Shown here piece after piece: positions 1 to 64,000 of a DNA stretch of 64,000 nt. Where the stretch lies: NCBI RefSeq assembly GCF_015207425.1, contig NZ_JADEWZ010000013.1, positions 1-64,000 of the forward strand. Direction: 5' to 3'. The position numbers and the translations under genes are program-made. Under the pieces are notes generated by a model. It saw nothing but the letters and a program-made list of their open reading frames with translations, was not told the DNA's origin and did not search any database. The DNA comes from Lusitaniella coriacea LEGE 07157 (lineage in GTDB: Bacteria; Cyanobacteriota; Cyanobacteriia; Cyanobacteriales; Spirulinaceae). Position 1 is the stretch's first letter. Every line of letters begins with the position of its first letter.

Positions 1-2
1 CG

Positions 3-122
3 GTTGCTCGTAACTTTGCCCTCAATCTTTATCGCTCCAATGCGTTCTCCAATATGGCTCAGGCTCAACGCTTTTGTCAGTTCGGATTAGACACACTAAA
101 GCTTCTATTTAGAATGAAATAG
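3..122 (+). CDS. C-terminal end of a transposase-like protein (partial at window edge)
   Basis: An open frame runs in from the window edge and ends at TAG 120-122, giving 39 residues. It contains ARNFALNLYRSN and ends FRMK. This resembles the C-terminus of DDE transposases of the ISAs1/IS4-like groups, where a short basic segment with RN-ALNL-R follows the last catalytic residue. The body and left inverted repeat lie outside the window, so family and intactness cannot be judged. Confidence 0.4.
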   Translation, partial: VARNFALNLYRSNAFSNMAQAQRFCQFGLDTLKLLFRMK

Positions 123-400
123 CCCTGGGGGACTTAGAATTTCAATTCCTTATACAAGATTTGGGATCTTTTGAGGCAACGATCTCAAAATAAATTCAAT
201 GAAGTTTTGTTAAAACTCGATCGCGCAGCCTGCTTCAGCCTTTTTTGAATAACCAGCTTAAAGAAGTGTGAAAATTCCTTTCCCTTAAGACTAGAAAAAG
301 TGGAAAACTATGCGATCGCGGCTACAATAAAGTCATAGAGAAAAACCAATCATCGGTAAGGAGCAAGCAACTCATAGAACAAAGCGTTCGACAAGCTGAG

Positions 401-435
401 GTTTGCTCTCACTCAATCAGGGAGTGGGAGAGAAC
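401..435 (+). promoter_or_regulatory. stem-loop in the long lrtA upstream region
   Basis: The stretch 123-699 holds no convincing gene and probably contains the promoter and a long 5' leader of lrtA. Inside it, 401-414 (ending CTCTCACTC) can pair with 421-435 (starting GGAGTGGGAGAG) around a short loop, with one bulge. Long leaders that influence transcript stability in light and dark are known for cyanobacterial lrtA. A TACAAT hexamer at 323-328 could be a -10 element, but no good -35 box was seen. Confidence 0.35.
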
Positions 436-699
436 AGGATGAAACTACCTAGAATTGAAGGAATAAATCGTCCTTAAGGTAATTTAAATCTGTAACACCT
501 CTTACAAAAAAACGAGAAAATCGTTTGGCTTAATACTGGTTGGAAAAAGGTAAAAAAAGAAAGCGTTGGTGAATGGATATCTTTTGTTTTTGTGCGGATT
601 TAATCTTGCACGATTTGTCCAATCGCTGTATTGAACGTCACAATTATTACCTTAACCAACGGAGTAATGACTCAAACCATACACAATGGAGTAGTGCGT

Positions 700-1341
700 A
701 TGAAGCTCTTAATCCAGGGCAATAATATTGTGGTAACTGAAGCAATCGATCGTTACGTGCGAGAGAAGCTAGAGAAAGCAGTTAAGCACTTTCAGAATAT
801 CACCACAACTGTTGACGTGCATTTGTCAGTGTCGAAGAACCCTCGGATCGCGAATAGTCATAGAGCAGAAGTGACGGTTCATGCCAATGGAACTGTGATT
901 CGAGCGCAGGTTGGTAGCGAAGATTTATATGCGAGCATTGACCTCGTTGCCGATAAGATTGCCCGTCAGCTTCGCAAATATAAAGAACGACATCTCAACA
1001 AAACCCACGCGCAGCCTAAAACGAGCGAAGTTCTTGGGGAACGCCCCACAGTTGGCGATTTGATTGGAGATCGCGAACCCGAATTGCCCAAGGAAGTGAT
1101 ACGCATGAAGTATTTTGCCATGCCGCCGATGACGCTTGAAGAGGCAACGATGCAACTTCAATTAGTCGATCACGATTTCTACGTTTTCTGTAATAGCGAA
1201 ACCAACGAAATCAATGTGGTGTATCACCGCAATCATGGCGGTTATGGGGTTATTTTGCCCCGCAATGGAAATGGCAACCATACCAATGGAAAAGCCGATC
1301 GCGGCAAGGTTAGCGCTCGCAGCGATGTGCCTTCCGCTTAA
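700..1341 (+). CDS. lrtA: ribosome hibernation promoting factor, long form (LrtA)
   Basis: This 213-residue protein is the light-repressed transcript A / long HPF family. It binds the 30S subunit at the decoding centre and promotes 100S ribosome dimers in darkness or stasis. The N-terminal ribosome-binding domain (about residues 1-100, starting [16 protein letters not shown]) is followed by a charged linker and the C-terminal dimerisation domain (about 145-200, with [15 protein letters not shown] and [14 protein letters not shown]). Start 700 is chosen because GGAG at 688-691 has ideal spacing and because the family begins MKLLIQG. An in-frame ATG lies further upstream at 667, but it adds residues not seen in the family. 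A strong intrinsic terminator follows. Confidence 0.93.
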
Positions 1342-1370
1342 GTCTCAGGATTAATTGAGTTTAATGTATA

Positions 1371-1400
1371 AGGGACAGCGCGATCGCGTTGTCCTTTTTT
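1371..1400 (+). terminator. intrinsic terminator of lrtA built around a HIP1 site
   Basis: GGACA and TGTCC flank the palindrome CGCGATCGCG, so the stem consists of the HIP1 octamer extended on both sides, with one G-U pair. Six T residues follow at 1395-1400. It lies 30 nt after the lrtA stop codon. Confidence 0.75.
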
Positions 1401-1406
1401 GTGGGT

Positions 1407-1546
1407 TCAAATCCATCGCCGCACTTGGGTTTTGTATTGCACGTATGCTTCCCCAAGGGGAGTTTCATTATTTACCGTTTGAATCCAATACAAGCGATGC
1501 TCGTCCAGCGAGAGAGTACCACTCGAAAAGGATAGAAATCCAAGGG
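1407..1546 (-). pseudogene. possible C-terminal remnant of a methyltransferase-like gene
   Basis: On the minus strand a frame ends at a stop (complement of 1407-1409) after a segment containing LGEAYVQYKTQVRRWI. This looks like the end of isoprenylcysteine/NnrU-type membrane methyltransferases, which finish in a similar basic tail. No start or body is present. The assignment rests on a very short similarity from memory, so it is weak. It occupies the place where the N-terminus of the neighbouring MarR gene should be. Confidence 0.25.
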
Positions 1547-1576
1547 AGAGAGTCCTGCGCCGCGCGCTCGCACGTT

Positions 1577-1855
1577 GTCTCCCGCCAGCACATTCAAAAA
1601 TTAGTCAACGAAATGCTCAAAGAAGGTACGATTGACGCGATCGAAAATCCCGCACACAAACGCTCGAAACTGCTACGCCTAACCCCTAAAGGCGAAGAAG
1701 TCTTCGCCGAATTAACCCATCGGATTGCGCACTTAGCAGAAAGCTTGGCAGATGAGATGGATATCGAACAGTTACAAACCACCCTCACCGTTCTCCAACA
1801 TCTGCATCGTAAGGTTGGCGCAACCTTTAAGCAACTTGAAGATGAAGTAAGCTAG
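1577..1855 (+). pseudogene. MarR-type regulator, N-terminus lost
   Basis: From about 1577 the frame encodes a winged-helix C-terminal half: VSRQHIQKLVNEMLKEG, a wing with HKRSKLLRLTPKGEEV, then a long dimerisation helix to residue LEDEVS. This fits MarR-family repressors. The usual first helices of a MarR protein (about 45-60 residues) are missing. Upstream codons in the same frame run back through the lrtA terminator and a fragment in the opposite orientation, and look non-native. No ribosome-binding site precedes a plausible start. A broken gene is the best reading, although a short expressed protein cannot be excluded. Confidence 0.55.
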
Positions 1856-2077
1856 AGGCAACAATTTCAGACAATCCTAGCCAATCCCTCATCTGTTTGA
1901 CCGAATTACAAAATACTATAAAAATTCTGTGTCCAAGAGCTGTTAAAGACTTACTTTAGCGTCAAACGTCACTTTCTCTCCCCGAATTTACTAAATCCTA
2001 TTCTCTGTTCCAACGCTGTGGCACAATTTTAATTACACGCAGGCATTTGTCTGTCGAACTTAAAAAACTTTCCCTGC

Positions 2078-5000
2078 ATGAGCGCACCTACTCCAGCCCT
2101 AGCAACGAAATACGACCCTTTTTCCACTGAAGCCAAATGGCAGCAATATTGGGAAGAAAATAAGGTTTTCCAAGCGAACCCCAATCCTAGCAGCGATCCC
2201 TACAGCATTGTTATTCCGCCGCCGAACGTGACGGGAAGCTTGCACATGGGACACGCCTTTGAGATTGCCCTCATCGACACCCTCGTGCGCTACCATCGAA
2301 TGCTGGGCCGCGATACCCTCTGTTTGCCAGGAACCGACCACGCGAGCATTGCCGTTCACACCGTCCTCGAAAAGCAGCTTAAAGCAGAAGGCACCAATCG
2401 CTACGAAATCGGACGAGAGGCATTCCTCGAACGCGCTTGGAAGTGGCGAGGTGAATCCGGGGGAACCATCGTTAATCAACTGAAACGGATGGGACTCTCC
2501 GCCGATTGGTCGCGGGAACGCTTCACCCTCGACCCTCAATTGCGCGACGCGGTGGTCGAAGCCTTTGTTCGCCTCCACGACGAAGGACTGATTTATCGTG
2601 GCAATTACCTGGTGAATTGGTGTCCGGAATCCCAATCGGCAGTATCGGATTTGGAGGTTGAAAATAGGGAAGTTAAGGGGCATTTGTGGCATTTCCGCTA
2701 CCCCCTCGCCGATGGAAATGGGTTTGTGGAAGTGGCGACAACGCGCCCAGAAACCATGTTGGGGGATACGGGAGTGGCAGTGAATCCCCAGGATGAGCGA
2801 TATAAAGATTTAATCGGGAAAACCTTGATATTGCCCCTCATCGGGCGAGAAATCCCCATTTTTGCCGATGAGTTAGTGGATGCGGAATTCGGGACGGGAT
2901 GCGTCAAAGTGACTCCCGCACACGACCCTAACGATTTTGAAATGGGACAACGCCACAATTTGCCTTTTATTAATATCCTGAATAAGGACGGCACGCTGAA
3001 TGAAAATGCGGGAGAATTTGCCGGACAGGATCGATTTGTGGCGCGAGAGAATGTCGTTCGGCGGTTAGAGGAAGAAGGGTTATTGGTAAAAGTTAAAGAT
3101 TACGATCATACCGTTCCCTACAGCGATCGCGGAAAAGTCCCCGTTGAACCCCTTCTTTCGACCCAATGGTTCGTAACCATCGCTCCCCTCTCCCAAAAAG
3201 CCCTAGAATGTCTCGATGGCTTGAACTCCCCTCGCTTTGTCCCCCCACGCTGGCAAAAGGTCTATCGCGATTGGTTGGTGCGCTTGCGGGATTGGTGCAT
3301 CTCTCGCCAACTCTGGTGGGGACACCAAATTCCCGCCTGGTACGCCATCAGCGAAACCGACGGTCAAATCACCGACAGCACTCCTTTTGTGGTCGCTCAC
3401 AATGAAGAAGAAGCTTGGGAAAAAGCTGTTTCGCAATTTGGGGAAAATGTCAAGCTAGAACAAGACCCCGACGTTCTCGATACTTGGTTTTCTTCTGGGT
3501 TATGGCCCTTCTCTACAATGGGTTGGCCCCAGGACACCGAAGACCTCAAAGCCTACTACCCCAACACGACGCTAGTTACGGGGTTTGACATCATTTTCTT
3601 CTGGGTGGCGCGGATGACCATGATGGCGGGCCATTTCACCGGAGAAATGCCGTTCAAGGACGTTTACATTCATGGCTTGGTGCGGGATGAAAATGGCAAG
3701 AAAATGTCAAAATCTTCCAATAATGGCATCGATCCCTTGATTCTGGTGAATAAGTACGGAACCGATGCGCTGCGCTACACCCTGATTCGGGAAGTCGCAG
3801 GAGCAGGTCAAGATATCAGCTTGCAGTACGATCGGAAAACCGATCAATCGGAGTCAGTCGAAGCGTCGCGCAATTTCGCCAATAAGCTGTGGAATGCAGC
3901 GCGATTCGTGTTGATGAATTTGGAGGGGAAAACTCCCGAACAATTGGGATATCCTCAGATCGAAGATTTGGAAATGTGCGATCGCTGGATTCTCTCGCGC
4001 TTCTATCGTACCGTCCAACAAACAAGGAATTACGTCGATACTTACGGATTGGGGGAAGCGGCAAAAGGACTTTACGATTTTATCTGGGGAGACTTCTGCG
4101 ACTGGTATATTGAACTTGTCAAGCCTCGACTTCGGGAGGAAGCAAACTCAAAATCGCGCCAAGTTGCCCAGCAAACCCTTGCTTATGTATTAGAGGGGAT
4201 TTTGAAGTTACTGCACCCCTTTATGCCGCATATTACGGAAGAAATATGGCACACGCTGACCCAAAAAACTGAGGAAGTTTTAACCTTACAATCCTATCCA
4301 GACGTTGATGAAATCCTCAAGGAGAACCAAATGAGCGAGTCAACCGACCCAGTAACTCCCGAACCGAATTTGGAACCCACTGTTGCAGCACAACCGGAAT
4401 TTTCACCGGAAGCTGTTCCCGAAGAACCACAAGCGCCGGAAACTCCGGAACCAGAGTCCTCCGTTGAAGAAGGGGAGACTGCACCACCCCCTGCTTTTGG
4501 AGAGGAAGTTGTTGTGGAGGATACGATGGAACATCCTGTTACTTTGGAGGATGAAATCGCTGTAGAAGATACAGCAGAACAACCTAAAATCACCCCCTCC
4601 GGTATAGCAGACGCGATCGCGCAGTCGGAGGAAACCGAACCCGAAGAACTGGAAATAGATCCTCCTGTTGTCAAGGATGCGCTCTCAGAGGAATCTACCC
4701 CAGGACAACACGAGCAACCGGAAACACCAGAAAGTCCCTCTCCTGTCGGAGAAAGCGAAGTCGCGCAACCGGAAGAAATCCTACCTCCCGTTGCAGGAGA
4801 AACAGAAGACGAACCCTTTATTGCCAAGGAGTCCACCCCCATGTCCGAACCCGAACAACCCACTGTTGTACCCGCTGAAGAACCCCAAATAACAGTCGTT
4901 CCGCCTTCTAAGAGAACGGAATCTCAAATCACCCAAATTCTCGACCAAATCGCCAAATTCTTAGGGCGACTGCCTCAAGAATTGATTCACTTCTTCTCTC

Positions 5001-5257
5001 ATTACAGCAGACCCCTAACCGTCGTTGGAGTAATCTTAGGAATTTTTATCCTAATCAGCGTCTTAGGGGCAACTCTGGATGCAATTCATAGCATTCCTTT
5101 ATTTTCCCCGATTTTACAACTGATCGGCTTGATTTATATCATCTGGTTCATTATCCGCTACGTCTTTCAATCGAAAAATCGCAGCGAACTCACCGCAATC
5201 TTTGAGCAACTTAAAGAACAAGTCGTCGGGACAAGCGATCTTAAAAAAGGCGAATGA
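2078..5257 (+). CDS. valS: valyl-tRNA synthetase, catalytic part with CAAD membrane anchor (split gene, part 1)
   Basis: Class I aminoacyl-tRNA synthetase charging tRNA-Val. The HIGH motif is HMGH at 56-59 and KMSKS lies at 542-546. The editing (CP1) domain sits between them, and the anticodon-binding domain ends near residue 745. A Pro/Glu-rich linker of about 200 residues (about 750-950) follows, then a CAAD domain with two hydrophobic helices (about 980-1000 and 1012-1030). CAAD is the known cyanobacterial appended domain that anchors some synthetases to thylakoid membranes. The protein stops just after CAAD. The remaining C-terminal segment of ValRS is encoded by the next frame, which overlaps by four bases (ATGA). 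The CAAD anchor therefore lies exactly at the break. Confidence 0.9.
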
Positions 5258-5760
5258 CAACACAAACCTTAATCGATCCAAAATTAGAAGCGCAGTTCGA
5301 GTTGCTCATTGAGGCAATCCGCACTATCCGCAATTTGCGCGCGGAAGCGGAGGTCAAACCGGGAGTCAAAGTCCCCATTATTTTGCAGAGTGAAAGCGAA
5401 CAAGAACGTCAAATCCTAGAAAGCGGGCAATCCTATATTCAAGACTTAGCCAAAGTCGAGGAATTGACCGTTACACCCAATCTCGAAGCAGAGTACAAGC
5501 AAGCTTTTGTGGGGGTTGTGGGGACGATACAAGTTCTCATGCCTTTAAGTGGGGTTGCCAATGTTGATGCCTTGCGTGCCAAACTCGAAAAAAAATTGGA
5601 CAAACTCGAAGGAGAAATTGCATCTTTGAGCAATCGTTTGGGCAATCCTGGATTTACGAACAAAGCACCCGAAGCCGTCGTACAGGGTGCAAAAGATGCG
5701 TTAGCAGAAGCTCAGAAACAATCGGAAATTTTGCGCGATCGCGTGGAACGTTTAAAGTAA
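5254..5760 (+). CDS. valS: valyl-tRNA synthetase C-terminal arm (split gene, part 2)
   Basis: This 168-residue frame begins with [18 protein letters not shown] and [16 protein letters not shown], the end of the ValRS anticodon-binding region. It finishes with the C-terminal coiled-coil arm (about 100-168, with [13 protein letters not shown] and [15 protein letters not shown]) that contacts the tRNA elbow. It starts at ATG 5254, overlapping the stop of part 1 in the -1 frame. It could be translated by termination-reinitiation; AAGG sits only 3 nt upstream. Alternatively, the two frames would fuse if the A6 run at 5243-5248 had one more A, so a sequencing error or transcript slippage is possible. 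No stand-alone role is expected. Confidence 0.85.
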
Positions 5761-5921
5761 CCTTATTGCCCCTTCTTTCGATCGCTGCCAATCCCCGAAA
5801 AGCTTATAGAGTAATGGAAACATCTCTCTGCCAAACCACTGCCTATGAGGTTCTAGAGGTTCCATAGCAGCCACTCGTCGCGCGATCGAGACAAGGGCAA
5901 AGATCGTCGAACTATCCACAG

Positions 5922-6443
5922 ATGGTTAACAATCCTATGTTACACCTAGCCCAAGTGCAAAAAAACCAATCCTCAGACGGGATAGAACTACAATTATTAG
6001 CCACGCAAACTGCTAAAAATATCTGGGTTGTCGGTAATGGCAAAACTGTTGCCCTCACAGAACAGACCCTATCAGAGGCTTCTGTCTCAAGCAACAATCT
6101 GTTGGTGTTAGTAGACTTGGACGAAAATCATCAAATTCTCAACCTCCAAAATGTCACAAACTGGGTTTTAGAGTTAGTTAAAACCCTCTCCAATCCAGAA
6201 AATGCCAGCGACTTCTCCTTAGAGGAAGAAGAAGCCAGAATCGAGCAGTGGCGACAGGAATTGACCTCGCAAAGTCAAGATATTACGCGCCGAAATCTTG
6301 AAATTGAAACTCGTCGGGAGCAAATGCAAGAACTCGAAGCTTCGCTGCAACAGGAAAAAGAAGAACTCGAACGCCGTTGGCAAGAACTGAAAGTCTTAGA
6401 AGAACGACATAAAGGGACATCAGGATTATCAGAGAGTGAATAG
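5922..6443 (+). CDS. coiled-coil protein resembling the N-terminus of HmpF
   Basis: The 173-residue protein has an N-terminal segment with MLHLAQVQKNQ and a small alpha/beta region up to about residue 95. A strongly charged coiled coil (about 100-165, rich in Glu, Gln and Arg) follows. The MLxLAxVxK start resembles HmpF, the coiled-coil pilus-motility protein of filamentous cyanobacteria, but HmpF is several times longer. The start may be ATG 5922 or 5937; the latter gives the HmpF-like N-terminus. The 3' end overlaps the next glycosyltransferase gene by 8 nt, implying co-transcription. A role in motility or polysaccharide secretion is inference. Confidence 0.5.
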   Translation: MVNNPMLHLAQVQKNQSSDGIELQLLATQTAKNIWVVGNGKTVALTEQTLSEASVSSNNLLVLVDLDENHQILNLQNVTNWVLELVKTLSNPENASDFSLEEEEARIEQWRQELTSQSQDITRRNLEIETRREQMQELEASLQQEKEELERRWQELKVLEERHKGTSGLSESE

Positions 6444-7674
6444 CGAAACTCCCAAAATAAAAGCTCGAATCGGATACCTTATTCCAGAATTTCCCGGACA
6501 AACTCATATTTGGATGTGGCGGGAAATTTGCCATATGAGAGAGTGGGGAACGCAAATTGTTATTTTTTCTACAAAACATCCCCCCAAGGACGTTTTGGCG
6601 CGTCACAGCTTTGCTCAATCCGCCCTTGAAGAAACCATTTACCTGTGGTCCAAACCCTTCACCCACATGATTGCGGTTCTCCTCTGGGCGCTTTTGACTC
6701 GTCCCTGGGGTCTTTTGCAAGCGATTCGGTTAAGTTTGACCTTTGAGACAGAAGATCGTCCCAGATGGCGCTCTAACCTGCCTTTAGTTGTAGTGGCTTG
6801 CATCTTGGCGCGATCGGCAGTGCAAGAAAAAATCGAACACCTACACTCCCATAGTTGCGCCAAGTCAGCAATTTTGGCGATGCTCCTTGAATGCTTGACG
6901 GGAATTCCTTATTCCCTAACGCTGAATGCCAATATTGAGTGGTGGGGAGGTGCAATGGCAGAAAAATTCCACCGGGCAAAATTTACGATCGCGATTACCC
7001 AATGGCTACTGGATCAAATGAAGCGAGATTACCCCAATCTTAAGGCAGAGCAAGCCATTCTCGGACGGATTGGAGTGGATACAAAAAAGTGGCTTCCCGA
7101 CGCAAAATCCCAACAAGTCGAACGAGAAATTCCCCAACTGATTGCCGTGGGGCGCTTGCATCCGAGTAAAGGTTACGATGTTCTCATTCAATCAGTTAAA
7201 GCGTTGCTCGATGCCGAACAACCCGTCAAGCTGATGTTAATTGGCGAGGGCCCCGAACGCCAGGTCTTGGAGTCTTTGGTTAAGGAACTCGATCTCTTGG
7301 ATGCGGTTGAATTTACGGGTTCCCTAGCAGAAGATGGGATTATCGAACGGATGAAACAGGCAGATATCTTTGTCCTCGCCAGCCATCGCGAACCCTTGGG
7401 CGTTGTTTCTATGGAAGCAATGGCGATGGAAGTGGCAGCGATTGCAACGGATGCGGGAGGCGTACCGGAGATTATTACTGATGGCACGGATGGGTTGTTG
7501 GTTCTTCCCAATAATGTGTCGGCTTTAACCGAAGCCATAGGACGTTTGATTGAAAACCGCGAGTTTCGCCGAAAACTCGCCGCAAAGGGTCGCCAAACGA
7601 TCCTAGAGCGCTTTGACAGCCGGATTGGAGCTGCGACATTATACCAAAAGCTTTTTGGCGATTTGCCAGTTTAA
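6436..7674 (+). CDS. glycosyltransferase family 4 (GT-B fold)
   Basis: 412 residues with two Rossmann-like domains. The C-terminal half carries the nucleotide-sugar-binding features of GT4 enzymes: AVGRLHPSKGYDVLI, LIGEGPER, and an EX7E motif at E319-E327 (EPLGVVSME) followed by DAGGVPEIITDG. It transfers an activated sugar with retention of configuration, presumably while building an extracellular polysaccharide. The start is GTG 6436, inside the upstream coiled-coil gene. The sulfatase gene starts 3 nt after the stop, so the three genes look like one transcript. Donor and acceptor cannot be read from sequence. Confidence 0.85.
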   Translation: MNSETPKIKARIGYLIPEFPGQTHIWMWREICHMREWGTQIVIFSTKHPPKDVLARHSFAQSALEETIYLWSKPFTHMIAVLLWALLTRPWGLLQAIRLSLTFETEDRPRWRSNLPLVVVACILARSAVQEKIEHLHSHSCAKSAILAMLLECLTGIPYSLTLNANIEWWGGAMAEKFHRAKFTIAITQWLLDQMKRDYPNLKAEQAILGRIGVDTKKWLPDAKSQQVEREIPQLIAVGRLHPSKGYDVLIQSVKALLDAEQPVKLMLIGEGPERQVLESLVKELDLLDAVEFTGSLAEDGIIERMKQADIFVLASHREPLGVVSMEAMAMEVAAIATDAGGVPEIITDGTDGLLVLPNNVSALTEAIGRLIENREFRRKLAAKGRQTILERFDSRIGAATLYQKLFGDLPV

Positions 7675-7677
7675 ATC

Positions 7678-9096
7678 ATGGGACAAATAAATCAGTGGGG
7701 TCGTCGGTCTTTTATTCAAACCTGTATTGCGGCGGGTACGACAGTTCTGGCGAGTAAGGTTTTTGCCCAAACCCCACCCAATCGCCAGCGTAATGTTTTA
7801 TTGATCGTTGCCGACGATCAAGGACGCGATCAATTGGGGTGTTATGGCAATCGTCGCATCGAAACTCCCCATCTCGATCGCTTGGCGGCGGAGGGGGTGA
7901 AATTCAGTAATGCTTTTGCTGCGGTTTCTTCCTGTAGTGCCAGCCGGGGAACGATTCTAACGGGACTCTATCCACACCAGAACGGTCAATACGGTCACGA
8001 ACACAGCTACCATAACTTTCGCTTGCAAGATTGGGTACAACCGCTACCGGCTTTGTTCGCAGCGAATCAATATCGCACGGGTTTGATTGGTAAATTGCAC
8101 GTTGGGGGAACGCCTCAGCAGTTTCCTTTTGATTTTGTCGTTCCGCCGGAAACCGTGATGGGCAGTCGCGATGGGAAAACGATCGCGGAACAGGCGGGAG
8201 TCTTTTTTAATGAGGCGCGCGATCGCGCGTTTTTTCTCCTCGTCGGCTATTCCGATCCCCATCGCTGGGGTCAATTTGGCAATCTACAATCCTATCCCGG
8301 CGTGACACCCAAAGTTTATCAAGAGGGTGAGGTTATCGTACCCCCCTTTCTCCCGGATTTGCCGGAGGTTCGCAGAGATTTGGCTCAGATGTATCAAGCG
8401 GTTTCTCGTTTGGATGCGAGCGTGGGACTGCTCTTGGCGCAATTGAAGGCTTCGGGGCGCGATCGCGAGACGTTAATTATTTACCTCAGCGATAACGGCA
8501 TTCCCTTCCCCGGCGGCAAAACCAACCTCTACGAACCCGGCGTGCGCCTTCCTTTGATCCTATCGAATCCAGAGATCGCGCGATCGGGAAAAACCCAAAA
8601 TGCAATGGTGAGTTTTATCGATCTCGTCCCCACTCTCTTAGACTGGACGGGAATTGTGCCTCCTGATTACCCACTACCAGGTCGCTCCTTATTACCCCTA
8701 TTCAACCAAGACTCCCCAACGGGATGGGATCGGGTTCATTTTTCCCACACTTTCCACGGCGTTCATTTGTATTACCCGATGCGCGGCGCGCGAAATCGCC
8801 AATTCAAATACATCCACAACCTTTTTCCCGAACTGCAATATCCCCTCTCCGATGACATTACTGCCTCCCCCACCTGGCAAACCATTGTCGCCAAAAACCT
8901 CGAACGCTTGGGCAAGCGACCCCTTAGCACCTATTTGAACCGTCCCCCAGAAGAGTTGTACGACCTCGAAGACGATCCCGACGAAACGAACAACCTCGCC
9001 GACGATCCCCGCTTTGCTTCTGTCCTCAACACTTTGCGCGGCAACGTCCGACAAATGCAAGAAACCACAAAAGATCCCTGGCTGAGATATTCATAA
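7678..9096 (+). CDS. type I sulfatase, exported by the Tat pathway
   Basis: 472-residue formylglycine-dependent sulfatase that hydrolyses sulfate esters. Residues 9-14 (RRSFIQ) and the following hydrophobic stretch ending in ASKVFAQ form a likely twin-arginine signal. Metal-binding Asp residues are at 46-47 (ADDQG). The active-site signature CSASR is at 86-90, where Cys86 would be converted to formylglycine, and TGLYPHQNGQYGH follows. The C-terminal half contains SDNG and the usual small subdomain. Its place between a glycosyltransferase and the Wzc/Wza genes suggests it acts on a sulfated exopolysaccharide. A choline-sulfatase-type role is the main alternative. Confidence 0.87.
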   Translation: MGQINQWGRRSFIQTCIAAGTTVLASKVFAQTPPNRQRNVLLIVADDQGRDQLGCYGNRRIETPHLDRLAAEGVKFSNAFAAVSSCSASRGTILTGLYPHQNGQYGHEHSYHNFRLQDWVQPLPALFAANQYRTGLIGKLHVGGTPQQFPFDFVVPPETVMGSRDGKTIAEQAGVFFNEARDRAFFLLVGYSDPHRWGQFGNLQSYPGVTPKVYQEGEVIVPPFLPDLPEVRRDLAQMYQAVSRLDASVGLLLAQLKASGRDRETLIIYLSDNGIPFPGGKTNLYEPGVRLPLILSNPEIARSGKTQNAMVSFIDLVPTLLDWTGIVPPDYPLPGRSLLPLFNQDSPTGWDRVHFSHTFHGVHLYYPMRGARNRQFKYIHNLFPELQYPLSDDITASPTWQTIVAKNLERLGKRPLSTYLNRPPEELYDLEDDPDETNNLADDPRFASVLNTLRGNVRQMQETTKDPWLRYS

Positions 9097-9113
9097 AAAC
9101 CTGAAGCAACTCC

Positions 9114-11420
9114 CTACTTCAAAGACTGAAGCTGTCGAGAAACCTCATCTTGACTATAAATTGCGTAGGGATTCGGCAGTTTTCCCTTCATTCCATTGGC
9201 AACTACCCCTAAAATCGAAGCCCTCGACATTTTCAGCCCCTCCAGCGCCTTCATCACCGTCGCGCGTTCCGTTTTTTCCAAGCGAACCACCAAAATAATG
9301 CCATCTGCATTAGAAGCCAGAAGATTGGCATCGGCCAAACCCAATAGCGGCGGACTGTTATAAATCACCAGATCGAAAAAGCCCTGGAACTGGATCATTA
9401 GATGCTCCATCTTAGAAGAAGTCAGCAGCTTAATCGGATCGCCAACATTTGAACCGCTACTCAAGAAAAAGAGATTGCTATCCATCGGCGCTTGTTGGAT
9501 CGTGTCATTGAGGCTCAAATCGCTTTGCAGCGCGTCGCTTAAGCCCTTTTTATTTTTCAGTCCCAAACGCAAATGAAGCTGCGAGCGGCGCAAATCTGCG
9601 TCGATCAACAAGACCCGTTGACCGATCTTAGCTGCCGTTTGAGCCAGTTCCAGCGCGATCGTCGATTTTCCTTCACTCGGTGCAGCAGAACTCACCACCA
9701 AAGAGCGAATGGGACGCTGCTTAGAACCCAACAAACTAATATTGGTATAGAGCGAGCGGAATGCCTCGCGGAACGCGCCGGGATACTCCGGTTGCGGCAA
9801 GAAAAGATTGGGTGCATCCAAAGCCTGAGCCTTGCGAATCTGCTTTTGCAGTTGCCTTTCATAGTTCTGAAGCGACTTCACAAAGGGAATCGTTCCCAGC
9901 AGGCGCAATTTTGTCAAGCCTTTCACCTCTTCTGGCGTGTGGTAAACCGCATCGAGAATTTCTACGATAAATCCAACCCCAATCCCTGCCAACAGGCTCA
10001 AAATAACCGCCACAGCCAGCAGTCGTTTCTTATCAATTGAAGAGGAGGTCATCAGTTGACCCGTTGTGGTTCGCCACAGATCCGGCGGCGAAATCAGTTC
10101 CCAAGGAATCTTACGCTGAGAGGCATCGAGCTGGAGCGCTTCGCGTTTTTCCAAAAATGCTTTTAAGCTATCTGTGGCGACCGCAACGTTGCGTTCGAGG
10201 TCGGAATAGCGACGCAACACCGAGGGAAAGACATCGAGTTTTCGATCGAGTTGTTGCTTGTTGTTTTGGAGATAGCGTTCGCGAGCTTCCAAGTCCTGAA
10301 TTCTAACCCCAAGAGTTTGCCGAGACTTTTCCGCTTGTTCGACGAGTAAGCGTTGCAAATTTTCTTGCTTTTCCCGCAAGACTTGAATCGGCGGACTGCT
10401 CTCCCGGAATTGAGTAGACTGCGATGCAATCTGGGCTTCAACAGTGTAAAGCTTGTCGATCAAACTCCCGTAGAGATTATTGGGATCTCGCGAGAGAATC
10501 GCAATCGGATTTCCCGTGGTAATTTCTTCTTGGAGATTGTCGTAACTCGCTTTTATTTCCTCCAGTTGCGCTTGAACGCCCATCAATTCCGCATCGATAT
10601 TGCGTTTTTGCGCGGACAAGTCGCCGGCGGTTTGGGCGGGAAAACTCAGATCGTAATTTTGTCGTAATGTTTGTAATTGAGCCTCGAAGGTGTTGACGCG
10701 CTTTTCGAGTTCGGGGAGTTGCTCGTCGATGAATTGAACGCCTTGTCGAAGGCTGGTGAGCCGTTCTTGAAGAGAATATTGAAGATAGGCTTGAGCGAGA
10801 GTATCGAGGACGAATTTAACTTTTTCTGGGTCTTCGTGTCGATAGTGAACCCGCAAAATTTTTGTCCCGACCTCTTTACCATCTTTTACATAACTGATGC
10901 GGCTTAGTTCCAAATCTATTAGTAGAGAGGTGTAGTTGAGTTTGGGATATTTCGCCCGCAGCTCTTTGACCACAGGCGTGAGAATTTTAGGGCTGGTGAG
11001 AACCCGAATTTGCGTTTCGTAATCGACTAAATCCGCTTGATCGACTCCAACTTTCGTTAATTCTGTGGCTCCAACGCTCGTTCCTGTTTGCGCTGAGAGA
11101 GACAGTTTTGCCAAGCGACCTTCTGCGGTGACAGGTTCGGCAAGAACTTGGAAAGAACCGTCGTAGAATACTTTTGCGCTTTCGGCTTTCCAAAGAATTA
11201 AACCGCCAGAAATTCCAGAGAACAGGAAAGTCGCGATTGCCATTGCACCAGCGCGACGGCGAATTACGGCCATTAACCAGGCAAGATCGACTTTTTGACC
11301 CTCTTCATCGCTGAGTTGCGGCACGTTCCCATTCGTAACAGAAGAGTCTTCAGACCGACTGTAAGGGTTAGTTGCCAATGATTGGTAGTTGCGTTCCGCG
11401 TCCATAGCTCCTCCATCCAT
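9114..11420 (-). CDS. polysaccharide co-polymerase with bacterial tyrosine kinase domain (Wzc-like)
   Basis: 768-residue inner-membrane protein. A first TM helix near residues 58-78 precedes the Wzz-type periplasmic domain, which has a long coiled coil (about 215-440). A second TM helix near 470-490 leads to the cytoplasmic BY-kinase. The kinase shows Walker A (SSAAPSEGKST, about 577-587), Walker A' (LLIDADLRR, around 605) and Walker B (DLVIYNSPP, about 684-692). Only two Tyr remain near the C-terminus (NPYAIYSQDE), a sparse tail. It controls polymerisation and export of capsular or exopolysaccharide together with the Wza-like protein encoded just upstream on the same strand. A later Met (residue 6) is an alternative start. 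Confidence 0.9.
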   Translation of the reverse strand: MDGGAMDAERNYQSLATNPYSRSEDSSVTNGNVPQLSDEEGQKVDLAWLMAVIRRRAGAMAIATFLFSGISGGLILWKAESAKVFYDGSFQVLAEPVTAEGRLAKLSLSAQTGTSVGATELTKVGVDQADLVDYETQIRVLTSPKILTPVVKELRAKYPKLNYTSLLIDLELSRISYVKDGKEVGTKILRVHYRHEDPEKVKFVLDTLAQAYLQYSLQERLTSLRQGVQFIDEQLPELEKRVNTFEAQLQTLRQNYDLSFPAQTAGDLSAQKRNIDAELMGVQAQLEEIKASYDNLQEEITTGNPIAILSRDPNNLYGSLIDKLYTVEAQIASQSTQFRESSPPIQVLREKQENLQRLLVEQAEKSRQTLGVRIQDLEARERYLQNNKQQLDRKLDVFPSVLRRYSDLERNVAVATDSLKAFLEKREALQLDASQRKIPWELISPPDLWRTTTGQLMTSSSIDKKRLLAVAVILSLLAGIGVGFIVEILDAVYHTPEEVKGLTKLRLLGTIPFVKSLQNYERQLQKQIRKAQALDAPNLFLPQPEYPGAFREAFRSLYTNISLLGSKQRPIRSLVVSSAAPSEGKSTIALELAQTAAKIGQRVLLIDADLRRSQLHLRLGLKNKKGLSDALQSDLSLNDTIQQAPMDSNLFFLSSGSNVGDPIKLLTSSKMEHLMIQFQGFFDLVIYNSPPLLGLADANLLASNADGIILVVRLEKTERATVMKALEGLKMSRASILGVVANGMKGKLPNPYAIYSQDEVSRQLQSLK

Positions 11421-11456
11421 CCTTAGCTTAAGCTTAATCTTAATGCTATTTTCAGG

Positions 11457-12944
11457 TTAATTATTATTGTCGTTATTGTTATCGATAATTCCCAAAGTTT
11501 CTAAAATGCCAAAAATGCGGCTGGGAATTGAGAACCATGCGAGTGCATTGCTTCCCGCCGTTAATAAATTGGTCAGGGTATCAGAAATTCGGGTTCCTTG
11601 ATTCCGCTCGATAACAATGATGTCGTTATCGCGCAGTAAGGGATTGCTTTGTTCGTTCACGCCATCAGTAATGTCAATATCCAGTTCGCGGCTGACCACG
11701 GAGCCGTCGGGGTTGAGGCGGATGAGCCGAACCTCGTTGCGATTGGCGCGTGCATCATTAAAGCCTCCAGCCGTCATCAAGCCTTGGATGAGGGGGGTGT
11801 TGGGGGGAAGGTTAACAAGACCGGGTCTTTCAACTTCGCCAACAACGCTGACTTGAATTGAATCGGGGGAAAAGCGCGCTGTTGCCAACTCTGTCGTTTC
11901 GGCGGCGGAGAGTTCGCTGGCTTTGGGTACGATGATGGTGTCGCCATCCTGGAGGACGGTATCTTGACTCACATCCCCGGTTTGTAGGAGTTCCCAGAGG
12001 TTAATCGCAAGGAGTTGTTCGGTGCCTGATTTGGTTTGCCGTCGGATTTGGATGTTGCGAACGTCGGCGAGGGGTTCGATTCCCCCGGCTTCTTGGATGG
12101 CGATGGTAACGGTGGGGAGACTCGATATTACTCCGGGATTGGAGAGTTGAATGTAGTAGGTTCCGGGACGTTCCACTTCTCCAACGACAGATATGGTTCG
12201 TCCGGCTTCTACATTGGCGGCAAAGTCGAGTTTAGCTAAGTCTCGCAGTTCTCCAAGATCGACCTCGGTGGCAGTGGGGACAAAGATGGAGTCGCCATCC
12301 CGCAGGGTGAGAACGAGGGGCGGCGCGCCGCTTTTTACGCGGTCTTTGAGATCGACAATAAAACTTTCTTCTCCGCCGATGGAGGTTCTGCGTCGTACTT
12401 GGATTTGACTGATATCGGCGGTGAGGGTTACGCCTCCGGCTCGCTTGAGGGCTTCGGTGAGGGTGGGAAATTGTACGCCGGGATTATCGCCGGCACCGCC
12501 GATTAAATCGACGGAAAAGGAACCGGCATTGACGACTTCCCCTGCGACAAAAACGTTGAGGGGACGGGTGTTGAGGAGTCGAATGGTGATGAAGGGGCGT
12601 TTGAGATAGACGGCGTATTGCTGGGAAATTCGTTCGGAGGCTTGTTGGATGGTTAAACCGCCCACTTTAACGGCTCCAATGAGGGGAAGATAGATAATCC
12701 CATCAACGGGAACCTGATACTGACCGCTATATTGGGGGACTTCAAAAACGTCAATGGCGAGGCGATCTCCGCCACCGAGGAGATAGACGCTTTCTTGGGT
12801 GGTTCCGCCCGTACTTTGGGGGATGGGAGGGGGATAGGAAGCAGGGAGGTTGGGGAGTTGGGCGAAACTGGGAGCGGCGGTTAAGGTTGCGATCGCGATC
12901 GGTAGCATTCGACGGGTAATTGTAGCGCGAAAAATGGCTTTCAT
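11457..12944 (-). CDS. polysaccharide export outer-membrane protein (Wza-like, SLBB domains)
   Basis: 495 residues. An N-terminal signal peptide ends near ATLTAAPSFAQ, and a Pro-rich spacer follows. The Poly_export domain (about 50-130: GGGDRLAIDVFEVPQYSG, IYLPLIGAVKVGG) is followed by three SLBB-type repeats, seen as recurring VxVxGEVxxPG motifs (VFVAGEVVNAGS, ISVVGEVERPGT, VSVVGEVERPGL). The C-terminus is Asp/Asn-rich. It forms the outer-membrane and periplasmic channel for exopolysaccharide. The Wzc-like gene lies 36 nt downstream, so the two form an operon transcribed away from the allophycocyanin cassette. Confidence 0.9.
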   Translation of the reverse strand: MKAIFRATITRRMLPIAIATLTAAPSFAQLPNLPASYPPPIPQSTGGTTQESVYLLGGGDRLAIDVFEVPQYSGQYQVPVDGIIYLPLIGAVKVGGLTIQQASERISQQYAVYLKRPFITIRLLNTRPLNVFVAGEVVNAGSFSVDLIGGAGDNPGVQFPTLTEALKRAGGVTLTADISQIQVRRRTSIGGEESFIVDLKDRVKSGAPPLVLTLRDGDSIFVPTATEVDLGELRDLAKLDFAANVEAGRTISVVGEVERPGTYYIQLSNPGVISSLPTVTIAIQEAGGIEPLADVRNIQIRRQTKSGTEQLLAINLWELLQTGDVSQDTVLQDGDTIIVPKASELSAAETTELATARFSPDSIQVSVVGEVERPGLVNLPPNTPLIQGLMTAGGFNDARANRNEVRLIRLNPDGSVVSRELDIDITDGVNEQSNPLLRDNDIIVIERNQGTRISDTLTNLLTAGSNALAWFSIPSRIFGILETLGIIDNNNDNNN

Positions 12945-13349
12945 AAATAACTTCAGACGGCTGAATGACGGAGAACGTCGAGCGTAAGCGGAAAGTTGAA
13001 AGTAGGCTGCAACCCTGTCCTTGGAAATATTAAAAATCCGATCTATTCATTTTATCGAAAATTTTGGGTTGCAGACAAATAGCGCCTAGCACTAAACCAT
13101 TCCCCCAAGGATTCATCAGAAAGTGTGAAGAAAAATCAAGTTTTTTGGACTTAATTTTTCGATTCGTAAACAAAATCAATTAATGAGAATCTTTCTTGTT
13201 ACTTTACTAGGGATGTCTGGTGCAACTCTCTCTTAAGAGCTTAAATCGATTGTAGTTAAACCAGTGACAATTTTGCTTGTTTGATTGAAAACCCATTAGC
13301 GCAATCTATTTTGTGCATCAAATTTATTATTTAGGAGAATTAGTCCAAC
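12945..13349. promoter_or_regulatory. divergent intergenic region between wza-like and apcD4-like genes
   Basis: This 405-nt AT-rich region must hold the promoters for both divergent transcripts. The ribosome-binding site of the right-hand gene is AGGAG at 13333-13337. No unambiguous -35/-10 pair was found; TTGATT at 13281 and TATTTT at 13307 are spaced too far apart for a standard promoter. That would suit an activator-dependent promoter, but this is inference. Confidence 0.4.
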
Positions 13350-13823
13350 ATGAGTATCATTGCTCAAGCTATTGCTCAATCTGATGATGCAAACCGCTTT
13401 CTCAGCAGCGCTGAATTAAATAAGATCCAAGATTTTTTTAGTGATGGAAATGCACGTATTAGTGCAGCCCAAAAGCTTGCCGAAAATGAGCAAAAAATTG
13501 TAGAGGAAGGTAGCAGTCGATTCTGGTCGCGATGCCCAAATACGCCCAGCAATAGTGGCAGCGCTCAAAAAACAGCTTTGTGTCAGCGCGATCAAGGATG
13601 GTACATTCGCCTCGTAAGCTATTGTGTTTTAGCTGGTAATTCTAAACCTTTAGAAGATATTGGGATAGATGGAATGCGGGATATGTATGTTTCTTTGGGC
13701 GTTCCTCTTGCCAATTTACAAGTTGCCATGCGAGCAATCAAAGAAGTTGCTTTAGGAACATTGAGTTCATCTGAAGCTTCTCTAGCAGCGCCCTATTTCG
13801 ATCAATTAATTCGAGCATTTTAG
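13350..13823 (+). CDS. apcD4: allophycocyanin alpha-type subunit, ApcD4-like
   Basis: 157-residue phycobiliprotein alpha-type subunit. It follows the allophycocyanin fold throughout (SIIAQAIAQSDDANRFLS at the start, DMYVSLGVPLANLQVAMRAIKEVA near the end). Cys78 (TALCQRD) is the phycocyanobilin attachment site. The segment around the chromophore (about 58-85) differs from standard ApcA and ApcD: it has RFWSRCPNTPSNSG and QKTALCQRDQGWYIRLVSY instead of the usual TATCLRDLDYYLRL, with two extra Cys at 62 and 92. The gene is followed by an ApcB-like and a CP43-like gene. That order matches the apcD4-apcB3-isiX set of low-light photoacclimation, where ApcD4/ApcB3 form red-shifted allophycocyanin. 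The subtype name rests mainly on this context. Confidence 0.78.
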   Translation: MSIIAQAIAQSDDANRFLSSAELNKIQDFFSDGNARISAAQKLAENEQKIVEEGSSRFWSRCPNTPSNSGSAQKTALCQRDQGWYIRLVSYCVLAGNSKPLEDIGIDGMRDMYVSLGVPLANLQVAMRAIKEVALGTLSSSEASLAAPYFDQLIRAF

Positions 13824-13954
13824 TAGTGCGGATTTCCAAAGTTAAAGCCAAAGAGCGATCGAAAGATTGAACTCAAGCTTAAAAATCGACTTTTGAAAGA
13901 AGAAAAGACACCTAAAAAACACCAATAGTTTCTGAGTTTAAACGAGGAGAAAAA

Positions 13955-14440
13955 ATGCAAGATACGATTTCTTCAATCATTAATCCTGCTGATGAAAAAG
14001 GCAACTATATTGATGGTGCCGAGCTTGAAAAGCTCAAAAAGTATTATCAGAGTGGGCAACTGCGCGTCAAAGCGGCTGCTCAGATTGGTTCGGCTTCTGA
14101 TGGCATTATTACAGAAACAGTTGCGAAAAGTTTGTTATACGGAGATATTACTTGCCCCGGTGGCAATATGTATCCAACCCGCCGTTATGCAGCGTGTCTG
14201 CGCGACTTAACTTATTTTCTACGCTATGCCACCTACGCGATGCTCGCTTCTGACCCCTCTATTTTGGAGGAGCGAGTTCTCAATGGTTTGAAAGAAACCT
14301 ATAGCTCCCTTGGTGTTCCTATTGAGCCAACTATTCAAGCACTTCAGGCAATGAAGGAAGTCGTTACCCAACGGGTTGGATCTGATGCCGGACAAGAAAT
14401 GGATGTGTATCTCGATCGCATCATTACAGGACTGAATTAA
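13955..14440 (+). CDS. apcB3: allophycocyanin beta-type subunit, ApcB3-like
   Basis: 161 residues, close to ApcB along its whole length ([36 protein letters not shown]). Cys81 (RRYAACLRD) binds the bilin, and Asn71 in the CPGGNMYP segment corresponds to the conserved, usually methylated Asn. A strong ribosome-binding site (GAGGAGA) precedes the ATG. It lies 131 nt after the alpha-type gene and is the obvious partner for it. Core phycobilisome genes (apcE, apcA, apcC) are absent nearby, so this is an accessory allophycocyanin pair. Classification as ApcB3 is by gene neighbourhood. Confidence 0.8.
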
Positions 14441-14460
14441 GCAGCTCAATCTGCGCTTAA

Positions 14461-14535
14461 GTGCCTATACCGACTTACCAGAGAACGGGTTCGAAAATGG
14501 CGATCTCATTTTTTGGTGCAATGCGGGGTAGGCAC
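14461..14535 (+). promoter_or_regulatory. inverted repeat between apcB3-like and isiX-like genes
   Basis: GTGCCTA at 14461-14467 pairs perfectly with TAGGCAC at 14529-14535, and CC/GG pairs extend the stem inward. The loop is about 60 nt. No T-run follows, so it is unlikely to be a complete terminator. It could tune read-through, RNA stability or stoichiometry between the phycobiliprotein genes and the chlorophyll-protein gene. Confidence 0.35.
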
Positions 14536-14572
14536 TGATTAAAAAACTCTGTTATGAAGTCAAACGATAATT

Positions 14573-15997
14573 ATGTACGCTTCAAGCAAAACTCAATTTC
14601 AATATCCGTGGTGGGCTGGCAATGCTCGCTTTATTGACTTATCAAACACATTTATTGTTGCCCATGTTGCTCAGGCAGCTTTAATTACATTGTGGGTTGG
14701 AGTCTTTACCCTGTTTGAATTGGTCTGCTACTCACCGAGTGCGCCGATGTACGAGCAAGGGTTAATTCTTTTGCCCCATTTAGCCGCACAGGGATGGGGT
14801 GTCGGGTCGAATGGCGAAATTCTTGATACTTATCCCTATTTTGTCATTGGCGTTGTTCATGCTATCTCAGCCGGGGTGCTGGGGGCGGGGGCGTGGTTCC
14901 ATCGAAATCGCCTGTCCCCTAGCTTGGAATCAGAGGGCGGTAAAGCGGCTAACTTCCATTTTACGTGGGACGATTCCGGAAAGCTCGGATTCATTTTAGG
15001 ACATCATTTGATTATCCTCGGCTTGGGTGCAATACTGCTGGTCGCCAAAGCGATGTTTTTTGGCGGTCTTTATGATGCAACCATCGGTGAAGTCCGCTTG
15101 GTAACCGAACCGACCCTCGATATCGGCGCGATCGCGAGTTACAGAACTCACCTGTTCGATGTCAACAACCTCGAAGACTTAGTGGGCGGTCACATTTATG
15201 TGGCAGTGCTGCTGCTGGCTGGCGGTATTTGGCACATTGTTGTTCCTCCTTTTAACTGGGTCAAGCAACGGTTCTTGTTTTCTGGTGATGGCATCCTTGC
15301 CTACTCGCTGTTTGGCATTGCCCTCGCTGGGTTTGCAGCCTCCTACTACTGCGGGTTTAACTCCCTCGCTTATCCTGTGGAGTTTTACGGCCCAACCCTA
15401 GAACTCAAGTCAGCCTTTTTGCCCTTTTATTACGAGCCGAACCCATCAATGGCAACCGGCTATACTTCTCGCGTCTGGCTAGCCAATGCTCATTTTTACC
15501 TCGCTTTCTTCTTCCTGCAAGGTGGGCTTTGGCACTATCAGCGGGCAATGGGTTTTGATATTGGCGAACAGGTCAGAGATTGGCAGCGGAAGTTTGCAGA
15601 AGCTACTGGCAAGCTGGCTGTCAACTACCAGAAGCCTTTCTCCTCTCAGCCAAAATCGATGCTGGATGTTTGCTACGAAAGACCTCGAAGCGAACCTCAG
15701 CCTGTACTCAAGTTCGAGCAGCCTTTTGGAAGCTATGACTATTGCCAGTCTCAAGGCATTGAAACGCCGAGCTTAACAGACATTAATGGGATACAAACAA
15801 CGCTGTATCAGACGAAATATCACCCTCGTAAGATCGTCTTCTACCAAAATTCTGCTTTGACTCAAGCACGGGAAACCTTCGACCGCCGTACCAAGGTTGC
15901 AAAAGTTGCATACGGACAGCCGAAAAAGCAGTTAGATGCGTTTAATCAGCCGTTAGATCGGGTGATTTACGAACCCAGTCAGTCGCAGCCAGACTAA
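14573..15997 (+). CDS. isiX: CP43-like chlorophyll a antenna protein with long C-terminal tail (IsiX-like)
   Basis: 474-residue six-helix chlorophyll-binding protein of the IsiA/Pcb/CP43 group. Helix-borne His pairs are visible ([76 protein letters not shown]). It lacks the large lumenal loop of CP43, as in IsiA. IsiA proteins end near residue 340. Here about 130-145 hydrophilic residues follow (from about 329), rich in Tyr, Gln, Pro and basic residues, with no PsaL-like TM helices. It is the third gene of the allophycocyanin cassette and a terminator follows, so the three genes form a unit. It would bind chlorophyll in thylakoids and pass energy to a photosystem. Confidence 0.82.
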
Positions 15998-16015
15998 TCT
16001 GCATCAAATAAAGTT

Positions 16016-16052
16016 GAGGAGGAGGTTTCAGTTCGACTCCTCCTTTTTTTTT
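16016..16052 (+). terminator. intrinsic terminator of the apcD4-apcB3-isiX-like unit
   Basis: GGAGGAG (16018-16024) pairs with CTCCTCC (16037-16043) around a 12-nt loop, followed by nine T residues. It lies about 20 nt after the stop codon. Confidence 0.9.
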
Positions 16053-16206
16053 GTCTTGATATTTGGGTAAACTTCAAGTCGCAAGGAATTGAAGTGATTT
16101 TGAGTGTTTAGCATCAAAATTCTGTTGATAGCTGAAGTGACCGATCGCGCGATCTCTTGATTAAGCTAAAGAGAAGCTGTGTTGTTCCGTCTTGGACGCT
16201 TGAAGT

Positions 16207-17577
16207 ATGAAGCAGATTCTCACAGATCCGTTAATTGCTAGTTTGGTCGCGATCGCGGGAGCGATTTATTTTATTGTTGCCTTTCATTACATCGGTCAAG
16301 ACTCGCGCTATTCCAAACTCCTTGAAAAATTTGGCGTGGGTCTATTCGTATTCATCATTGCCGGGGCAACAGGAACCACCCTCAGTCCTTTCACCAAATT
16401 ACATCCTAGAGTTCTCTCCAACACCGCTGTCACCGCACCGACGATCGTCGCCCAACTGGGTTTTTACGCCGTGGGAATTCTACTCTTGGTGTCGCGCTTG
16501 CGCTACACGCTGCCCAATAGTGCGGCAAAGTTTCCCCTTGTCTTGCAGCGAGATCCCTTTCTTCTCATCTTTCTCTTACTCGTTGGATTATCGGTCTTTT
16601 GGTCGGATACTCCAGAGGTGACCTTTAAAACCAGTATGGTCTACCTGTTTGTCTCTGCTGTTGCTTTCTATACGGGTAAGCAATATTCCTGGGACAAACT
16701 GTTTTTCCTGGCGCGCTGGACGACCCTGGTTTTACTGCTGCTGAGTTTGTTTTACAGTATTTTTAAACCTGGAACGGGGCGCGATAACGATGGAGCCTGG
16801 GTCGGAATTATCGGGCATAAAAACCAATTCTGCTTCCTCATGGTTTTTACTGCTTTACTCTGGTTTATTAATGCCCTTTACAACAAAAAGCAAAGAAATG
16901 CTTCGATTTTCGTTTTTCTCCTCTCTTTCCTTGCGGTTAATCAAGGGGGAAGCGGGGCGGCAAGGGTAATGATTGTTTGCCTATTAGCCTTTTGGTTTTA
17001 TTTGGGTTTTGCCAAGAAACTCCCGATGCAGTGGGCATTTGTCTCGGTGGTTCTGTTTATGATTTTGGGTATTTGTTTGACGATTATTGTCACTGAAAAT
17101 TTGGAATTCATTGTGGTCGATACCTTAAACAAAGACCTGACGCTCACCGGACGCACGGATTTTTGGCCGCTCATTATCGATAAAATCAATCAGCGCCCCA
17201 TTCTAGGCTACGGAATTGATGGATTTTGGCAGCCGTGGCGCGGTCCAGACAATCCCGCCAGGGAAATTCTTGTCGCGAAAACTCAGTTTTCCCCTCCCCA
17301 TTCCCATAATGGCTTTATGGATTTAGCCTGCGATTTGGGCTATTTAGGCTTGGGTGTTTTTCTGGCTTCCTTTATTTCTAATATTGCTAAAGCGGTGATT
17401 TATCTTGGTCAGGAGAGGATGCCAGAAGCGGGGTTGCCCATTTTAATTCTCACCTATACCCTCATGACGAATATGACAGAAACCGGGCTTTTGGGGGCAA
17501 CGAGCATTTGGTTTTGGTATGTCGTCCTTGCGGTTCGCCTCAGCGTCGATTTATCCAGAAAGACGAGCAGAGTGTGA
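16207..17577 (+). CDS. O-antigen ligase / polysaccharide polymerase-like membrane protein
   Basis: 456 residues with about ten to twelve TM helices. The loop signatures are those of the O-antigen ligase/Wzy (PF04932-type) family: GHKNQFCFLM, LTGRTDFWPLI, GYGIDGFW and PPHSHNGFMDLACDLGYLG. Such proteins join polysaccharide repeat units or attach them to an acceptor on the outer face of the inner membrane. It completes the Wzc/Wza polysaccharide set on the other side of the allophycocyanin cassette. The substrate is unknown. Confidence 0.82.
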   Translation: MKQILTDPLIASLVAIAGAIYFIVAFHYIGQDSRYSKLLEKFGVGLFVFIIAGATGTTLSPFTKLHPRVLSNTAVTAPTIVAQLGFYAVGILLLVSRLRYTLPNSAAKFPLVLQRDPFLLIFLLLVGLSVFWSDTPEVTFKTSMVYLFVSAVAFYTGKQYSWDKLFFLARWTTLVLLLLSLFYSIFKPGTGRDNDGAWVGIIGHKNQFCFLMVFTALLWFINALYNKKQRNASIFVFLLSFLAVNQGGSGAARVMIVCLLAFWFYLGFAKKLPMQWAFVSVVLFMILGICLTIIVTENLEFIVVDTLNKDLTLTGRTDFWPLIIDKINQRPILGYGIDGFWQPWRGPDNPAREILVAKTQFSPPHSHNGFMDLACDLGYLGLGVFLASFISNIAKAVIYLGQERMPEAGLPILILTYTLMTNMTETGLLGATSIWFWYVVLAVRLSVDLSRKTSRV

Positions 17578-17664
17578 AGTTTTGTTAAAGATCGGACGCG
17601 ATCGCCCAAAGTTTTTGACTTCCGGACTGAAAGACCCATAGAGCGTCTTTTTGAAATTCTGGCA

Positions 17665-20553
17665 ATGAAAACCCAAAAACTCTTCCTCCACCTTGCTTAC
17701 TACAGTATTTTCTGGATATGGAATCTCACCTTCCTTCTCGTTGTCTGGGTTGGCATTTTCCCCCATATCGCCATTCCCCTAACCCAGGCAATTATTGCAG
17801 GAGAGATCGAAGGAGAAATTTTGGTTCCTTTAGTGGGATTAATTGGAACCCCGACAATTTGCACGATAATTGGGGCAATTCGCTTTCGCGATCGCGCGCT
17901 AGAATTAATGCGCCTGTTTTATGGGGTAGAAGCCCCCTTACTCCTCCTCTGTTTGGTTCGCTTATTCGTTCTGCGAGAGTTGACCCCCGCAAGCCTTCTC
18001 ATTGTCGGAACGGTCTTTGCTTGTATTGCAGCGTTTCTGGTGGAATTACTTTGGGGCTATAGTCATCAGTCATCAGTCATCAGTCAACAGTCATCAGTCA
18101 ACCAGGCTCGATATATCCCCCCATTACGTTTTCATCCAACTTCCCCCGCTTCCCACTTTCCTCGTCTTCTCTCTTGGTTACAAGTTGCTCTCCACGGACT
18201 AATGCTCTTTGTCGGGTTATACGCAGGCGTTGTACTCCTTTTCTACGCCGTTCCCGTCGCTGCTGCGCTACTTGAAGAATTCTTCTCTTTCCGTTGGATA
18301 AATGGCTTTTTGTGGGAAATCAGAAACTCTTTATGGTCGGCGTTCTGGTATATTCCCATTGCCTCAATCCTTTTTACGGGTAGCGTGTCTCTCTTTATCG
18401 CCATGCCATCTGCCCTTGCTGGTCTTTTCGTTCATTCCGGACAGCGAATCTTACGCTTATTTTCCGCCCAATACGGACGCAGCCGCACGGCGATTATTTC
18501 TTTAGGCGTGGTTACCGCTTGGATTGGACTGTTCTTGGTTTTGCAAAACCAACCCCAAACCCACGCCTTTAAATTACTGGAAAATCCGCCTCAAACGGAT
18601 TCGGAACGTCAAGAACTTCTGGAAAAATCCGATACGATTCGCAAGGGATTGGTGAATGCGTACCTCTCCTCCTATCGCTATCTCGGTACGTGGGACGAGA
18701 GCAATCAAATTCGCACGATGTACAAATATACGTTTAATTTGCCAGAACCTGCCCTGGAAGTTCTACAAGCGAGTTATAACCAGCTTATCTCGCCCTTTTT
18801 ATACCAAGGCGATCGCGCGGATGAGAAAAAAGCCCAAAATCTTTACGCCCAATTTTTCGATACGCCTCTGCAAAAGCGCGATCGCGCGGCAGTTTTACAC
18901 GCCTTGAAATCCACTGCTATCCTAGATGATGCCAAAGCCGGGGTTCTCAACATCAACCAAGAAAAAGTTTGGTTGCAACAACAAGCCGTCAACATTACCG
19001 AACGCGGGGATTGGGCGGATGTGGAACTCCACGAAGTCTATCGCAACAAAACTATTGATGTCGAAGAAATCTTCTACTCTTTCTCTCTCCCGGAAAGTGC
19101 CGTTCTCACTGGTGTTTGGTTGGGAGATACCGACGATCTCAACAAGCGTTTTCCCTTCCGCATCTCTCCGCGCGGCGCGGCACAGAAAGTGTACAATTCC
19201 CAAGTCAATCGCCCGCGTCCGGTAGATCCTGCACTTCTCGAACAGGTGGGCCCAAGGCAATATCGCCTGCGTGCCTTCCCCATTCCTCCCAAGTTACAGA
19301 GTCGGGAACGGCGAAACAACACCACTCGTCCGACGGAATTGCACCTCTGGCTGACCTATAAAGTGATGCGCCAAGGAAAAGGGTGGTCTTTGCCGGTTTT
19401 GGCGGAAAAACGCAATATTTTCTGGACGGAGAAGACCGAACGCCTGCGGAATGGGAAGAAGGTGAAGGGATTTGAGGGGGATTGGTTGGAAGCATCTATC
19501 CCTGCAACGCAGCAACCACCCACGCAGCATCAAGTGACGTTGGATGGCTACCAGATCGCGGCAAAACCACTCGCTGAAGGGGATTACGCCTTTCCCGAAA
19601 ATCAACACTTTGCGGTCATTCTCGACACCTCTCGCAGTATGGGAAACCATCGCAAGGATACGATTAAGATTGTGAATTGGTTGAAAAAACGCGGGTTCGC
19701 GGATAATCGCTTTGCCAATAACGACGCGGATTTGTACCTCAGCGCATCAACCGGGAAGGAACCCGAACGCATTGACGATCTCAGTACGTTTAAGCCCAAA
19801 AAAGTGGCGTTCTACGGCACATTACAACTTAAGGATATGTTGCGCCAATTTGCCCAATTAAAGGGGAATACTGCTTACGATGGGATTATTTTGGTGAGCG
19901 ATGAGGGAAGTTACGAGTTATCGAAAGATAAGGGGGATGTTCCGGCGATGTCTGCGCCGTTGTGGGTGGTGCATTTAGGGAAACCTGCGGCTGCTTACGA
20001 TGATAAAACGCTGAAGGCGATTCAAGATAGCGGTGGCGGCGTGGCGACGGATTTGGAAGGGGTGTTGCAGCGCATGGCAACGACGGCGAAACTGCAAAAT
20101 ACTCAAGCTGCAACGATTGCAAGCGTTGTGGATGGCTATAAATGGTCGGTGGAGAAGGCGGAAGGGGATGCAACTTCCCAAACAGGATTTGAACCCTTGG
20201 CGGCGCGAATGTTGGTTCGGCAATTGAGTCGGGAAACCGATGGGACGCAGGTGGCGCAGTTGGACGCGATTCACGCGATCGCGAAACGCCATAAAATTGT
20301 TACGCCCTACTCTTCTGCCATTGTTTTGGTCAATGACGAACAGCGCAAATTGCTCGCAGAAGCTGAAGCGGATGCCGACCGATTCGATCGTAAAGTGGAA
20401 GACGGCAACGAACAACTCAACAAACCCAATAGTCCCCTCAATGCTACAGGGGTTCCCGAACCGGGGAGTTTAATCGGACTGGGCGCGATCGCGTTATTCC
20501 TAGTTGCCAATCGTACCCTCAGCAATAAGCATAGATCGAAAGTACGACGTTGA
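17665..20553 (+). CDS. large PEP-CTERM integral membrane protein with VIT and von Willebrand A regions (TIGR02921-like)
   Basis: 962 residues. The N-terminal third contains several TM helices (to about residue 300). A VIT-like beta domain follows (about 420-600). The vWA domain has its MIDAS motif DTSRS at 654-658. The C-terminus is a PEP-CTERM sorting signal (VPEPGSLIGLGAIALFL then a basic tail, from about 930). PEP-CTERM proteins are processed by exosortase and are linked to exopolysaccharide loci, which fits its neighbours; no exosortase gene is in the window. Residues 133-147 ([15 protein letters not shown]) are encoded by an in-frame heptamer repeat array and are probably an insertion in a loop between TM helices. 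Confidence 0.8.
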   Translation: MKTQKLFLHLAYYSIFWIWNLTFLLVVWVGIFPHIAIPLTQAIIAGEIEGEILVPLVGLIGTPTICTIIGAIRFRDRALELMRLFYGVEAPLLLLCLVRLFVLRELTPASLLIVGTVFACIAAFLVELLWGYSHQSSVISQQSSVNQARYIPPLRFHPTSPASHFPRLLSWLQVALHGLMLFVGLYAGVVLLFYAVPVAAALLEEFFSFRWINGFLWEIRNSLWSAFWYIPIASILFTGSVSLFIAMPSALAGLFVHSGQRILRLFSAQYGRSRTAIISLGVVTAWIGLFLVLQNQPQTHAFKLLENPPQTDSERQELLEKSDTIRKGLVNAYLSSYRYLGTWDESNQIRTMYKYTFNLPEPALEVLQASYNQLISPFLYQGDRADEKKAQNLYAQFFDTPLQKRDRAAVLHALKSTAILDDAKAGVLNINQEKVWLQQQAVNITERGDWADVELHEVYRNKTIDVEEIFYSFSLPESAVLTGVWLGDTDDLNKRFPFRISPRGAAQKVYNSQVNRPRPVDPALLEQVGPRQYRLRAFPIPPKLQSRERRNNTTRPTELHLWLTYKVMRQGKGWSLPVLAEKRNIFWTEKTERLRNGKKVKGFEGDWLEASIPATQQPPTQHQVTLDGYQIAAKPLAEGDYAFPENQHFAVILDTSRSMGNHRKDTIKIVNWLKKRGFADNRFANNDADLYLSASTGKEPERIDDLSTFKPKKVAFYGTLQLKDMLRQFAQLKGNTAYDGIILVSDEGSYELSKDKGDVPAMSAPLWVVHLGKPAAAYDDKTLKAIQDSGGGVATDLEGVLQRMATTAKLQNTQAATIASVVDGYKWSVEKAEGDATSQTGFEPLAARMLVRQLSRETDGTQVAQLDAIHAIAKRHKIVTPYSSAIVLVNDEQRKLLAEAEADADRFDRKVEDGNEQLNKPNSPLNATGVPEPGSLIGLGAIALFLVANRTLSNKHRSKVRR
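18061..18104 (+). repeat. GTCATCA heptamer array inside a coding frame
   Basis: Six imperfect tandem copies of the heptamer GTCATCA/GTCAACA occupy 44 nt within the PEP-CTERM gene without breaking it. The same heptamer occurs between genes at 24811-24827 and, inverted, at 43473-43502. Confidence 0.85.
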
Positions 20554-20565
20554 GACAATTACCAA

Positions 20566-20787
20566 TTGGGAGATGGGGAGATGGGGAGCAGGGGAAGCAG
20601 AGGAGCAGGGGTGCAGAGGAGCAGGGGGAGTTTTTGGATGATACGGCACTTCGACACGCTCAGTGACCGGGAGACACGATGACGCGGGGACGGGGTGACA
20701 CGGTGATGACTGAATGATTGATAACTGAAAAAACCTATTCCCTATTCCCTATTCCCTATTCCCTATTCCCTGTTCCCTATTCCCTTT
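20566..20787. repeat. purine-rich tract plus CCCTATT heptamer array
   Basis: The 414-nt gap between the PEP-CTERM gene and the next small gene is mostly repeats. 20566-20705 is built of GGGGAGATG/GGAGCAG-like units. 20733-20787 is a run of about seven CCCTATT heptamers with one CCCTGTT variant. These match the short tandem repeats (STRR) known in cyanobacteria. Nothing gene-like was seen in 20788-20967. Confidence 0.85.
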
Positions 20788-20967
20788 TGCTATCGCGCAG
20801 AGCCGCATCTCCGATCGATCGCGTAGGCATCTTTTCTGATCGAATTTCAACAACTTTACAGAATTTTTACAAAGATGTTGTTTTTGTAAACTCTTTTGGG
20901 AACCCTATGAATTAACAGGGATTCCCCTTGACTATGCCTTAGATCGTCAACGCGAGGAGCATTTAAA

Positions 20968-21162
20968 ATGTTAGTTCAGTTGATTCAATTTCTAAAAGAC
21001 CAGTTTGCCATTTCCCAAGATTCGATCTTTCTTGCTATCCAAGACTCAGAAGATCCTCTGGATCTCTTGTTTGTTTTGCATCAACAACACGCAATCTCCT
21101 TTGAACAACTGGATTGTGCGGGTGCCTGGTTGGTCGGTCAATGTCAGGGACATTGCGGATGA
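20968..21162 (+). CDS. small DUF2949-type protein
   Basis: 64 residues with the pattern of a small cyanobacterial family: an amphipathic first helix (LVQLIQFLKDQFAISQDSI), a second helix and a C-terminal EQLDCAGAWL segment where the family has EQLDRIFDWL. No catalytic residues or TM segments are seen. CGAGGAGC upstream provides a ribosome-binding site. The function of the family is unknown. Confidence 0.6.
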   Translation: MLVQLIQFLKDQFAISQDSIFLAIQDSEDPLDLLFVLHQQHAISFEQLDCAGAWLVGQCQGHCG

Positions 21163-21323
21163 GAGTTCCGCCTCAAACTAAAAAAATGCCAATACTTGCG
21201 CTGATTCTTTAAGCAATGCGGTGAATTTTCGGCGCAACCTGTATCCCTTTCTACCAAATTAAGTCTGTAGATTCGCTATTGTCAAAGGGTTATGACGAAT
21301 TGGCATCTGGGGTACGGGAAATT

Positions 21324-22292
21324 ATGCGGATCGAGCAATTACAAGCCTTTTTAGCCGTAGCGGAGACGGGAAATTTTGGTCAGGCGGCGCGGCAGTGCGG
21401 CGTTACACAATCTACGATCAGTCGGCAAATCCAGTCTCTCGAGGCGGATGTGGGGTTGTCGCTTTTTCACCGAACTGCCCAAGCCAAGTTAACGTTAGGG
21501 GGAGAACATTTTTTTCCCCACGCGCGTAAAATTTGTCAGGAATGGAAAAATGCGATTGAAGCGTTAACTGAATTGCGGGAAGGCAAGCAACCCGAACTCT
21601 GTATTGCGGCAATTCACTCGGTTTGTTCTCACTATTTGCCTCCCATTTTGCAAGAGTTTTGTTCGAGTTATCCTGAAGTTCAGTTGCGCGTTACGGCATT
21701 GGGAAGCGATCGCGCGCTTAAAGTATTACGAGATGGTTTGGTGGATGTTGCCATCGTGATGAATAATCGCTTCTTAACCGCATCCCCCGAAATGGTCGTC
21801 CATTCCCTCTACGAAGAACCTGTTGAAGTCCTGATGGCGGCGAATCATCCCCTCACCCAGTACAAACAAGTGCCTTGGTTGGAGTTGGCGAGTTATCCCC
21901 AGGTTGTATTCAAGGATGGTTACGGGATGCAGCGTTTGGTACAAGAACGTTTTGCACTGTTAGGCACGCAATTAAAAGCGGTTTTGGAATTGAATACTCT
22001 CGATGCGTTTCGCGGCGTGGTTCGTCAGGGGGAATTGATCGCTTTACTGCCGCAATCGGCACTCATTGAAGCCGCTAAAGATCCCACATTAGCAGTTCGC
22101 GCGATCGCGCGCTTCCCCAATTCTTTAATCGAACAGCGCAAATCCGGCTACACCAACTCATCGGATTTAGATATTACCCGTCAAGTGGTTCTCGTCACTA
22201 CTCAAGATCGCTTGCAAATTCCACCCATTCAAAAACTCTGTCAATTGGTATGTCAATCCTTTGACGTGCGCCAGCTATCCGTGGTGGGTTAA
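21324..22292 (+). CDS. LysR-type transcriptional regulator
   Basis: 322 residues from ATG 21324, chosen because MRIEQLQAFLAVAETGNFGQ is the normal LysR start. The helix-turn-helix lies at about 18-40 (AARQCGVTQSTISRQIQSLE). The effector-binding domain starts near residue 90 (LCIAAIHSVCSHYLPPILQEF) and contains the usual DVAIV segment. It probably senses a small metabolite. The sequence reminds me of the cyanobacterial carbon-assimilation regulator group (PacR/RbcR-like), but this cannot be settled here. Its last 18 bases overlap a convergent minus-strand gene. Confidence 0.85.
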   Translation: MRIEQLQAFLAVAETGNFGQAARQCGVTQSTISRQIQSLEADVGLSLFHRTAQAKLTLGGEHFFPHARKICQEWKNAIEALTELREGKQPELCIAAIHSVCSHYLPPILQEFCSSYPEVQLRVTALGSDRALKVLRDGLVDVAIVMNNRFLTASPEMVVHSLYEEPVEVLMAANHPLTQYKQVPWLELASYPQVVFKDGYGMQRLVQERFALLGTQLKAVLELNTLDAFRGVVRQGELIALLPQSALIEAAKDPTLAVRAIARFPNSLIEQRKSGYTNSSDLDITRQVVLVTTQDRLQIPPIQKLCQLVCQSFDVRQLSVVG

Positions 22293-22535
22293 TCGTCCCA
22301 ACTCCCGCAGGTTTTTCAAGTCAAGTTCAAAATCTGCAACATCGTAGGAGAAGAGCGGGATGTTACGCTGTTTCAGGAGTTGACGAAAGTCTTTCGCAGA
22401 CAACTCTGCAAGTTTGCTCGCGTAGCCCAGGGTTAAACGATCCGTTTGGAACAAATACAACGCAATTTCTTGACGGAATTCCCTAGGGGTCAATTGGGAT
22501 GCCTCCAAAATTTCGTCTGAGATAACAACGCTCAT
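22275..22535 (-). CDS. UPF0175-type small protein (putative antitoxin-like)
   Basis: 86 residues with the UPF0175 pattern: ISDEILEASQLTPREFRQEI, ALYLFQTDRLTLGYASKLAEL (a helix-turn-helix-like segment), then FRQLLKQRNIPLFSYD and a conserved C-terminal DFELDLKNL. These proteins are often antitoxins or orphan regulators. No toxin-like gene is adjacent, so it appears solitary. Its 3' end overlaps the convergent LysR gene by 18 nt. Confidence 0.75.
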   Translation of the reverse strand: MSVVISDEILEASQLTPREFRQEIALYLFQTDRLTLGYASKLAELSAKDFRQLLKQRNIPLFSYDVADFELDLKNLRELGRLTHHG

Positions 22536-22619
22536 ATCGGAATCCTTATCGTTCGTGCTTCTAGCGTAGCTCAGTTGCGCTGTTGCGAATAGCGCGTTGA
22601 GCCACTATTTCGAGGGGGT

Positions 22620-24296
22620 TTAAGTAAAACTGCGACAAGCAATCGGCATTCGCCATCCGGTTCCAAAGGCGCGGTCAGTAATTTTCAATCCGGGGGGTGC
22701 TTGTTTGCGTTTGAATTCGGCGCGCGCGAGGAGTTTCATCACTTTTTGCACCACAAGGGGATCGTGTTCTGCGGCAACAATCTGTGCGGTAGATTCGTGC
22801 AGCTCGATCGCGCGATATAAAATATCGTCGAGGATATCGTAGGGGGGGAGGGAGTCTTGGTCGATTTGATCGGGTTTAAGTTCGGCACTGGGAGGTTTGG
22901 TGATAATGTTGGTGGGAATCACCTCTGTATCGCGGTTGAGCCAGCGACAGAGAGAGAATACAAGGGTTTTTGGCACATCAGCAATAACCGCAAGTCCGCC
23001 GTTCATATCGCCGTAGAGAGTGCAATAGCCGACTGCCATTTCCGATTTGTTTCCCGTGGAGAGGAGAAGGTAGCCGAATTTGTTCGCGATCGCCATTAAC
23101 AGATTACCGCGAATCCGCGATTGCAAATTTTCCTCCGCAACGCCAAATTCCGTTCCCGCGAAAAGGGGTTCTAATAATCCATCGTAAGCAGTCATTGCCT
23201 CGCCAATAGGCAATTTTTGAGAGTGAATTCCTAAGTTTTCAACTAATGCTAAAGCGTCGTTAACGGAATGATCGGAACTGTAAGGAGATGGCATTAAAAC
23301 CCCCAAGACATTTTCCGCACCCATTGCTTCTGCGGCAATAGCGGCGACTAATGCGGAATCAATTCCCCCACTTAACCCCAAAACCACGCGAGAAAATCCG
23401 CATTTGGTTGCATAATCCCGAACGCCTAACACTAACGCCGACCAAATTTCTTCCTCTGGAGTATCGGGTAAAGTTGTGAGGGAAGCGGGTTGCAAGTCGT
23501 GTTTTTCGGGGTTAAATTCAACAACAACGAGATCGGTTTGGAAACTTTTTGCGCGACAAATGACTGCACCGGAACGATTGGAGGCAAAACTATTACCGTC
23601 AAAAATCAAGTCATCATTCCCGCCAATTTGATTAATGTAAATAACGGGGAGTTGGTATCGCGTGGAACTGTGTTTTAAGATTGCTTCTCTGAGGGTTTGT
23701 TTGCCAACAGTGTAAGGAGATGCAGATAAATTAACGACGAGATCGACTCCGGCATTCACTAATTCTTGAATGGGATCGACTTCATAGATTCTTTTTCCCC
23801 AGAAGGCTTCATCGTTCCACAAGTCCTCACAAACGGTCACGCCAATTTTTACGGGTTTTGAGTTTAGGGATATATTGAAAAAATTGGTTTGGTTTCCCGG
23901 TTCAAAATAGCGATCTTCATCAAACACATCATAGGTGGGAAGCAGGCGTTTATGGAAGATTTGTTGTATGCTTCCTTCTGCGAGTAAGGCGACGCTATTA
24001 AAGAGCGGTTTTTCTCCTTTTGCACTCGCGTTTGGATTGAGAGAAACCGTTCCCACTAAAACGGAAAGTTCGGGGGAAATTTGTTCGGCGAGGCGTTGCA
24101 GTTTTTGCGACATTGCTTCGACAAATCCGGGATTTAAAAGTAAATCTCGCGGGGGATATCCGCACAGGGAAAGTTCCGGAGTGAGGAGGAGTTTAACGCC
24201 TTGTTCTGTCGCAGCTTGTGCGGCTTCGAGGATGCGTTCAACGTTATTTTCAAGGTCGCCGATGGTGGGGTTGAGTTGCGCGATCGCGATTTTCAT
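22620..24296 (-). CDS. nadE: glutamine-dependent NAD+ synthetase
   Basis: 558 residues in two domains. The N-terminal nitrilase-type glutaminase has the catalytic triad Glu41 (LTPELSLCGYP), Lys116 (FHKRLLPTYDVFDE) and Cys156 (VTVCEDLW). The C-terminal synthetase has the P-loop SGGIDS at 309-314 and GNKSEMAVGYCTLYGDMNGG. It amidates nicotinic acid adenine dinucleotide to NAD+ using glutamine and ATP, the last step of NAD synthesis. nrtR, nadD and pncB follow upstream on the same strand after two unrelated small genes. Confidence 0.95.
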   Translation of the reverse strand: MKIAIAQLNPTIGDLENNVERILEAAQAATEQGVKLLLTPELSLCGYPPRDLLLNPGFVEAMSQKLQRLAEQISPELSVLVGTVSLNPNASAKGEKPLFNSVALLAEGSIQQIFHKRLLPTYDVFDEDRYFEPGNQTNFFNISLNSKPVKIGVTVCEDLWNDEAFWGKRIYEVDPIQELVNAGVDLVVNLSASPYTVGKQTLREAILKHSSTRYQLPVIYINQIGGNDDLIFDGNSFASNRSGAVICRAKSFQTDLVVVEFNPEKHDLQPASLTTLPDTPEEEIWSALVLGVRDYATKCGFSRVVLGLSGGIDSALVAAIAAEAMGAENVLGVLMPSPYSSDHSVNDALALVENLGIHSQKLPIGEAMTAYDGLLEPLFAGTEFGVAEENLQSRIRGNLLMAIANKFGYLLLSTGNKSEMAVGYCTLYGDMNGGLAVIADVPKTLVFSLCRWLNRDTEVIPTNIITKPPSAELKPDQIDQDSLPPYDILDDILYRAIELHESTAQIVAAEHDPLVVQKVMKLLARAEFKRKQAPPGLKITDRAFGTGWRMPIACRSFT

Positions 24297-24315
24297 GAAA
24301 AATTATCCGTAAAGG

Positions 24316-24642
24316 TTACGAGAGCGAGGTTTGAGCTAATAAAATTTGGAACACGCGATCGCAATCGTCGGGAGTTATAACGGATTTAACCCACTCGCCG
24401 TCATCGATGGTAATACACCGATCTTTTCCCGGACGTTTGATATCGCAATGGAACCATTCTGGCGTTAAACCCATTCCCCAAATGCGTCCTTTAGAACCCG
24501 TCCAAAAGTTCATTTCTTCTCGTCTAATATTGCGAATTTTGGAGTAGGGAATGCGTTTGCTGCCAAAGGGGAAGTAATACCAATGAATAGTAATGGCATC
24601 TTCATCGCAAGTGAGGTATTGGTCTTCGTAAAGGATGGTCAT
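24316..24642 (-). CDS. small conserved protein, PH-like fold possible
   Basis: 108 residues from MTILYEDQYLTCDEDAI. It is rich in beta-strand patterns (TIHWYYFPFGSKRIPYSKI, WGMGLTPEWFHCDIKRPGK, CITIDDGEWVKSVITPDD) and ends in a short helix, a layout seen in bacterial PH-like domains. No signal or TM segment is seen. An in-frame Met 63 nt further upstream lies in repeat-like DNA and is a less likely start. Function unknown. It may be co-transcribed with nadE, which starts 20 nt downstream. Confidence 0.55.
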   Translation of the reverse strand: MTILYEDQYLTCDEDAITIHWYYFPFGSKRIPYSKIRNIRREEMNFWTGSKGRIWGMGLTPEWFHCDIKRPGKDRCITIDDGEWVKSVITPDDCDRVFQILLAQTSLS

Positions 24643-24681
24643 AGTCTTTTTTTGAGTTTGGGTATTCTTTATTTTAAAATA

Positions 24682-24805
24682 TTTTGTAGGGTGGGCATCG
24701 CCCACCAGCTTAGAGACTTAAAAACTGGGTTGTGGTGGGTTACGGCGAATAGAAGATTGAACTCGTAGATGTCTAGTGAATTGCTGCCTAACCCACCCTA
24801 CAAAA
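24682..24805. mobile_element. MITE-like inverted-repeat element
   Basis: TTTTGTAGGGTGGG (24682-24695) and CCCACCCTACAAAA (24792-24805) are perfect 14-bp terminal inverted repeats around 96 nt without a gene. The inside includes a hairpin (GGTGGGCATCGCCCACC) and the block GGTGGGTTACGGCGAA (24734-24749), which recurs at 50496-50511. It resembles small non-autonomous elements widespread in cyanobacteria. Confidence 0.65.
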
Positions 24806-24810
24806 GTCTC

Positions 24811-24827
24811 AGTCATCAGTCATCAGG
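24811..24827. repeat. short GTCATCA heptamer array
   Basis: Two and a half copies of the GTCATCA heptamer directly follow the MITE-like element. Confidence 0.6.
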
Positions 24828-24889
24828 AAAATTGGTAATTAGTATTTTCTCCGTGTCAGTCTCATTCACAATTTAAATGAAACAGCATC

Positions 24890-25690
24890 TTACTGCATAC
24901 GAGCTTTTCTTTTTGCAATGCGTTTATAATCTCCCATCCATTCCGAGGGAGGATTGAGTTCAAATAAAGTTGCTTCTATCAGTCCCAAGATTAAATTCTT
25001 GCGCTTCCAGACTCGTTTTGTCTCAATTCGTGATTTTTCTTCTCGTTCAACAAAAAAATCCCAAGAAAAGTCTTTTTGGGGTTGCACTCCTAAAACATCT
25101 ATCATTTCTTGTCGTTTTTCGATATGACTTTCTAAGATTTCTTGAGGTGTTGAATCGGGGCAGAAGATCCATAAAACTCTTGGTCTGCGCGCAACATACC
25201 ATATCGAAGCAATTTTTCGAGTGGAGTTCGATAATATCCAGTTGTCCGCCAAGTCGCTAACAATTGAACGTTCCATTCTTGATTGTGCTTCACCAGACGA
25301 AAACATTTGATCGATAGCAGCAAAACAGTGTAGTTGAGGATGAGTGAAAATTCGTCCAAAAATAAAAACAAAAACTGAATTAGAAAATTCCACATTCCTT
25401 TGCAGCTTACAATCAAAAATCTTAGTAAATCCCAAAGTTTCCAGCTCAGTTGTATATTGTGTTAATTGTTCGCTATCTAGCTGGCTAAACTCTTCTGGTT
25501 GACTTAAAAAAAACTGAGACTCGCACGCTATTCCTTTCGTAGTTCCTATCTTGAACTGAATCAAAAATACAACGTAAGCAAAAACCAGTAAAGCAATTGC
25601 TTTTTTTGGACTTGAAAATAAAATGAATGGAATAATGGTCGAGAAAAAAAATGCTGCCCAGCACATTCCGGTTAATTTACTCAGTCTCAT
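24890..25690 (-). CDS. membrane-anchored protein of unknown function
   Basis: 266 residues. Two hydrophobic helices at the N-terminus (about 8-26 and 30-46) are followed by a mostly cytoplasmic or periplasmic alpha/beta region. Notable segments are SQLDSEQLTQYTTELETLGF, RRPRVLWIFCPDSTPQE and a basic C-terminus. I do not recognise the family. The ELETLGF pattern is reminiscent of cyanobacterial proteins that treat a tunable membrane helix pair plus soluble domain, but no function is supported. It ends AT-rich and lies 11 nt downstream of nrtR on the same strand. Confidence 0.5.
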   Translation of the reverse strand: MRLSKLTGMCWAAFFFSTIIPFILFSSPKKAIALLVFAYVVFLIQFKIGTTKGIACESQFFLSQPEEFSQLDSEQLTQYTTELETLGFTKIFDCKLQRNVEFSNSVFVFIFGRIFTHPQLHCFAAIDQMFSSGEAQSRMERSIVSDLADNWILSNSTRKIASIWYVARRPRVLWIFCPDSTPQEILESHIEKRQEMIDVLGVQPQKDFSWDFFVEREEKSRIETKRVWKRKNLILGLIEATLFELNPPSEWMGDYKRIAKRKARMQ

Positions 25691-25701
25691 GATTTATCCG
25701 T

Positions 25702-26436
25702 TCAAATAAAGACTAAAGGCTTATCTTTCAAAGGTGCGAAGGCTTCCGCATCAAAGCGATATAAACTCGCCGGACGACCCGCACCGCGAGATACTTTTGC
25801 TCCCGTATCGGCTAATATTCCCATTTTAAGTAAGCGGGCGCGAAAGTTAGAATAATCGGCGAAATTTTCGCCTAAAATCGTGCTGTAAAGTTGATAAATA
25901 TCATTGAGTGTAAACACCTCTGGTAACACTTCAAAGGCAATGGGACTGTATTCCAATTTATTGCGCAAGCGTTGATAGCCGTATTCTAAAATTTGGTTGT
26001 GATCGAAGGCGAGTTGGGGAACTTTTTTAACGGGATGCCAAGCAGTTGTACTGATGTCGTGAGTAATGAGTTCGGCTTCTTCCAATCGTACTAAAGCAAA
26101 ATAACTCACAGAAAGATAGCGCACGCCAAAACTATTATGAGATTCCCTAGGATCGCGTCCGAGCGTACCGAAGGTGTAAAGTTGTTCGAGGTAGAGATTA
26201 TTAACGCGAATTCGCTCGGCTAAAATGCGATAGGCGGCATCTTCTAGGGATTCTCCAATACGAACGAGGGTTCCCGGCAAACTCCAAGATCCCAAAAAGG
26301 GATTGTCTTTGCGTTTGACAAGGAGAACGAGAAGGCGGTTGGCTTGGGTATCAACGGAGAAAATGACGTTATCCACCCCAACTTTAAAATCTGCCAGGTT
26401 GCTCTTGATTACTGGGTTGGTACTGGTTTGTGCCAT
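25702..26436 (-). CDS. nrtR: NrtR-type Nudix-related transcriptional regulator of NAD metabolism
   Basis: 244 residues. The N-terminal Nudix-like domain (about 15-140) has a degenerate Nudix box at about 55-78: the segment SLEDAAYRILAERIRV lacks the catalytic REUxEE pattern. A winged-helix DNA-binding domain follows (about 160-235: FTLNDIYQLYSTILGENF, FRARLLKMGIL, GRPASLYRFD). This architecture and loss of catalysis are typical of NrtR, which senses ADP-ribose and controls NAD genes. It overlaps the 3' end of nadD by 28 nt on the same strand, with pncB upstream, which supports the assignment strongly. Confidence 0.85.
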   Translation of the reverse strand: MAQTSTNPVIKSNLADFKVGVDNVIFSVDTQANRLLVLLVKRKDNPFLGSWSLPGTLVRIGESLEDAAYRILAERIRVNNLYLEQLYTFGTLGRDPRESHNSFGVRYLSVSYFALVRLEEAELITHDISTTAWHPVKKVPQLAFDHNQILEYGYQRLRNKLEYSPIAFEVLPEVFTLNDIYQLYSTILGENFADYSNFRARLLKMGILADTGAKVSRGAGRPASLYRFDAEAFAPLKDKPLVFI

Positions 26437-26999
26437 GCGTACAATTGCTCGCGATGAATATAGTCCTCAACGGGTTTGGCGATCGCGCTGATGTCCCCGC
26501 GATCGCGGTAAGCTGTAGAGGAGACTGGAGGAGGTGTGAAATCCGCGATCGCGCACTGTCCTCCCAGTTGTCGAAGGGTTTCTAAATGCTCTTCCTTTAT
26601 GGGATAACCCGAACGCGGCACAATTAGCAATTGTACCTGTTGCAGTAGGTCTTGAATGCGATACCACTTCGGCATTTGTGCGATAAGATCGGAACCGACA
26701 ACGAGGGTCAAATTCACTTCATCTCCCCACTGTTCTCGCGCGGTTTGAACGGTTTCGAGACTTCTAGGACTGCTCAATTCTCGATTCAGGCTAATATTTT
26801 CGCGAACGGGATCGATTTCCAAAATGAGCAATTGCAACATCGTCATGCGATGATCCAGGGAGGTTGGGTGTGCTTTAAAGGGGTTATTGGATGCCCAAAC
26901 TGCAACCCAATCGTAACGATTCGAGAGCCATTTTAGAATGGCTTTGTGTCCTTCTGTCGGAGGATCTGCGCTAGTTCCAAAAAGTGCAATGTCGGTCAT
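26409..26999 (-). CDS. nadD: nicotinate-nucleotide adenylyltransferase
   Basis: 196 residues of the nucleotidyltransferase fold. The N-terminal ATP-binding motif GTSADPPTEGH (8-18) replaces the more usual GGTFDPPHxGH. The second motif VSSTAYRDRGD lies near residue 157. It adenylates nicotinate mononucleotide to deamido-NAD, feeding NadE. Its translation is probably coupled to nrtR through the 28-nt overlap. Confidence 0.88.
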   Translation of the reverse strand: MTDIALFGTSADPPTEGHKAILKWLSNRYDWVAVWASNNPFKAHPTSLDHRMTMLQLLILEIDPVRENISLNRELSSPRSLETVQTAREQWGDEVNLTLVVGSDLIAQMPKWYRIQDLLQQVQLLIVPRSGYPIKEEHLETLRQLGGQCAIADFTPPPVSSTAYRDRGDISAIAKPVEDYIHREQLYAWHKPVPTQ

Positions 27000-27014
27000 T
27001 TCAGTTAACAGTTA

Positions 27015-27064
27015 AGGGAATAGGGAACAGGGAATAGGGAATAGGGAACAGGGAATAGGGAACA
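27015..27064. repeat. AATAGGG/AACAGGG heptamer array
   Basis: Seven imperfect heptamers, the reverse complement of the CCCTATT arrays, fill the gap between nadD and pncB. Confidence 0.8.
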
Positions 27065-27150
27065 GCGCCTGACGGCAAGGCAGAGGGCAGGTGGCAGAAG
27101 GTTTCTCAATCTTCCCCAGCTTCCCCTGCTCTCCGTGTCTCCCCGTCACT

Positions 27151-28482
27151 CTAATGACGTAGGCGTTGAGTCAATTCCTGCAAGGCGGGAGAAATTTCAA
27201 CGGGAAGGGGAATTGGGGTGTTGAGTTGGCGCGTTTGCGGGGGTAGATTGTTAACGGAAGCGATCGCGCGATCGCGAATAACCTCAATTGTTTCCTCCAA
27301 TTCCAAGCGTTTCCCCTGTTTCATCGCCAATTGCAATAAAGGGGTTTCTCCTGCTTCGGGAGATTCCGTGGCTAACCCCAAACGATCCCCTTGGGAACTG
27401 CGACGGAAAATTTGCTTGCGTCCCGGATACGTCATCTTGTTCTTTGACTCCTTCATTGTGGGAATTCCGTCAATTTCAACCAATTTATAGACTCCGTTGA
27501 CGGGTTTCCCCGTTACCAGCTTTGTTCCGAGTCCGTAGACATCGATACACGCGCCTGCTTGCTTTAAGCGGGAAATTTCCCACTCATCCAAATCGCCACT
27601 CGCTGCAATGGTTGCGTCGGGTAGGCGCGATCGCGTTTTTTGAGATAATTCCACTAAATCCCCCGAATCCAACCGCACGCCCTTCACCTCCCTTTCTCCC
27701 ATCTGAATCTGTTTTGCCAGACGTTCTGCCGCAGCCACTGTATCGTAAGTATCAATTAATAATGTCGCGCTGGGGAAATAGCGTCCAAACGCCGCAAACG
27801 CCTCATCCTCGCTACCAGAAACGGCATTGAAAACCATCACCAAAGCGTGCGCCATCGTTCCGGCAGGATTGCACCCCAGTTTCAACGCTGCTAACACATT
27901 GGATGTCGCATCCATTCCCCCTGCTAATGCCGCTCTCGCCGCCCACAATGCCCCTTGGGGACTAAACGCCCGTCGCGTGCCAAATTCCAATAACTTTGCC
28001 TCAGAACCCGCCACATCCCGTATCCGCGCTGCCTTTGTTGCAATTAAAGTTTGGTAATTTAAGGTATTGAGCAGGTAGGTTTCCACCAATTGCCCTTGCC
28101 AGAGGGGTGCGTCGATTCGCAATAAGGGTTCGTTGGCAAACACTGCCGTCCCTTCCGGAACCGCCCAAACATCGCCGCTAAAACACCCCGACTCCAATAG
28201 CGCCCAAAACTTATCCGGTGCATTGTCAAAGATTCTCGTTTTTTGTAACTGTTCGATTTGTTGGGGAGTGAAACGCAAATTTTCCAAATATTCCAAGGCT
28301 TGCACCAATCCCATTGCAATTAAATAACCAAAACCATCGGGCAATCGCCGCGTAAATAATTCAAAACTCGACGGTTTGGACTCCAACCCTTCACCCGCAT
28401 AACAGGCAATCATCGTAAGCTGGTAAAGGTCGGTTAATAGGCTGTAATCTTGTACGGAAAGAGTTAAATTGCGTTCGTTCAT
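27151..28482 (-). CDS. pncB: nicotinate phosphoribosyltransferase
   Basis: 443 residues. It converts nicotinate and PRPP to nicotinate mononucleotide, the entry of the NAD salvage (Preiss-Handler) pathway and the substrate supply for NadD. Characteristic segments are LLTDLYQLTMIACY at the start, LEFGTRRAFSPQGALWAARAALAGG (the conserved FG-RRA region), GTMAHALVM, and LIDTYDT with VRLDSGDL. The start is set at Met 28482 (MNERNLTLSVQDY); a further upstream ATG at 28542 would add 20 residues that do not fit the family. A structured element lies about 110 nt upstream. Confidence 0.93.
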   Translation of the reverse strand: MNERNLTLSVQDYSLLTDLYQLTMIACYAGEGLESKPSSFELFTRRLPDGFGYLIAMGLVQALEYLENLRFTPQQIEQLQKTRIFDNAPDKFWALLESGCFSGDVWAVPEGTAVFANEPLLRIDAPLWQGQLVETYLLNTLNYQTLIATKAARIRDVAGSEAKLLEFGTRRAFSPQGALWAARAALAGGMDATSNVLAALKLGCNPAGTMAHALVMVFNAVSGSEDEAFAAFGRYFPSATLLIDTYDTVAAAERLAKQIQMGEREVKGVRLDSGDLVELSQKTRSRLPDATIAASGDLDEWEISRLKQAGACIDVYGLGTKLVTGKPVNGVYKLVEIDGIPTMKESKNKMTYPGRKQIFRRSSQGDRLGLATESPEAGETPLLQLAMKQGKRLELEETIEVIRDRAIASVNNLPPQTRQLNTPIPLPVEISPALQELTQRLRH

Positions 28483-28598
28483 AGCTGTTTGGAGTAGTTT
28501 TGGGCAGCAGGGCGCGATCGCCCATTGATGTTCAACAGGCAAACCAGTAATTTGTTAATTTCAAAGAGAGTTCTAGCGGGTGCAGCTTGACCGCCTCA

Positions 28599-28657
28599 AC
28601 CCATACAAATACGTTCCTAGGAGTCTCCTAAACCAACGCTGAATGGGTCGTCTTTTT
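28599..28657 (+). promoter_or_regulatory. nested hairpin upstream of pncB
   Basis: Three nested helices are visible: ACCCAT/ATGGGT (28599-28604 with 28643-28648), CGTT/AACG (28612-28615 with 28635-28638) and TAGGAG/CTCCTA (28618-28623 with 28625-28630). An outer GAC/GTC pair and five T residues (28653-28657) follow on the plus strand. On the minus strand it would lie in the pncB leader; on the plus strand it would look like a terminator for an unannotated transcript. Confidence 0.45.
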
Positions 28658-28735
28658 AATTATAGTAACTTTTACCAAAATTGCCAGCCATTTCAGTTAT
28701 CAGCGCCTGATGGCGAAGCGGGGGGAGAGTTTGAT

Positions 28736-28920
28736 GAAACGGGGATGCGGTGACACGGTGATGGGGAGACGGGGAGACGGGGAGACACGGAGAGCGGGGG
28801 AAGCGGGGAAAGCAGGGGAAGCAATTACCAATTCACAATTACCAATTGGGGAAACATGGAGACACGGAGACGCGGGGAGAAATTGAAAACTTGACTCTAT
28901 TCCCTATTCCCTATTCCCTC
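28736..28920. repeat. purine-rich repeat tract and CCCTATT array
   Basis: 28736-28880 is made of GGGGAGAC, GACACGG and AGCGGGG-like units. 28897-28920 holds three and a half CCCTATT heptamers. No gene is seen in the interval 28483-28985. Confidence 0.8.
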
Positions 28921-28925
28921 ACCCT

Positions 28926-28963
28926 AGCAAGGGCTTTAGGCAATTCATATCAGACGTAAAATC
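28926..28963 (+). repeat. dispersed repeat family B, copy 1
   Basis: AGCAAGGGCTTTAGG...CATATCAGACGTAAAATC. Related copies are at 30181-30222 and 61679-61713. It ends 22 nt before the nurA start. Confidence 0.55.
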
Positions 28964-28985
28964 TAGAAATTGATGGAAGGAAGTT

Positions 28986-30179
28986 ATGCTCGATCTCACC
29001 AAACTTGCAGGAGAATTACCCGGTATTAGCCAACACTTGAAGCAGGAGGCAAATGCCAGTAGAGTGCGTCTCGAACGGGCGCAGGAATTGCTGTCGCTGG
29101 CGCGGGGGAGACAGGAAGAATTGGTAGAATTGCAAAAAAAATGGCGCGATCGCACGATCTTTGCCAACGCCACCCCTATCGAACCCCTCAACACCCGCAT
29201 AGAGATAACTCCAACCCCCACTCAACACACCGTATTCGCCACCGACGGATCGCAAATTTCCCCCTCCCACCACGAAATCGCCTACTGCTACCTGATTAAT
29301 ATTGGGCGAGTGATGTTGCACTACGGACAAAGTTTGCACCCTCTCCTCGACAACTTACCGGAAATTTATTACAAGCCCGAAGACCTGTATATCTCGAAAC
29401 AATGGGGCATTCGCACCGATGAATGGATGGGGCATTGTCGCACGGTTTCCGAAGCAAAAGCCTTGGCGGAAATGGCGTGTCAGTGGGTTAAACCTCCCGG
29501 CGCGCACTACCTTACGCCCAACTTAGCAATGGTTGATGGATCGTTGATTTACTGGTTTTTGGAGGGGATGCCCACAGAAGCGCGCGATCGCTTGTTGCTT
29601 CCCATCCTCGACGCTTGGGAAGAATTGCGCCAAACCAAAATCCCCCTCATCGGTTATCTCAGCGTTGCCCGAAGCAGCGAAGCCACCAACTTTTTACGCC
29701 TGCAAGCCTGTCGCTACGACACCCCCGACTGTCTCACCCATTGCGCCAATCTCGATCGTCTCCCCTGCCAAATCGTCGATCCCCTGCGGGATACAACCCT
29801 GTGGGGAAATTTATTGCAACCCGGACAGCGAGGGACTTTGTGGCGAAGTTCGGCGAAAATTCTCGATCTTTATCCGGAGTCCTTGCGAACTCACTTCTGT
29901 TATGTTCACGTGGGGGAAGAAATTGCCCGAATTGAAGTTCCTCAGTGGGTTATTGAAGATGCCGATCTGTTTAACCAATCCTTGAGTATTGTGTTGGGTC
30001 AAGTGTATAAAGGATATGGCTATCCCGTCGCTCTGGCAGAGTCCCATAATCAAGCCGTCGTCAGATCGCGCGATCGCGCCCACTTTTTTGCCCTTCTCGA
30101 ACAACAAATGATCCGCGCCGGTTTGCGCAACGTCGGAACCTCCTACAAAGAAGCCCGAAAACGTAGCAGTATTGCCTAA
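28986..30179 (+). CDS. nurA: NurA-domain DNA repair nuclease
   Basis: 397 residues. An N-terminal helical segment (about 1-55) leads into the NurA nuclease domain, whose metal-binding Asp residues appear in ATDGSQI (Asp87) and MVDGSLIYW (Asp184). The C-terminal part contains FCYVHVGEEIARIEVPQWV and GYPVALAESHNQAVVR, typical of the family. NurA acts in double-strand break end processing, classically with HerA in archaea; cyanobacteria encode homologues. No HerA gene is in the window. A heptamer and family-B repeat cluster lies immediately upstream. Confidence 0.85.
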   Translation: MLDLTKLAGELPGISQHLKQEANASRVRLERAQELLSLARGRQEELVELQKKWRDRTIFANATPIEPLNTRIEITPTPTQHTVFATDGSQISPSHHEIAYCYLINIGRVMLHYGQSLHPLLDNLPEIYYKPEDLYISKQWGIRTDEWMGHCRTVSEAKALAEMACQWVKPPGAHYLTPNLAMVDGSLIYWFLEGMPTEARDRLLLPILDAWEELRQTKIPLIGYLSVARSSEATNFLRLQACRYDTPDCLTHCANLDRLPCQIVDPLRDTTLWGNLLQPGQRGTLWRSSAKILDLYPESLRTHFCYVHVGEEIARIEVPQWVIEDADLFNQSLSIVLGQVYKGYGYPVALAESHNQAVVRSRDRAHFFALLEQQMIRAGLRNVGTSYKEARKRSSIA

Positions 30180-30180
30180 G

Positions 30181-30222
30181 AGTAAGGGTTTTAGCTTCTA
30201 ATTCACATCAGGCGTGAATTCA
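30181..30222 (+). repeat. dispersed repeat family B, copy 2
   Basis: AGTAAGGGTTTTAGC...CACATCAGGCGTGAATTC, directly after the nurA stop codon. Confidence 0.5.
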
Positions 30223-30270
30223 TAGCGTACAATAGGAGGTTGGAGAAAACTGACCGGAGGAGGTTACTCA

Positions 30271-30507
30271 ATGTCCCGCAAATGCCAACTGACAGGCAAA
30301 AAAGCAAACAACGCCTTTGCCATTTCCCACTCTCACCGACGCACCCATAAACTGCAACAAGCAAACCTACAGTGGAAGCGCGTTTGGTGGCAAGAGGGCA
30401 ATCGCTGGGTTAGATTGAAGCTATCGACCAAAGCCATCAAAACCCTAGAGAAAAAGGGCTTACAAACAATGGCAAAAGAAGCCGGAATTAACCTCAATAA
30501 ATACTAA
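30271..30507 (+). CDS. rpmB: 50S ribosomal protein L28
   Basis: 78 residues, full length for bL28. It starts [20 protein letters not shown] and contains the conserved [18 protein letters not shown] and [15 protein letters not shown]. The CxxxG-type N-terminus of cyanobacterial L28 is present. GGAGGAGG upstream is a strong ribosome-binding site. A terminator follows, so it is probably transcribed alone. Confidence 0.97.
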
Positions 30508-30544
30508 ATACGCAAAATGCTTCAAAAAAGCAAGCGTCTCCGAG

Positions 30545-30579
30545 ATAGGGTGTGGTGTTGCCGCACCCTATGTTTTTTT
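30545..30579 (+). terminator. intrinsic terminator of rpmB
   Basis: ATAGGGTGTGG (30545-30555) pairs with CCGCACCCTAT (30561-30571), ten of eleven Watson-Crick and one G-U-like mismatch, followed by a run of T residues. The remaining stretch to 30941 contains no convincing gene. Confidence 0.88.
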
Positions 30580-30941
30580 GGGTAGAGGTTTGTAAGCATT
30601 TAGCCATCATTTAACATACTCACCATCCCTTATTTCCGCGATCGCGCGATTCGGGAAAATCGACCCTTCAAAAATCCCGTAAAATCAAAGGTGTTACGCT
30701 GGCGGAGTTAGTCTTAGCGACACTTTATTATGCTGGCATTCGTCATTCAATGGGGTGAGGAGATGATCTTGGATCTACACTGTTTGCGCGTTGTCCTTGA
30801 GCAGATCTTTTCGCGCGCCGCGAAGCGGATCTCTTCGAGATCGCGCCTAGGGTTCAAACTATTTCAATATTGTAGGGAATTTTGCCCATCGCTCCGGATT
30901 CAAAATTCCCAACCCGCCACTCCTCTCTCCCCCGCAAATCC

Positions 30942-31724
30942 ATGACTACCTTGCCTCCCCATCAAGATCTAGAACATCCGTGGCGTATCCGATTCATGGC
31001 AGCCATTCTCCTCACCGGTCAAGTGTGTTTGCGCACGATTCGCGGAAAAATCTATCAGCGCAAAGCCATCGAACACATGGTCACAGCAGGGCCCGGTTCT
31101 TTGGGCCCCGTCCTTTTGATTACAGGATTATCCGGTGCAATCTTCACCGTACAAATGGGGCGCTACTTACAACAATTTGGCGCGCTGAGTGCCTTGGGAG
31201 GAGCCTTTAGCGAAGCCTTTTGCCGCGAATTAGCACCGATTTTAACCGCCAGCGTCATCGCCGGACAAGTGGGTTCTGCCTTCGCCGCAGAAATTGGCGC
31301 AATGCGAGTCACCGAACAAATCGATGCACTGCATATGTTGCGCACCGACCCCGTAAATTATCTCGTCGTGCCGCGCGTCGTCGCCTGCTGCATCATGGTT
31401 CCTACCCTAACGATGTTTGCGCTAGTCGTCGGGTTGGCTGCGGCAACCCTCGTTTCCGCTCAACTCTACGGACTTTCCCCTAGCGTTTTTCTCGACTCCG
31501 TGCGCGACTTTTTGACCCCGGCTGATGTGATGAAAACCTTATTCAAAGGGTTTATTTTTGGCGCGATCGATGCGCTCATCGGTTGCAGTTGGGGATTGAC
31601 GACTCAAGGCGGCGCGAAAGAAGTGGGACAATCCGCAACCGTCGCCGTTGTCACCTCTTGGGTTTTGATTTTTGTGGTTGATTTTTTCCTCTCCCTCGTC
31701 TTGTACGGCAAGCCAATTGTTTAA
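30942..31724 (+). CDS. MlaE-family ABC transporter permease
   Basis: 260 residues with about five TM helices. Family features are GPGSLGPVLLITGLSGAIFT, FCRELAPILTASVIAGQVGS, the conserved AAEIGAMRVTEQIDAL segment and LRTDPVNYLVVPRVVA. It is the permease of a phospholipid/lipid ABC transporter that moves lipids between the membranes; the cyanobacterial and plastid counterpart is TGD1-like. ATG 30942 matches the family N-terminus better than the more upstream ATG. The ATPase and MCE subunits are not in the window. Confidence 0.9.
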   Translation: MTTLPPHQDLEHPWRIRFMAAILLTGQVCLRTIRGKIYQRKAIEHMVTAGPGSLGPVLLITGLSGAIFTVQMGRYLQQFGALSALGGAFSEAFCRELAPILTASVIAGQVGSAFAAEIGAMRVTEQIDALHMLRTDPVNYLVVPRVVACCIMVPTLTMFALVVGLAAATLVSAQLYGLSPSVFLDSVRDFLTPADVMKTLFKGFIFGAIDALIGCSWGLTTQGGAKEVGQSATVAVVTSWVLIFVVDFFLSLVLYGKPIV

Positions 31725-31788
31725 GGAGAATGAACTTATATGGCATTGGATTGTAAGATAAAATGAAATATATTTTCTATTCAATTGA

Positions 31789-33087
31789 GTGGGTATTGTG
31801 TCTCAAAATAGATTGGAGTTGTTTCGAGAAGCTTATCGAAATCTAGAGTTACTCCCTCTGGTGCATCAGAAAGAATTGCAGCAGTTTAAAGTGAACTATG
31901 GCGGCGAGACAATTGAAGAGTTAGAGCAACTGGTAAAAGATAGTCCATCTAGAAATGGCAAGATTATTTTTACGGGACACCGGGGCTGTGGAAAATCGAC
32001 ATTGCTGGCAGATTTTAGCGAGCAGTTAAGCAATGAATATTTTGTTGTATTCTTTTCAGTTGCCGATGAGATTGAAATGTCGGATATTAACCACATTAAT
32101 ATTTTATTCGCGATCGCGCTCAAACTGATTTCCGAGGCAGAATCCCGCCAAATCGCCATTCCACCCAACACCCAAAAGGCACTTTCCCAATGGTTTGCCT
32201 CTCGCACTCGCACCGAAACGGAAGGATTAGCCGCAGAAGTCGGGGGAGGATTTAGCTTATTAAAACTGATTAGCGGCAAGTTGAAAGTCGATGCCACAGT
32301 TCGCAACGAAATCAAGCAAGAATTTGAACGGAAAATAACGGATTTAGTTGCAAAAATCAATGAGATTGCAGCAATTATTAATGCCGTTACTACACAAGAA
32401 GTTTTAGTTATTATCGACGATTTAGATAAATTAGAATTGGCACGAGTGAACGATATTTATCGAGATAATATTAAAGCGCTGTGTTTGCCCAACTTTCAAA
32501 TTATTTATACGATTCCCATCGCCGTTTTACGCGATAAATTTCTTAGACCACTCCTTGAGACGGAAACGAACGATCAAATTGTCGTTATGCCCGTTCTAAA
32601 GTTATTTGATAAAGAGAAAAGCCATCAACCGGATGCCGAACCCAGAGCGGAAGCCAAAGAGCTTTTAGTTAATATTCTCGAAAAACGCATTCTTCCGGAA
32701 TTGATTCAACCGAAAACTCTCGATAAAGTTGTCTTAAAAAGTGGTGGTGTCTTGCGAGAGATGATTCGGATTGCCAATGAATGTTGTCGGATTTGTTTGC
32801 GTCAAATTCGGCGAGAACCGGATCGAGAAGTCATTATTGATGATGATGTTTTGGATGAAGCAGTCAGCGAGATTAGAAATGATTTTGATATTCTTTTAGG
32901 CAAGGCAGATTACGAAATTTTAGTCACGGTTTACCGCGAGTTTAAACCCGAAGACCCGAAGCAACCGGAATTTTTGGATTTGCTCCACGGATTGAGCGTT
33001 TTGGAATATCGCAATCGGCAAAATTGGTACGACGTTCACCCGATTGTTGTGGAATTATTATGGGAACAAAACCTCTTGAATCCGTGA
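31789..33087 (+). CDS. P-loop NTPase of unknown system (gene 1 of NTPase/TPR pair)
   Basis: 432 residues starting at GTG 31789. After an N-terminal helical segment, Walker A is GHRGCGKST (63-71). Walker B is VLVIIDDLDKL with Asp210-Asp211, an arrangement of AAA/STAND/KAP-like ATPases. A central region (about 130-200) is predicted helical. The C-terminus (about 340-430) looks like a winged-helix or small helical domain (DYEILVTVYREF, LLHGLSVLEYRNR, WYDVHPIVVELL). No TM helix or nuclease motif is seen. Its 3' end overlaps the start of the TPR gene by 28 nt, so the two are co-translated. It may be a regulatory or conflict-type ATPase; no specific function is supported. Confidence 0.75.
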   Translation: MGIVSQNRLELFREAYRNLELLPLVHQKELQQFKVNYGGETIEELEQLVKDSPSRNGKIIFTGHRGCGKSTLLADFSEQLSNEYFVVFFSVADEIEMSDINHINILFAIALKLISEAESRQIAIPPNTQKALSQWFASRTRTETEGLAAEVGGGFSLLKLISGKLKVDATVRNEIKQEFERKITDLVAKINEIAAIINAVTTQEVLVIIDDLDKLELARVNDIYRDNIKALCLPNFQIIYTIPIAVLRDKFLRPLLETETNDQIVVMPVLKLFDKEKSHQPDAEPRAEAKELLVNILEKRILPELIQPKTLDKVVLKSGGVLREMIRIANECCRICLRQIRREPDREVIIDDDVLDEAVSEIRNDFDILLGKADYEILVTVYREFKPEDPKQPEFLDLLHGLSVLEYRNRQNWYDVHPIVVELLWEQNLLNP

Positions 33088-34886
33088 GCCACGATGAGAC
33101 TGATAAAGTCTATGATGACCTAATCGTGACAATTGAGGCGAAAGGTCGCTCCTTAAGCTTATTGGTTGCGGTGTGCGACGATTTGACCTATCGCGAGAGC
33201 ATCATTGCCGATTACGAACGAGAATTGCAACCGTCCTTTCGTTCCTATCAAGTGACCCTTAACCCCAACGAACCCAGTTTGAGAGCGGCAATTGCGGAAT
33301 TGGTGCAACGAGAAACCTACTTGCAGGAAGGGGGAAAAGCCGTCATTACAGCCACCGGAATCGAGCGGTTGTATGGGGTTAAATTAGGAGAGACGCGATC
33401 TCAGCAGGAGATTTTTTTCGGATATTTGCAGTGGACGCGGGAAGCCTTTCGGGAATTTCCCTACGCCATTGTCGTTTGGGTGACGAATCCAATTTTGAGC
33501 AATTTGGTACGTAAAGCCCCGGATTTTTGGAGTTGGCGGGAAGGCGTTTTTCGCTTTGTTTCCCACAAAAGTATTGTCGTTCCTCGGCAAGATTGGGAAC
33601 CGATTCGCCAGGTGTTGCAAGACCGGGAGTGGTGCGGTTGGGACGAACATACCGAAGATTTGCCCATTGAAGACGTAAAAGCACTGATTGCCCAAGCCCA
33701 GCAACAGCCCGATACCAACAAGACTACCCTCGCCACCCTCTATTTCAGTTTGGGGAAAATTTACTATAACCGCCTCGAACGAGGAAAGTCCTCAGACTAT
33801 CAAGCCGAACAGCGCCAGGGAATCGAGTATTTACAACAAGCAGCCGCGTTGCAAGAGGAGTTGGGATTAGGGGAGCAGTTGGCAACAACCCTTTCTTATT
33901 TGGCATTCCTCTACTATTCTCAAGGACGCTACGAAGCCGCAGAACCCTTGTACCTCGAAGCTTTGGCATTGAGGAAGAAACTCTTGGGAGAGGAACATCC
34001 CGATGTGGCAACCTCCCTCAACAACTTGGCAGCACTCTACGAATCTCAAGGACGCTACGAAGCAGCCGAACCCTTGTTCCTCGAAGCTTTGGCATTGAGG
34101 GAGAAACTCTTGGGAGAGGAACATCCCCATGTGGCTTCCTCCCTCAACAACTTGGCAGAACTCTACGAATCTCAAGGACGGTACGAAGCAGCCGAACCCT
34201 TGTACCTCGAAGCTTTGGAATTGTGCAAGAAACTCTTGGGAGAGGAACATCCCCATGTGGCTTCCTCCCTCAACAACTTGGCAGCACTCTACGAATCTCA
34301 AGGACGGTACGAAGCAGCCGAACCCTTGTACCTCGAAGCTTTGGAATTGAGGAAGAAACTCTTGGGAGAGGAACATCCCGATGTGGCAACCTCCCTCAAC
34401 AACTTGGCAGGACTCTACTCTTCTCAAGGACGGTACGAAGCAGCCGAACCCTTGTACCTCGAAGCTTTGGAATTGTGTAAGAAACTCTTGGGAGAGGAAC
34501 ATCCCGATGTGGCAACCTCCCTCAACAACTTGGGATTACTCTACTCTTCTCAAGGACGGTACGAAGCAGCCGAACCCTTGTACCTCGAAGCTTTGGAATT
34601 GTGTAAGAAACTCTTGGGAGAGGAACATCCCGATGTGGCAACCTCCCTCAACAACTTGGCAGGACTCTACTCTTCTCAAGGACGGTACAAAGCTGCCGAA
34701 CCCTTGTACCTCGAAGCTTTGGAATTGTGGAAGAAACTCTTGGGAGAGGAACATCCCCACACGCAAACCGTTCGGGGCAATTTCCGCTATTTGATTGAGC
34801 AAGCGGTGCAAAACGGCAAAGCAGGAAAGTTGTCGGCGCATCCGGTGACCCAGAGGATAGTGAAGGAGATGGAAAGTGAAAGATAG
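33060..34886 (+). CDS. NTPase-like domain fused to kinesin-light-chain-type TPR repeats (gene 2 of pair)
   Basis: 608 residues from ATG 33060. The N-terminal domain (about 15-200) has an NTPase-like strand pattern (SLLVAVCDDLTYRESIIADYE, AVITATGIERLYG, YAIVVWVTNPILSNL) but no Walker A motif. FWSWREGVFRF is a recognisable block of a recurring cyanobacterial family. From about residue 275 there are seven consecutive 42-residue TPRs of the kinesin-light-chain type (LNNLAxLYxSQGRYEAAEPLYLEAL), then a partial one. The TPRs offer a protein-binding surface. With the overlapping P-loop gene it forms a two-gene module; gene 1 may supply ATPase activity and gene 2 a target-binding scaffold (inference). 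Confidence 0.75.
   Translation: MGTKPLESVSHDETDKVYDDLIVTIEAKGRSLSLLVAVCDDLTYRESIIADYERELQPSFRSYQVTLNPNEPSLRAAIAELVQRETYLQEGGKAVITATGIERLYGVKLGETRSQQEIFFGYLQWTREAFREFPYAIVVWVTNPILSNLVRKAPDFWSWREGVFRFVSHKSIVVPRQDWEPIRQVLQDREWCGWDEHTEDLPIEDVKALIAQAQQQPDTNKTTLATLYFSLGKIYYNRLERGKSSDYQAEQRQGIEYLQQAAALQEELGLGEQLATTLSYLAFLYYSQGRYEAAEPLYLEALALRKKLLGEEHPDVATSLNNLAALYESQGRYEAAEPLFLEALALREKLLGEEHPHVASSLNNLAELYESQGRYEAAEPLYLEALELCKKLLGEEHPHVASSLNNLAALYESQGRYEAAEPLYLEALELRKKLLGEEHPDVATSLNNLAGLYSSQGRYEAAEPLYLEALELCKKLLGEEHPDVATSLNNLGLLYSSQGRYEAAEPLYLEALELCKKLLGEEHPDVATSLNNLAGLYSSQGRYKAAEPLYLEALELWKKLLGEEHPHTQTVRGNFRYLIEQAVQNGKAGKLSAHPVTQRIVKEMESER
33882..34763 (+). repeat. seven 126-bp tandem coding repeats
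   Basis: Units start at 33882, 34008, 34134, 34260, 34386, 34512 and 34638, each encoding 42 residues. The later units are nearly identical at the DNA level, including silent positions, which suggests recent duplication or gene conversion. Confidence 0.9.
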
Positions 34887-34916
34887 GTTAGCTGAAATCC
34901 ACGAACTCCTTTAACG

Positions 34917-35237
34917 ATGGGATTCGGTAGAATGGAGACAGTTCAGTCAAAGGCAGCGACGATGACATTGAGATCGATTACCTTGATGCTACCGGGCGAG
35001 TTGTTGAACCAACTTCAATCGTTAGTTGCCGATCGCCCAGATGCACTCAATCAATTGATCGTTCGGGCAATTGAACGCGAACTTCAGCACCGCCAGCGTA
35101 TGAGCCAACCGCAAGTATTCTGGACTAAGGTGGACAGTATTCGGGCGCAGATGGAAACTGAGGGAATTGAGGTGAACCCAGACGAGATTTGGGGAGATGT
35201 GCGCGATCGCGCGATCGGTCGCGAAATTGTCCTATGA
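34917..35237 (+). CDS. antitoxin-like protein of a VapBC-type pair
   Basis: Up to 106 residues; starts at 34917, 34932 or 34962 are possible. The N-terminal segment (TLRSITLMLPGELLNQLQSL, PDALNQLIVRAIERELQ) looks like a ribbon-helix-helix DNA-binding unit. The C-terminal part (IEVNPDEIWGDVRDRAIGREIVL) would be the toxin-binding tail. Its stop overlaps the start of the PIN-domain toxin by four bases (ATGA), the usual organisation of such pairs. Confidence 0.65.
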   Translation: MGFGRMETVQSKAATMTLRSITLMLPGELLNQLQSLVADRPDALNQLIVRAIERELQHRQRMSQPQVFWTKVDSIRAQMETEGIEVNPDEIWGDVRDRAIGREIVL

Positions 35238-35671
35238 GTCGATACCTCATTGACACCAATATTTTGTCTGAACCCCTTAAACCTCAACCTAATGTCTCAA
35301 TAATGGAGCAGCTTCGGCTGCATACTGATGAAATTGCCATCGCTTCAGTCACATGGCACGAAATCCGTTATGGCTGTTTACGTTTGCCTGCATCTCGGAG
35401 ACGCGAGCAGATCGAACAGTATCTCCAGGAGGTGCAAGCCACATTTCCCCTTTTGTCCTATGACACAAAGTTTTCTTGCCAATCCCAGCACAACATCCCC
35501 AGAAGCTTTCCCCTACTGTCCGCTACGCCAACCAGAAATCCCCCACAGACAACCTTTGAAACATTTACTCATCGGTTCTCCCAAAGCCGTCAGGGGTGCA
35601 ATCCACGCGCTGCACGTTTTGGGTTACGCGGAGGTGGGTGCGTGGAGTCCTTTGATTCCAACAACCAATGA
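35234..35671 (+). pseudogene. VapC-type PIN toxin, C-terminal half replaced
   Basis: The first about 85 codons from ATG 35234 are a good PIN-domain ribonuclease: MSRYLIDTNILSEPLK carries the first catalytic Asp, and ASVTWHEIRYG carries the conserved Glu. After FPLLSYDTK, about 35460, the frame continues into DNA that encodes another protein in a different frame, and the expected second half (with the catalytic FVDGQIAA-like Asp) is missing. The toxin is therefore very likely inactive while its antitoxin remains intact. Confidence 0.65.
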
Positions 35672-35720
35672 AGGCGAGGTAATGAGCATTTTGGTGCGAC
35701 AGGTTTGGGTTCGCGAGTGA
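35460..35720 (+). CDS. small conserved cyanobacterial protein of unknown function
   Basis: 86 residues starting MTQSFLANPSTTSPEAFPY. The C-terminal part (LKHLLIGSPKAVRGAIHALH, LGYAEVGAWSPLIP, EVMSILVRQVW) has the look of a conserved small protein found in many cyanobacteria, although I cannot name it. It starts exactly where the toxin homology ends, so its own promoter and leader were probably lost or replaced at the junction. It may now depend on the antitoxin transcript. Confidence 0.55.
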   Translation: MTQSFLANPSTTSPEAFPYCPLRQPEIPHRQPLKHLLIGSPKAVRGAIHALHVLGYAEVGAWSPLIPTTNEGEVMSILVRQVWVRE

Positions 35721-35759
35721 TATAAAATCCGGTCGAATGCCCTCAGTGAGGATTGACAA
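35718..35759 (+). repeat. dispersed repeat family A, copy 1
   Basis: A 42-nt sequence beginning GTGATATAAAATCCGG recurs at 62877-62918 with four differences. It ends in a small hairpin around CAGT. Confidence 0.65.
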
Positions 35760-35890
35760 AGCACTAGCGGCATCTCTCACCAAAAGATTTGAGCGTAACG
35801 AATCGATCGATAAACTTTTTGGGAATAATAATCTTATAAGTAAGGTTGCATTTGCCAGAGTACGACTGAAAAACCTATATCTTGTTGGTG

Positions 35891-38800
35891 ATGCCCGATT
35901 CCAAAACGCCGATTTTCCCTGTATCGTCAAAGCCTTTCCCCACTTCGCCGCTTCCCCGAACCCTAAGCGTCCTAGAAGTTTGGGGGTTTGGTTTGAGTGG
36001 ATTGCTTCTCTGGCTTGGTCCTGCGCCTGCGATGAATGCTGAGTTAGGAACTCAAGCGATCTGGGTTTGGATTTTGGCAGCAATAGGGGGAGTATTGCTC
36101 AATTTGCAAGTCCAATATTTGGGAATGCGATGGTCGAATGTCTCTGGCGGCACTCCCAACTATACGACCAAACTCCTTAAGGATCGCCCTTTTTTAGCCC
36201 GCTATGGGGCGATTGGTTATTTCCTGGGATGGGTTTCTGTCCCCGCAATGAATGGGATTATTCTCACGGATCTGATCGCTGCTAATCTCGATACTTTAGG
36301 AATGACTTGTCCGGAAACGCTGCTCAAAATAACGTTTACGGCGCTTCCTTTTATTGTGGCGTTAAGCGGAACCCGCGCTTTGGGAATTCTCCACCTCTTT
36401 TTCGTTTTGCCTGCGGTGGGTTTCCTGTTGGTTCTTTGTACCCAAGGACTTGGTTGGCTGGCAGTTTCGCCGGAGAGTCCGGGTTTTTTGCCCGAACAGT
36501 GGTCTAGTTTTTCCTTTCCGAGTTGGGCAAAGTGGTATTTCCTTGCGGTTTACTCCGCCTATGGTTGCGAAACCGCGTCTTCCTTCATCGCAGACAACCG
36601 CAATCCTCCCGCATCCTTGCGCAGTCTGTCTTTTGCGGCGGGTTTGCTGCCGATTGTTTATATTGGCGGATCTTGGCTGTTGATGCGCTTGGCGACAGAT
36701 CCCGCTTTGGGCAACAATGCTTATTTGCACTTGGTTGCTGTGGCTCAACCCTTTTGGGGTGCGAGTGCGACTTTGGTGGTGACTTTTTTGATTGCGGCGG
36801 GGTGTTTGCTCAGTTCTGCGACAGCCGCTGCGAACTCTCCACGTATCCTGTATCAATTGGCGCGCGATCGCGCGATGTCCCCCGTTTTTGGCGTTGTTTC
36901 GCGGCGAGGGGCGTTTGGTCCTGGTTTGCTGTTTACCCTGGCTCTGAGCCTTATTTGCCTTCTCTGGGGCGATGTAGCGCGCGTGGTGATGGTCACCGGA
37001 ACGGGCTATCTGTGCGGCATGATCGCCATTCATCTGGGGCTGTGGTTGCGTCGCGGCGAAGGGGGCGTTTTTTTACCCCGTTGGGCGTTGGGATTCCTTA
37101 TCATCGAAGGGGTTGTGCTGATTGTGGGCGGAATTGCTTGGAGTTGGCAAGATTTGCTCTTGGGTTTGGCATTGCCCGTTGTCGTGTTGGGACTCGATCG
37201 CGCGATCGCGCACGCTGCAATCCCCTACTTTAAACCTCAGTGGTGGAAACAACACTATCGATCGCGTTCCACCCCAGCACTGGATAATTTCCTAACGGTA
37301 CAAATCCTCGTTCTCCTTCTACTTGCCTGTGGGGGAGTTACGATGGGTTGGTATGCCAGAGCAATCCTGGCAAGTTCCCAAGGTGGCATTCTCACCAATT
37401 TACTCGTTATCCTCCTGCTCGTTATTGGCTTTGTTGGAGTGGCAATTGCCTGCTGGACGAGTTTGCCTCAATCGGCTGCAATTATTGAAGCACGCGATCG
37501 CGCCGAACGCCTATTCGCGATCGCGCAAGACTCAGTTATCGTCCTCGATGAAAACGGAACGATCCAAAAAATCAACCCCGTCACCGCCACTCTCTTTAAC
37601 CGACCCGACTTCGATCTCATCGGACAGCCCTTAAACCGCTACCTCACCCATCTTCCCGACGCGATCGAACAGTGGTCGAAACGCAGCGAACAAACCTTTA
37701 TCCGAGAGAGTCAATCTCTCACCCTAGAACTCTCCATTTCAGAATTAACCCACGACGATATCCCGGAGTATTTAATCATATTGAGGGATATTACCGAGCA
37801 AAAACGATCGGAGCAATCGCTAAAACGCTCTGAAGCTCAATTGCGAGAACAAGCCCAAGAACTTGAAATCCGAGTTCAAGCTCGAACTGCCGAACTCACT
37901 CGCGCCAAAGAACAAGCAGATGCAGCTAACGCTGCCAAAAGCACCTTCATCGCAAGTATGAGCCACGAACTGAGAACGCCCCTCAATGCCATCCTCGGTT
38001 TTTCCCAACTGATGAGCCGTTCCCAAACCCTCTCCCCAGACAACCAAGAGAATGTCAGCATCATTATCCGCAGTGGCGAACATCTTCTCACCCTAATCAA
38101 CAACGTCCTCGATCTCTCCAAAATAGAAGCGGGGAAAACCGCTCTCAACCCCAACAAATTTGACCTTTACCGCCTGCTCGAAGACATTCACGATCTATTT
38201 CAATTCCAAGCCGAAGAGAAAGGATTGCATTTGCTAGTAGAGTACGCCGAAGACACTCCCCGTTACGTCTGCACCGACGAAGTAAAATTGCGCCAAGTTT
38301 TGATTAACCTGGTCAACAACGCTCTCAAATTCACAGAAGAAGGGGGAGTCGCAGTGCGCGTTGCAGCGCAGGGGAGCAATCGAGAGAAAGTGCAAACCCT
38401 AAGACTCGAAGTCGAAGACACCGGTGCGGGAATTGCCCCTGAAGAATTAGATCGGCTCTTTGAAGCCTTCAGTCAAACTGAAACCGGAAAAAAAGCCCAA
38501 GAAGGAACCGGGTTAGGACTTCCCATTAGTCGCAAATTTATTCAACTGATGGGTGGCGAGATTGAAGTGACCAGTCAAGTGGGAGAGGGAACAAAAATTC
38601 GCTTTGAGATTCAACTCACGACCGTTGAAGCCGACGCAATTGCCATAAAACAGCCCAAACGTCGGGTTATTGCCCTCAAACCCAACCAGCCGCGCTATCG
38701 TATCTTGATTGTTGATGATAAGTCAGTCAATCGCCAGCTCTTACTCAAACTTCTCGCTCCTTTGGGATTTGAACTCCAAGAAGCCCAAAACGGTCAAGAA

Positions 38801-39331
38801 GCCGTTGAAATTTGGCAGCAGTGGGAACCCCATTTAATTTGGATGGATATGCGAATGCCCATCATGGATGGCTATCGTGCGACCCAAAAAATAAAAGCCA
38901 CTCCCCAGGGACAAGCGACCGTGATTATTGCCCTAACTGCTAGCGTATTTGAAGAGGAGAAAGCCGTTGTGTTATCTGCGGGGTGCGATGACTTTTTACG
39001 AAAACCCGTGCGAGAGGAGCAAATTTTTAGGGCAATGGAGGAGCATTTAGGCGTGAGCTATATTTACGACCGATCAATGCCAACGAAAACGATCGCCCAT
39101 CGCGAAGCATTAACTCCAGAAGCAATTGCAGAACTCCCTGAGTCATTAGTTGCCAATCTCAATCAAGCGGTAATCGCTTCTAATCTAGACTCAATTGCTG
39201 TGGTAACCGACCAGATTGCCCTAGAAAATGCACCCCTCGCTCAAGCTCTCAAACACTGTCTCCATAATTTCGAGTATGACAAGGTTTTAACGCTACTAGA
39301 GAAAAATGTAGGTAATTTGCATGAAATTTAA
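35891..39331 (+). CDS. amino-acid-permease-like sensor fused to a hybrid histidine kinase
   Basis: 1146 residues from ATG 35891. Residues about 20-510 are a 12-helix transporter module of the APC amino-acid permease superfamily (SGGTPNYTTKLLKDRPFLARYG, SAYGCETASSFIADNRNP, SPRILYQLARDRAMSPVFG). A PAS domain follows (about 530-640: RLFAIAQDSVIVLDENGTIQ), then a coiled coil. The HisKA domain has the phospho-acceptor His692 (SMSHELRTPLNAI). HATPase_c has the N, G1 and G2 boxes (NLVNNALKF, DTGAGI, GTGLGLPIS). The receiver domain has Asp986 (WMDMRMP), and the end resembles a phosphotransfer-like helical segment. It may couple amino-acid binding or transport to signalling, as CbrA does with a different transporter fold. 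The REC-kinase gene follows. Confidence 0.88.
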   Translation: MPDSKTPIFPVSSKPFPTSPLPRTLSVLEVWGFGLSGLLLWLGPAPAMNAELGTQAIWVWILAAIGGVLLNLQVQYLGMRWSNVSGGTPNYTTKLLKDRPFLARYGAIGYFLGWVSVPAMNGIILTDLIAANLDTLGMTCPETLLKITFTALPFIVALSGTRALGILHLFFVLPAVGFLLVLCTQGLGWLAVSPESPGFLPEQWSSFSFPSWAKWYFLAVYSAYGCETASSFIADNRNPPASLRSLSFAAGLLPIVYIGGSWLLMRLATDPALGNNAYLHLVAVAQPFWGASATLVVTFLIAAGCLLSSATAAANSPRILYQLARDRAMSPVFGVVSRRGAFGPGLLFTLALSLICLLWGDVARVVMVTGTGYLCGMIAIHLGLWLRRGEGGVFLPRWALGFLIIEGVVLIVGGIAWSWQDLLLGLALPVVVLGLDRAIAHAAIPYFKPQWWKQHYRSRSTPALDNFLTVQILVLLLLACGGVTMGWYARAILASSQGGILTNLLVILLLVIGFVGVAIACWTSLPQSAAIIEARDRAERLFAIAQDSVIVLDENGTIQKINPVTATLFNRPDFDLIGQPLNRYLTHLPDAIEQWSKRSEQTFIRESQSLTLELSISELTHDDIPEYLIILRDITEQKRSEQSLKRSEAQLREQAQELEIRVQARTAELTRAKEQADAANAAKSTFIASMSHELRTPLNAILGFSQLMSRSQTLSPDNQENVSIIIRSGEHLLTLINNVLDLSKIEAGKTALNPNKFDLYRLLEDIHDLFQFQAEEKGLHLLVEYAEDTPRYVCTDEVKLRQVLINLVNNALKFTEEGGVAVRVAAQGSNREKVQTLRLEVEDTGAGIAPEELDRLFEAFSQTETGKKAQEGTGLGLPISRKFIQLMGGEIEVTSQVGEGTKIRFEIQLTTVEADAIAIKQPKRRVIALKPNQPRYRILIVDDKSVNRQLLLKLLAPLGFELQEAQNGQEAVEIWQQWEPHLIWMDMRMPIMDGYRATQKIKATPQGQATVIIALTASVFEEEKAVVLSAGCDDFLRKPVREEQIFRAMEEHLGVSYIYDRSMPTKTIAHREALTPEAIAELPESLVANLNQAVIASNLDSIAVVTDQIALENAPLAQALKHCLHNFEYDKVLTLLEKNVGNLHEI

Positions 39332-39463
39332 ATCTCGATTATATGTTGTTGTGGAAAGTTTTTGGGCAATTTAAGATTAAGGGAAGATGATTTTCCTAAA
39401 CTGTTAGCAAAATTCACCAACAGTGCATTTAAACTTAATTACAGTAAATTTGGAGTCTAAAAA

Positions 39464-40813
39464 ATGGAGCGCGCACAAGACAATTCCTCTGGCATTATTG
39501 CTGTCATCGACGACACTCCTGCAAATTTACATCTCCTTGCCAGTCTTCTCGGTCATCAGGGCTATCAAGTTCGACCCTTTCCCAGTGGAAAACTTGCCCT
39601 TACAGGTTTTCAACAAACTTTGCCCGACTTGATTTTACTTGACATTCAAATGCCCCAAATGGATGGCTATGAAGTTTGCGAAGTCCTGAAATCCGACGAA
39701 CGAACTAAAGATATTCCTGTTATTTTTATTAGCGCCTTAAATGAAGTCATCGATAAAGTGAGAGCGTTTGAGGTTGGCGGCGTAGACTACATTACAAAAC
39801 CCTTTCAAGCAGAAGAGGTTTTTGCGCGCGTTGCTACGCATCTGCAACTATATTCTTTTAAAAGAATGTTGCAACAGAAGAATTCAAGTCAGGCACAGCA
39901 ACTTGCCGAACAAAACCTGAAACTCCAACAGATGAATCAAGAATTAAAATGCCAGTACGAGCAGGTCAAGCAAGCTCAACTTCAATTGGTGCAGAATGAA
40001 AAAATGGCAACTTTGGGGCAATTGGTTGCGGGAATTGCCCACGAAATCAACAATCCAGTGAATTTCATTGCGGGTAATTTAACCCACGCATCCGAATACA
40101 TTCAAGATATACTCGATTATTTGAAGCTTTACGAAGAATGCTATCCCCAGCCGACAGAAGAAATTCAGGAACGTGCAGAAGACATCGATCTTGAATTCTT
40201 AATCGAGGATTTACCAAAAATGATCGATTCAATGAGGTTGGGAACGGAAAGAATTGGCAGTATTAGTACGTCTTTACGAACCTTTTCTCGTGCGGATACT
40301 CAAAGTTTGGTTCAAGCCAATATTGAGGATGGGATTGACAGCACGCTGTTGATTTTAAAACATCGCTTGAAAGCCAATGACAATCGCCCGGAAATTGAAA
40401 TTCTTAAAAATTATGGCGGTCTTCCAGAGGTCAAGTGTTATCCGGGACAAATCAATCAGGTGTTTATGAACATCCTGGCGAACGCGATTGATGCGTTAGA
40501 TGATGCGAGTCAAGGGCTTTCCTACGAAGAGATTGAGGCGAATCCCAAGCAAATTATTATTCACACCACGGTGACGACGGACGGACAGACTGCGTTAGTC
40601 AAAATGAGGGACAATGGCACGGGGATGCCAGAAGGCGTTAAGGAAAGAATTTTCGAGCAATCGTTTACCACAAAGGGGGTGGGAAAGGGAACGGGATTGG
40701 GACTCGCGATCGCGCGGCAAATTGTTGAAGAAAAACACGGCGGACAATTACTCTGTTTTTCAGAAACGGGTCAAGGCACGGAGTTTGTCCTTGAAATTCC
40801 CCTACAATCGTAA
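39464..40813 (+). CDS. response regulator-histidine kinase hybrid
   Basis: 449 residues. An N-terminal receiver domain with phospho-acceptor Asp60 (LILLDIQMPQMDGYE) and Lys113 (ITKPF) is followed by a coiled coil (about 130-180). The kinase core has His194 (GIAHEINNPVNFI), an N box (NILANAIDAL), and G boxes DNGTGM and GKGTGLGLAIA. There is no TM segment, so it is a soluble kinase controlled by its own receiver. It lies 132 nt after the permease-kinase and probably receives phosphate from it or a partner (inference). Confidence 0.9.
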   Translation: MERAQDNSSGIIAVIDDTPANLHLLASLLGHQGYQVRPFPSGKLALTGFQQTLPDLILLDIQMPQMDGYEVCEVLKSDERTKDIPVIFISALNEVIDKVRAFEVGGVDYITKPFQAEEVFARVATHLQLYSFKRMLQQKNSSQAQQLAEQNLKLQQMNQELKCQYEQVKQAQLQLVQNEKMATLGQLVAGIAHEINNPVNFIAGNLTHASEYIQDILDYLKLYEECYPQPTEEIQERAEDIDLEFLIEDLPKMIDSMRLGTERIGSISTSLRTFSRADTQSLVQANIEDGIDSTLLILKHRLKANDNRPEIEILKNYGGLPEVKCYPGQINQVFMNILANAIDALDDASQGLSYEEIEANPKQIIIHTTVTTDGQTALVKMRDNGTGMPEGVKERIFEQSFTTKGVGKGTGLGLAIARQIVEEKHGGQLLCFSETGQGTEFVLEIPLQS

Positions 40814-40931
40814 ATTTGAAGCCTTATAAAAAAATTTAAGATTACAAATAAGTTGACGGGAAGAATTGAGCTTGTTATATTACTGTCGCGTTGCTATGGC
40901 ATCCAAAAGCTAGAGGGAGAGAATTTTTATC

Positions 40932-41600
40932 GTGCTGACCCAGCGTTTTCTTGAATCCAACCATCCTCTGGTTAAATCGCTATTTCATCACAGCGATCGA
41001 GAATTAGTGACCCTGTTTCAACACCATCCCGAACAGGGCAAGTATTTTACTGCTATTTTTTGCCGCTATTATCCGATTGTTTATACGTTAATCGGTCATT
41101 CTGCGCGATCGCCCGTCCAAGCGGATTATTTATTTGCGCTGACTTGGCGACATATGTTTTACGAAATGCGCGGGTTAGAGCTACACAATGATGGCGTAGG
41201 CGAGTCAAATTCGTTCCAAAGCTGGATTATCAATATGACGGCGTTGTGCATCAATCAGGTGGTGGTTCCCCCGGTTGAATCGATCAACTATCACCTTAAA
41301 GATGCGTCCCCACCTCTGTGGTGCTATTTAGAACAATCCTTAGATCGATTGCCTCCTGCAATTCGCCTGATTTTGATTATGGCGCAAACGTTCCATTGGA
41401 GCGAAACGCGCATTGCAGCTTACCTTCAAGCAGAGGGCGATCGCGTGTCTCCTGCTCAAGTCCGCGCAACCCTCAAGCAGGGCTATCAAATGTTAGAGTC
41501 GAGTTTGCCCCTGGATATCGCTCAAATTTATTTGGGAAGTGAAGAGGCTCAAGGGACTTCCGAACGGAAAGAGGAATTGGTTTTAAGCGATTCGGTGTAG
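40932..41600 (+). CDS. ECF-like sigma factor / sigma-70 region protein
   Basis: 222 residues from GTG 40932, with GAGGGAGA as ribosome-binding site. The middle part (FCRYYPIVYTLIGHSARSPVQADYLFALTWRHMFYEM) resembles sigma region 2. The C-terminal part (LDRLPPAIRLILIMAQTFHWSETRIAAYL, SPAQVRATLKQGYQML) resembles region 4 with its helix-turn-helix. It is similar in outline to a sigma-70-like family found only in cyanobacteria. A terminator follows. The preceding kinases suggest a signalling context, but a direct link is not shown. Confidence 0.7.
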   Translation: MLTQRFLESNHPLVKSLFHHSDRELVTLFQHHPEQGKYFTAIFCRYYPIVYTLIGHSARSPVQADYLFALTWRHMFYEMRGLELHNDGVGESNSFQSWIINMTALCINQVVVPPVESINYHLKDASPPLWCYLEQSLDRLPPAIRLILIMAQTFHWSETRIAAYLQAEGDRVSPAQVRATLKQGYQMLESSLPLDIAQIYLGSEEAQGTSERKEELVLSDSV

Positions 41601-41635
41601 CGCGATTTTCGAGTGGGAACGATCTTTAAATAATT

Positions 41636-41660
41636 AAAGCGGCTTCTATGCCGCTTTTTT
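41636..41660 (+). terminator. intrinsic terminator of the sigma-like gene
   Basis: AAAGCGGC (41636-41643) pairs with GCCGCTTT (41650-41657) around TTCTAT, followed by T residues. Confidence 0.88.
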
Positions 41661-41892
41661 GGCTCTGTGAGCGACGAAAGTCGAACTGTCTCCAGGTGTA
41701 TATTTATCGTGCCTTCTAGGGTCTTAGGGTCTTGTAGCTTGCACCAAACACTCCCCGAAGTCGGGTCGCACTCATTATTGCCGTCCCACTCGGACATTTC
41801 TGTATAGGTTCGCTCGTCCGTATTGTTGCTGGGATTAAATGAAAGCGCAATCTTGGAGATTTTAGCAACTTTATTGACTGAAATGCTTGTCG
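41661..41892 (-). other. open minus-strand stretch, possible gene remnant
   Basis: Between the terminator and the glycosyltransferase gene the minus strand is open and encodes a polar, Cys-containing stretch (SFNPSNNTDERTYTEMSEWD, NNECDPTSGSVWCKLQDP). It looks like the end of a secreted or pilin-like protein, but has no start region and runs into the terminator. Weakly supported. Confidence 0.2.
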
Positions 41893-43155
41893 TTAGGTCG
41901 ATTGCATTTCCTGCTGGATAATTTCAACGGTGCGGGAAACGCCATTTTCCTCACGAATTTGAGTGCCGAGTTGTGCCGCGCGATCGCGCAACGTCGGATT
42001 TTGAATGGCTTCGGAAATCGCAGCAGTTAATTGTTGTACCGTCAGGTTTTCAGGATCGATCGGAGGCGGACTCACCCCTAACTCGAATGCGCGATCGCGC
42101 CAAAAGGGTTGATCCCCTAAAAAAGGAATGATAATTCCCGGTACGCCAGCGCGAAAGGTTGCGGCAGAGGTGCCAGCGCCCCCATGATGGACGATACAAG
42201 CCATTTGGGGAAATAACCAATCGTGGGGAATCGAGTCGATTTTAAAGACCGTATCGGGCAAATCTGCGTTCTCGATGCCACTCCACCCCCTCAAAAAAAT
42301 ACCCCGTTGTTCGGTTTCAGCAAGGGCAGAGAGTGCCAAGGCAGCAATTTTCTTTGATTTTTCGCCCCCCATACTGCCAAAGCCAATATAAACAGGCGGC
42401 GTTCCGGCTGCGAGAAAGTTTACCAAAGCGGGGGGAGGAACAAAACCTGCCGCGCGATCGAGGAACCAATAGCCCGTCATGTGGTCGCAAGCCAACCAAT
42501 CTGCGGGGACGGGGACAACGGAGGGACTAACCGCATTGAGGATGGGGACGGACTGCTGTCTCATTCGGGTTAAGGGCGTTTTTCCCGTAGAGGGTAAATC
42601 CAACAGGTGCGTCCGAAATTCATTAATCGGTTTGCGGAATATTTGCCAAACCAGTTGGTAAATGACAATGTAAGTTAAGCGATTATAGAATCTTTCTAAA
42701 TACTTTGATACTTTAGGAGCGCTTGAGACAGGAAAGGTAGAGGTGGGCGAACTGGGTTGGAGGTTGGCAAAGAAAAAAGGAACGCCTAACTTTTGAGCAA
42801 TATCAATGCCCCAGGTGGCAAGACTTCCCGCTACAATTGCATCCGTGCCTTGACACGCATTCCAAGACTCCAACAAAACCGAAGAGAGAACTTCGTTAAT
42901 CGCTTCAGCCATGCGACGCACAAAGACAATAGGGTTTCGACTTTGCATCATTGCCTGTCCCCGTTCGCTTTGCAGAAATTCTTGAGGATTACCGGAGAGA
43001 AGGGCAAAATCCAAACCGCGATCGCGAATTGCCATTTCAAAGTTAGCGTGACTGGCTAACCGCACCCGATACCCCGCTTTTTGCAAGCCAACCCCCAAGG
43101 CAATAAAGGGCTGAACGTCACCGCGAGAACCCATCGTCAAAATTGTAATGTGCAT
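41893..43155 (-). CDS. UDP-glycosyltransferase-like protein (GT1/GT28, sterol/macrolide type)
   Basis: 420 residues with the GT-B fold. The N-terminal acceptor domain starts HITILTMGSRGDVQPFIALG, typical of the sterol glucosyltransferase-like group. The C-terminal donor-binding domain contains VYIGFGSMGGEKSKK, IPHDWLFPQMACIVHHGGAGTSAA (the HHGGAGT nucleotide-sugar motif) and PFLGDQPFWRDR. It probably glycosylates a lipid or secondary metabolite. No operon partner is seen; a small RNA candidate lies just upstream in the opposite orientation. Confidence 0.87.
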   Translation of the reverse strand: MHITILTMGSRGDVQPFIALGVGLQKAGYRVRLASHANFEMAIRDRGLDFALLSGNPQEFLQSERGQAMMQSRNPIVFVRRMAEAINEVLSSVLLESWNACQGTDAIVAGSLATWGIDIAQKLGVPFFFANLQPSSPTSTFPVSSAPKVSKYLERFYNRLTYIVIYQLVWQIFRKPINEFRTHLLDLPSTGKTPLTRMRQQSVPILNAVSPSVVPVPADWLACDHMTGYWFLDRAAGFVPPPALVNFLAAGTPPVYIGFGSMGGEKSKKIAALALSALAETEQRGIFLRGWSGIENADLPDTVFKIDSIPHDWLFPQMACIVHHGGAGTSAATFRAGVPGIIIPFLGDQPFWRDRAFELGVSPPPIDPENLTVQQLTAAISEAIQNPTLRDRAAQLGTQIREENGVSRTVEIIQQEMQST

Positions 43156-43199
43156 TCTTCATTAGCCATCAGGTGTCAGCCACCGATGTCCTAATACTA

Positions 43200-43346
43200 C
43201 TCTATTCCGGCTGGACATATCCCTGTAAGTCCGGTTGGAAAGCCCTCACAGAGGGGAAAAATGGGAAACTGGAACTCTCCAACTTGGGAACAATCCGATT
43301 TTCAATAGGCTGGATTTGTTGACAACTCCCAGCCTATCTTTTTTTC
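43200..43346 (+). ncRNA. candidate structured small RNA with intrinsic terminator
   Basis: About 147 nt without an open frame. Helix 1 pairs 43207-43216 (CCGGCTGGAC) with 43229-43238 (GTCCGGTTGG), ten pairs including G-U pairs that exist only on the plus strand. Helix 2 pairs CCCTC (43243-43247) with GAGGG (43251-43255) around ACA. A purine-rich single-stranded stretch containing GGGAAACTGGAAC follows. Helix 3 pairs ATAGGCTGG (43305-43313) with CCAGCCTAT (43329-43337) and is followed by CTTTTTTT. This is the layout of a cyanobacterial Yfr-type sRNA, but I cannot assign a known family. Confidence 0.55.
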
Positions 43347-43471
43347 CCCTTTTGCCGACTCTTCTTTCCCTGTAAGACTTTCAACCCTCTTGTCGCCCCT
43401 TCAGAAATGGAAGCGAAAGCTAAAAAACAAAGGCGGCGCTGTTATCACCGTTTAAATGCAAAGCAGTTTAG

Positions 43472-45397
43472 CTATTGACTGATGACTGTTGACTGATAAT
43501 TGAGGTGGCGGCGCTGCACTTCCAAATAGACCAACAACGCATTAATATCTGCCGGATTGACTCCCCCAATTCTCGACGCTTGACCGACAGTTAGCGGGCG
43601 AACTTTACTCAACTTTTCCCGCGACTCCATCGATAGGGTTTCTATTGCCATATAGTCTAAATCGGAGGGTAATTTCCGATTGGCGTGACGCTCTACTTGT
43701 TCGATCTGATTTTGCTGGCGTTGGATGTATCCCGAATACTTAATATCAATCTCCGCACCTTCTCGTTCTGCTCGATTTAAGTCGGAATTTCCCAAACCAT
43801 AACCTTCTAAATCTACATAATGGAATCCCGGACGGCGCAACAATTCCGCGAGGGTAATCGACCCTTTAATTTTCTGTTGGGTATCGGCGACAATTTTTAG
43901 TCCCACTTCATCCCGTTCTTTGACGCGAGTGCCGTGCAACCGCTCTTTTTCTGCGGCAATATTGGCATATTTGCGTTGAAATAACTCCCAACGACGGTTA
44001 TCAATTAACCCAATTTCTCGTCCCAAGGGTGTTAATCGTTCGTCGGCATTATCAGACCGCAAAATGAGGCGATATTCAGACCGCGAGGTAAGCATTCGGT
44101 AGGGTTCGCGCAAATCCTTCGTACACAAATCGTCAACCAACGTACCAATATAACTGTGTTCGCGCGGGAAAATAACCATCTCCTTCCCTTTCACGAATTG
44201 CACTGCATTAATCCCGGCTACAATTCCCTGTGCGGCAGCTTCTTCATATCCCGTCGTTCCGTTAATTTGTCCGGCGGAAAATAACCCCTCAATCTTCTTG
44301 GTCATTAGGGTGGGGTAGCATTGCGTTGCGGGAAGATAGTCGTACTCCACGGCATAGGCGGGACGCAACATGGCGCAGTTTTCCAAACCAGGAAGCGTGT
44401 GCAACATTTCCAATTGCAAGTTTTCCGGCAATCCTGTTGAAAATCCTTGAATGTACAATTCTGGAATCTCCCGTCCTTCCGGTTCGATGAAGATTTGGTG
44501 CGATTCTTTGTCGGCGAAGCGCACGATTTTATCCTCAATACTCGGACAATACCGAGGTCCTCTCGCTTCGACCCAACCGCCATAAACAGGGGAGAGGTGC
44601 AGATTTTCCCGAATGAGTCGATGGGTTTCGGGAGTTGTGCGGGTGAGGTAGCAATTCATCTGTTCCCGTTCTACCCAGACTTCGGGGTCGAAACTGAACC
44701 AGCTTACTTCTTTGTCAGGGGGTTGGGGTTCCATTTTGTCATAGTCTACGGAACGCTTGTCTACCCGTGCGGGGGTTCCGGTTTTGAGTCGTCCTGTTTC
44801 AAATCCCAACTGATTGAGGGTTTCTGTTAACCCAACTGCGGCGAATTCTCCCGCACGTCCGGCACTCATGGATTTATTGCCAATCCAAATCCGTCCGCCA
44901 AGAAAGGTTCCTGTGGTGAGAATGACGGCTTTTGCAGCGAAACAGGTGCCGAAGTAGGTTTGAACGCCCAAAACTTCATCATTTTTCCCCAGTACTAAGT
45001 CTGTTGCCATTCCTTCGCGAATGACCAAGTTTTCTTGGTTTTCGACGATAGTTTTCATGACGCTGGCATATTCTCGCTTGTCGGTTTGGGCGCGTAATGC
45101 CCACACCGCAGGACCTCTGGAGGCGTTGAGGACGCGCTTTTGGAGATAGGTACGATCTGCCATTTTTCCAATTTCCCCCCCCAGTGCGTCCACTTCGCGA
45201 GCGATTTGAGACTTTGCCGGCCCGCCAACTGCGGGGTTACAGGGTTGCCATGCAATTTTATCGAGGTTGAGGGTCAGCATGAGGGTTCGACACCCCAATC
45301 GTGCTGCGGCGAGTGCTGCTTCGCAACCGGAGTGTCCCGCACCAATAACAATGATGTCAAATTTGTCTTGAAATTCTATTGGGGTTTGAATGGTCAT
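43472..45397 (-). CDS. mnmG: tRNA uridine-5-carboxymethylaminomethyl modification enzyme, FAD-binding subunit
   Basis: 641 residues from Met 45397. The FAD-binding GxGxxG motif is [18 protein letters not shown], followed by the invariant [15 protein letters not shown]-terminal helical segments ([17 protein letters not shown]) bind MnmE and tRNA. With MnmE it modifies U34 of several tRNAs. An upstream Met at 45466 would add a non-conserved extension. The last six residues (STVISQ) and the stop codon come from a heptamer repeat that abuts the gene, so the native C-terminus has been slightly extended. Confidence 0.95.
43473..43502. repeat. heptamer array (GACTGAT) at the mnmG 3' end
   Basis: GACTGATGACTGTTGACTGAT is the inverted form of the GTCATCA/GTCAACA array. 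It supplies the final codons and stop of mnmG. Confidence 0.7.
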
Positions 45398-45521
45398 GGT
45401 TTGCGCTGCGAAAAGATCGGGCTGAATTGTCCCAAAGGCTTGTTCCATCCTAATAGAATGCTGCAAAAAAAACTTTCACTACTCCCTCTAAGTTGGGCGG
45501 GCTTTTTGCATTCAGCAATGA

Positions 45522-47321
45522 CTAATTGGTATTTTCAAACCACGCTGTCACGCCATCCGCGATCGCGCGAGCTAACTTTTCTTGTTCCTGGGGGTCAGTA
45601 ATCCACTCAAATTCCCAAGGATTGATCATAAACCCTAATTCCATCAAAATCGCTGGGGCGCTGTGGGGTCGCGTGAGGGCGAGGTTATTCCAAAATACGC
45701 CGTAGGAGGAGCGATTGAGGGTTTCAACGAGGTAATTGTGGAGGAAGACCGCTAAACTGTGGGCTTGGGCGTTATACCAAAACATCCCAATTCCAGCCGT
45801 TTTTTCTGCGTCTCCCCCATCGGGAAGGGCGTTATAGTGAACGGAAAGCGCGATCGCGGGCTTCAGGCGATCGATGGCTGCCATGCGATCTTGCAGAGAT
45901 ACATCAATATCCGTCTCCCTGGTCATATAAACCGTTGCGCCTCGCCTTTCCAATTCGCGCTGCAATAGCTTAGAAATGGTCAAATTGACATCTTTTTCCA
46001 AATGACCGTTGGGACCCCTTGCCCCTGCCTCCTGCCCCCCGTGTCCGGGATCGACCAGAATTTTAATCCCTTGTAGGGGTTGCGCTGTCCTGCTACTTTG
46101 TTGGGGAGGATGGCGCAGGGATAGGATTAAACTCGTTCCTTCGTAGCGCAGTTCGTAACCCCACTGTTGAGCGGATTTGAGGTGAAAAGTATATTCAATT
46201 CGACCCGGTTCGACTTGCTGCCAATCCAAACGCTGAATTAACGGATCGTCATCTAGCCAAATGGTATCCGTCTGGGCGGTGGTGTTATACAGCGTCAGGG
46301 TAAAGGTATCGTCGCTTTGCTGCACGGAGATGGGGACGGGAACGGTTAGGGGGAAAACGACCTCTGTTGCCTCTTCCCCAGAACGAGAGAGGACGCTGCG
46401 AATCGTGCTTTGAGGCGGAACCCCGTTGGGAATGGTCTGGGTTTCGCTGGCTTTAATCCACCCCCCGTAATCGAGGCGCAACCACTCCCCCTCGCGCCCA
46501 GTAACAGCCGCTTGCGTGCCTTTGGGGAGGGGGGTCAGGCGGGAATAATTCGTGCTAGGGCCCGTGCGAGCAACCCCTGCGGCTGCGGTAACTTCAATGA
46601 CATCGAGTTGAGTAGGCGAGAGAAGCGCGATCGCGCCGGGGGCTTTTTGGCTGATGCGCCTGCCGTTGAGTTCGAGGTTAAAGGTGGGTTTGCCGAGGTT
46701 TGAAGCATTTGTCCCAGTCGTGCAACCTTGGTACTGGCGGGCAGAGGTTAGGGTGGGTTGATTTTGGGCGTTCAATACGGCGGAGTTGGGCGGTAACTGA
46801 ACTAAAGCATTTTGGGGGAGTAGGGGAAGGGTTTGATTGCCCAGTTGGACGGAAACCGTCGCGTTAGGAGGGGCAATGGCACTCAAACAAATCGGTTCTC
46901 CCGGCAATCGGGCAATGTCGCGGGAGGGGGTGAGGGAGTCTTTGCCGAAATTAATGCCTGTGGGGATTTCTGCGAGATCGCGCGATCGCGTAACCTTAAC
47001 CTCAAGGGTTCGCTCGTTATAGCGCAAGGTAAAGCGATTTTCTCCCATTTTCAGGGGGAAACTGGGGGCGAAATGTCCTGCCGGACTGCGTTGAATCGCC
47101 TCGCCATTTACCAATACCTCTCCCTCTGGAGGGGCAGTTCCAATTAAAAAAATTTGTGCTGCACTGGTTTGATGTTCGCGAGGAGGATAGGACAGGTAAA
47201 GGGATTGTTGTGCCTTTGTAGGAGCGGGATACAGCATCGTTGCACTTCCCAGCGCGATCGCGCCCGCCAAAATTCTTGAATATTGCCATTGCCTTCCCAT
47301 CGGAAGCCTCTCCCTTTTCAA
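45522..47321 (-). CDS. N-acetylmuramoyl-L-alanine amidase (Amidase_3, AmiC-like)
   Basis: 599 residues. A signal peptide (RILAGAIALGSATMLYPAPTKAQ) is followed by AMIN-like beta regions and an SH3b-like segment (about 245-290). The C-terminal zinc amidase domain (about 415-597) carries the metal ligands: His in VDPGHGGQEAGARG, Glu in LEKDVNLTISK and His in SVHYNALPDGG. The catalytic Glu lies in MELGFMINPWE. It cleaves peptidoglycan between MurNAc and L-Ala in the periplasm, as in cell separation and septal junction formation in filamentous cyanobacteria. Confidence 0.9.
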   Translation of the reverse strand: MKRERLPMGRQWQYSRILAGAIALGSATMLYPAPTKAQQSLYLSYPPREHQTSAAQIFLIGTAPPEGEVLVNGEAIQRSPAGHFAPSFPLKMGENRFTLRYNERTLEVKVTRSRDLAEIPTGINFGKDSLTPSRDIARLPGEPICLSAIAPPNATVSVQLGNQTLPLLPQNALVQLPPNSAVLNAQNQPTLTSARQYQGCTTGTNASNLGKPTFNLELNGRRISQKAPGAIALLSPTQLDVIEVTAAAGVARTGPSTNYSRLTPLPKGTQAAVTGREGEWLRLDYGGWIKASETQTIPNGVPPQSTIRSVLSRSGEEATEVVFPLTVPVPISVQQSDDTFTLTLYNTTAQTDTIWLDDDPLIQRLDWQQVEPGRIEYTFHLKSAQQWGYELRYEGTSLILSLRHPPQQSSRTAQPLQGIKILVDPGHGGQEAGARGPNGHLEKDVNLTISKLLQRELERRGATVYMTRETDIDVSLQDRMAAIDRLKPAIALSVHYNALPDGGDAEKTAGIGMFWYNAQAHSLAVFLHNYLVETLNRSSYGVFWNNLALTRPHSAPAILMELGFMINPWEFEWITDPQEQEKLARAIADGVTAWFENTN

Positions 47322-47462
47322 TGCTATCGCTCAACCATTATCACAAAGGATCGTGCTTTTCGCGGCGTTCGAGCGGAAAAGTTTGCGTCGATCCCCCCAA
47401 ACGACATTCCTAACTTCTAGCTGGCACAATTGAACAGAACCCTACTCCTCTCAGTTGCAACC

Positions 47463-48338
47463 ATGAAAAAACTTCTAATTACAGGGGCCAGCGGTTTCCT
47501 CGGTTGGAATCTCTGCCATATTGCACGAAAAGAATGGGATATTTGCGGTACAACCTTTTCTCATGCCCTCGATATCCCTGGCGTAACCACAAGATCCTTA
47601 GATTTGCGGGATTTTGAAGCGCTGAAACAACTTTTTGCTGAGGTAAAACCCGACGCAGTGATTCATGCTGCGGCTTGTTCCAAACCCAACTATTGCCAAA
47701 CCCACCCCAATGAAGCCTATGGGATGAACGTTACCGTCACCAGAAATATTGCGGGATTGTGTGCCGATGCAGAAATTCCCTGTGTCTTCACCTCAACCGA
47801 TCTCATTTTCGATGGATTAAACGCACCTTATAAAGAAACCCATTCTCCAAATCCCATTTGTATTTATGGCGAACAAAAAGTCATCGCTGAAGAAAGCGCG
47901 CGATCGCGCTACCCTAAAATTGCAATTTGCCGAATGCCCGTTATGTTTGGGTTGCCCTCTCCCGCCTCTCCCAGTTTTCTACAAGGATTTATTCGCACCT
48001 TAAGAGAAGGAAAAGAAATTGCCCTCTTTACTGATGAATATCGTAGTTCTGTGAGCGCTTCCACTGCGGCAAAAGGACTCCTATTAGCCTTAGAAAAAGC
48101 AAAAGGAACTATCCATTTAGGAGGCAAAGAACGACTGTCTCGATACGATTTTGGACGTTTAATGGCTGAAGTCCTTGAGCTGCCTTCAACAGGAATTAAA
48201 GCCTGTTTGCAAAAAGATGTAAAAATGCCTGCACCGCGCCCCTCTGATGTTTCTCTGGATAGTTCCAAAGCTTTTGATTTAGGCTACAATCCTCCCTTAA
48301 TTCGAGAAGAGTTAGAGCAGTTAAAAGGCAAAGTTTAA
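47463..48338 (+). CDS. SDR-family sugar-nucleotide reductase (RmlD-like)
   Basis: 291 residues from ATG 47463. The N-terminal NAD(P)-binding motif is ITGASGFLGWNL; DAVIHAAACSKPNYC is the substrate-proximal region. The catalytic Tyr and Lys are in CIYGEQKVIAEESAR, with FTSTDLIFDG as the Ser/Thr segment. It resembles dTDP-4-dehydrorhamnose reductases and NAD-dependent epimerases acting on sugar nucleotides. It likely supplies a deoxy sugar for cell-surface polysaccharides. Exact specificity is uncertain. Confidence 0.8.
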   Translation: MKKLLITGASGFLGWNLCHIARKEWDICGTTFSHALDIPGVTTRSLDLRDFEALKQLFAEVKPDAVIHAAACSKPNYCQTHPNEAYGMNVTVTRNIAGLCADAEIPCVFTSTDLIFDGLNAPYKETHSPNPICIYGEQKVIAEESARSRYPKIAICRMPVMFGLPSPASPSFLQGFIRTLREGKEIALFTDEYRSSVSASTAAKGLLLALEKAKGTIHLGGKERLSRYDFGRLMAEVLELPSTGIKACLQKDVKMPAPRPSDVSLDSSKAFDLGYNPPLIREELEQLKGKV

Positions 48339-48344
48339 TTGTAA

Positions 48345-48388
48345 GCCATCAGCTTTTAGCTTAGAACTTAGAGCTGACATCTGATGGC
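48345..48388. repeat. inverted repeat after the SDR gene
   Basis: GCCATCAG (48345-48352) and CTGATGGC (48381-48388) form a perfect 8-bp stem with further AGCT pairing inside. Similar GCCATCAG fragments occur near 43165. It may act as a 3'-end hairpin. Confidence 0.5.
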
Positions 48389-48473
48389 TGACGGCTATAA
48401 CTTAGCCGAGTAGGATACTTTTTGAGTTAGGCTACTCTTAGCTGAAGACTGAATGCTTACTGAACATCGATTC

Positions 48474-49409
48474 TCAATATTTAATCTTTGATACCTCCAG
48501 CCAATGAGAAAGATCTTTTTGCAGCAACCCCTGGAGATTTAAAATGTCTTCGCGGTATTCATCAAGTAAATACTCTTTGGCACTTTGAGAAAGTTTCGGT
48601 TTTTTATTGGTCATCATTTTATCCTTCACAGAAAAGAAAATTTTCGAGCGAATTCCAGACGGAATTAAAGGCTTGACAATCGACTTAATCGGATTGGGCT
48701 GCGTCATTAAATTGACAAGAGTTCTTGACTTGGCAAAACTCGTAACGTTATGTTTCTGCTCAAAGTTCGGTACAAAAGTTTCATCGACATTGATAAACTC
48801 AAATATCTCCTTAAGTACAGCCTGGGGATTCGCTCTGTAATCCTCATAAAGGAAGACCTTAATTTGGTCGCGATCGAAAATATCAAAATATTTCTTCAGT
48901 TTCTTAGAATAAAATCCTTGACGTTTGTAATGCCAAAAATACTCCCAGTCCTTATCCATTCGTTCTTGTTCTGCGTTCAGCGCTTGTTCAAAATCAGTAA
49001 TAGGTTCGCGCCCAGATGCATACAAGTGTAAGTAATTGGAATAAGCTCGTTCGACGGGATGGCGGAGTATTGCAATAATTTTGACATCAGGAATCGTCTC
49101 TTTGATTCGCTCTGGAACCCCTTCACAATATAGATAAGACGGAGAAGATTCGCCCTGTGCAATCTCATTTTCACTCGCTTCAAATAGCTTAGAATACGAT
49201 TCTAAATCAGTCGTAACATGAGAGTTCGCATTTCTATCACCAGGGCCATTGAAACCCGTCATTTTTCCATCGGCAAATTCAAAAAACTTTGGTTCTAAAA
49301 CGGGACTCATGTGAATTTGCGGATGCTGCTTTAAATAGTGATAAAGTGCAGTCGTACCGCATTTTGCCGCACCAATCACTAGAAAAGTAGGAAGTTTGAT
49401 ATCTTTCAT
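48474..49409 (-). CDS. PAPS-dependent sulfotransferase
   Basis: 311 residues of the heparan-sulfate-type sulfotransferase fold. The 5'-phosphosulfate loop is VIGAAKCGTTALYHYL (about 11-26), and the 3'-phosphate motif is ILRHPVERAYSNYLHLY. It transfers sulfate from PAPS to a hydroxyl or amino group of a carbohydrate or metabolite. It is AT-richer than its neighbours. With the sulfatase (7678-9096) it supports sulfated polysaccharide metabolism in this genome. The acceptor is unknown. Confidence 0.85.
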   Translation of the reverse strand: MKDIKLPTFLVIGAAKCGTTALYHYLKQHPQIHMSPVLEPKFFEFADGKMTGFNGPGDRNANSHVTTDLESYSKLFEASENEIAQGESSPSYLYCEGVPERIKETIPDVKIIAILRHPVERAYSNYLHLYASGREPITDFEQALNAEQERMDKDWEYFWHYKRQGFYSKKLKKYFDIFDRDQIKVFLYEDYRANPQAVLKEIFEFINVDETFVPNFEQKHNVTSFAKSRTLVNLMTQPNPIKSIVKPLIPSGIRSKIFFSVKDKMMTNKKPKLSQSAKEYLLDEYREDILNLQGLLQKDLSHWLEVSKIKY

Positions 49410-49824
49410 TCCCTTGAATTAGGTTGATGAGTATTGCCAACTCAACGGTATTTCCTGAATTTTTTTGCGTCAACAGTATTTTCACCAAATAACTATCCTT
49501 CGGTCAAGCAGTTGAAAACGCTGACTAATCTTGATAAATGGGCATCTCATTACAATGCCTCTAACTCAGCCAATCATGCAAGCTTTCTGAACATTCGTAT
49601 AACTACTTAGCTGTTGCAAATTTCAAAACAGTTTTAACGCCTCCAATACCAATTCTCCCTCTTAAAGCCACAGCACGCGATCGCTAATCATCAAATAAAC
49701 TCCAGGAAGAAACCGCAAGACGGCGAAAAAAGACCTATTTCCGAGTCTATCCGCTCTAACGCGCGACCTGCTATTGTCTCACTTTAGGAAGATTTATTCC
49801 TGATTCTCCTGTTCGGATTTTTAA
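49410..49824. other. 415-nt AT-rich gap with no recognised feature
   Basis: No open frame with coding character, hairpin-T-run or repeat family was recognised here. It may hold the promoter of the sulfotransferase gene. Confidence 0.4.
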
Positions 49825-50466
49825 CTATCGACTCTCTCTCACCCACTGTCGAAATCTTTTTATCGTTGTATTGCGACCCACAAGACGACTCTGTTCGAGA
49901 TATTGAGGAATGATTGTCTTAAGGTCTAGATTGCGAAATGTCGGACTTCTCTCGACTTCGACGTAGGTTCCGGCTTGGAGGAGATAAATACAAAGCCGTT
50001 CGTGCTGAAATCGCCATAGTTCGGGAACGCCTAACGCAGCATAGGTGTTGGGGTGAGTGCGGGAGGTGATCTCAATTTCTAAGGCTAAACCTGGCGGCGG
50101 ATCGATCGTTAAATCCAAGCGTTTTTTTCCCCGAATGGCAGCCTCATTCTGAATGTAAAAACATTGGTTGGGTTCGATTCCTTTGAGCATTGCTTGGTTT
50201 TTAAAGGTTGTGGAACCAAGACTTCTGAACTCGATTTCTTCTTCTTCTAAGAATGCTTTGAGGAGGTCGCCAATGATTTCCTTGCTGTCTTCGTGTTCGG
50301 GGAGGGGGGTCATAATTTCTAGGGTTCCGCTGTCGTAAGCAAGACGCGACGCGCGATGTTCTCCGAGTTCTGCGAGAATCTCTTCAAATTTTTGCCAACT
50401 GATGTCAGAGAATAGCACTCGCTGACCGGGCGGTACGTTGAGTTGTCTGACTTGAAGGACAACCAT
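49825..50466 (-). CDS. Uma2/DUF820-type endonuclease-fold protein
   Basis: 213 residues from Met 50466 (MVVLQVRQLNVPPGQRVLFS). It has the cyanobacterial DUF820 pattern of the PD-(D/E)XK nuclease superfamily: SWQKFEEILAELGEHRASRL, YDSGTLEIMTPLPEHE, LDLTIDPPPGLALEIEITSRT and GVPELWRFQHERL. The usual Lys of the ExK motif is Thr here (EIT), as in many family members. Its role is unknown; the family is expanded in cyanobacteria. Upstream in-frame codons to 50538 lie in a MITE-like repeat, so the later start is preferred. Confidence 0.8.
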   Translation of the reverse strand: MVVLQVRQLNVPPGQRVLFSDISWQKFEEILAELGEHRASRLAYDSGTLEIMTPLPEHEDSKEIIGDLLKAFLEEEEIEFRSLGSTTFKNQAMLKGIEPNQCFYIQNEAAIRGKKRLDLTIDPPPGLALEIEITSRTHPNTYAALGVPELWRFQHERLCIYLLQAGTYVEVERSPTFRNLDLKTIIPQYLEQSRLVGRNTTIKRFRQWVRESR

Positions 50467-50490
50467 TAGGCTTTGGGATTGAGAACCTTG

Positions 50491-50563
50491 GGTTTGGTGG
50501 GTTACGGCGAAGGCAAAGGTCAACGGGTCGATATCCATCGAATCGCCGCCTAAACCACCCTAC
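50491..50563. mobile_element. MITE-like inverted repeat related to 24682-24805
   Basis: GGTGGGTTACGGCGAA (50496-50511) is identical to 24734-24749, and CCGCCTAAACCACCCTAC (50546-50563) is its imperfect inverted partner. It sits just upstream of the Uma2 start and probably carries or replaces promoter DNA. Confidence 0.5.
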
Positions 50564-50629
50564 GCAATATCTAACTGCTATCGTTGAGACGCAATCTCTC
50601 CTCTTCAATCGTAGGGGATCGGGGAAGGT

Positions 50630-52693
50630 TCAACTTGAACCTGATGTGCGTTTCTTGAAGTCCAAATAACGGCGCAGTGCGTTGCGAACTTGGACGTAAA
50701 TTTCGTGGTTTTCGCCTTTGAGTCCCACTAAACTGTAGAGTCTGATTTTTTTGTCGCCGCGTCCTTTGAGGGAGTGTGCGCCCATATCCACCACATCGAC
50801 AGCATCGGCGACTAATTCGTAGAGGGGTTCGGTAATCAGGATATCCACAAAAAGTTTTCCTGTCAGTCCTTCGACGCGACTGGCGACGTTGACGGTATCG
50901 CCGATGACGGCAAATTCGCGCCGTTTGGAGGAACCAATATCCCCGGCGATGGCTTCGCCGTAGTGGATGCCAATGCCGTTGAAGAGGATTTCTTCTCCGG
51001 TTTCTCGCCATTTTTGCTGCAATTTGACGAGTTCTCGCCGCATTCCCAGTGCCGCGCGAATGGCGTTGAGGGCATCGTTGCGTTCGCCGTGGGAGATGGG
51101 GGAACCGAATTCTGCCATGACTGCATCGCCGATGAATTTGTCGAGGGTGCCGCCTTCTGCGAGGATGGCGTTGACCATTGCTTCGAGGTAGGTGTTGAGT
51201 TGTGCGACGACTTGTTCGGGTTCGCGAGTTAGGGAGAAGGTGGTGAAGCTGCGAATGTCGGAGAAGAGGATGGCGGTTTTGACTCTGCGTCCTTTGAGGA
51301 GGGATTGGAAGTCGTCGGCGTGGCGATCGAGGATTTCGTTGACGATGGGTTCGGCGACGTAGCGTTCGAGGGTGCGATAGATGCGCATTCGTTCGAGTTG
51401 TTCTCGAATGGAACCGGTGGCTAATCCGGAGATGCCGCAGAGGGCGATCGCGATCGCGGGAATGGCAGTCGGGACAATTAAACCCGCAGCAGTAAAGGCG
51501 AGATAGCTTATGGCGATCCAAACCGCACTCAGCGCGATCGCGCCCAAAAGTTGAGCGATGGGGGTTTTCAGTTTGCGATTGAGGAAAAGACCGATTCCCA
51601 CAATGGCACAAAAGAGGAGGAGTCCTCTTAGGGGGGGATTGGGGAGGAGGGGAGAGATTCCGCGTCCTTGCATTAATGTCGCGATCGCGTTGGCGTGAAC
51701 TTCAACCCCTGGCATCATCTCGGAAAAGGGGGTGCGTTTGAAGTCTTGTAAGGTTTCGGCAGTTGCGCCGATTAAAACGATTTTGTCTTTAAACGTGCCG
51801 TTTTTGCGGTGCAATTCCCAATTGTTATCGTCGAGAACGTTCCAAAAGGAAAGGGTGGGGAAGGTTCCGGTTCCGCCGTAATAAAAAATCTCTTCCCCTG
51901 CATTGGGGGGAATATCAATCTTGGCGGCGTTGAGGGTGGCTTCGGCAAAGGAGGGAATGGGTTTGAACCCCAAGGGACGCAACACGCGATCGCGGTAATC
52001 GGTAGCGAGGCGGTAAATTCTGCCGTCGGAGTCGGGAACAAAATTAATTAACCCTGGATGGATTGAAGATGGTTCTCCCGGTAAAAGCTGGGGATGGGGT
52101 TTGACTAAATAGTGCTGAATCCCTTGATTTTGCGAGGTTTCGTGGGCAAATGCCAAGGTCACGCGATCGCCCCAACGCTGGAGAACCTGTTGGAGTTGGC
52201 GATCGTCCTTGGTTCCATAGCGACTGGGATCGGTGAGAAGAATATCGAGAGAGACGGATTTTGCCCCAGCGGACATTAAGCGCGCGATCGCGTCCCCATA
52301 AGCCTTACGCTGCCAGGGAAATTGGAAAATGGGAGTCAAGTCGGGATGACCTTGCGGATCTTTTGCCGCCAATTGACCTTGATTGAGGGACTCCTCATCA
52401 ATCGCCAAAATAATAATCTCATCGGGCGGGGGAACCGAACCGCGTATTTGAAAAAAAGTCACCTGAATTTGGCGTTCCAGGCGTTGAACCATCCCTAGGT
52501 TCGATCCCGTTGCAACTGCCCCCAACAGCGCCCAAACAACGATGAGAAGCGCGTTGAGATTGGCAAATCCAAATCGTTTTCCGATGCCGTTAAGGGGGCG
52601 AATCCGCACGATGTCTTTCCTCTCGCGTGTTGCTGAAGGCAGATTACTGGCGCGATCGCGATCGAACGAGCTTGACCCCACAGGATGTTTCAT
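50630..52693 (-). CDS. CHASE2-domain adenylate/guanylate cyclase
   Basis: 687 residues. A first TM helix (about 48-66) precedes a periplasmic CHASE2 sensor (about 70-345). Three TM helices follow (about 355-430), then a class III nucleotide cyclase domain (about 470-650). The cyclase shows the metal-binding Asp in AILFSDIRSFTTFS, DKFIGDAVMAEFGSP with the second metal Asp, and NVASRVEGLTG with the transition-state Asn/Arg. It makes cAMP (or cGMP) in response to an external signal. The FecR-domain lipoprotein gene lies 35 nt upstream on the same strand, a frequent arrangement in cyanobacteria. Confidence 0.9.
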   Translation of the reverse strand: MKHPVGSSSFDRDRASNLPSATRERKDIVRIRPLNGIGKRFGFANLNALLIVVWALLGAVATGSNLGMVQRLERQIQVTFFQIRGSVPPPDEIIILAIDEESLNQGQLAAKDPQGHPDLTPIFQFPWQRKAYGDAIARLMSAGAKSVSLDILLTDPSRYGTKDDRQLQQVLQRWGDRVTLAFAHETSQNQGIQHYLVKPHPQLLPGEPSSIHPGLINFVPDSDGRIYRLATDYRDRVLRPLGFKPIPSFAEATLNAAKIDIPPNAGEEIFYYGGTGTFPTLSFWNVLDDNNWELHRKNGTFKDKIVLIGATAETLQDFKRTPFSEMMPGVEVHANAIATLMQGRGISPLLPNPPLRGLLLFCAIVGIGLFLNRKLKTPIAQLLGAIALSAVWIAISYLAFTAAGLIVPTAIPAIAIALCGISGLATGSIREQLERMRIYRTLERYVAEPIVNEILDRHADDFQSLLKGRRVKTAILFSDIRSFTTFSLTREPEQVVAQLNTYLEAMVNAILAEGGTLDKFIGDAVMAEFGSPISHGERNDALNAIRAALGMRRELVKLQQKWRETGEEILFNGIGIHYGEAIAGDIGSSKRREFAVIGDTVNVASRVEGLTGKLFVDILITEPLYELVADAVDVVDMGAHSLKGRGDKKIRLYSLVGLKGENHEIYVQVRNALRRYLDFKKRTSGSS

Positions 52694-52728
52694 TTTTAAA
52701 TTTTAAATGAACCGTACCTTAATCTCCT

Positions 52729-53538
52729 CTACTCTTCAGAAGTGTTATCGGGATTAGTATTGGAATCTTTTTCACCAGACTCCTTATCAGACATTTTAGT
52801 TTCCGCTTTCTCAATCTCCTCCTCTGTGGGAATCGGCTTCGCAAACTGGTTTAACAAGCGACTTTTTTGGCGACGCTGACTCCATTCCTCCTGAGACAGT
52901 TGCCGCACCGAATTGCGAATTTTCTCCAAATCCGTCTCTCCCTTCGCCACCAGCACCTCTTCCCCAGATTCGAGTAAAATCTCCTCCGTTTGGTTGGGAA
53001 GGCGCACCGCAACCGTCCCCTCCCATGAAAAGAAAACAATACCTTCATTGGGATCGTCGGGAATTTTCACAAAAACCGTCGTCCCGCGAATTCCCGCAAC
53101 CCCTCCCGGCGTAACGATTTCTGCCGGAACTTTTTGACCCGGTTCCACCCAAGTAATCATCTCGCCAGAAGTCAAATTCAATTGATTTTCCGGTTCTAGC
53201 GTCAAAACCGCATCCCCACCAATCCGAAACGCCAAACCATTCTTTAGATCGACCTCTGCCAGGGCTTCACCTTCGGTACGAATTGTCTCCCCAACCTCCA
53301 AATCCATCCCTTCCTTTCCCGTCACTTCTTCGGTGTCAGTTGATTTTACCCACACCGGCTGGTTTTGGATTTCGCTCAAATTTGCCGCCGCCTCCGTCGC
53401 TGCGGGAGACACTTCGGTTTGAGGAGAAGCAGGGGATGTCGCCTCTGTCTCTTTAGAGTTTTCGCAACTGACCAATCCAAAAGAGAGGGGAAGAACAACC
53501 AATCCCAAGAGAATGTAGCGAAATGTTTGAGTTTTCAT
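52729..53538 (-). CDS. FecR-domain lipoprotein
   Basis: 269 residues from Met 53538. A signal peptide with lipobox LVSC (about 20-24) is followed by a low-complexity linker. The FecR-like beta domain (about 70-190) contains GETIRTEGEALAEVDLKNG, RIGGDAVLTL and GGVAGIRGTTVFVKI. A charged C-terminus follows. It is expected in the periplasm, anchored to a membrane. It is co-transcribed with the CHASE2 cyclase and may present a signal to CHASE2 (inference). Confidence 0.85.
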   Translation of the reverse strand: MKTQTFRYILLGLVVLPLSFGLVSCENSKETEATSPASPQTEVSPAATEAAANLSEIQNQPVWVKSTDTEEVTGKEGMDLEVGETIRTEGEALAEVDLKNGLAFRIGGDAVLTLEPENQLNLTSGEMITWVEPGQKVPAEIVTPGGVAGIRGTTVFVKIPDDPNEGIVFFSWEGTVAVRLPNQTEEILLESGEEVLVAKGETDLEKIRNSVRQLSQEEWSQRRQKSRLLNQFAKPIPTEEEIEKAETKMSDKESGEKDSNTNPDNTSEE

Positions 53539-54159
53539 TGCTTCAATTCCATAAACTACAATTTTTGCGATATTGCGCCCTGGGTGAAAATAGACTTTTT
53601 GCCGCACTCAAAAAATTTTTTAGATTTAGAGAGAAGCGTTCCCTTGAGAACTCTGTAGAATGAGGTTTCATCGATGACTCGTGAATCTTGACAGAGAACT
53701 ACAATTCAAAACCGACTTAATTCCAAGTGGAATATGAATGGTCTGTAAAAAAGGAACATGAGCAAAACAAGAAAACACGCTTTTCGATCCCTAATAGGCT
53801 AAAAGTCATTGCGATCTAAGGATTTGAAAAAAAACGTCCTCTTTTCTTAAATAGGGCAAAAAGTCTAAATATATGCTTTTAGCGATGCACCGAATTTGAA
53901 ATTTATGTGCCGAACTCCCCCTGAAAAAATCCTGGAAACCGACGGGCGAAACGTGCAACCTTATGGAACAACGATGATTTTTTGAATCTGTTTTATTAGA
54001 ATTTTCACGACTTCTTCATTTTATCTTTATTCACGTCTCGACTGGGACATTCCGGTTTTTTTTCGTTTAATTTCTGCAACTCTAGGATTTTGAGGCGCAA
54101 ACAGGTAGGATCGATCGCGGAAAGAATCTAGGAATCAAGGGCGACCTACCGCTTAATTT
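53539..54159. other. 621-nt AT-rich gap with no recognised gene
   Basis: The interval between the divergent FecR and murD genes contains oligo-A/T stretches but no convincing open frame, hairpin terminator or repeat family. It presumably holds both promoters. Confidence 0.4.
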
Positions 54160-55518
54160 ATGCTTCACGCTCACATAATTGGACTGGGACGATCGGGAAG
54201 TGCGGCTGCACGGCTGCTACAACAGAACGGATGGACGGTTGTTTTGAGCGATCGCGGAAACTCCGAAACCCTGCGACAACAACAGCAACAACTGGAACGG
54301 GACGGCATTACCGTTCAATTGGGACAATCCCCCTCCCTCGATACCTCTCCCCCCCAACTGATCGTCGCCAGTCCCGGCGTTCCTTGGGATCTTCCCCTCC
54401 TTGTCGAAGCGAGAACGCGCGGTATTGAAACCATCGGCGAAATGGAACTCGCTTGGCGGCATCTCAACGCTTCCCCTTGGGTTGGCATCACCGGAACCAA
54501 CGGCAAAACCACTACCACGGCATTAACCGCAGCCATTTTTCAAGCGGCAAATCTCGACGCACCTGCCTGCGGCAATATCGGCTACGCCGCCTGCGAACTG
54601 GCACTGCAAAAGGATTCCCCCTACGATTGGATTATTGCCGAACTCAGCAGCTATCAAATCGAATCTTCCAGCCAACTCGCGCCACAAATCGGCATTTGGA
54701 CGACATTTACCCCCGATCACCTCAGCCGCCACTACACCCTCGAAAATTACTACAAGATTAAAGCCTCTCTCCTGAATCGCAGCCAAGCGCAAATTTTCAA
54801 CGGCGACGATCCCTACCTGCGCGATGTTGGACTCAAAGAGTGGTCAAATGCTGTCTGGACGAGCGTTCGTGGGAAAGAAGGATTGCTTTGTAAGCGCGAT
54901 CGCGGGGTGTATTTAGATGAAGACGGTTGGGTTGTGGCATTTGAAGAGCGAATTTTATCCGCTTCATCCCTAAAAATGGTCGGCGATCACAACCAACAAA
55001 ACCTCCTCATGGCGGTAGCTGCGGCACGACTGGCGGGAATTGAAAAACGCGCGATCGCGCAAGCCGTCGCAACCTTCCCCGGTGTTCCCCACCGCCTCGA
55101 ATACATTTGCACCCATGCAGGTGCAGATTTCATCAACGACAGCAAAGCCACCAACTACGACGCGGCACAAGTGGGTTTAGCCTCCGTCGCCACCCCAACC
55201 CTACTTATCGCTGGCGGCGAACTCAAGGAAGGAGACGATACCGCCTGGATTGAAACCATCAAAGCTAAAGCCGTCAAGGTCTTGCTCATTGGCGATGCCG
55301 CAACTCCTTTTTCCGAGCGCTTACAGCAATCGGGATACAATTCCTTTGAAATCGTCAAAACAATGGAAAATGCCGTTTCCAGAGCCTCAGAACTTGCTCA
55401 AAATGCCAAAATCTCCGTCGTTCTCCTCTCCCCTGCCTGCGCCAGCTTCGACCAATACAAAAGCTTTGAGCATCGCGGCGAACATTTTCGGGAGTTGTGC
55501 TTGCAGCTTAACTCTTAA
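54160..55518 (+). CDS. murD: UDP-N-acetylmuramoylalanine-D-glutamate ligase
   Basis: 452 residues, normal length. The N-terminal UDP-binding domain begins [17 protein letters not shown]. The central domain has the ATP P-loop TGTNGKTT at 111-118. The C-terminal domain includes [20 protein letters not shown] and [19 protein letters not shown]. It adds D-glutamate to UDP-MurNAc-L-Ala in peptidoglycan synthesis. It is transcribed alone here. Confidence 0.96.
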
Positions 55519-55788
55519 TGAGAATTCAGCGAGGGATTGAAGCGTTACGCATAAAGAAGCTGGTTGAAAATCTCATCGGCTGTCAAAGTATTGACAATAA
55601 TACCGACTCGTAGGGATAGCTGATTTTTATTGTAGAGCGCGATCTCAACAATCCACACGAAACGCGCGATCGCGCTTGAAAATCCCAAACAAGCCAATTA
55701 ACCCAGCAAAGGAAAAGCATCGCCGGGATAAATCTATTTAGATCCGCAAGGAATTTGAATCCAATCCATATCTTGTAACGATAGGTAT

Positions 55789-57585
55789 TTATTTCTTTCG
55801 ACTATTTTTACTTAAATACCGTTCCGCCCAACTATATCTTTCAGGATCTTTTTTTAGTAACGCTTTGATTATTCGATCCTTTTCCTTTCGATTTTTCATT
55901 CTCATTATAGATTTCTTGATTTCTGAATCAATTGCTCCAGGCGAAGCTCCTCGCTTAATGGCTTCATTAAACCATCTATCTCCTTCTGTAAATTCATAAC
56001 GATCGTAACAAATTGCACCCATCAGAGTATAAGGATGATGACTTGAGGATTGGAATTTTATTGCTTTCCTCGCACATTCCTCTGCTTTAGCTAATTCATG
56101 AAAATCTCGGAATGCTCCTCCTCTCGTTGTTAAAATCGCTGATTTCAACTTATTATTTTTGATTTTATCAAGATTTATATTTGCTGTTGATTGTAAAGCT
56201 TTTTTCGATTCATTCGCTTTCCGCCAATGGCTACTAATATTAGGAATATTCCACTTATCGTATGTTTTTTTGTACTCATCTTCATAGAATTGGGCTTCAA
56301 TTTTATGGTAACAAATGTATATTTTGGAATGGAATATATTTTTATCTTTACAATAAGCAATTTCGACAGCATCTAGCCGTCGATTATTCTCTAATTTTTG
56401 TAAAATCAGATATAGTGGATTTTTCAGTGAGTCATCAGAAATGTAATGAACATCGTATTTGCGCTTTAAATCTTTAAAATACTTTGTTTCGCCCAAAGTA
56501 ATAACATCGTTTCGTTCATTCCTTTCAATCCATTGCTGCTGAACTTCAGTTAATTGTTTTCCCTGTGCTATTTCATTAATGAGGTGATTTGAATATTTTT
56601 CAATTGCAAGAGAAATCGTTCTTATCAATTTTCTCTTTTTCAAAAAATTAATGTCAGATTCTTGTAAGGCAATATCTGAATCAATTCTTTTTAGGACTTT
56701 ATATAAATGACTTGAGATAGAAAAATCTGGATTTTCTGTTGCTTGATACTTGAATTTCAAGGCTACAAAATCAGCAATGGCTGCAACATCATTTAAGTCA
56801 TTAGAATTCAACCAATTAATTTCATCGATTCTCAAAGATTGACACGCTTCAATATTGCGTAATATTTTATATAAAGAGCTATCTACAGAGGTTTCTGGAC
56901 ACTGAGTTGCTTGATATTTTTCCTTTAATTTCGCAAATTCTTCTGCGCGTTGCTTTTGTTGTTTTTCATGCGCTTGCAAGACAGAATTTAGATCTTTATG
57001 CGCGATAAAGCGAATGTCCTTATCGGTTAACTGTATTTCATTTTCCAGTTTAGATAGAATTTTATATAAGCGATCTTTGGGTGAATTAGAAGAATATAGT
57101 GTTACACCATACTTCTTTTTTAGCTCCAAAAAATTAAGTAGCTTAACAAATTCATTTTCGTCTAGGTTGTTTTTTTTGAGAAATGCTACCTCTTTTGCTG
57201 TTAATTCGTTTAATGAATCAATTTTTTGTAAGATCGAGAAAAATGTGCTTTTTAATGATTGCTTTTTGGATTGCTCAAACTTTATTTGGTGCTTTAAAGT
57301 TAACATCTCTTGAGACGCTTGAACAAACAGAAAGCTATATTTATTGAATATACCCAAAAATGAATGAGTTGAGCGCTCAATCTGATTTTCTTTTTCTTTC
57401 TTTTTTTGCTCTAGCCGTTCTTTTATTCTCTGAAAATTATTATCTCGTAGCCAATCCCAATCAATATCATTTAACAAATCGATATCTATCTCTGCCTTAG
57501 CTAAAATAAAATATAAAAAACGAGAACCATCCTGAGTAATATTATATTTTTTTCTAAACTCGGCAATCTTTTTTCGATCGAGCAT
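55789..57585 (-). CDS. AT-rich protein with repeated KY/LYxIL modules and TPR-like end, unknown function
   Basis: 598 residues from Met 57585 (MLDRKKIAEFRKKYNITQD). About six imperfect copies of a 55-65-residue helical module can be seen. Each has LKxKY near the start, then PxxSxLYKILxxIE, then a short spacer and xEIxWLxxxxL; examples are KEKYQATQCPETSVDSSLYK and KFKYQATENPDFSISSHLYK. The C-terminal about 110 residues are TPR-like (AKAEECARKAIKFQSSSHHP, YTLMGAICYDRYEFTEGDRW). No catalytic motif, signal or TM helix is seen in the chosen frame. The gene is clearly richer in A and T than its neighbours, suggesting acquisition. Family unknown to me. Confidence 0.7.
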   Translation of the reverse strand: MLDRKKIAEFRKKYNITQDGSRFLYFILAKAEIDIDLLNDIDWDWLRDNNFQRIKERLEQKKKEKENQIERSTHSFLGIFNKYSFLFVQASQEMLTLKHQIKFEQSKKQSLKSTFFSILQKIDSLNELTAKEVAFLKKNNLDENEFVKLLNFLELKKKYGVTLYSSNSPKDRLYKILSKLENEIQLTDKDIRFIAHKDLNSVLQAHEKQQKQRAEEFAKLKEKYQATQCPETSVDSSLYKILRNIEACQSLRIDEINWLNSNDLNDVAAIADFVALKFKYQATENPDFSISSHLYKVLKRIDSDIALQESDINFLKKRKLIRTISLAIEKYSNHLINEIAQGKQLTEVQQQWIERNERNDVITLGETKYFKDLKRKYDVHYISDDSLKNPLYLILQKLENNRRLDAVEIAYCKDKNIFHSKIYICYHKIEAQFYEDEYKKTYDKWNIPNISSHWRKANESKKALQSTANINLDKIKNNKLKSAILTTRGGAFRDFHELAKAEECARKAIKFQSSSHHPYTLMGAICYDRYEFTEGDRWFNEAIKRGASPGAIDSEIKKSIMRMKNRKEKDRIIKALLKKDPERYSWAERYLSKNSRKK

Positions 57586-57697
57586 GGTACGAAATAAAGA
57601 GTGATTATACAAAACGACAAAAAATGACAGCAACAATCAGTTACTGCCATAAATTTTAGCGCTCAGAAATCCGTCTTGGTTTTTATCGCACGTTGAT

Positions 57698-58456
57698 TTA
57701 CAGTAAACTAGAATCCAAACTCTCGGCTTCTCCCCAGGTTTGAGGCAAGTGTAACCCGCACTCCTGTTTGAGTCCTTGGAAGCGAGTATCCCTCCCATTT
57801 TCGTCTGTTGCCATGAGGGGACGGCTGGAGTGCCAATCGCCGACGGTGACGTAGCCGAGATCGAAGAAAGGATGGTAGGGCAAATCGTGCGCTGTTAAAT
57901 ACTCGTAGATGGTTTTAGCGTTCCAAGTGAGGATGGGATGAACTTTGTAGACATCCAAGGGACGTTCGACGACGTGGAGGCTTTGTCGATGTTTGGTTTG
58001 ATCCCGGCGCAATCCCGCGAGCCAAGCAGTTGCGTTTAATTCCGCGATCGCGCGCTGCATGGGTTCGACTTTGCGAATTTGGTCGTAGCGGTTGAACGCT
58101 TCCACATCATTCTGTTCCCACAGTTTGCCATAAAGCGCTTCCATTCGCGCCGGACTCATGGGAGATTGGTACACCTTCACATTAAGCTGCAAGCGCTCGA
58201 TTAGCTCCTCTGCAAAGCGATAGGTTTCCGGTGGCAAATACCCCGTATCCACCCAGATCGCGGGAATATCCGGCACAACACTGGTTACGAGGTGCAACAT
58301 CACCGCAGATTGGATGCCAAAACTCGTACTCATCACCAAACCGTCGCCGAAAGTCTTTGCCGCCCACTCTACAACTTCGCGGGCATCGACGGATTCGAGT
58401 TGTTGCTGCGCCGCCTCAAGATTGATTTCTGATTTCTCTAACGCTACACCCACCAT
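57698..58456 (-). CDS. cysH: phosphoadenosine phosphosulfate (PAPS) reductase
   Basis: 252 residues. The PP-loop-like nucleotide site is near the start ([18 protein letters not shown]). [22 protein letters not shown] and the C-terminal catalytic ECGLH motif (Cys233) are present. The paired Cys residues of APS reductases are absent, so it is of the PAPS-reducing type. It reduces PAPS to sulfite with thioredoxin in sulfate assimilation, competing with sulfotransferases for PAPS. Confidence 0.93.
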
Positions 58457-58616
58457 TGGCTCTCAACGCTGCTCCTTAAGCTTTGTCCGTAAGAATCTTA
58501 CCTTACTGGTTGCTCTGCTTAACGACTAAGCATAAGAACTTAAAGTAATCTTTCTTTTGCTTTCTAGGCTAACACTCGTTCTAACGTGAGATTGGGTGTT
58601 GATAACCGTAGCCCCA

Positions 58617-59282
58617 TTACTTTTTCGGGAATTGCTTGGCTCTCATGGCGGCTAATGACTGTTCGACTTGGGTTTCTGATTCGAGGGCTGTGAATTTTCG
58701 CTCTAGGGGAGAGGTAGCTGACTCGGTTAAGAGTTCGGCTTCTGCTTCGAGTTGCAAGACTCGATCTTCCATGCGTTCAAACGCGCGGCTTGAGGGCGTG
58801 CCGATCGCGCGATCGCTTAATTCTTGCATTCGTCGCGCTGCCTGCGCCGATCGCGCCCTAGCAATATACATCGCCTTTTTCGCCCTTGCGTCGCTCAGCT
58901 TCTGTTCTAGGGCGCGCAGATTGGTTCTCAGTTGCGTAATGGTTTGACTTTGCGTTGCAAGTTGTTTTTGTAATTCCAATGCGGTTTGCTGATAACCGTG
59001 ACAGCGTGCGAGACATTCCCGTGCGTTGCTTTCGTTCCCTTGCTGCAAGGCGAGTTCGGCACGACGCTGCCAATCCTCTGCTATGGCTTGGTTTTGTGCC
59101 ATTTCCCGCTCGGTACGCTTTTGGGTCGCGATCGCGTGGGCAACCGCTTGACGGAGCAAGAGTAAGTCTCTCTGCATTGCCCCTAACATCTCTTCCAGCG
59201 TCTTCTCTGGATCCTCCGTCGCTTCCACCAAACTATTAATGTTGGCGCGAACGACTCGCCAAGCGCGATTAAGCAAGCTCAT
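58617..59282 (-). CDS. PspA/IM30 (Vipp1)-family protein
   Basis: 221 residues from Met 59282 (MSLLNRAWRVVRANINSLVE), the family start. An amphipathic N-terminal helix that binds membranes is followed by a long coiled coil (about 25-180) and a short C-terminal segment. The protein forms oligomeric rings that stabilise membranes. Thylakoid Vipp1 carries an extra C-terminal helix. The sequence here ends soon after the coiled coil, so it is closer to PspA, and assignment to vipp1 is not made. Confidence 0.85.
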   Translation of the reverse strand: MSLLNRAWRVVRANINSLVEATEDPEKTLEEMLGAMQRDLLLLRQAVAHAIATQKRTEREMAQNQAIAEDWQRRAELALQQGNESNARECLARCHGYQQTALELQKQLATQSQTITQLRTNLRALEQKLSDARAKKAMYIARARSAQAARRMQELSDRAIGTPSSRAFERMEDRVLQLEAEAELLTESATSPLERKFTALESETQVEQSLAAMRAKQFPKK

Positions 59283-59316
59283 AGTTTCATCTCCACCTGC
59301 AACGATACTCTGAAGT

Positions 59317-60468
59317 TTAGCGATGATATACCGATGTAGAAATTCCCTCCTGTTTGAGCTTTTCTGCCAAACGCTGGGCATCCTCTTCGGTGAGAAACGC
59401 GCCCAGTTGAATGCTGGTTCCCGAACCAAAATTGCGCACGTAAGCATCGGGAATGGCTGCTTGCACCTGCTGTAAGGATTCAGGGCTCGTGTAGTCCGCG
59501 ATCGCGTAATAAAGGCGATCTCCGGCGCTGGGGGCGGGGGCGGGCGTAATCTTCGTTGGTACGGGGGGAGCGGTGTTAGGAGTCGTTGGCGATGGGGCAG
59601 TTTGCTGGAACTGCGTAGGCGGAATCAACGCCCTAGTTAAGTTAGAATCGCTCTCCGGCAAGGTCACAGGGGGAACTGCGCGATTATTATTGGCGGGGGG
59701 AAGTTGAGCCGGATTGGAATTGGGACTCGCCGCAGGACTCGGTTCAATCGTACTTAAAGTATCTAAATCCAACTCAACAAATTCATCGGTTTCGAGTTTT
59801 GGCTCCTCTTCCTCCGGATTGCCCGCAATTGTTGGCGTTCGATCCCCAGAAGGCGATTTTTTGCCATTAAAGAGTCGGGCAACACTCCAAGAACTCACCA
59901 TTTCCGGATCGAGCAATGCTGCACCGACTAAGGTTGCCGTGCCAAAGAGCAGGAGTATCGAGCCAATTCCCAAGGGCGTGAGCAATCGCTCCGCAAGCGT
60001 CGGGCTGGGCGTTTTGGGTTGTGGGGGTTCTTCTTTCTCTAAATTCCGCAGGAGTTGTTCGGAAGATTCGAGATAGTCATCGGGTGGCAATGATGGGGGT
60101 TCGGCAACTTTTTCTGAAGGGGCTTCTTGAGATGTAATGAGACTGCTTTGAAGAGAATTAGCGTCGTTGGGATCTGTTGTTTCGCTTTCGGGTTCCGCCT
60201 CCGCTTGTGAGGCAAGGGGCAGAATTGTTGCGTTTTCCCCTAGGGTTTCTAAGGATAACCCTTCAGCAGATCCTTGCGCGATCGCGGAGCTAATTGAAAG
60301 TTGTGGATAAGAATCTTGAGGACGGTTCGGACTCTCGGTTTGACTGCGCTTGCGCCGATATCGCGCTAGTTCCTGTTCGAGCTGCACGTCCATCGAACCG
60401 AGGGCAGAAGCCAAAACGGGATTAATGGCAGGCGACTCAGAAGCATCAACAGAGGAATGTCTACCCAT
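59317..60468 (-). CDS. SPOR-domain membrane protein
   Basis: 383 residues. A charged cytoplasmic part (about 1-165), one TM helix (about 170-190: IGSILLLFGTATLVGAALL) and a long Pro/Thr-rich linker precede a C-terminal SPOR-like domain (about 310-383: LYYAIADYTSPESLQQVQA, VRNFGSGTSIQLGAFLTEED). SPOR domains bind denuded glycan strands at the division septum. It is just upstream of the PspA gene on the same strand and probably co-transcribed. Confidence 0.8.
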   Translation of the reverse strand: MGRHSSVDASESPAINPVLASALGSMDVQLEQELARYRRKRSQTESPNRPQDSYPQLSISSAIAQGSAEGLSLETLGENATILPLASQAEAEPESETTDPNDANSLQSSLITSQEAPSEKVAEPPSLPPDDYLESSEQLLRNLEKEEPPQPKTPSPTLAERLLTPLGIGSILLLFGTATLVGAALLDPEMVSSWSVARLFNGKKSPSGDRTPTIAGNPEEEEPKLETDEFVELDLDTLSTIEPSPAASPNSNPAQLPPANNNRAVPPVTLPESDSNLTRALIPPTQFQQTAPSPTTPNTAPPVPTKITPAPAPSAGDRLYYAIADYTSPESLQQVQAAIPDAYVRNFGSGTSIQLGAFLTEEDAQRLAEKLKQEGISTSVYHR

Positions 60469-60863
60469 ATTGCCAACTCCTAAAAAAAATAAATTTTATC
60501 GATATTTAGTGTATCGAACAGTTCGGATTCAGTATAAAGCAGTTTTGCTCGCGCGAATCGGTGCGCCCATTCGAGTGCGATTTTCCATCGAACGCTGTGA
60601 TTCCTAAAGAAAAATGAAGCGGATGAAAATAATACAGCAAATATCTGCTTTTTTAACTAACGAACTCTAAAGAAAATATTAAACAAAAAACATCTCGATT
60701 CTTAAGCGGTTATTTTACATAATAGAGGGAGGTATTAAATCAACCTATATTTTTGCTAGTGCTTTAGGTTTTATGCGATCCCCAATTGTTTTTAGCAGAT
60801 TAAATCTTTGTTTTCATCCAAGAAGGTTAACCAAATATGTCTATTCTTCGGATTTTGTACCTG

Positions 60864-60892
60864 TTGACTAAGTACAGCGATCCCGTTAGTAA
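60864..60892 (+). promoter_or_regulatory. candidate promoter for the Cys-rich gene
   Basis: TTGACT (60864-60869), a 17-nt spacer and TAGTAA (60887-60892) lie 65 nt before the ATG at 60957. The rest of the 488-nt AT-rich gap from 60469 shows no gene. Confidence 0.35.
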
Positions 60893-60956
60893 AAACACTT
60901 AAACCACTGAAGAAATCAAGCTTTGTCCGAGTCACTTTTAATCATCAAAAATTATC

Positions 60957-61223
60957 ATGAAAATTGAGGACTTTTCCGCGTCCAACTGTCGGTGTTGCAA
61001 CTATTACAAACCAGAAGGACGGCGTGGAGGGACGTGCAGTCAACTCGGCGTACCCGTCAGAGGGTGTTGGAAAACTTGTTGTTTGGGCGTTCCTGCTTTT
61101 GCTTCTCAACCCGATCTCCTCAAAGATGAAATCGTCTATCTAGAACACTCCCTTTCCTTAGAGTGCGGGCAAGAATGCTCTAACCTCAGAAAACCAAATA
61201 TCAGCGAAGTAACTCATAAATAA
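60957..61223 (+). CDS. small cysteine-rich protein of unknown function
   Basis: 88 residues. Several Cys occur in pairs or clusters (SNCRCCNYYKPEGRRGGTC, VPVRGCWKTCCLGVPAF, LECGQECSNL), enough to bind one or two metal ions. It resembles a small cyanobacterial protein family that starts with CxxC-type residues, although I cannot name it. No signal peptide is evident. It may bind zinc or iron-sulfur (inference). Confidence 0.55.
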   Translation: MKIEDFSASNCRCCNYYKPEGRRGGTCSQLGVPVRGCWKTCCLGVPAFASQPDLLKDEIVYLEHSLSLECGQECSNLRKPNISEVTHK

Positions 61224-61305
61224 GGGAACCCAAACCCTTGTCCTGCTTTGATTTGCGCTCCTTACTCCCTGCTAAGATTTCTCTGAAGACTTGGCAGGGA
61301 GTCAT

Positions 61306-61382
61306 GTAGGGAGATGCGGTGACGCGGAGAGTGGGAGACACGGGGACGCGGAGAGAAGACGGGGAGATGGGGTGAGAGGGAG
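61306..61382. repeat. purine-rich repeat tract
   Basis: GGGAGATG, GACGCGGAGAG and GACACGG-like units similar to those at 20566 and 28736. It directly abuts the structured element that begins at 61383. Confidence 0.7.
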
Positions 61383-61611
61383 AGGTCGGAACGTCTCTGA
61401 GGTTTCTACGGCGGTCACAAGCATTTGAGGAAAACTGAGGGGCTGTGTTTCGAGGAAACCTCGAAACCCTGTACGCCCCGTCAAATGTCGCCACCTCCTC
61501 TTGCAGCGCGATTGCACAATCTGGAGGACGCGATGCCGGAAAAGGTTCCGGCATTTCAGCCGTCCGATAGGGAACCTCAGAGTGCCTCGCGCTGAGGACG
61601 CAAGCCGACCT
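61383..61611 (+). ncRNA. large nested RNA-like structure, HEARO/omega-RNA-like candidate
   Basis: A 229-nt non-coding element with unusually complete base pairing. Closing helices: AGGTCGG/CCGACCT (61383-61389 with 61605-61611) and CTCTGAGGTT/AACCTCAGAG (61395-61404 with 61573-61582). Branch A: GGCG/CGCC (61410, 61489), CATTTGA/TCAAATG (61422, 61481), GGGGC/GCCCC (61439, 61475) and GTTTCGAGG/CCTCGAAAC (61447, 61459). Branch B: CCTCC/GGAGG (61494, 61523). Branch C: GACG/CGTC (61527, 61561) enclosing TGCCGGAA/TTCCGGCA (61534, 61546). Branch D: CCTC/GAGG (61585, 61594). The size and multi-branch form recall HEARO (IscB-associated) RNAs, which occur as free copies in cyanobacteria. Strand and family are not certain, and no iscB gene is nearby. 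Confidence 0.65.
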
Positions 61612-61643
61612 AGGGGTGAGGACTGTTCGCTATTTTCCTGAAC

Positions 61644-61713
61644 TATTCCCTATTCCCTGTTCCCTATCCCCTATTCCCAGCAAGGGTTTCAGGGTGTTCG
61701 CATCAGGCGTAAA
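61644..61713. repeat. CCCTATT heptamer array followed by family-B repeat, copy 3
   Basis: 61644-61678 is a run of CCCTATT/CCCTGTT heptamers. AGCAAGGGTTTCAGG...CGCATCAGGCGTAAATC at 61679-61713 is the third copy of family B. The same order (array then family B) occurs at 28897-28963. Confidence 0.65.
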
Positions 61714-61721
61714 TCCCTAAT

Positions 61722-62780
61722 TCAACCGCGAGAAGTGCGTAACTGTCCGCAAGCGGCGTTCGCTTCCAAACCACGGGAATAACGGATGCTGACAGCTAAA
61801 TGATGCTGTTGGAGAACATCCTTGAATGCTTGAACTCGTTGCTCGCTGGGACGTTCGTAATCTGCATCGGAAATGGGGTTGTAGGGAATCAAGTTGACGT
61901 GAGATTGAAACCCGCGTAAATGCTTTGCCAATTCAATCGCGTGTGCCGATAGATCGTTGACTCCCGCCAAAAGCACGTATTCAAATGTCACTCTGCGTCC
62001 CGTGATGGCGACGTACTCTCGGCATTCGGATAGGAGTTGGTTGAGGGTGTAGCGTTTGGCGCTGGGAATTAGCTGTTCCCGCAGGCGTTGATTGGAAGCG
62101 TGGAGACTGACGGCAAAAGTGATTTGCAGTTTGTGATTCGCCAGTTCCCGGATGCGTCCCGGCAAACCGACTGTGGAGATGGTCAGAGATCGCTGTCCGA
62201 TTCCTACATCTTGATTGAGCGATCGCGTCGCCGCAACAACTTCATCAATATTTAATAAGGGTTCCCCCATTCCCATAAACACCACATTACTCACCCGTCG
62301 CTGAAAATCTTCTTGAACGGTTAAAACTTGATCGACAATTTCGTAGGATTTGAGATTGCGCGTAAAACCCCCTTTCCCCGTCGCACAAAAATCGCACCCC
62401 ATCGGACACCCCACTTGAGACGAAACGCAAACCGTGAGCCGTTTTTGGGTGGGAATTCCCACGGTTTCGATGGTTAAACCATCTTCAAGAGTCAATAGGT
62501 ATTTGCGGGTGCTATCGGGTGCAACACTGCGATAATGAATCTTAGAGCGACCAATTGAAACTTCAGATAGTTCTTCTCGCCATTTCTTAGGAAAAACAGA
62601 AATATCCATCAACGATCGCGCGCCTTTTTGATATAACCACTGATGTAGTTGCTTACCGCGATAGGCGGGTTGTCCGTTCTGTTGAACCCAGGCGGTTAAC
62701 TCGGATAAAGATGCACCCAATAGCGGGGGAATGGAATGCACTGATGTTGGTTCAATGGGGGAATCGGTTGTCAAGGACAT
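61722..62780 (-). CDS. rlmN: 23S rRNA (adenine2503-C2)-methyltransferase RlmN
   Basis: 352 residues, radical SAM enzyme. The iron-sulfur cluster Cys are at 125, 129 and 132 ([16 protein letters not shown]). The family N-terminal domain ([13 protein letters not shown]) and the C-terminal part with the mechanistic Cys ([11 protein letters not shown]) are present. It methylates A2503 of 23S rRNA and A37 of some tRNAs. Confidence 0.95.
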
Positions 62781-62862
62781 GGGTATTTGCAGGGATTTAG
62801 AGCAACCAACAATCTTAACGCAAATCTACAGGCTGCTATGTATTTAAATTGTGAATGAGACT

Positions 62863-62955
62863 GACACGGGGACGGGGTGATATAAAATCCGGTTGAATGC
62901 CTTCAGTAAGGACTGACACGGAGACACGGAGAGTGAGAGACACGGTGAATTTTTA
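62863..62955. repeat. purine-rich tract containing dispersed repeat family A, copy 2
   Basis: GACACGG/GGGGTGA units flank a second copy of the 42-nt family-A repeat at 62877-62918 (starting GTGATATAAAATCCGG). Nothing gene-like is seen between rlmN and miaE. Confidence 0.65.
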
Positions 62956-62992
62956 GGATGGGCAATTAAGAGGATTTGATATGATGGCGACT

Positions 62993-63583
62993 CTAAGCGT
63001 GAATTCTGGGTTGAGGGTGCAATGTTGCGAGGAGTTCGCTTTCCACTGTTGCCAATTCCTCCAAACGTTCCGTTACTTCTTCGCGAGGAAAATAGGTGGT
63101 GGCGAGTACCCAATAGGTTCCGTAGTGGCGGGCTTCCGATGCCATCAAACTGCGATAGAATGCTGCCAGTTCGCGATCGCGCACATTCTCTCCCAACAAC
63201 CCCAAACGCTCGTGGGATCGCGCTTCAATCAATCCTGAAATTAGTAGCGAGTCGAGAAGTCGTCCCGGTTCGTTGCGGCGAACTTGCGCCTTTAATCCCG
63301 CCGCGTAAGGCGGTGCGGGAAGGGGTGCGAGGGGGATGTTGCGTCGTTCGAGAATGTTATTCACCTGTTGAAAATGTTCCAGTTCTTCTCGCGCGATCGC
63401 GGTAAGTTGGTAAACCAGTTGTGTATTCGAGGGATAGCGGCACATTAAGTTTAACGCCACGCCTGCCGCTTTGCGCTCGCAATGGGAGTGATCCAACAAA
63501 ATCGTATCCAAGTTCGCGATCGCTTGTTCGATCCAAGCGGGGGATGTGGGGGTTTGTAAATACTTAACCGTTGCTACAGCCAT
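62993..63583 (-). CDS. miaE: tRNA-(ms2io6A)-hydroxylase
   Basis: 196 residues from Met 63583 (MAVATVKYLQTPTSPAW). It is a ferritin-like di-iron enzyme: Glu36 (LLDHSHCERKAAG), the EELEHF motif (66-71), EARSHERL and ASEARHYGTY supply the iron ligands. It hydroxylates the isopentenyl group at A37 of tRNAs. The upstream in-frame Met is less conserved. Confidence 0.92.
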   Translation of the reverse strand: MAVATVKYLQTPTSPAWIEQAIANLDTILLDHSHCERKAAGVALNLMCRYPSNTQLVYQLTAIAREELEHFQQVNNILERRNIPLAPLPAPPYAAGLKAQVRRNEPGRLLDSLLISGLIEARSHERLGLLGENVRDRELAAFYRSLMASEARHYGTYWVLATTYFPREEVTERLEELATVESELLATLHPQPRIHA

Positions 63584-63807
63584 ATCAGATTCTTTTAATT
63601 GCCCATTGTAAAACCTTCTCCGCGTCAATCTTAGCGATGGCGATTCAGCCGGATGTCATATCATTTGGTTTCTAAGAGAACTCCGTGCTATCAAGGAATG
63701 GGAGACTTATAGCAGTCGCCAGAACAGTTAGGACAAAGTGCCATAGCACCAGACCTTGACCCTTCAAGCCTTTCCCTTCTGCCATCCGCCATCTGCCTCC
63801 TGCCTTT

Positions 63808-63816
63808 TGCTATAAT
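63808..63816 (+). promoter_or_regulatory. extended -10 promoter element
   Basis: TGCTATAAT is a consensus extended -10 (TGnTATAAT) 22 nt before the ATG of the dynamin-like gene. No clear -35 box lies 17 nt upstream. Confidence 0.45.
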
Positions 63817-63837
63817 TTCGATTCTAGGGGATCGCCG

Positions 63838-64000
63838 ATGCAGCCCGATAACGCTTATACCCTTATTTCTCATCTTAGAACCGCATTGGGCGCGATCGAA
63901 CTCGACAAGACCTCTCAACTGTATCGCGATGGAACTGCGGTTTGCGACTATTTCGAGCATCCCGTTTTTCGGATTGCGGTTTTTGCTCCTTTTAATTATG
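63838..64000 (+). CDS. dynamin-like GTPase, N-terminus (partial at window edge)
   Basis: The open frame from ATG 63838 runs off the window after 54 codons. MQPDNAYTLISHLRTALGAI and EHPVFRIAVFAPFNY match the start of cyanobacterial dynamin-family proteins, where FNYGKSTLLNALLG (the G1 motif) follows. Bacterial dynamins remodel membranes. The identification depends on the motif expected just beyond the window. Confidence 0.6.
   Translation, partial: MQPDNAYTLISHLRTALGAIELDKTSQLYRDGTAVCDYFEHPVFRIAVFAPFNY

Follow-up and report, generated by a model that had tools for sequence, protein, structure and literature searches.

Two reading frames for one synthetase

The window, which is the whole 64,000-nt stretch of the Lusitaniella coriacea LEGE 07157 genome analysed here, carries valS as two open reading frames (Table 1). 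An earlier note on this DNA had described valS as lying in two frames, the first ending just behind a CAAD domain, and had assigned to the second, in the -1 frame, the rest of the anticodon-binding domain and the coiled-coil arm. Both frames were found as described, and the assignment of the second was borne out by Pfam and by alignment with the valyl-tRNA synthetase (ValRS) of Thermus thermophilus (1gax). ORF 1 matches tRNA-synt_1, Anticodon_1 (positions 1-114 of 148) and CAAD (residues 970-1051 of 1059), and ORF 2 matches Val_tRNA-synt_C at residues 103-168. The T. thermophilus enzyme is a single chain with no CAAD in the aligned stretch, and the two window proteins align with complementary parts of it, ORF 1 residues 10-742 with 1gax 5-707 and ORF 2 residues 8-165 with 1gax 712-859, so that a gap of four residues in 1gax holds both the CAAD domain and the break.

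Table 1. Features of the split valS locus, in window coordinates (G numbers denote genomes compared in the text)
Feature	Position	Strand	Basis or remark
valS-N (1059 aa): catalytic part of ValRS with the larger share of the anticodon-binding domain, then an acidic/proline-rich linker and the CAAD anchor at the C-terminus	2078..5257	+	ORF, Pfam, 1gax alignment
Linker of about 660 nt that joins the ValRS core to CAAD	4328..4987	+	longest among 18 compared genes
CAAD, a CURT1/CurT-like membrane anchor that here forms the C-terminal end of the catalytic chain	4985..5230	+	91.4 bits, cut-off 30.7
TAA stop in the ORF 2 frame	5242..5244	+	bounds any frame-joining slip to 5245-5257
A6 run	5243..5248	+	not found at the split in G004 or G007
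ATGA overlap, ORF 2 start on ORF 1 stop	5254..5257	+	
valS-C: alpha/beta domain closing the anticodon-binding region and Val_tRNA-synt_C coiled-coil arm; 168 aa	5254..5760	+	ORF, Pfam, 1gax alignment, AF2, Foldseek

Modelled alone with AF2, valS-C is predicted to fold as a long helix, strands with short helices, and then a helical hairpin (mean pLDDT 86, pTM 0.65). A Foldseek search with this model ranked 1gax first (prob 1.00), and the best solved matches were ValRS and IleRS chains; 4xkz, a ValRS anticodon-binding domain, matched 96 columns of the model with an rmsd of 1.9 A. Against 1gax the overall value was 7.1 A, and the pose of the coiled coil is therefore unmatched.

The CAAD domain of valS-N passes the Pfam cut-off of 30.7 (91.4 and 85.9 bits), which places the protein with the CAAD-bearing valyl-tRNA synthetases, ValRS^C. 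Just 8 residues of ORF 1 follow the domain, and the remainder of the enzyme is ORF 2, so CAAD does not lie inside a continuous chain here. The linker that precedes it is acidic and proline-rich and measures about 220 residues, compared with 21-113 in 17 other genes (taking CAAD starts as matched). A second, stand-alone CAAD protein, presumably CurT, is encoded elsewhere in the same genome (C20:24431-24682, L001; open frame of 140 aa, 112 bits). Between positions 4700 and 6000, promoter-like sites occur at chance level (1 versus 1.1 expected), and terminator-like patterns number 5 versus 1.7 expected (sd 1.3). Two of the latter, on the + strand, fall within the CAAD stretch before the junction (window 5077-5127) and, if real, would lower valS-C. 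Downstream, a small conserved gene (MLHLAQVQ... or MLYLAQV...; window 5922-6443) follows valS in the window and also in G004, G007, G022 and G420.

At the junction itself, the four-base ATGA overlap of the two ORFs was confirmed, as was the earlier observation that one more A in the A6 run would fuse the frames. Because a TAA codon closes the ORF 2 frame just upstream, the frames are joinable only by a -1 event or by one added base between 5245 and 5257. Reading the sequence by eye, we saw no Shine-Dalgarno-like site at good spacing before ORF 2.

The break in related genomes

The C-terminal part of valS (hereafter the tail) was detected in 12 of 13 genomes of this cyanobacterial family. In nine of these it belongs to one long frame of 1070-1189 aa, whereas the tail frame is short in three, namely the window (171 aa from stop to stop), G004 (182 aa) and G007 (175 aa, in an assembly of 3 contigs). 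Comparison with valS of close relatives, which the earlier note had proposed, thus revealed G004 and G007 to be split at the homologous place, and the split is kept in related species. In these two genomes the tail starts behind CAAD with an ATG located 96 nt (G004) or 75 nt (G007) after the end of ORF 1; an alternative TTG start 21 nt earlier is possible in G004. Both of their ORFs share one frame, in which the stop of ORF 1 and one more in-frame stop intervene, so that a single slip cannot fuse them.

For comparison we used 15 fused genes, nine from the family and six from outgroups with CAAD at the same place, all of them in one frame. The distance from the end of CAAD to the tail anchor is 120 nt in G004 and 123 nt in G007, as against 45-279 nt in the fused genes, and because these distances fall within the fused range the spacer is the former linker, no longer coding. 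In the window the same distance is 41 nt, with the frame moved by one. A methionine lies no more than five residues before the tail anchor in all three split genes and in one of the 15 fused genes (G001), and the ATG of the window sits at, or one codon from, the places where ORF 2 starts in G007 and G004. ORF 1 ends in Gly-Glu-stop in both the window and G007, from GGCGAATGA and GGCGAATAA. Our reading by eye of the GGCGAA before the stop, shared with G007, suggests that the window probably lost about 75 nt of spacer at a later time, leaving the ATGA overlap; a MAFFT DNA alignment of the three junctions did not align the GGCGAA of the window with that of G007 and left the spacer ambiguous. Elsewhere, G023 (L069) and G034 (L070) carry an insert inside the tail rather than before it (a 'position 820' type of place), and the window CAAD gave no tblastn match to these inserts at E 0.01.

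We then considered whether the three splits share an origin. A ValRS tree of 21 genomes joined the window and G004 as sisters (100/97), and a branch with support 98/95 had all nine fused genes of the family on the same side. G007 was grouped weakly (74/35) with the fused genes in this tree, and forcing the three split genes together cost 1.29 log units and was not rejected (p-AU 0.299). Because the placement of G007 was inconclusive from ValRS alone, an independent RNA-polymerase tree was constructed from rpoC1 and pieces of its two neighbours, taken as rpoB and rpoC2. With 30 genomes, this tree united the three split genomes in one clade (100/99), and they were also together (95/91) in a tree of RNA polymerase and ValRS combined for 18 genomes. 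One genome, G008, represented by only 40% of columns, falls apart from the rest of the family in the RNA-polymerase tree. Given the single clade, one event explains the three splits. Since outgroups with CAAD at the same site are fused, the simplest reading is that the fused gene is the ancestral form and that the break arose later. Judged from sequence, valS-N of the window is by descent a member of the ValRS^C family and in layout a derived variant of it.

The 16S gene was found in seven of the 13 family genomes and was used as pairwise identity only. Identity to the window was 94.0% for G007, 93.2% for G004, 92.0% for G009 and 91.2% for G001; the value for G003, 88.3%, was taken over a longer stretch with flanks. 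Two 16S copies in G005 were 92.0% and 80.8% identical to the window (L074, C6, over 1061 columns), and the more distant copy may be foreign or misassembled.

A tail search across the order covered 388 genomes, of which 369 gave a match. Tail frames were listed for 198, and among these no further split behind CAAD was found; the other 171 matching genomes carry no frame length in the order listings, some of them being covered by surveys of the families of G046 and G025. Apart from the three split genomes, nine with a frame below 700 aa were inspected together with G333 (713 aa), and none of these ten is split behind CAAD: the frames of G206, G319, G212, G354 and G345 end at a contig end, and those of G183, G370, G342, G333 and G022 are broken inside the core. 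All 14 matches in the family of G025 (15 genomes searched) lie in frames of 1060-1102 aa. In the family of G046, where CAAD occupies the other known ValRS site, frames reach at least 933 aa in 115 of 118 genomes. The valS of G406 is found as two pieces, one of which runs into a contig end, and that of G428 (L122), a 3.2 Mb genome, is broken inside the coiled-coil arm. In G420 (L121) the frame is broken directly after CAAD, giving an ORF of 927 aa and a tail frame of 172 aa that includes the coiled coil in another frame, and the congeners G398 and G438 are fused; this may be a second fission or an error, in one genome only. About seven frame breaks were met overall, and by our own estimate it would be somewhat surprising, though not beyond chance, for one of them to fall in a short linker. 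The tail alignment itself comprised eight sequences, the window and seven of the 11 loci from the named-genome scan.

Function of the divided enzyme and competing explanations

If the frame broken in mid-gene marked decay, ORF 2 or both halves would be pseudogene pieces and another ValRS would do the work. In the window's own genome (114 contigs, 99.96% complete), the tail was matched at one place only and the core gave one strong match; the other core matches were 27-40% identical, in frames of 973, 865 and 554 aa that we infer to encode IleRS, LeuRS and MetRS. Core and tail searches of these 114 contigs thus found no second full-length valS. Tail divergence was also compared at equal core divergence, using a fit to 35 of 36 fused pairs from which the near-identical pair G005-G009 was omitted. 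The three split pairs differ by 31.2, 37.1 and 40.6%, where the fit to fused pairs predicts 31.5, 36.2 and 35.2% (sd 3.4), and because they sit where fused pairs sit, the tail is not visibly decaying. Relaxed constraint was not detected by this measure, although one of the three pairs, G004-G007, lies 1.6 sd above expectation. The split has moreover persisted over three genera (16S of the window versus the two sisters, 93-94%), and we regard decay as extremely improbable. It is also very unlikely, if less so, that the split is real and ORF 2 is a free protein with another job, such as a general tRNA-binding factor, while the ORF 1 chain charges tRNA alone. The compact predicted fold of ORF 2, carrying the tRNA-binding arm of ValRS, would suit such a role; against it, the tail shows no clear rate shift and lies directly behind valS-N in all three genomes, and in ValRS the tRNA elbow is gripped by the arm. 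In G007 (L054), a second stretch resembling the ValRS core, at 23% identity, begins some 2.7 kb downstream of the tail gene (9793-11001 when turned to the valS strand) and continues past the end of the compared segment; it is probably another class I synthetase.

The earlier note had left three options for the junction: a real split with coupled translation, slippage on A6, or a sequencing error. Programmed -1 frameshifting or transcriptional slippage on the A6 run could yield fused ValRS from some messages, since the run falls within the sole stretch where a -1 shift fuses the frames and AAA at 5246-5248 is able to slip onto AAA at 5245-5247. The AAA before it, however, would move back onto TAA, which leaves no X XXY YYZ heptamer, and no stimulatory RNA fold was found at the window junction (z -0.81). 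A slippery site with a stimulatory fold, conserved in relatives, was thus not found, and in both split sisters the arrangement of the ORFs rules out fusion by one slip. Slippage is left without support by these results, and we consider it very unlikely. Sequencing error was rejected as a general cause, because G004 and G007 are split in a way that differs at the nucleotide level from the window, and it could apply to the A6 run of the window alone. If a seventh A were missing there, valS of the window would run in a single frame, either because it had fused again or because it had never been split, and the split would be confined to G004 and G007. One A added to the run opens the frame and gives a post-CAAD linker of 14 residues, the shortest fused linker seen being 15 (G024), and the window junction is unlike those of both sisters and one base from a fused frame. 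Yet the window genome is the sister of G004 within the split clade, its ATG stands at the place of the sisters' ORF 2 start, its ORF 1 ends '..GE stop' like that of G007, and A6 is a short homopolymer in a genome with 0.75% contamination; a missing base is accordingly improbable. Of the option of a real split with coupled translation, the split stands, being common to a clade of three genera, and the coupling is suggested by the ATGA overlap.

Together, these comparisons point to an inherited gene fission of valS. It is very probable that valS was broken once, behind CAAD, in the ancestor of the three genera, and that two coupled chains now reassemble as ValRS at the thylakoid membrane. The comparison of split and fused genes shows that stop codons turned the linker behind an already inserted CAAD into a non-coding spacer and that a new start was provided by an ATG immediately ahead of the 'TLIDP' with which the C-terminal part begins; in the window, judging by eye, the spacer would have been deleted later to give the overlap. 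ORF 1 would then provide a catalytic subunit with CAAD as its C-terminal membrane anchor. Because no well-spaced ribosome binding site is seen, ORF 2 is likely to be translated by termination-reinitiation at the ATGA, which would yield a small tRNA-binding subunit. At the membrane, to which CAAD tethers the ORF 1 chain, the two chains would come together as a non-covalently assembled alpha-beta ValRS. The CAAD insertion had already placed a long flexible excursion between the two parts, and this may be why the cut could be tolerated.

Known split synthetases and the meaning of the fission

LeuRS is a class Ia synthetase, normally one chain, and AlaRS is a class II enzyme. The LeuRS of Aquifex aeolicus differs from the window ValRS in being another enzyme, divided at another position and with no known membrane anchor there. 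Like the window ValRS, it is a synthetase encoded as two, and is described as having two subunits (Xu et al. 2002, as given in a citing passage). The AlaRS of Nanoarchaeum equitans, described as two open reading frames (PMC3491384), is likewise a natural two-gene synthetase, although unlike the window it belongs to an archaeal reduced genome with many split genes. Natural split synthetases are therefore already known. For ValRS, no report of a split was found in our literature searches, in which subscription journals were thinly covered.

The closest known system is ValRS^C of Anabaena sp. PCC 7120 and its relatives, the same enzyme with the same CAAD between the anticodon-binding and C-terminal parts (PMC4893482); the window site is taken as the 'position 750' type of that study. 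There CAAD is internal in one chain, whereas in the window it closes the catalytic chain, and a second gene encodes the rest of the enzyme. The main text of that paper reports no split ValRS and does not contain the word 'split'. According to the same source, CAAD targets the Anabaena enzyme to thylakoids, its removal has little impact on catalytic parameters, and the CAAD sites in several synthetases, ValRS included, are on the surface opposite to the tRNA (PMC4893482). A site on that surface, with so little influence on catalysis, fits a place where a cut is tolerated.

It is possible, although we hold this only tentatively, that insertion of CAAD makes a synthetase divisible, in that after a membrane hairpin has interrupted the chain only packing holds the parts and the linker behind CAAD can be cut. 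The outcome would be a catalytic subunit anchored in the membrane and a dissociable, translationally coupled tRNA-binding subunit, and such cuts may recur, the break just behind CAAD at the other site in G420 being a candidate.

To our knowledge, it is unusual for an essential enzyme of one chain to be divided between two genes and to stay so in several genera. For annotators, a valS that looks frameshifted in this group is not simply an error. The stages of the process coexist in living relatives, with a valS that shows no CAAD match (G036), genes with CAAD fused, and genes split with a spacer or with an overlap. This makes it a testable question whether insertion of a membrane anchor releases a covalent constraint on a synthetase, and whether a loose tRNA-binding part offers a new handle on valylation at the thylakoid.
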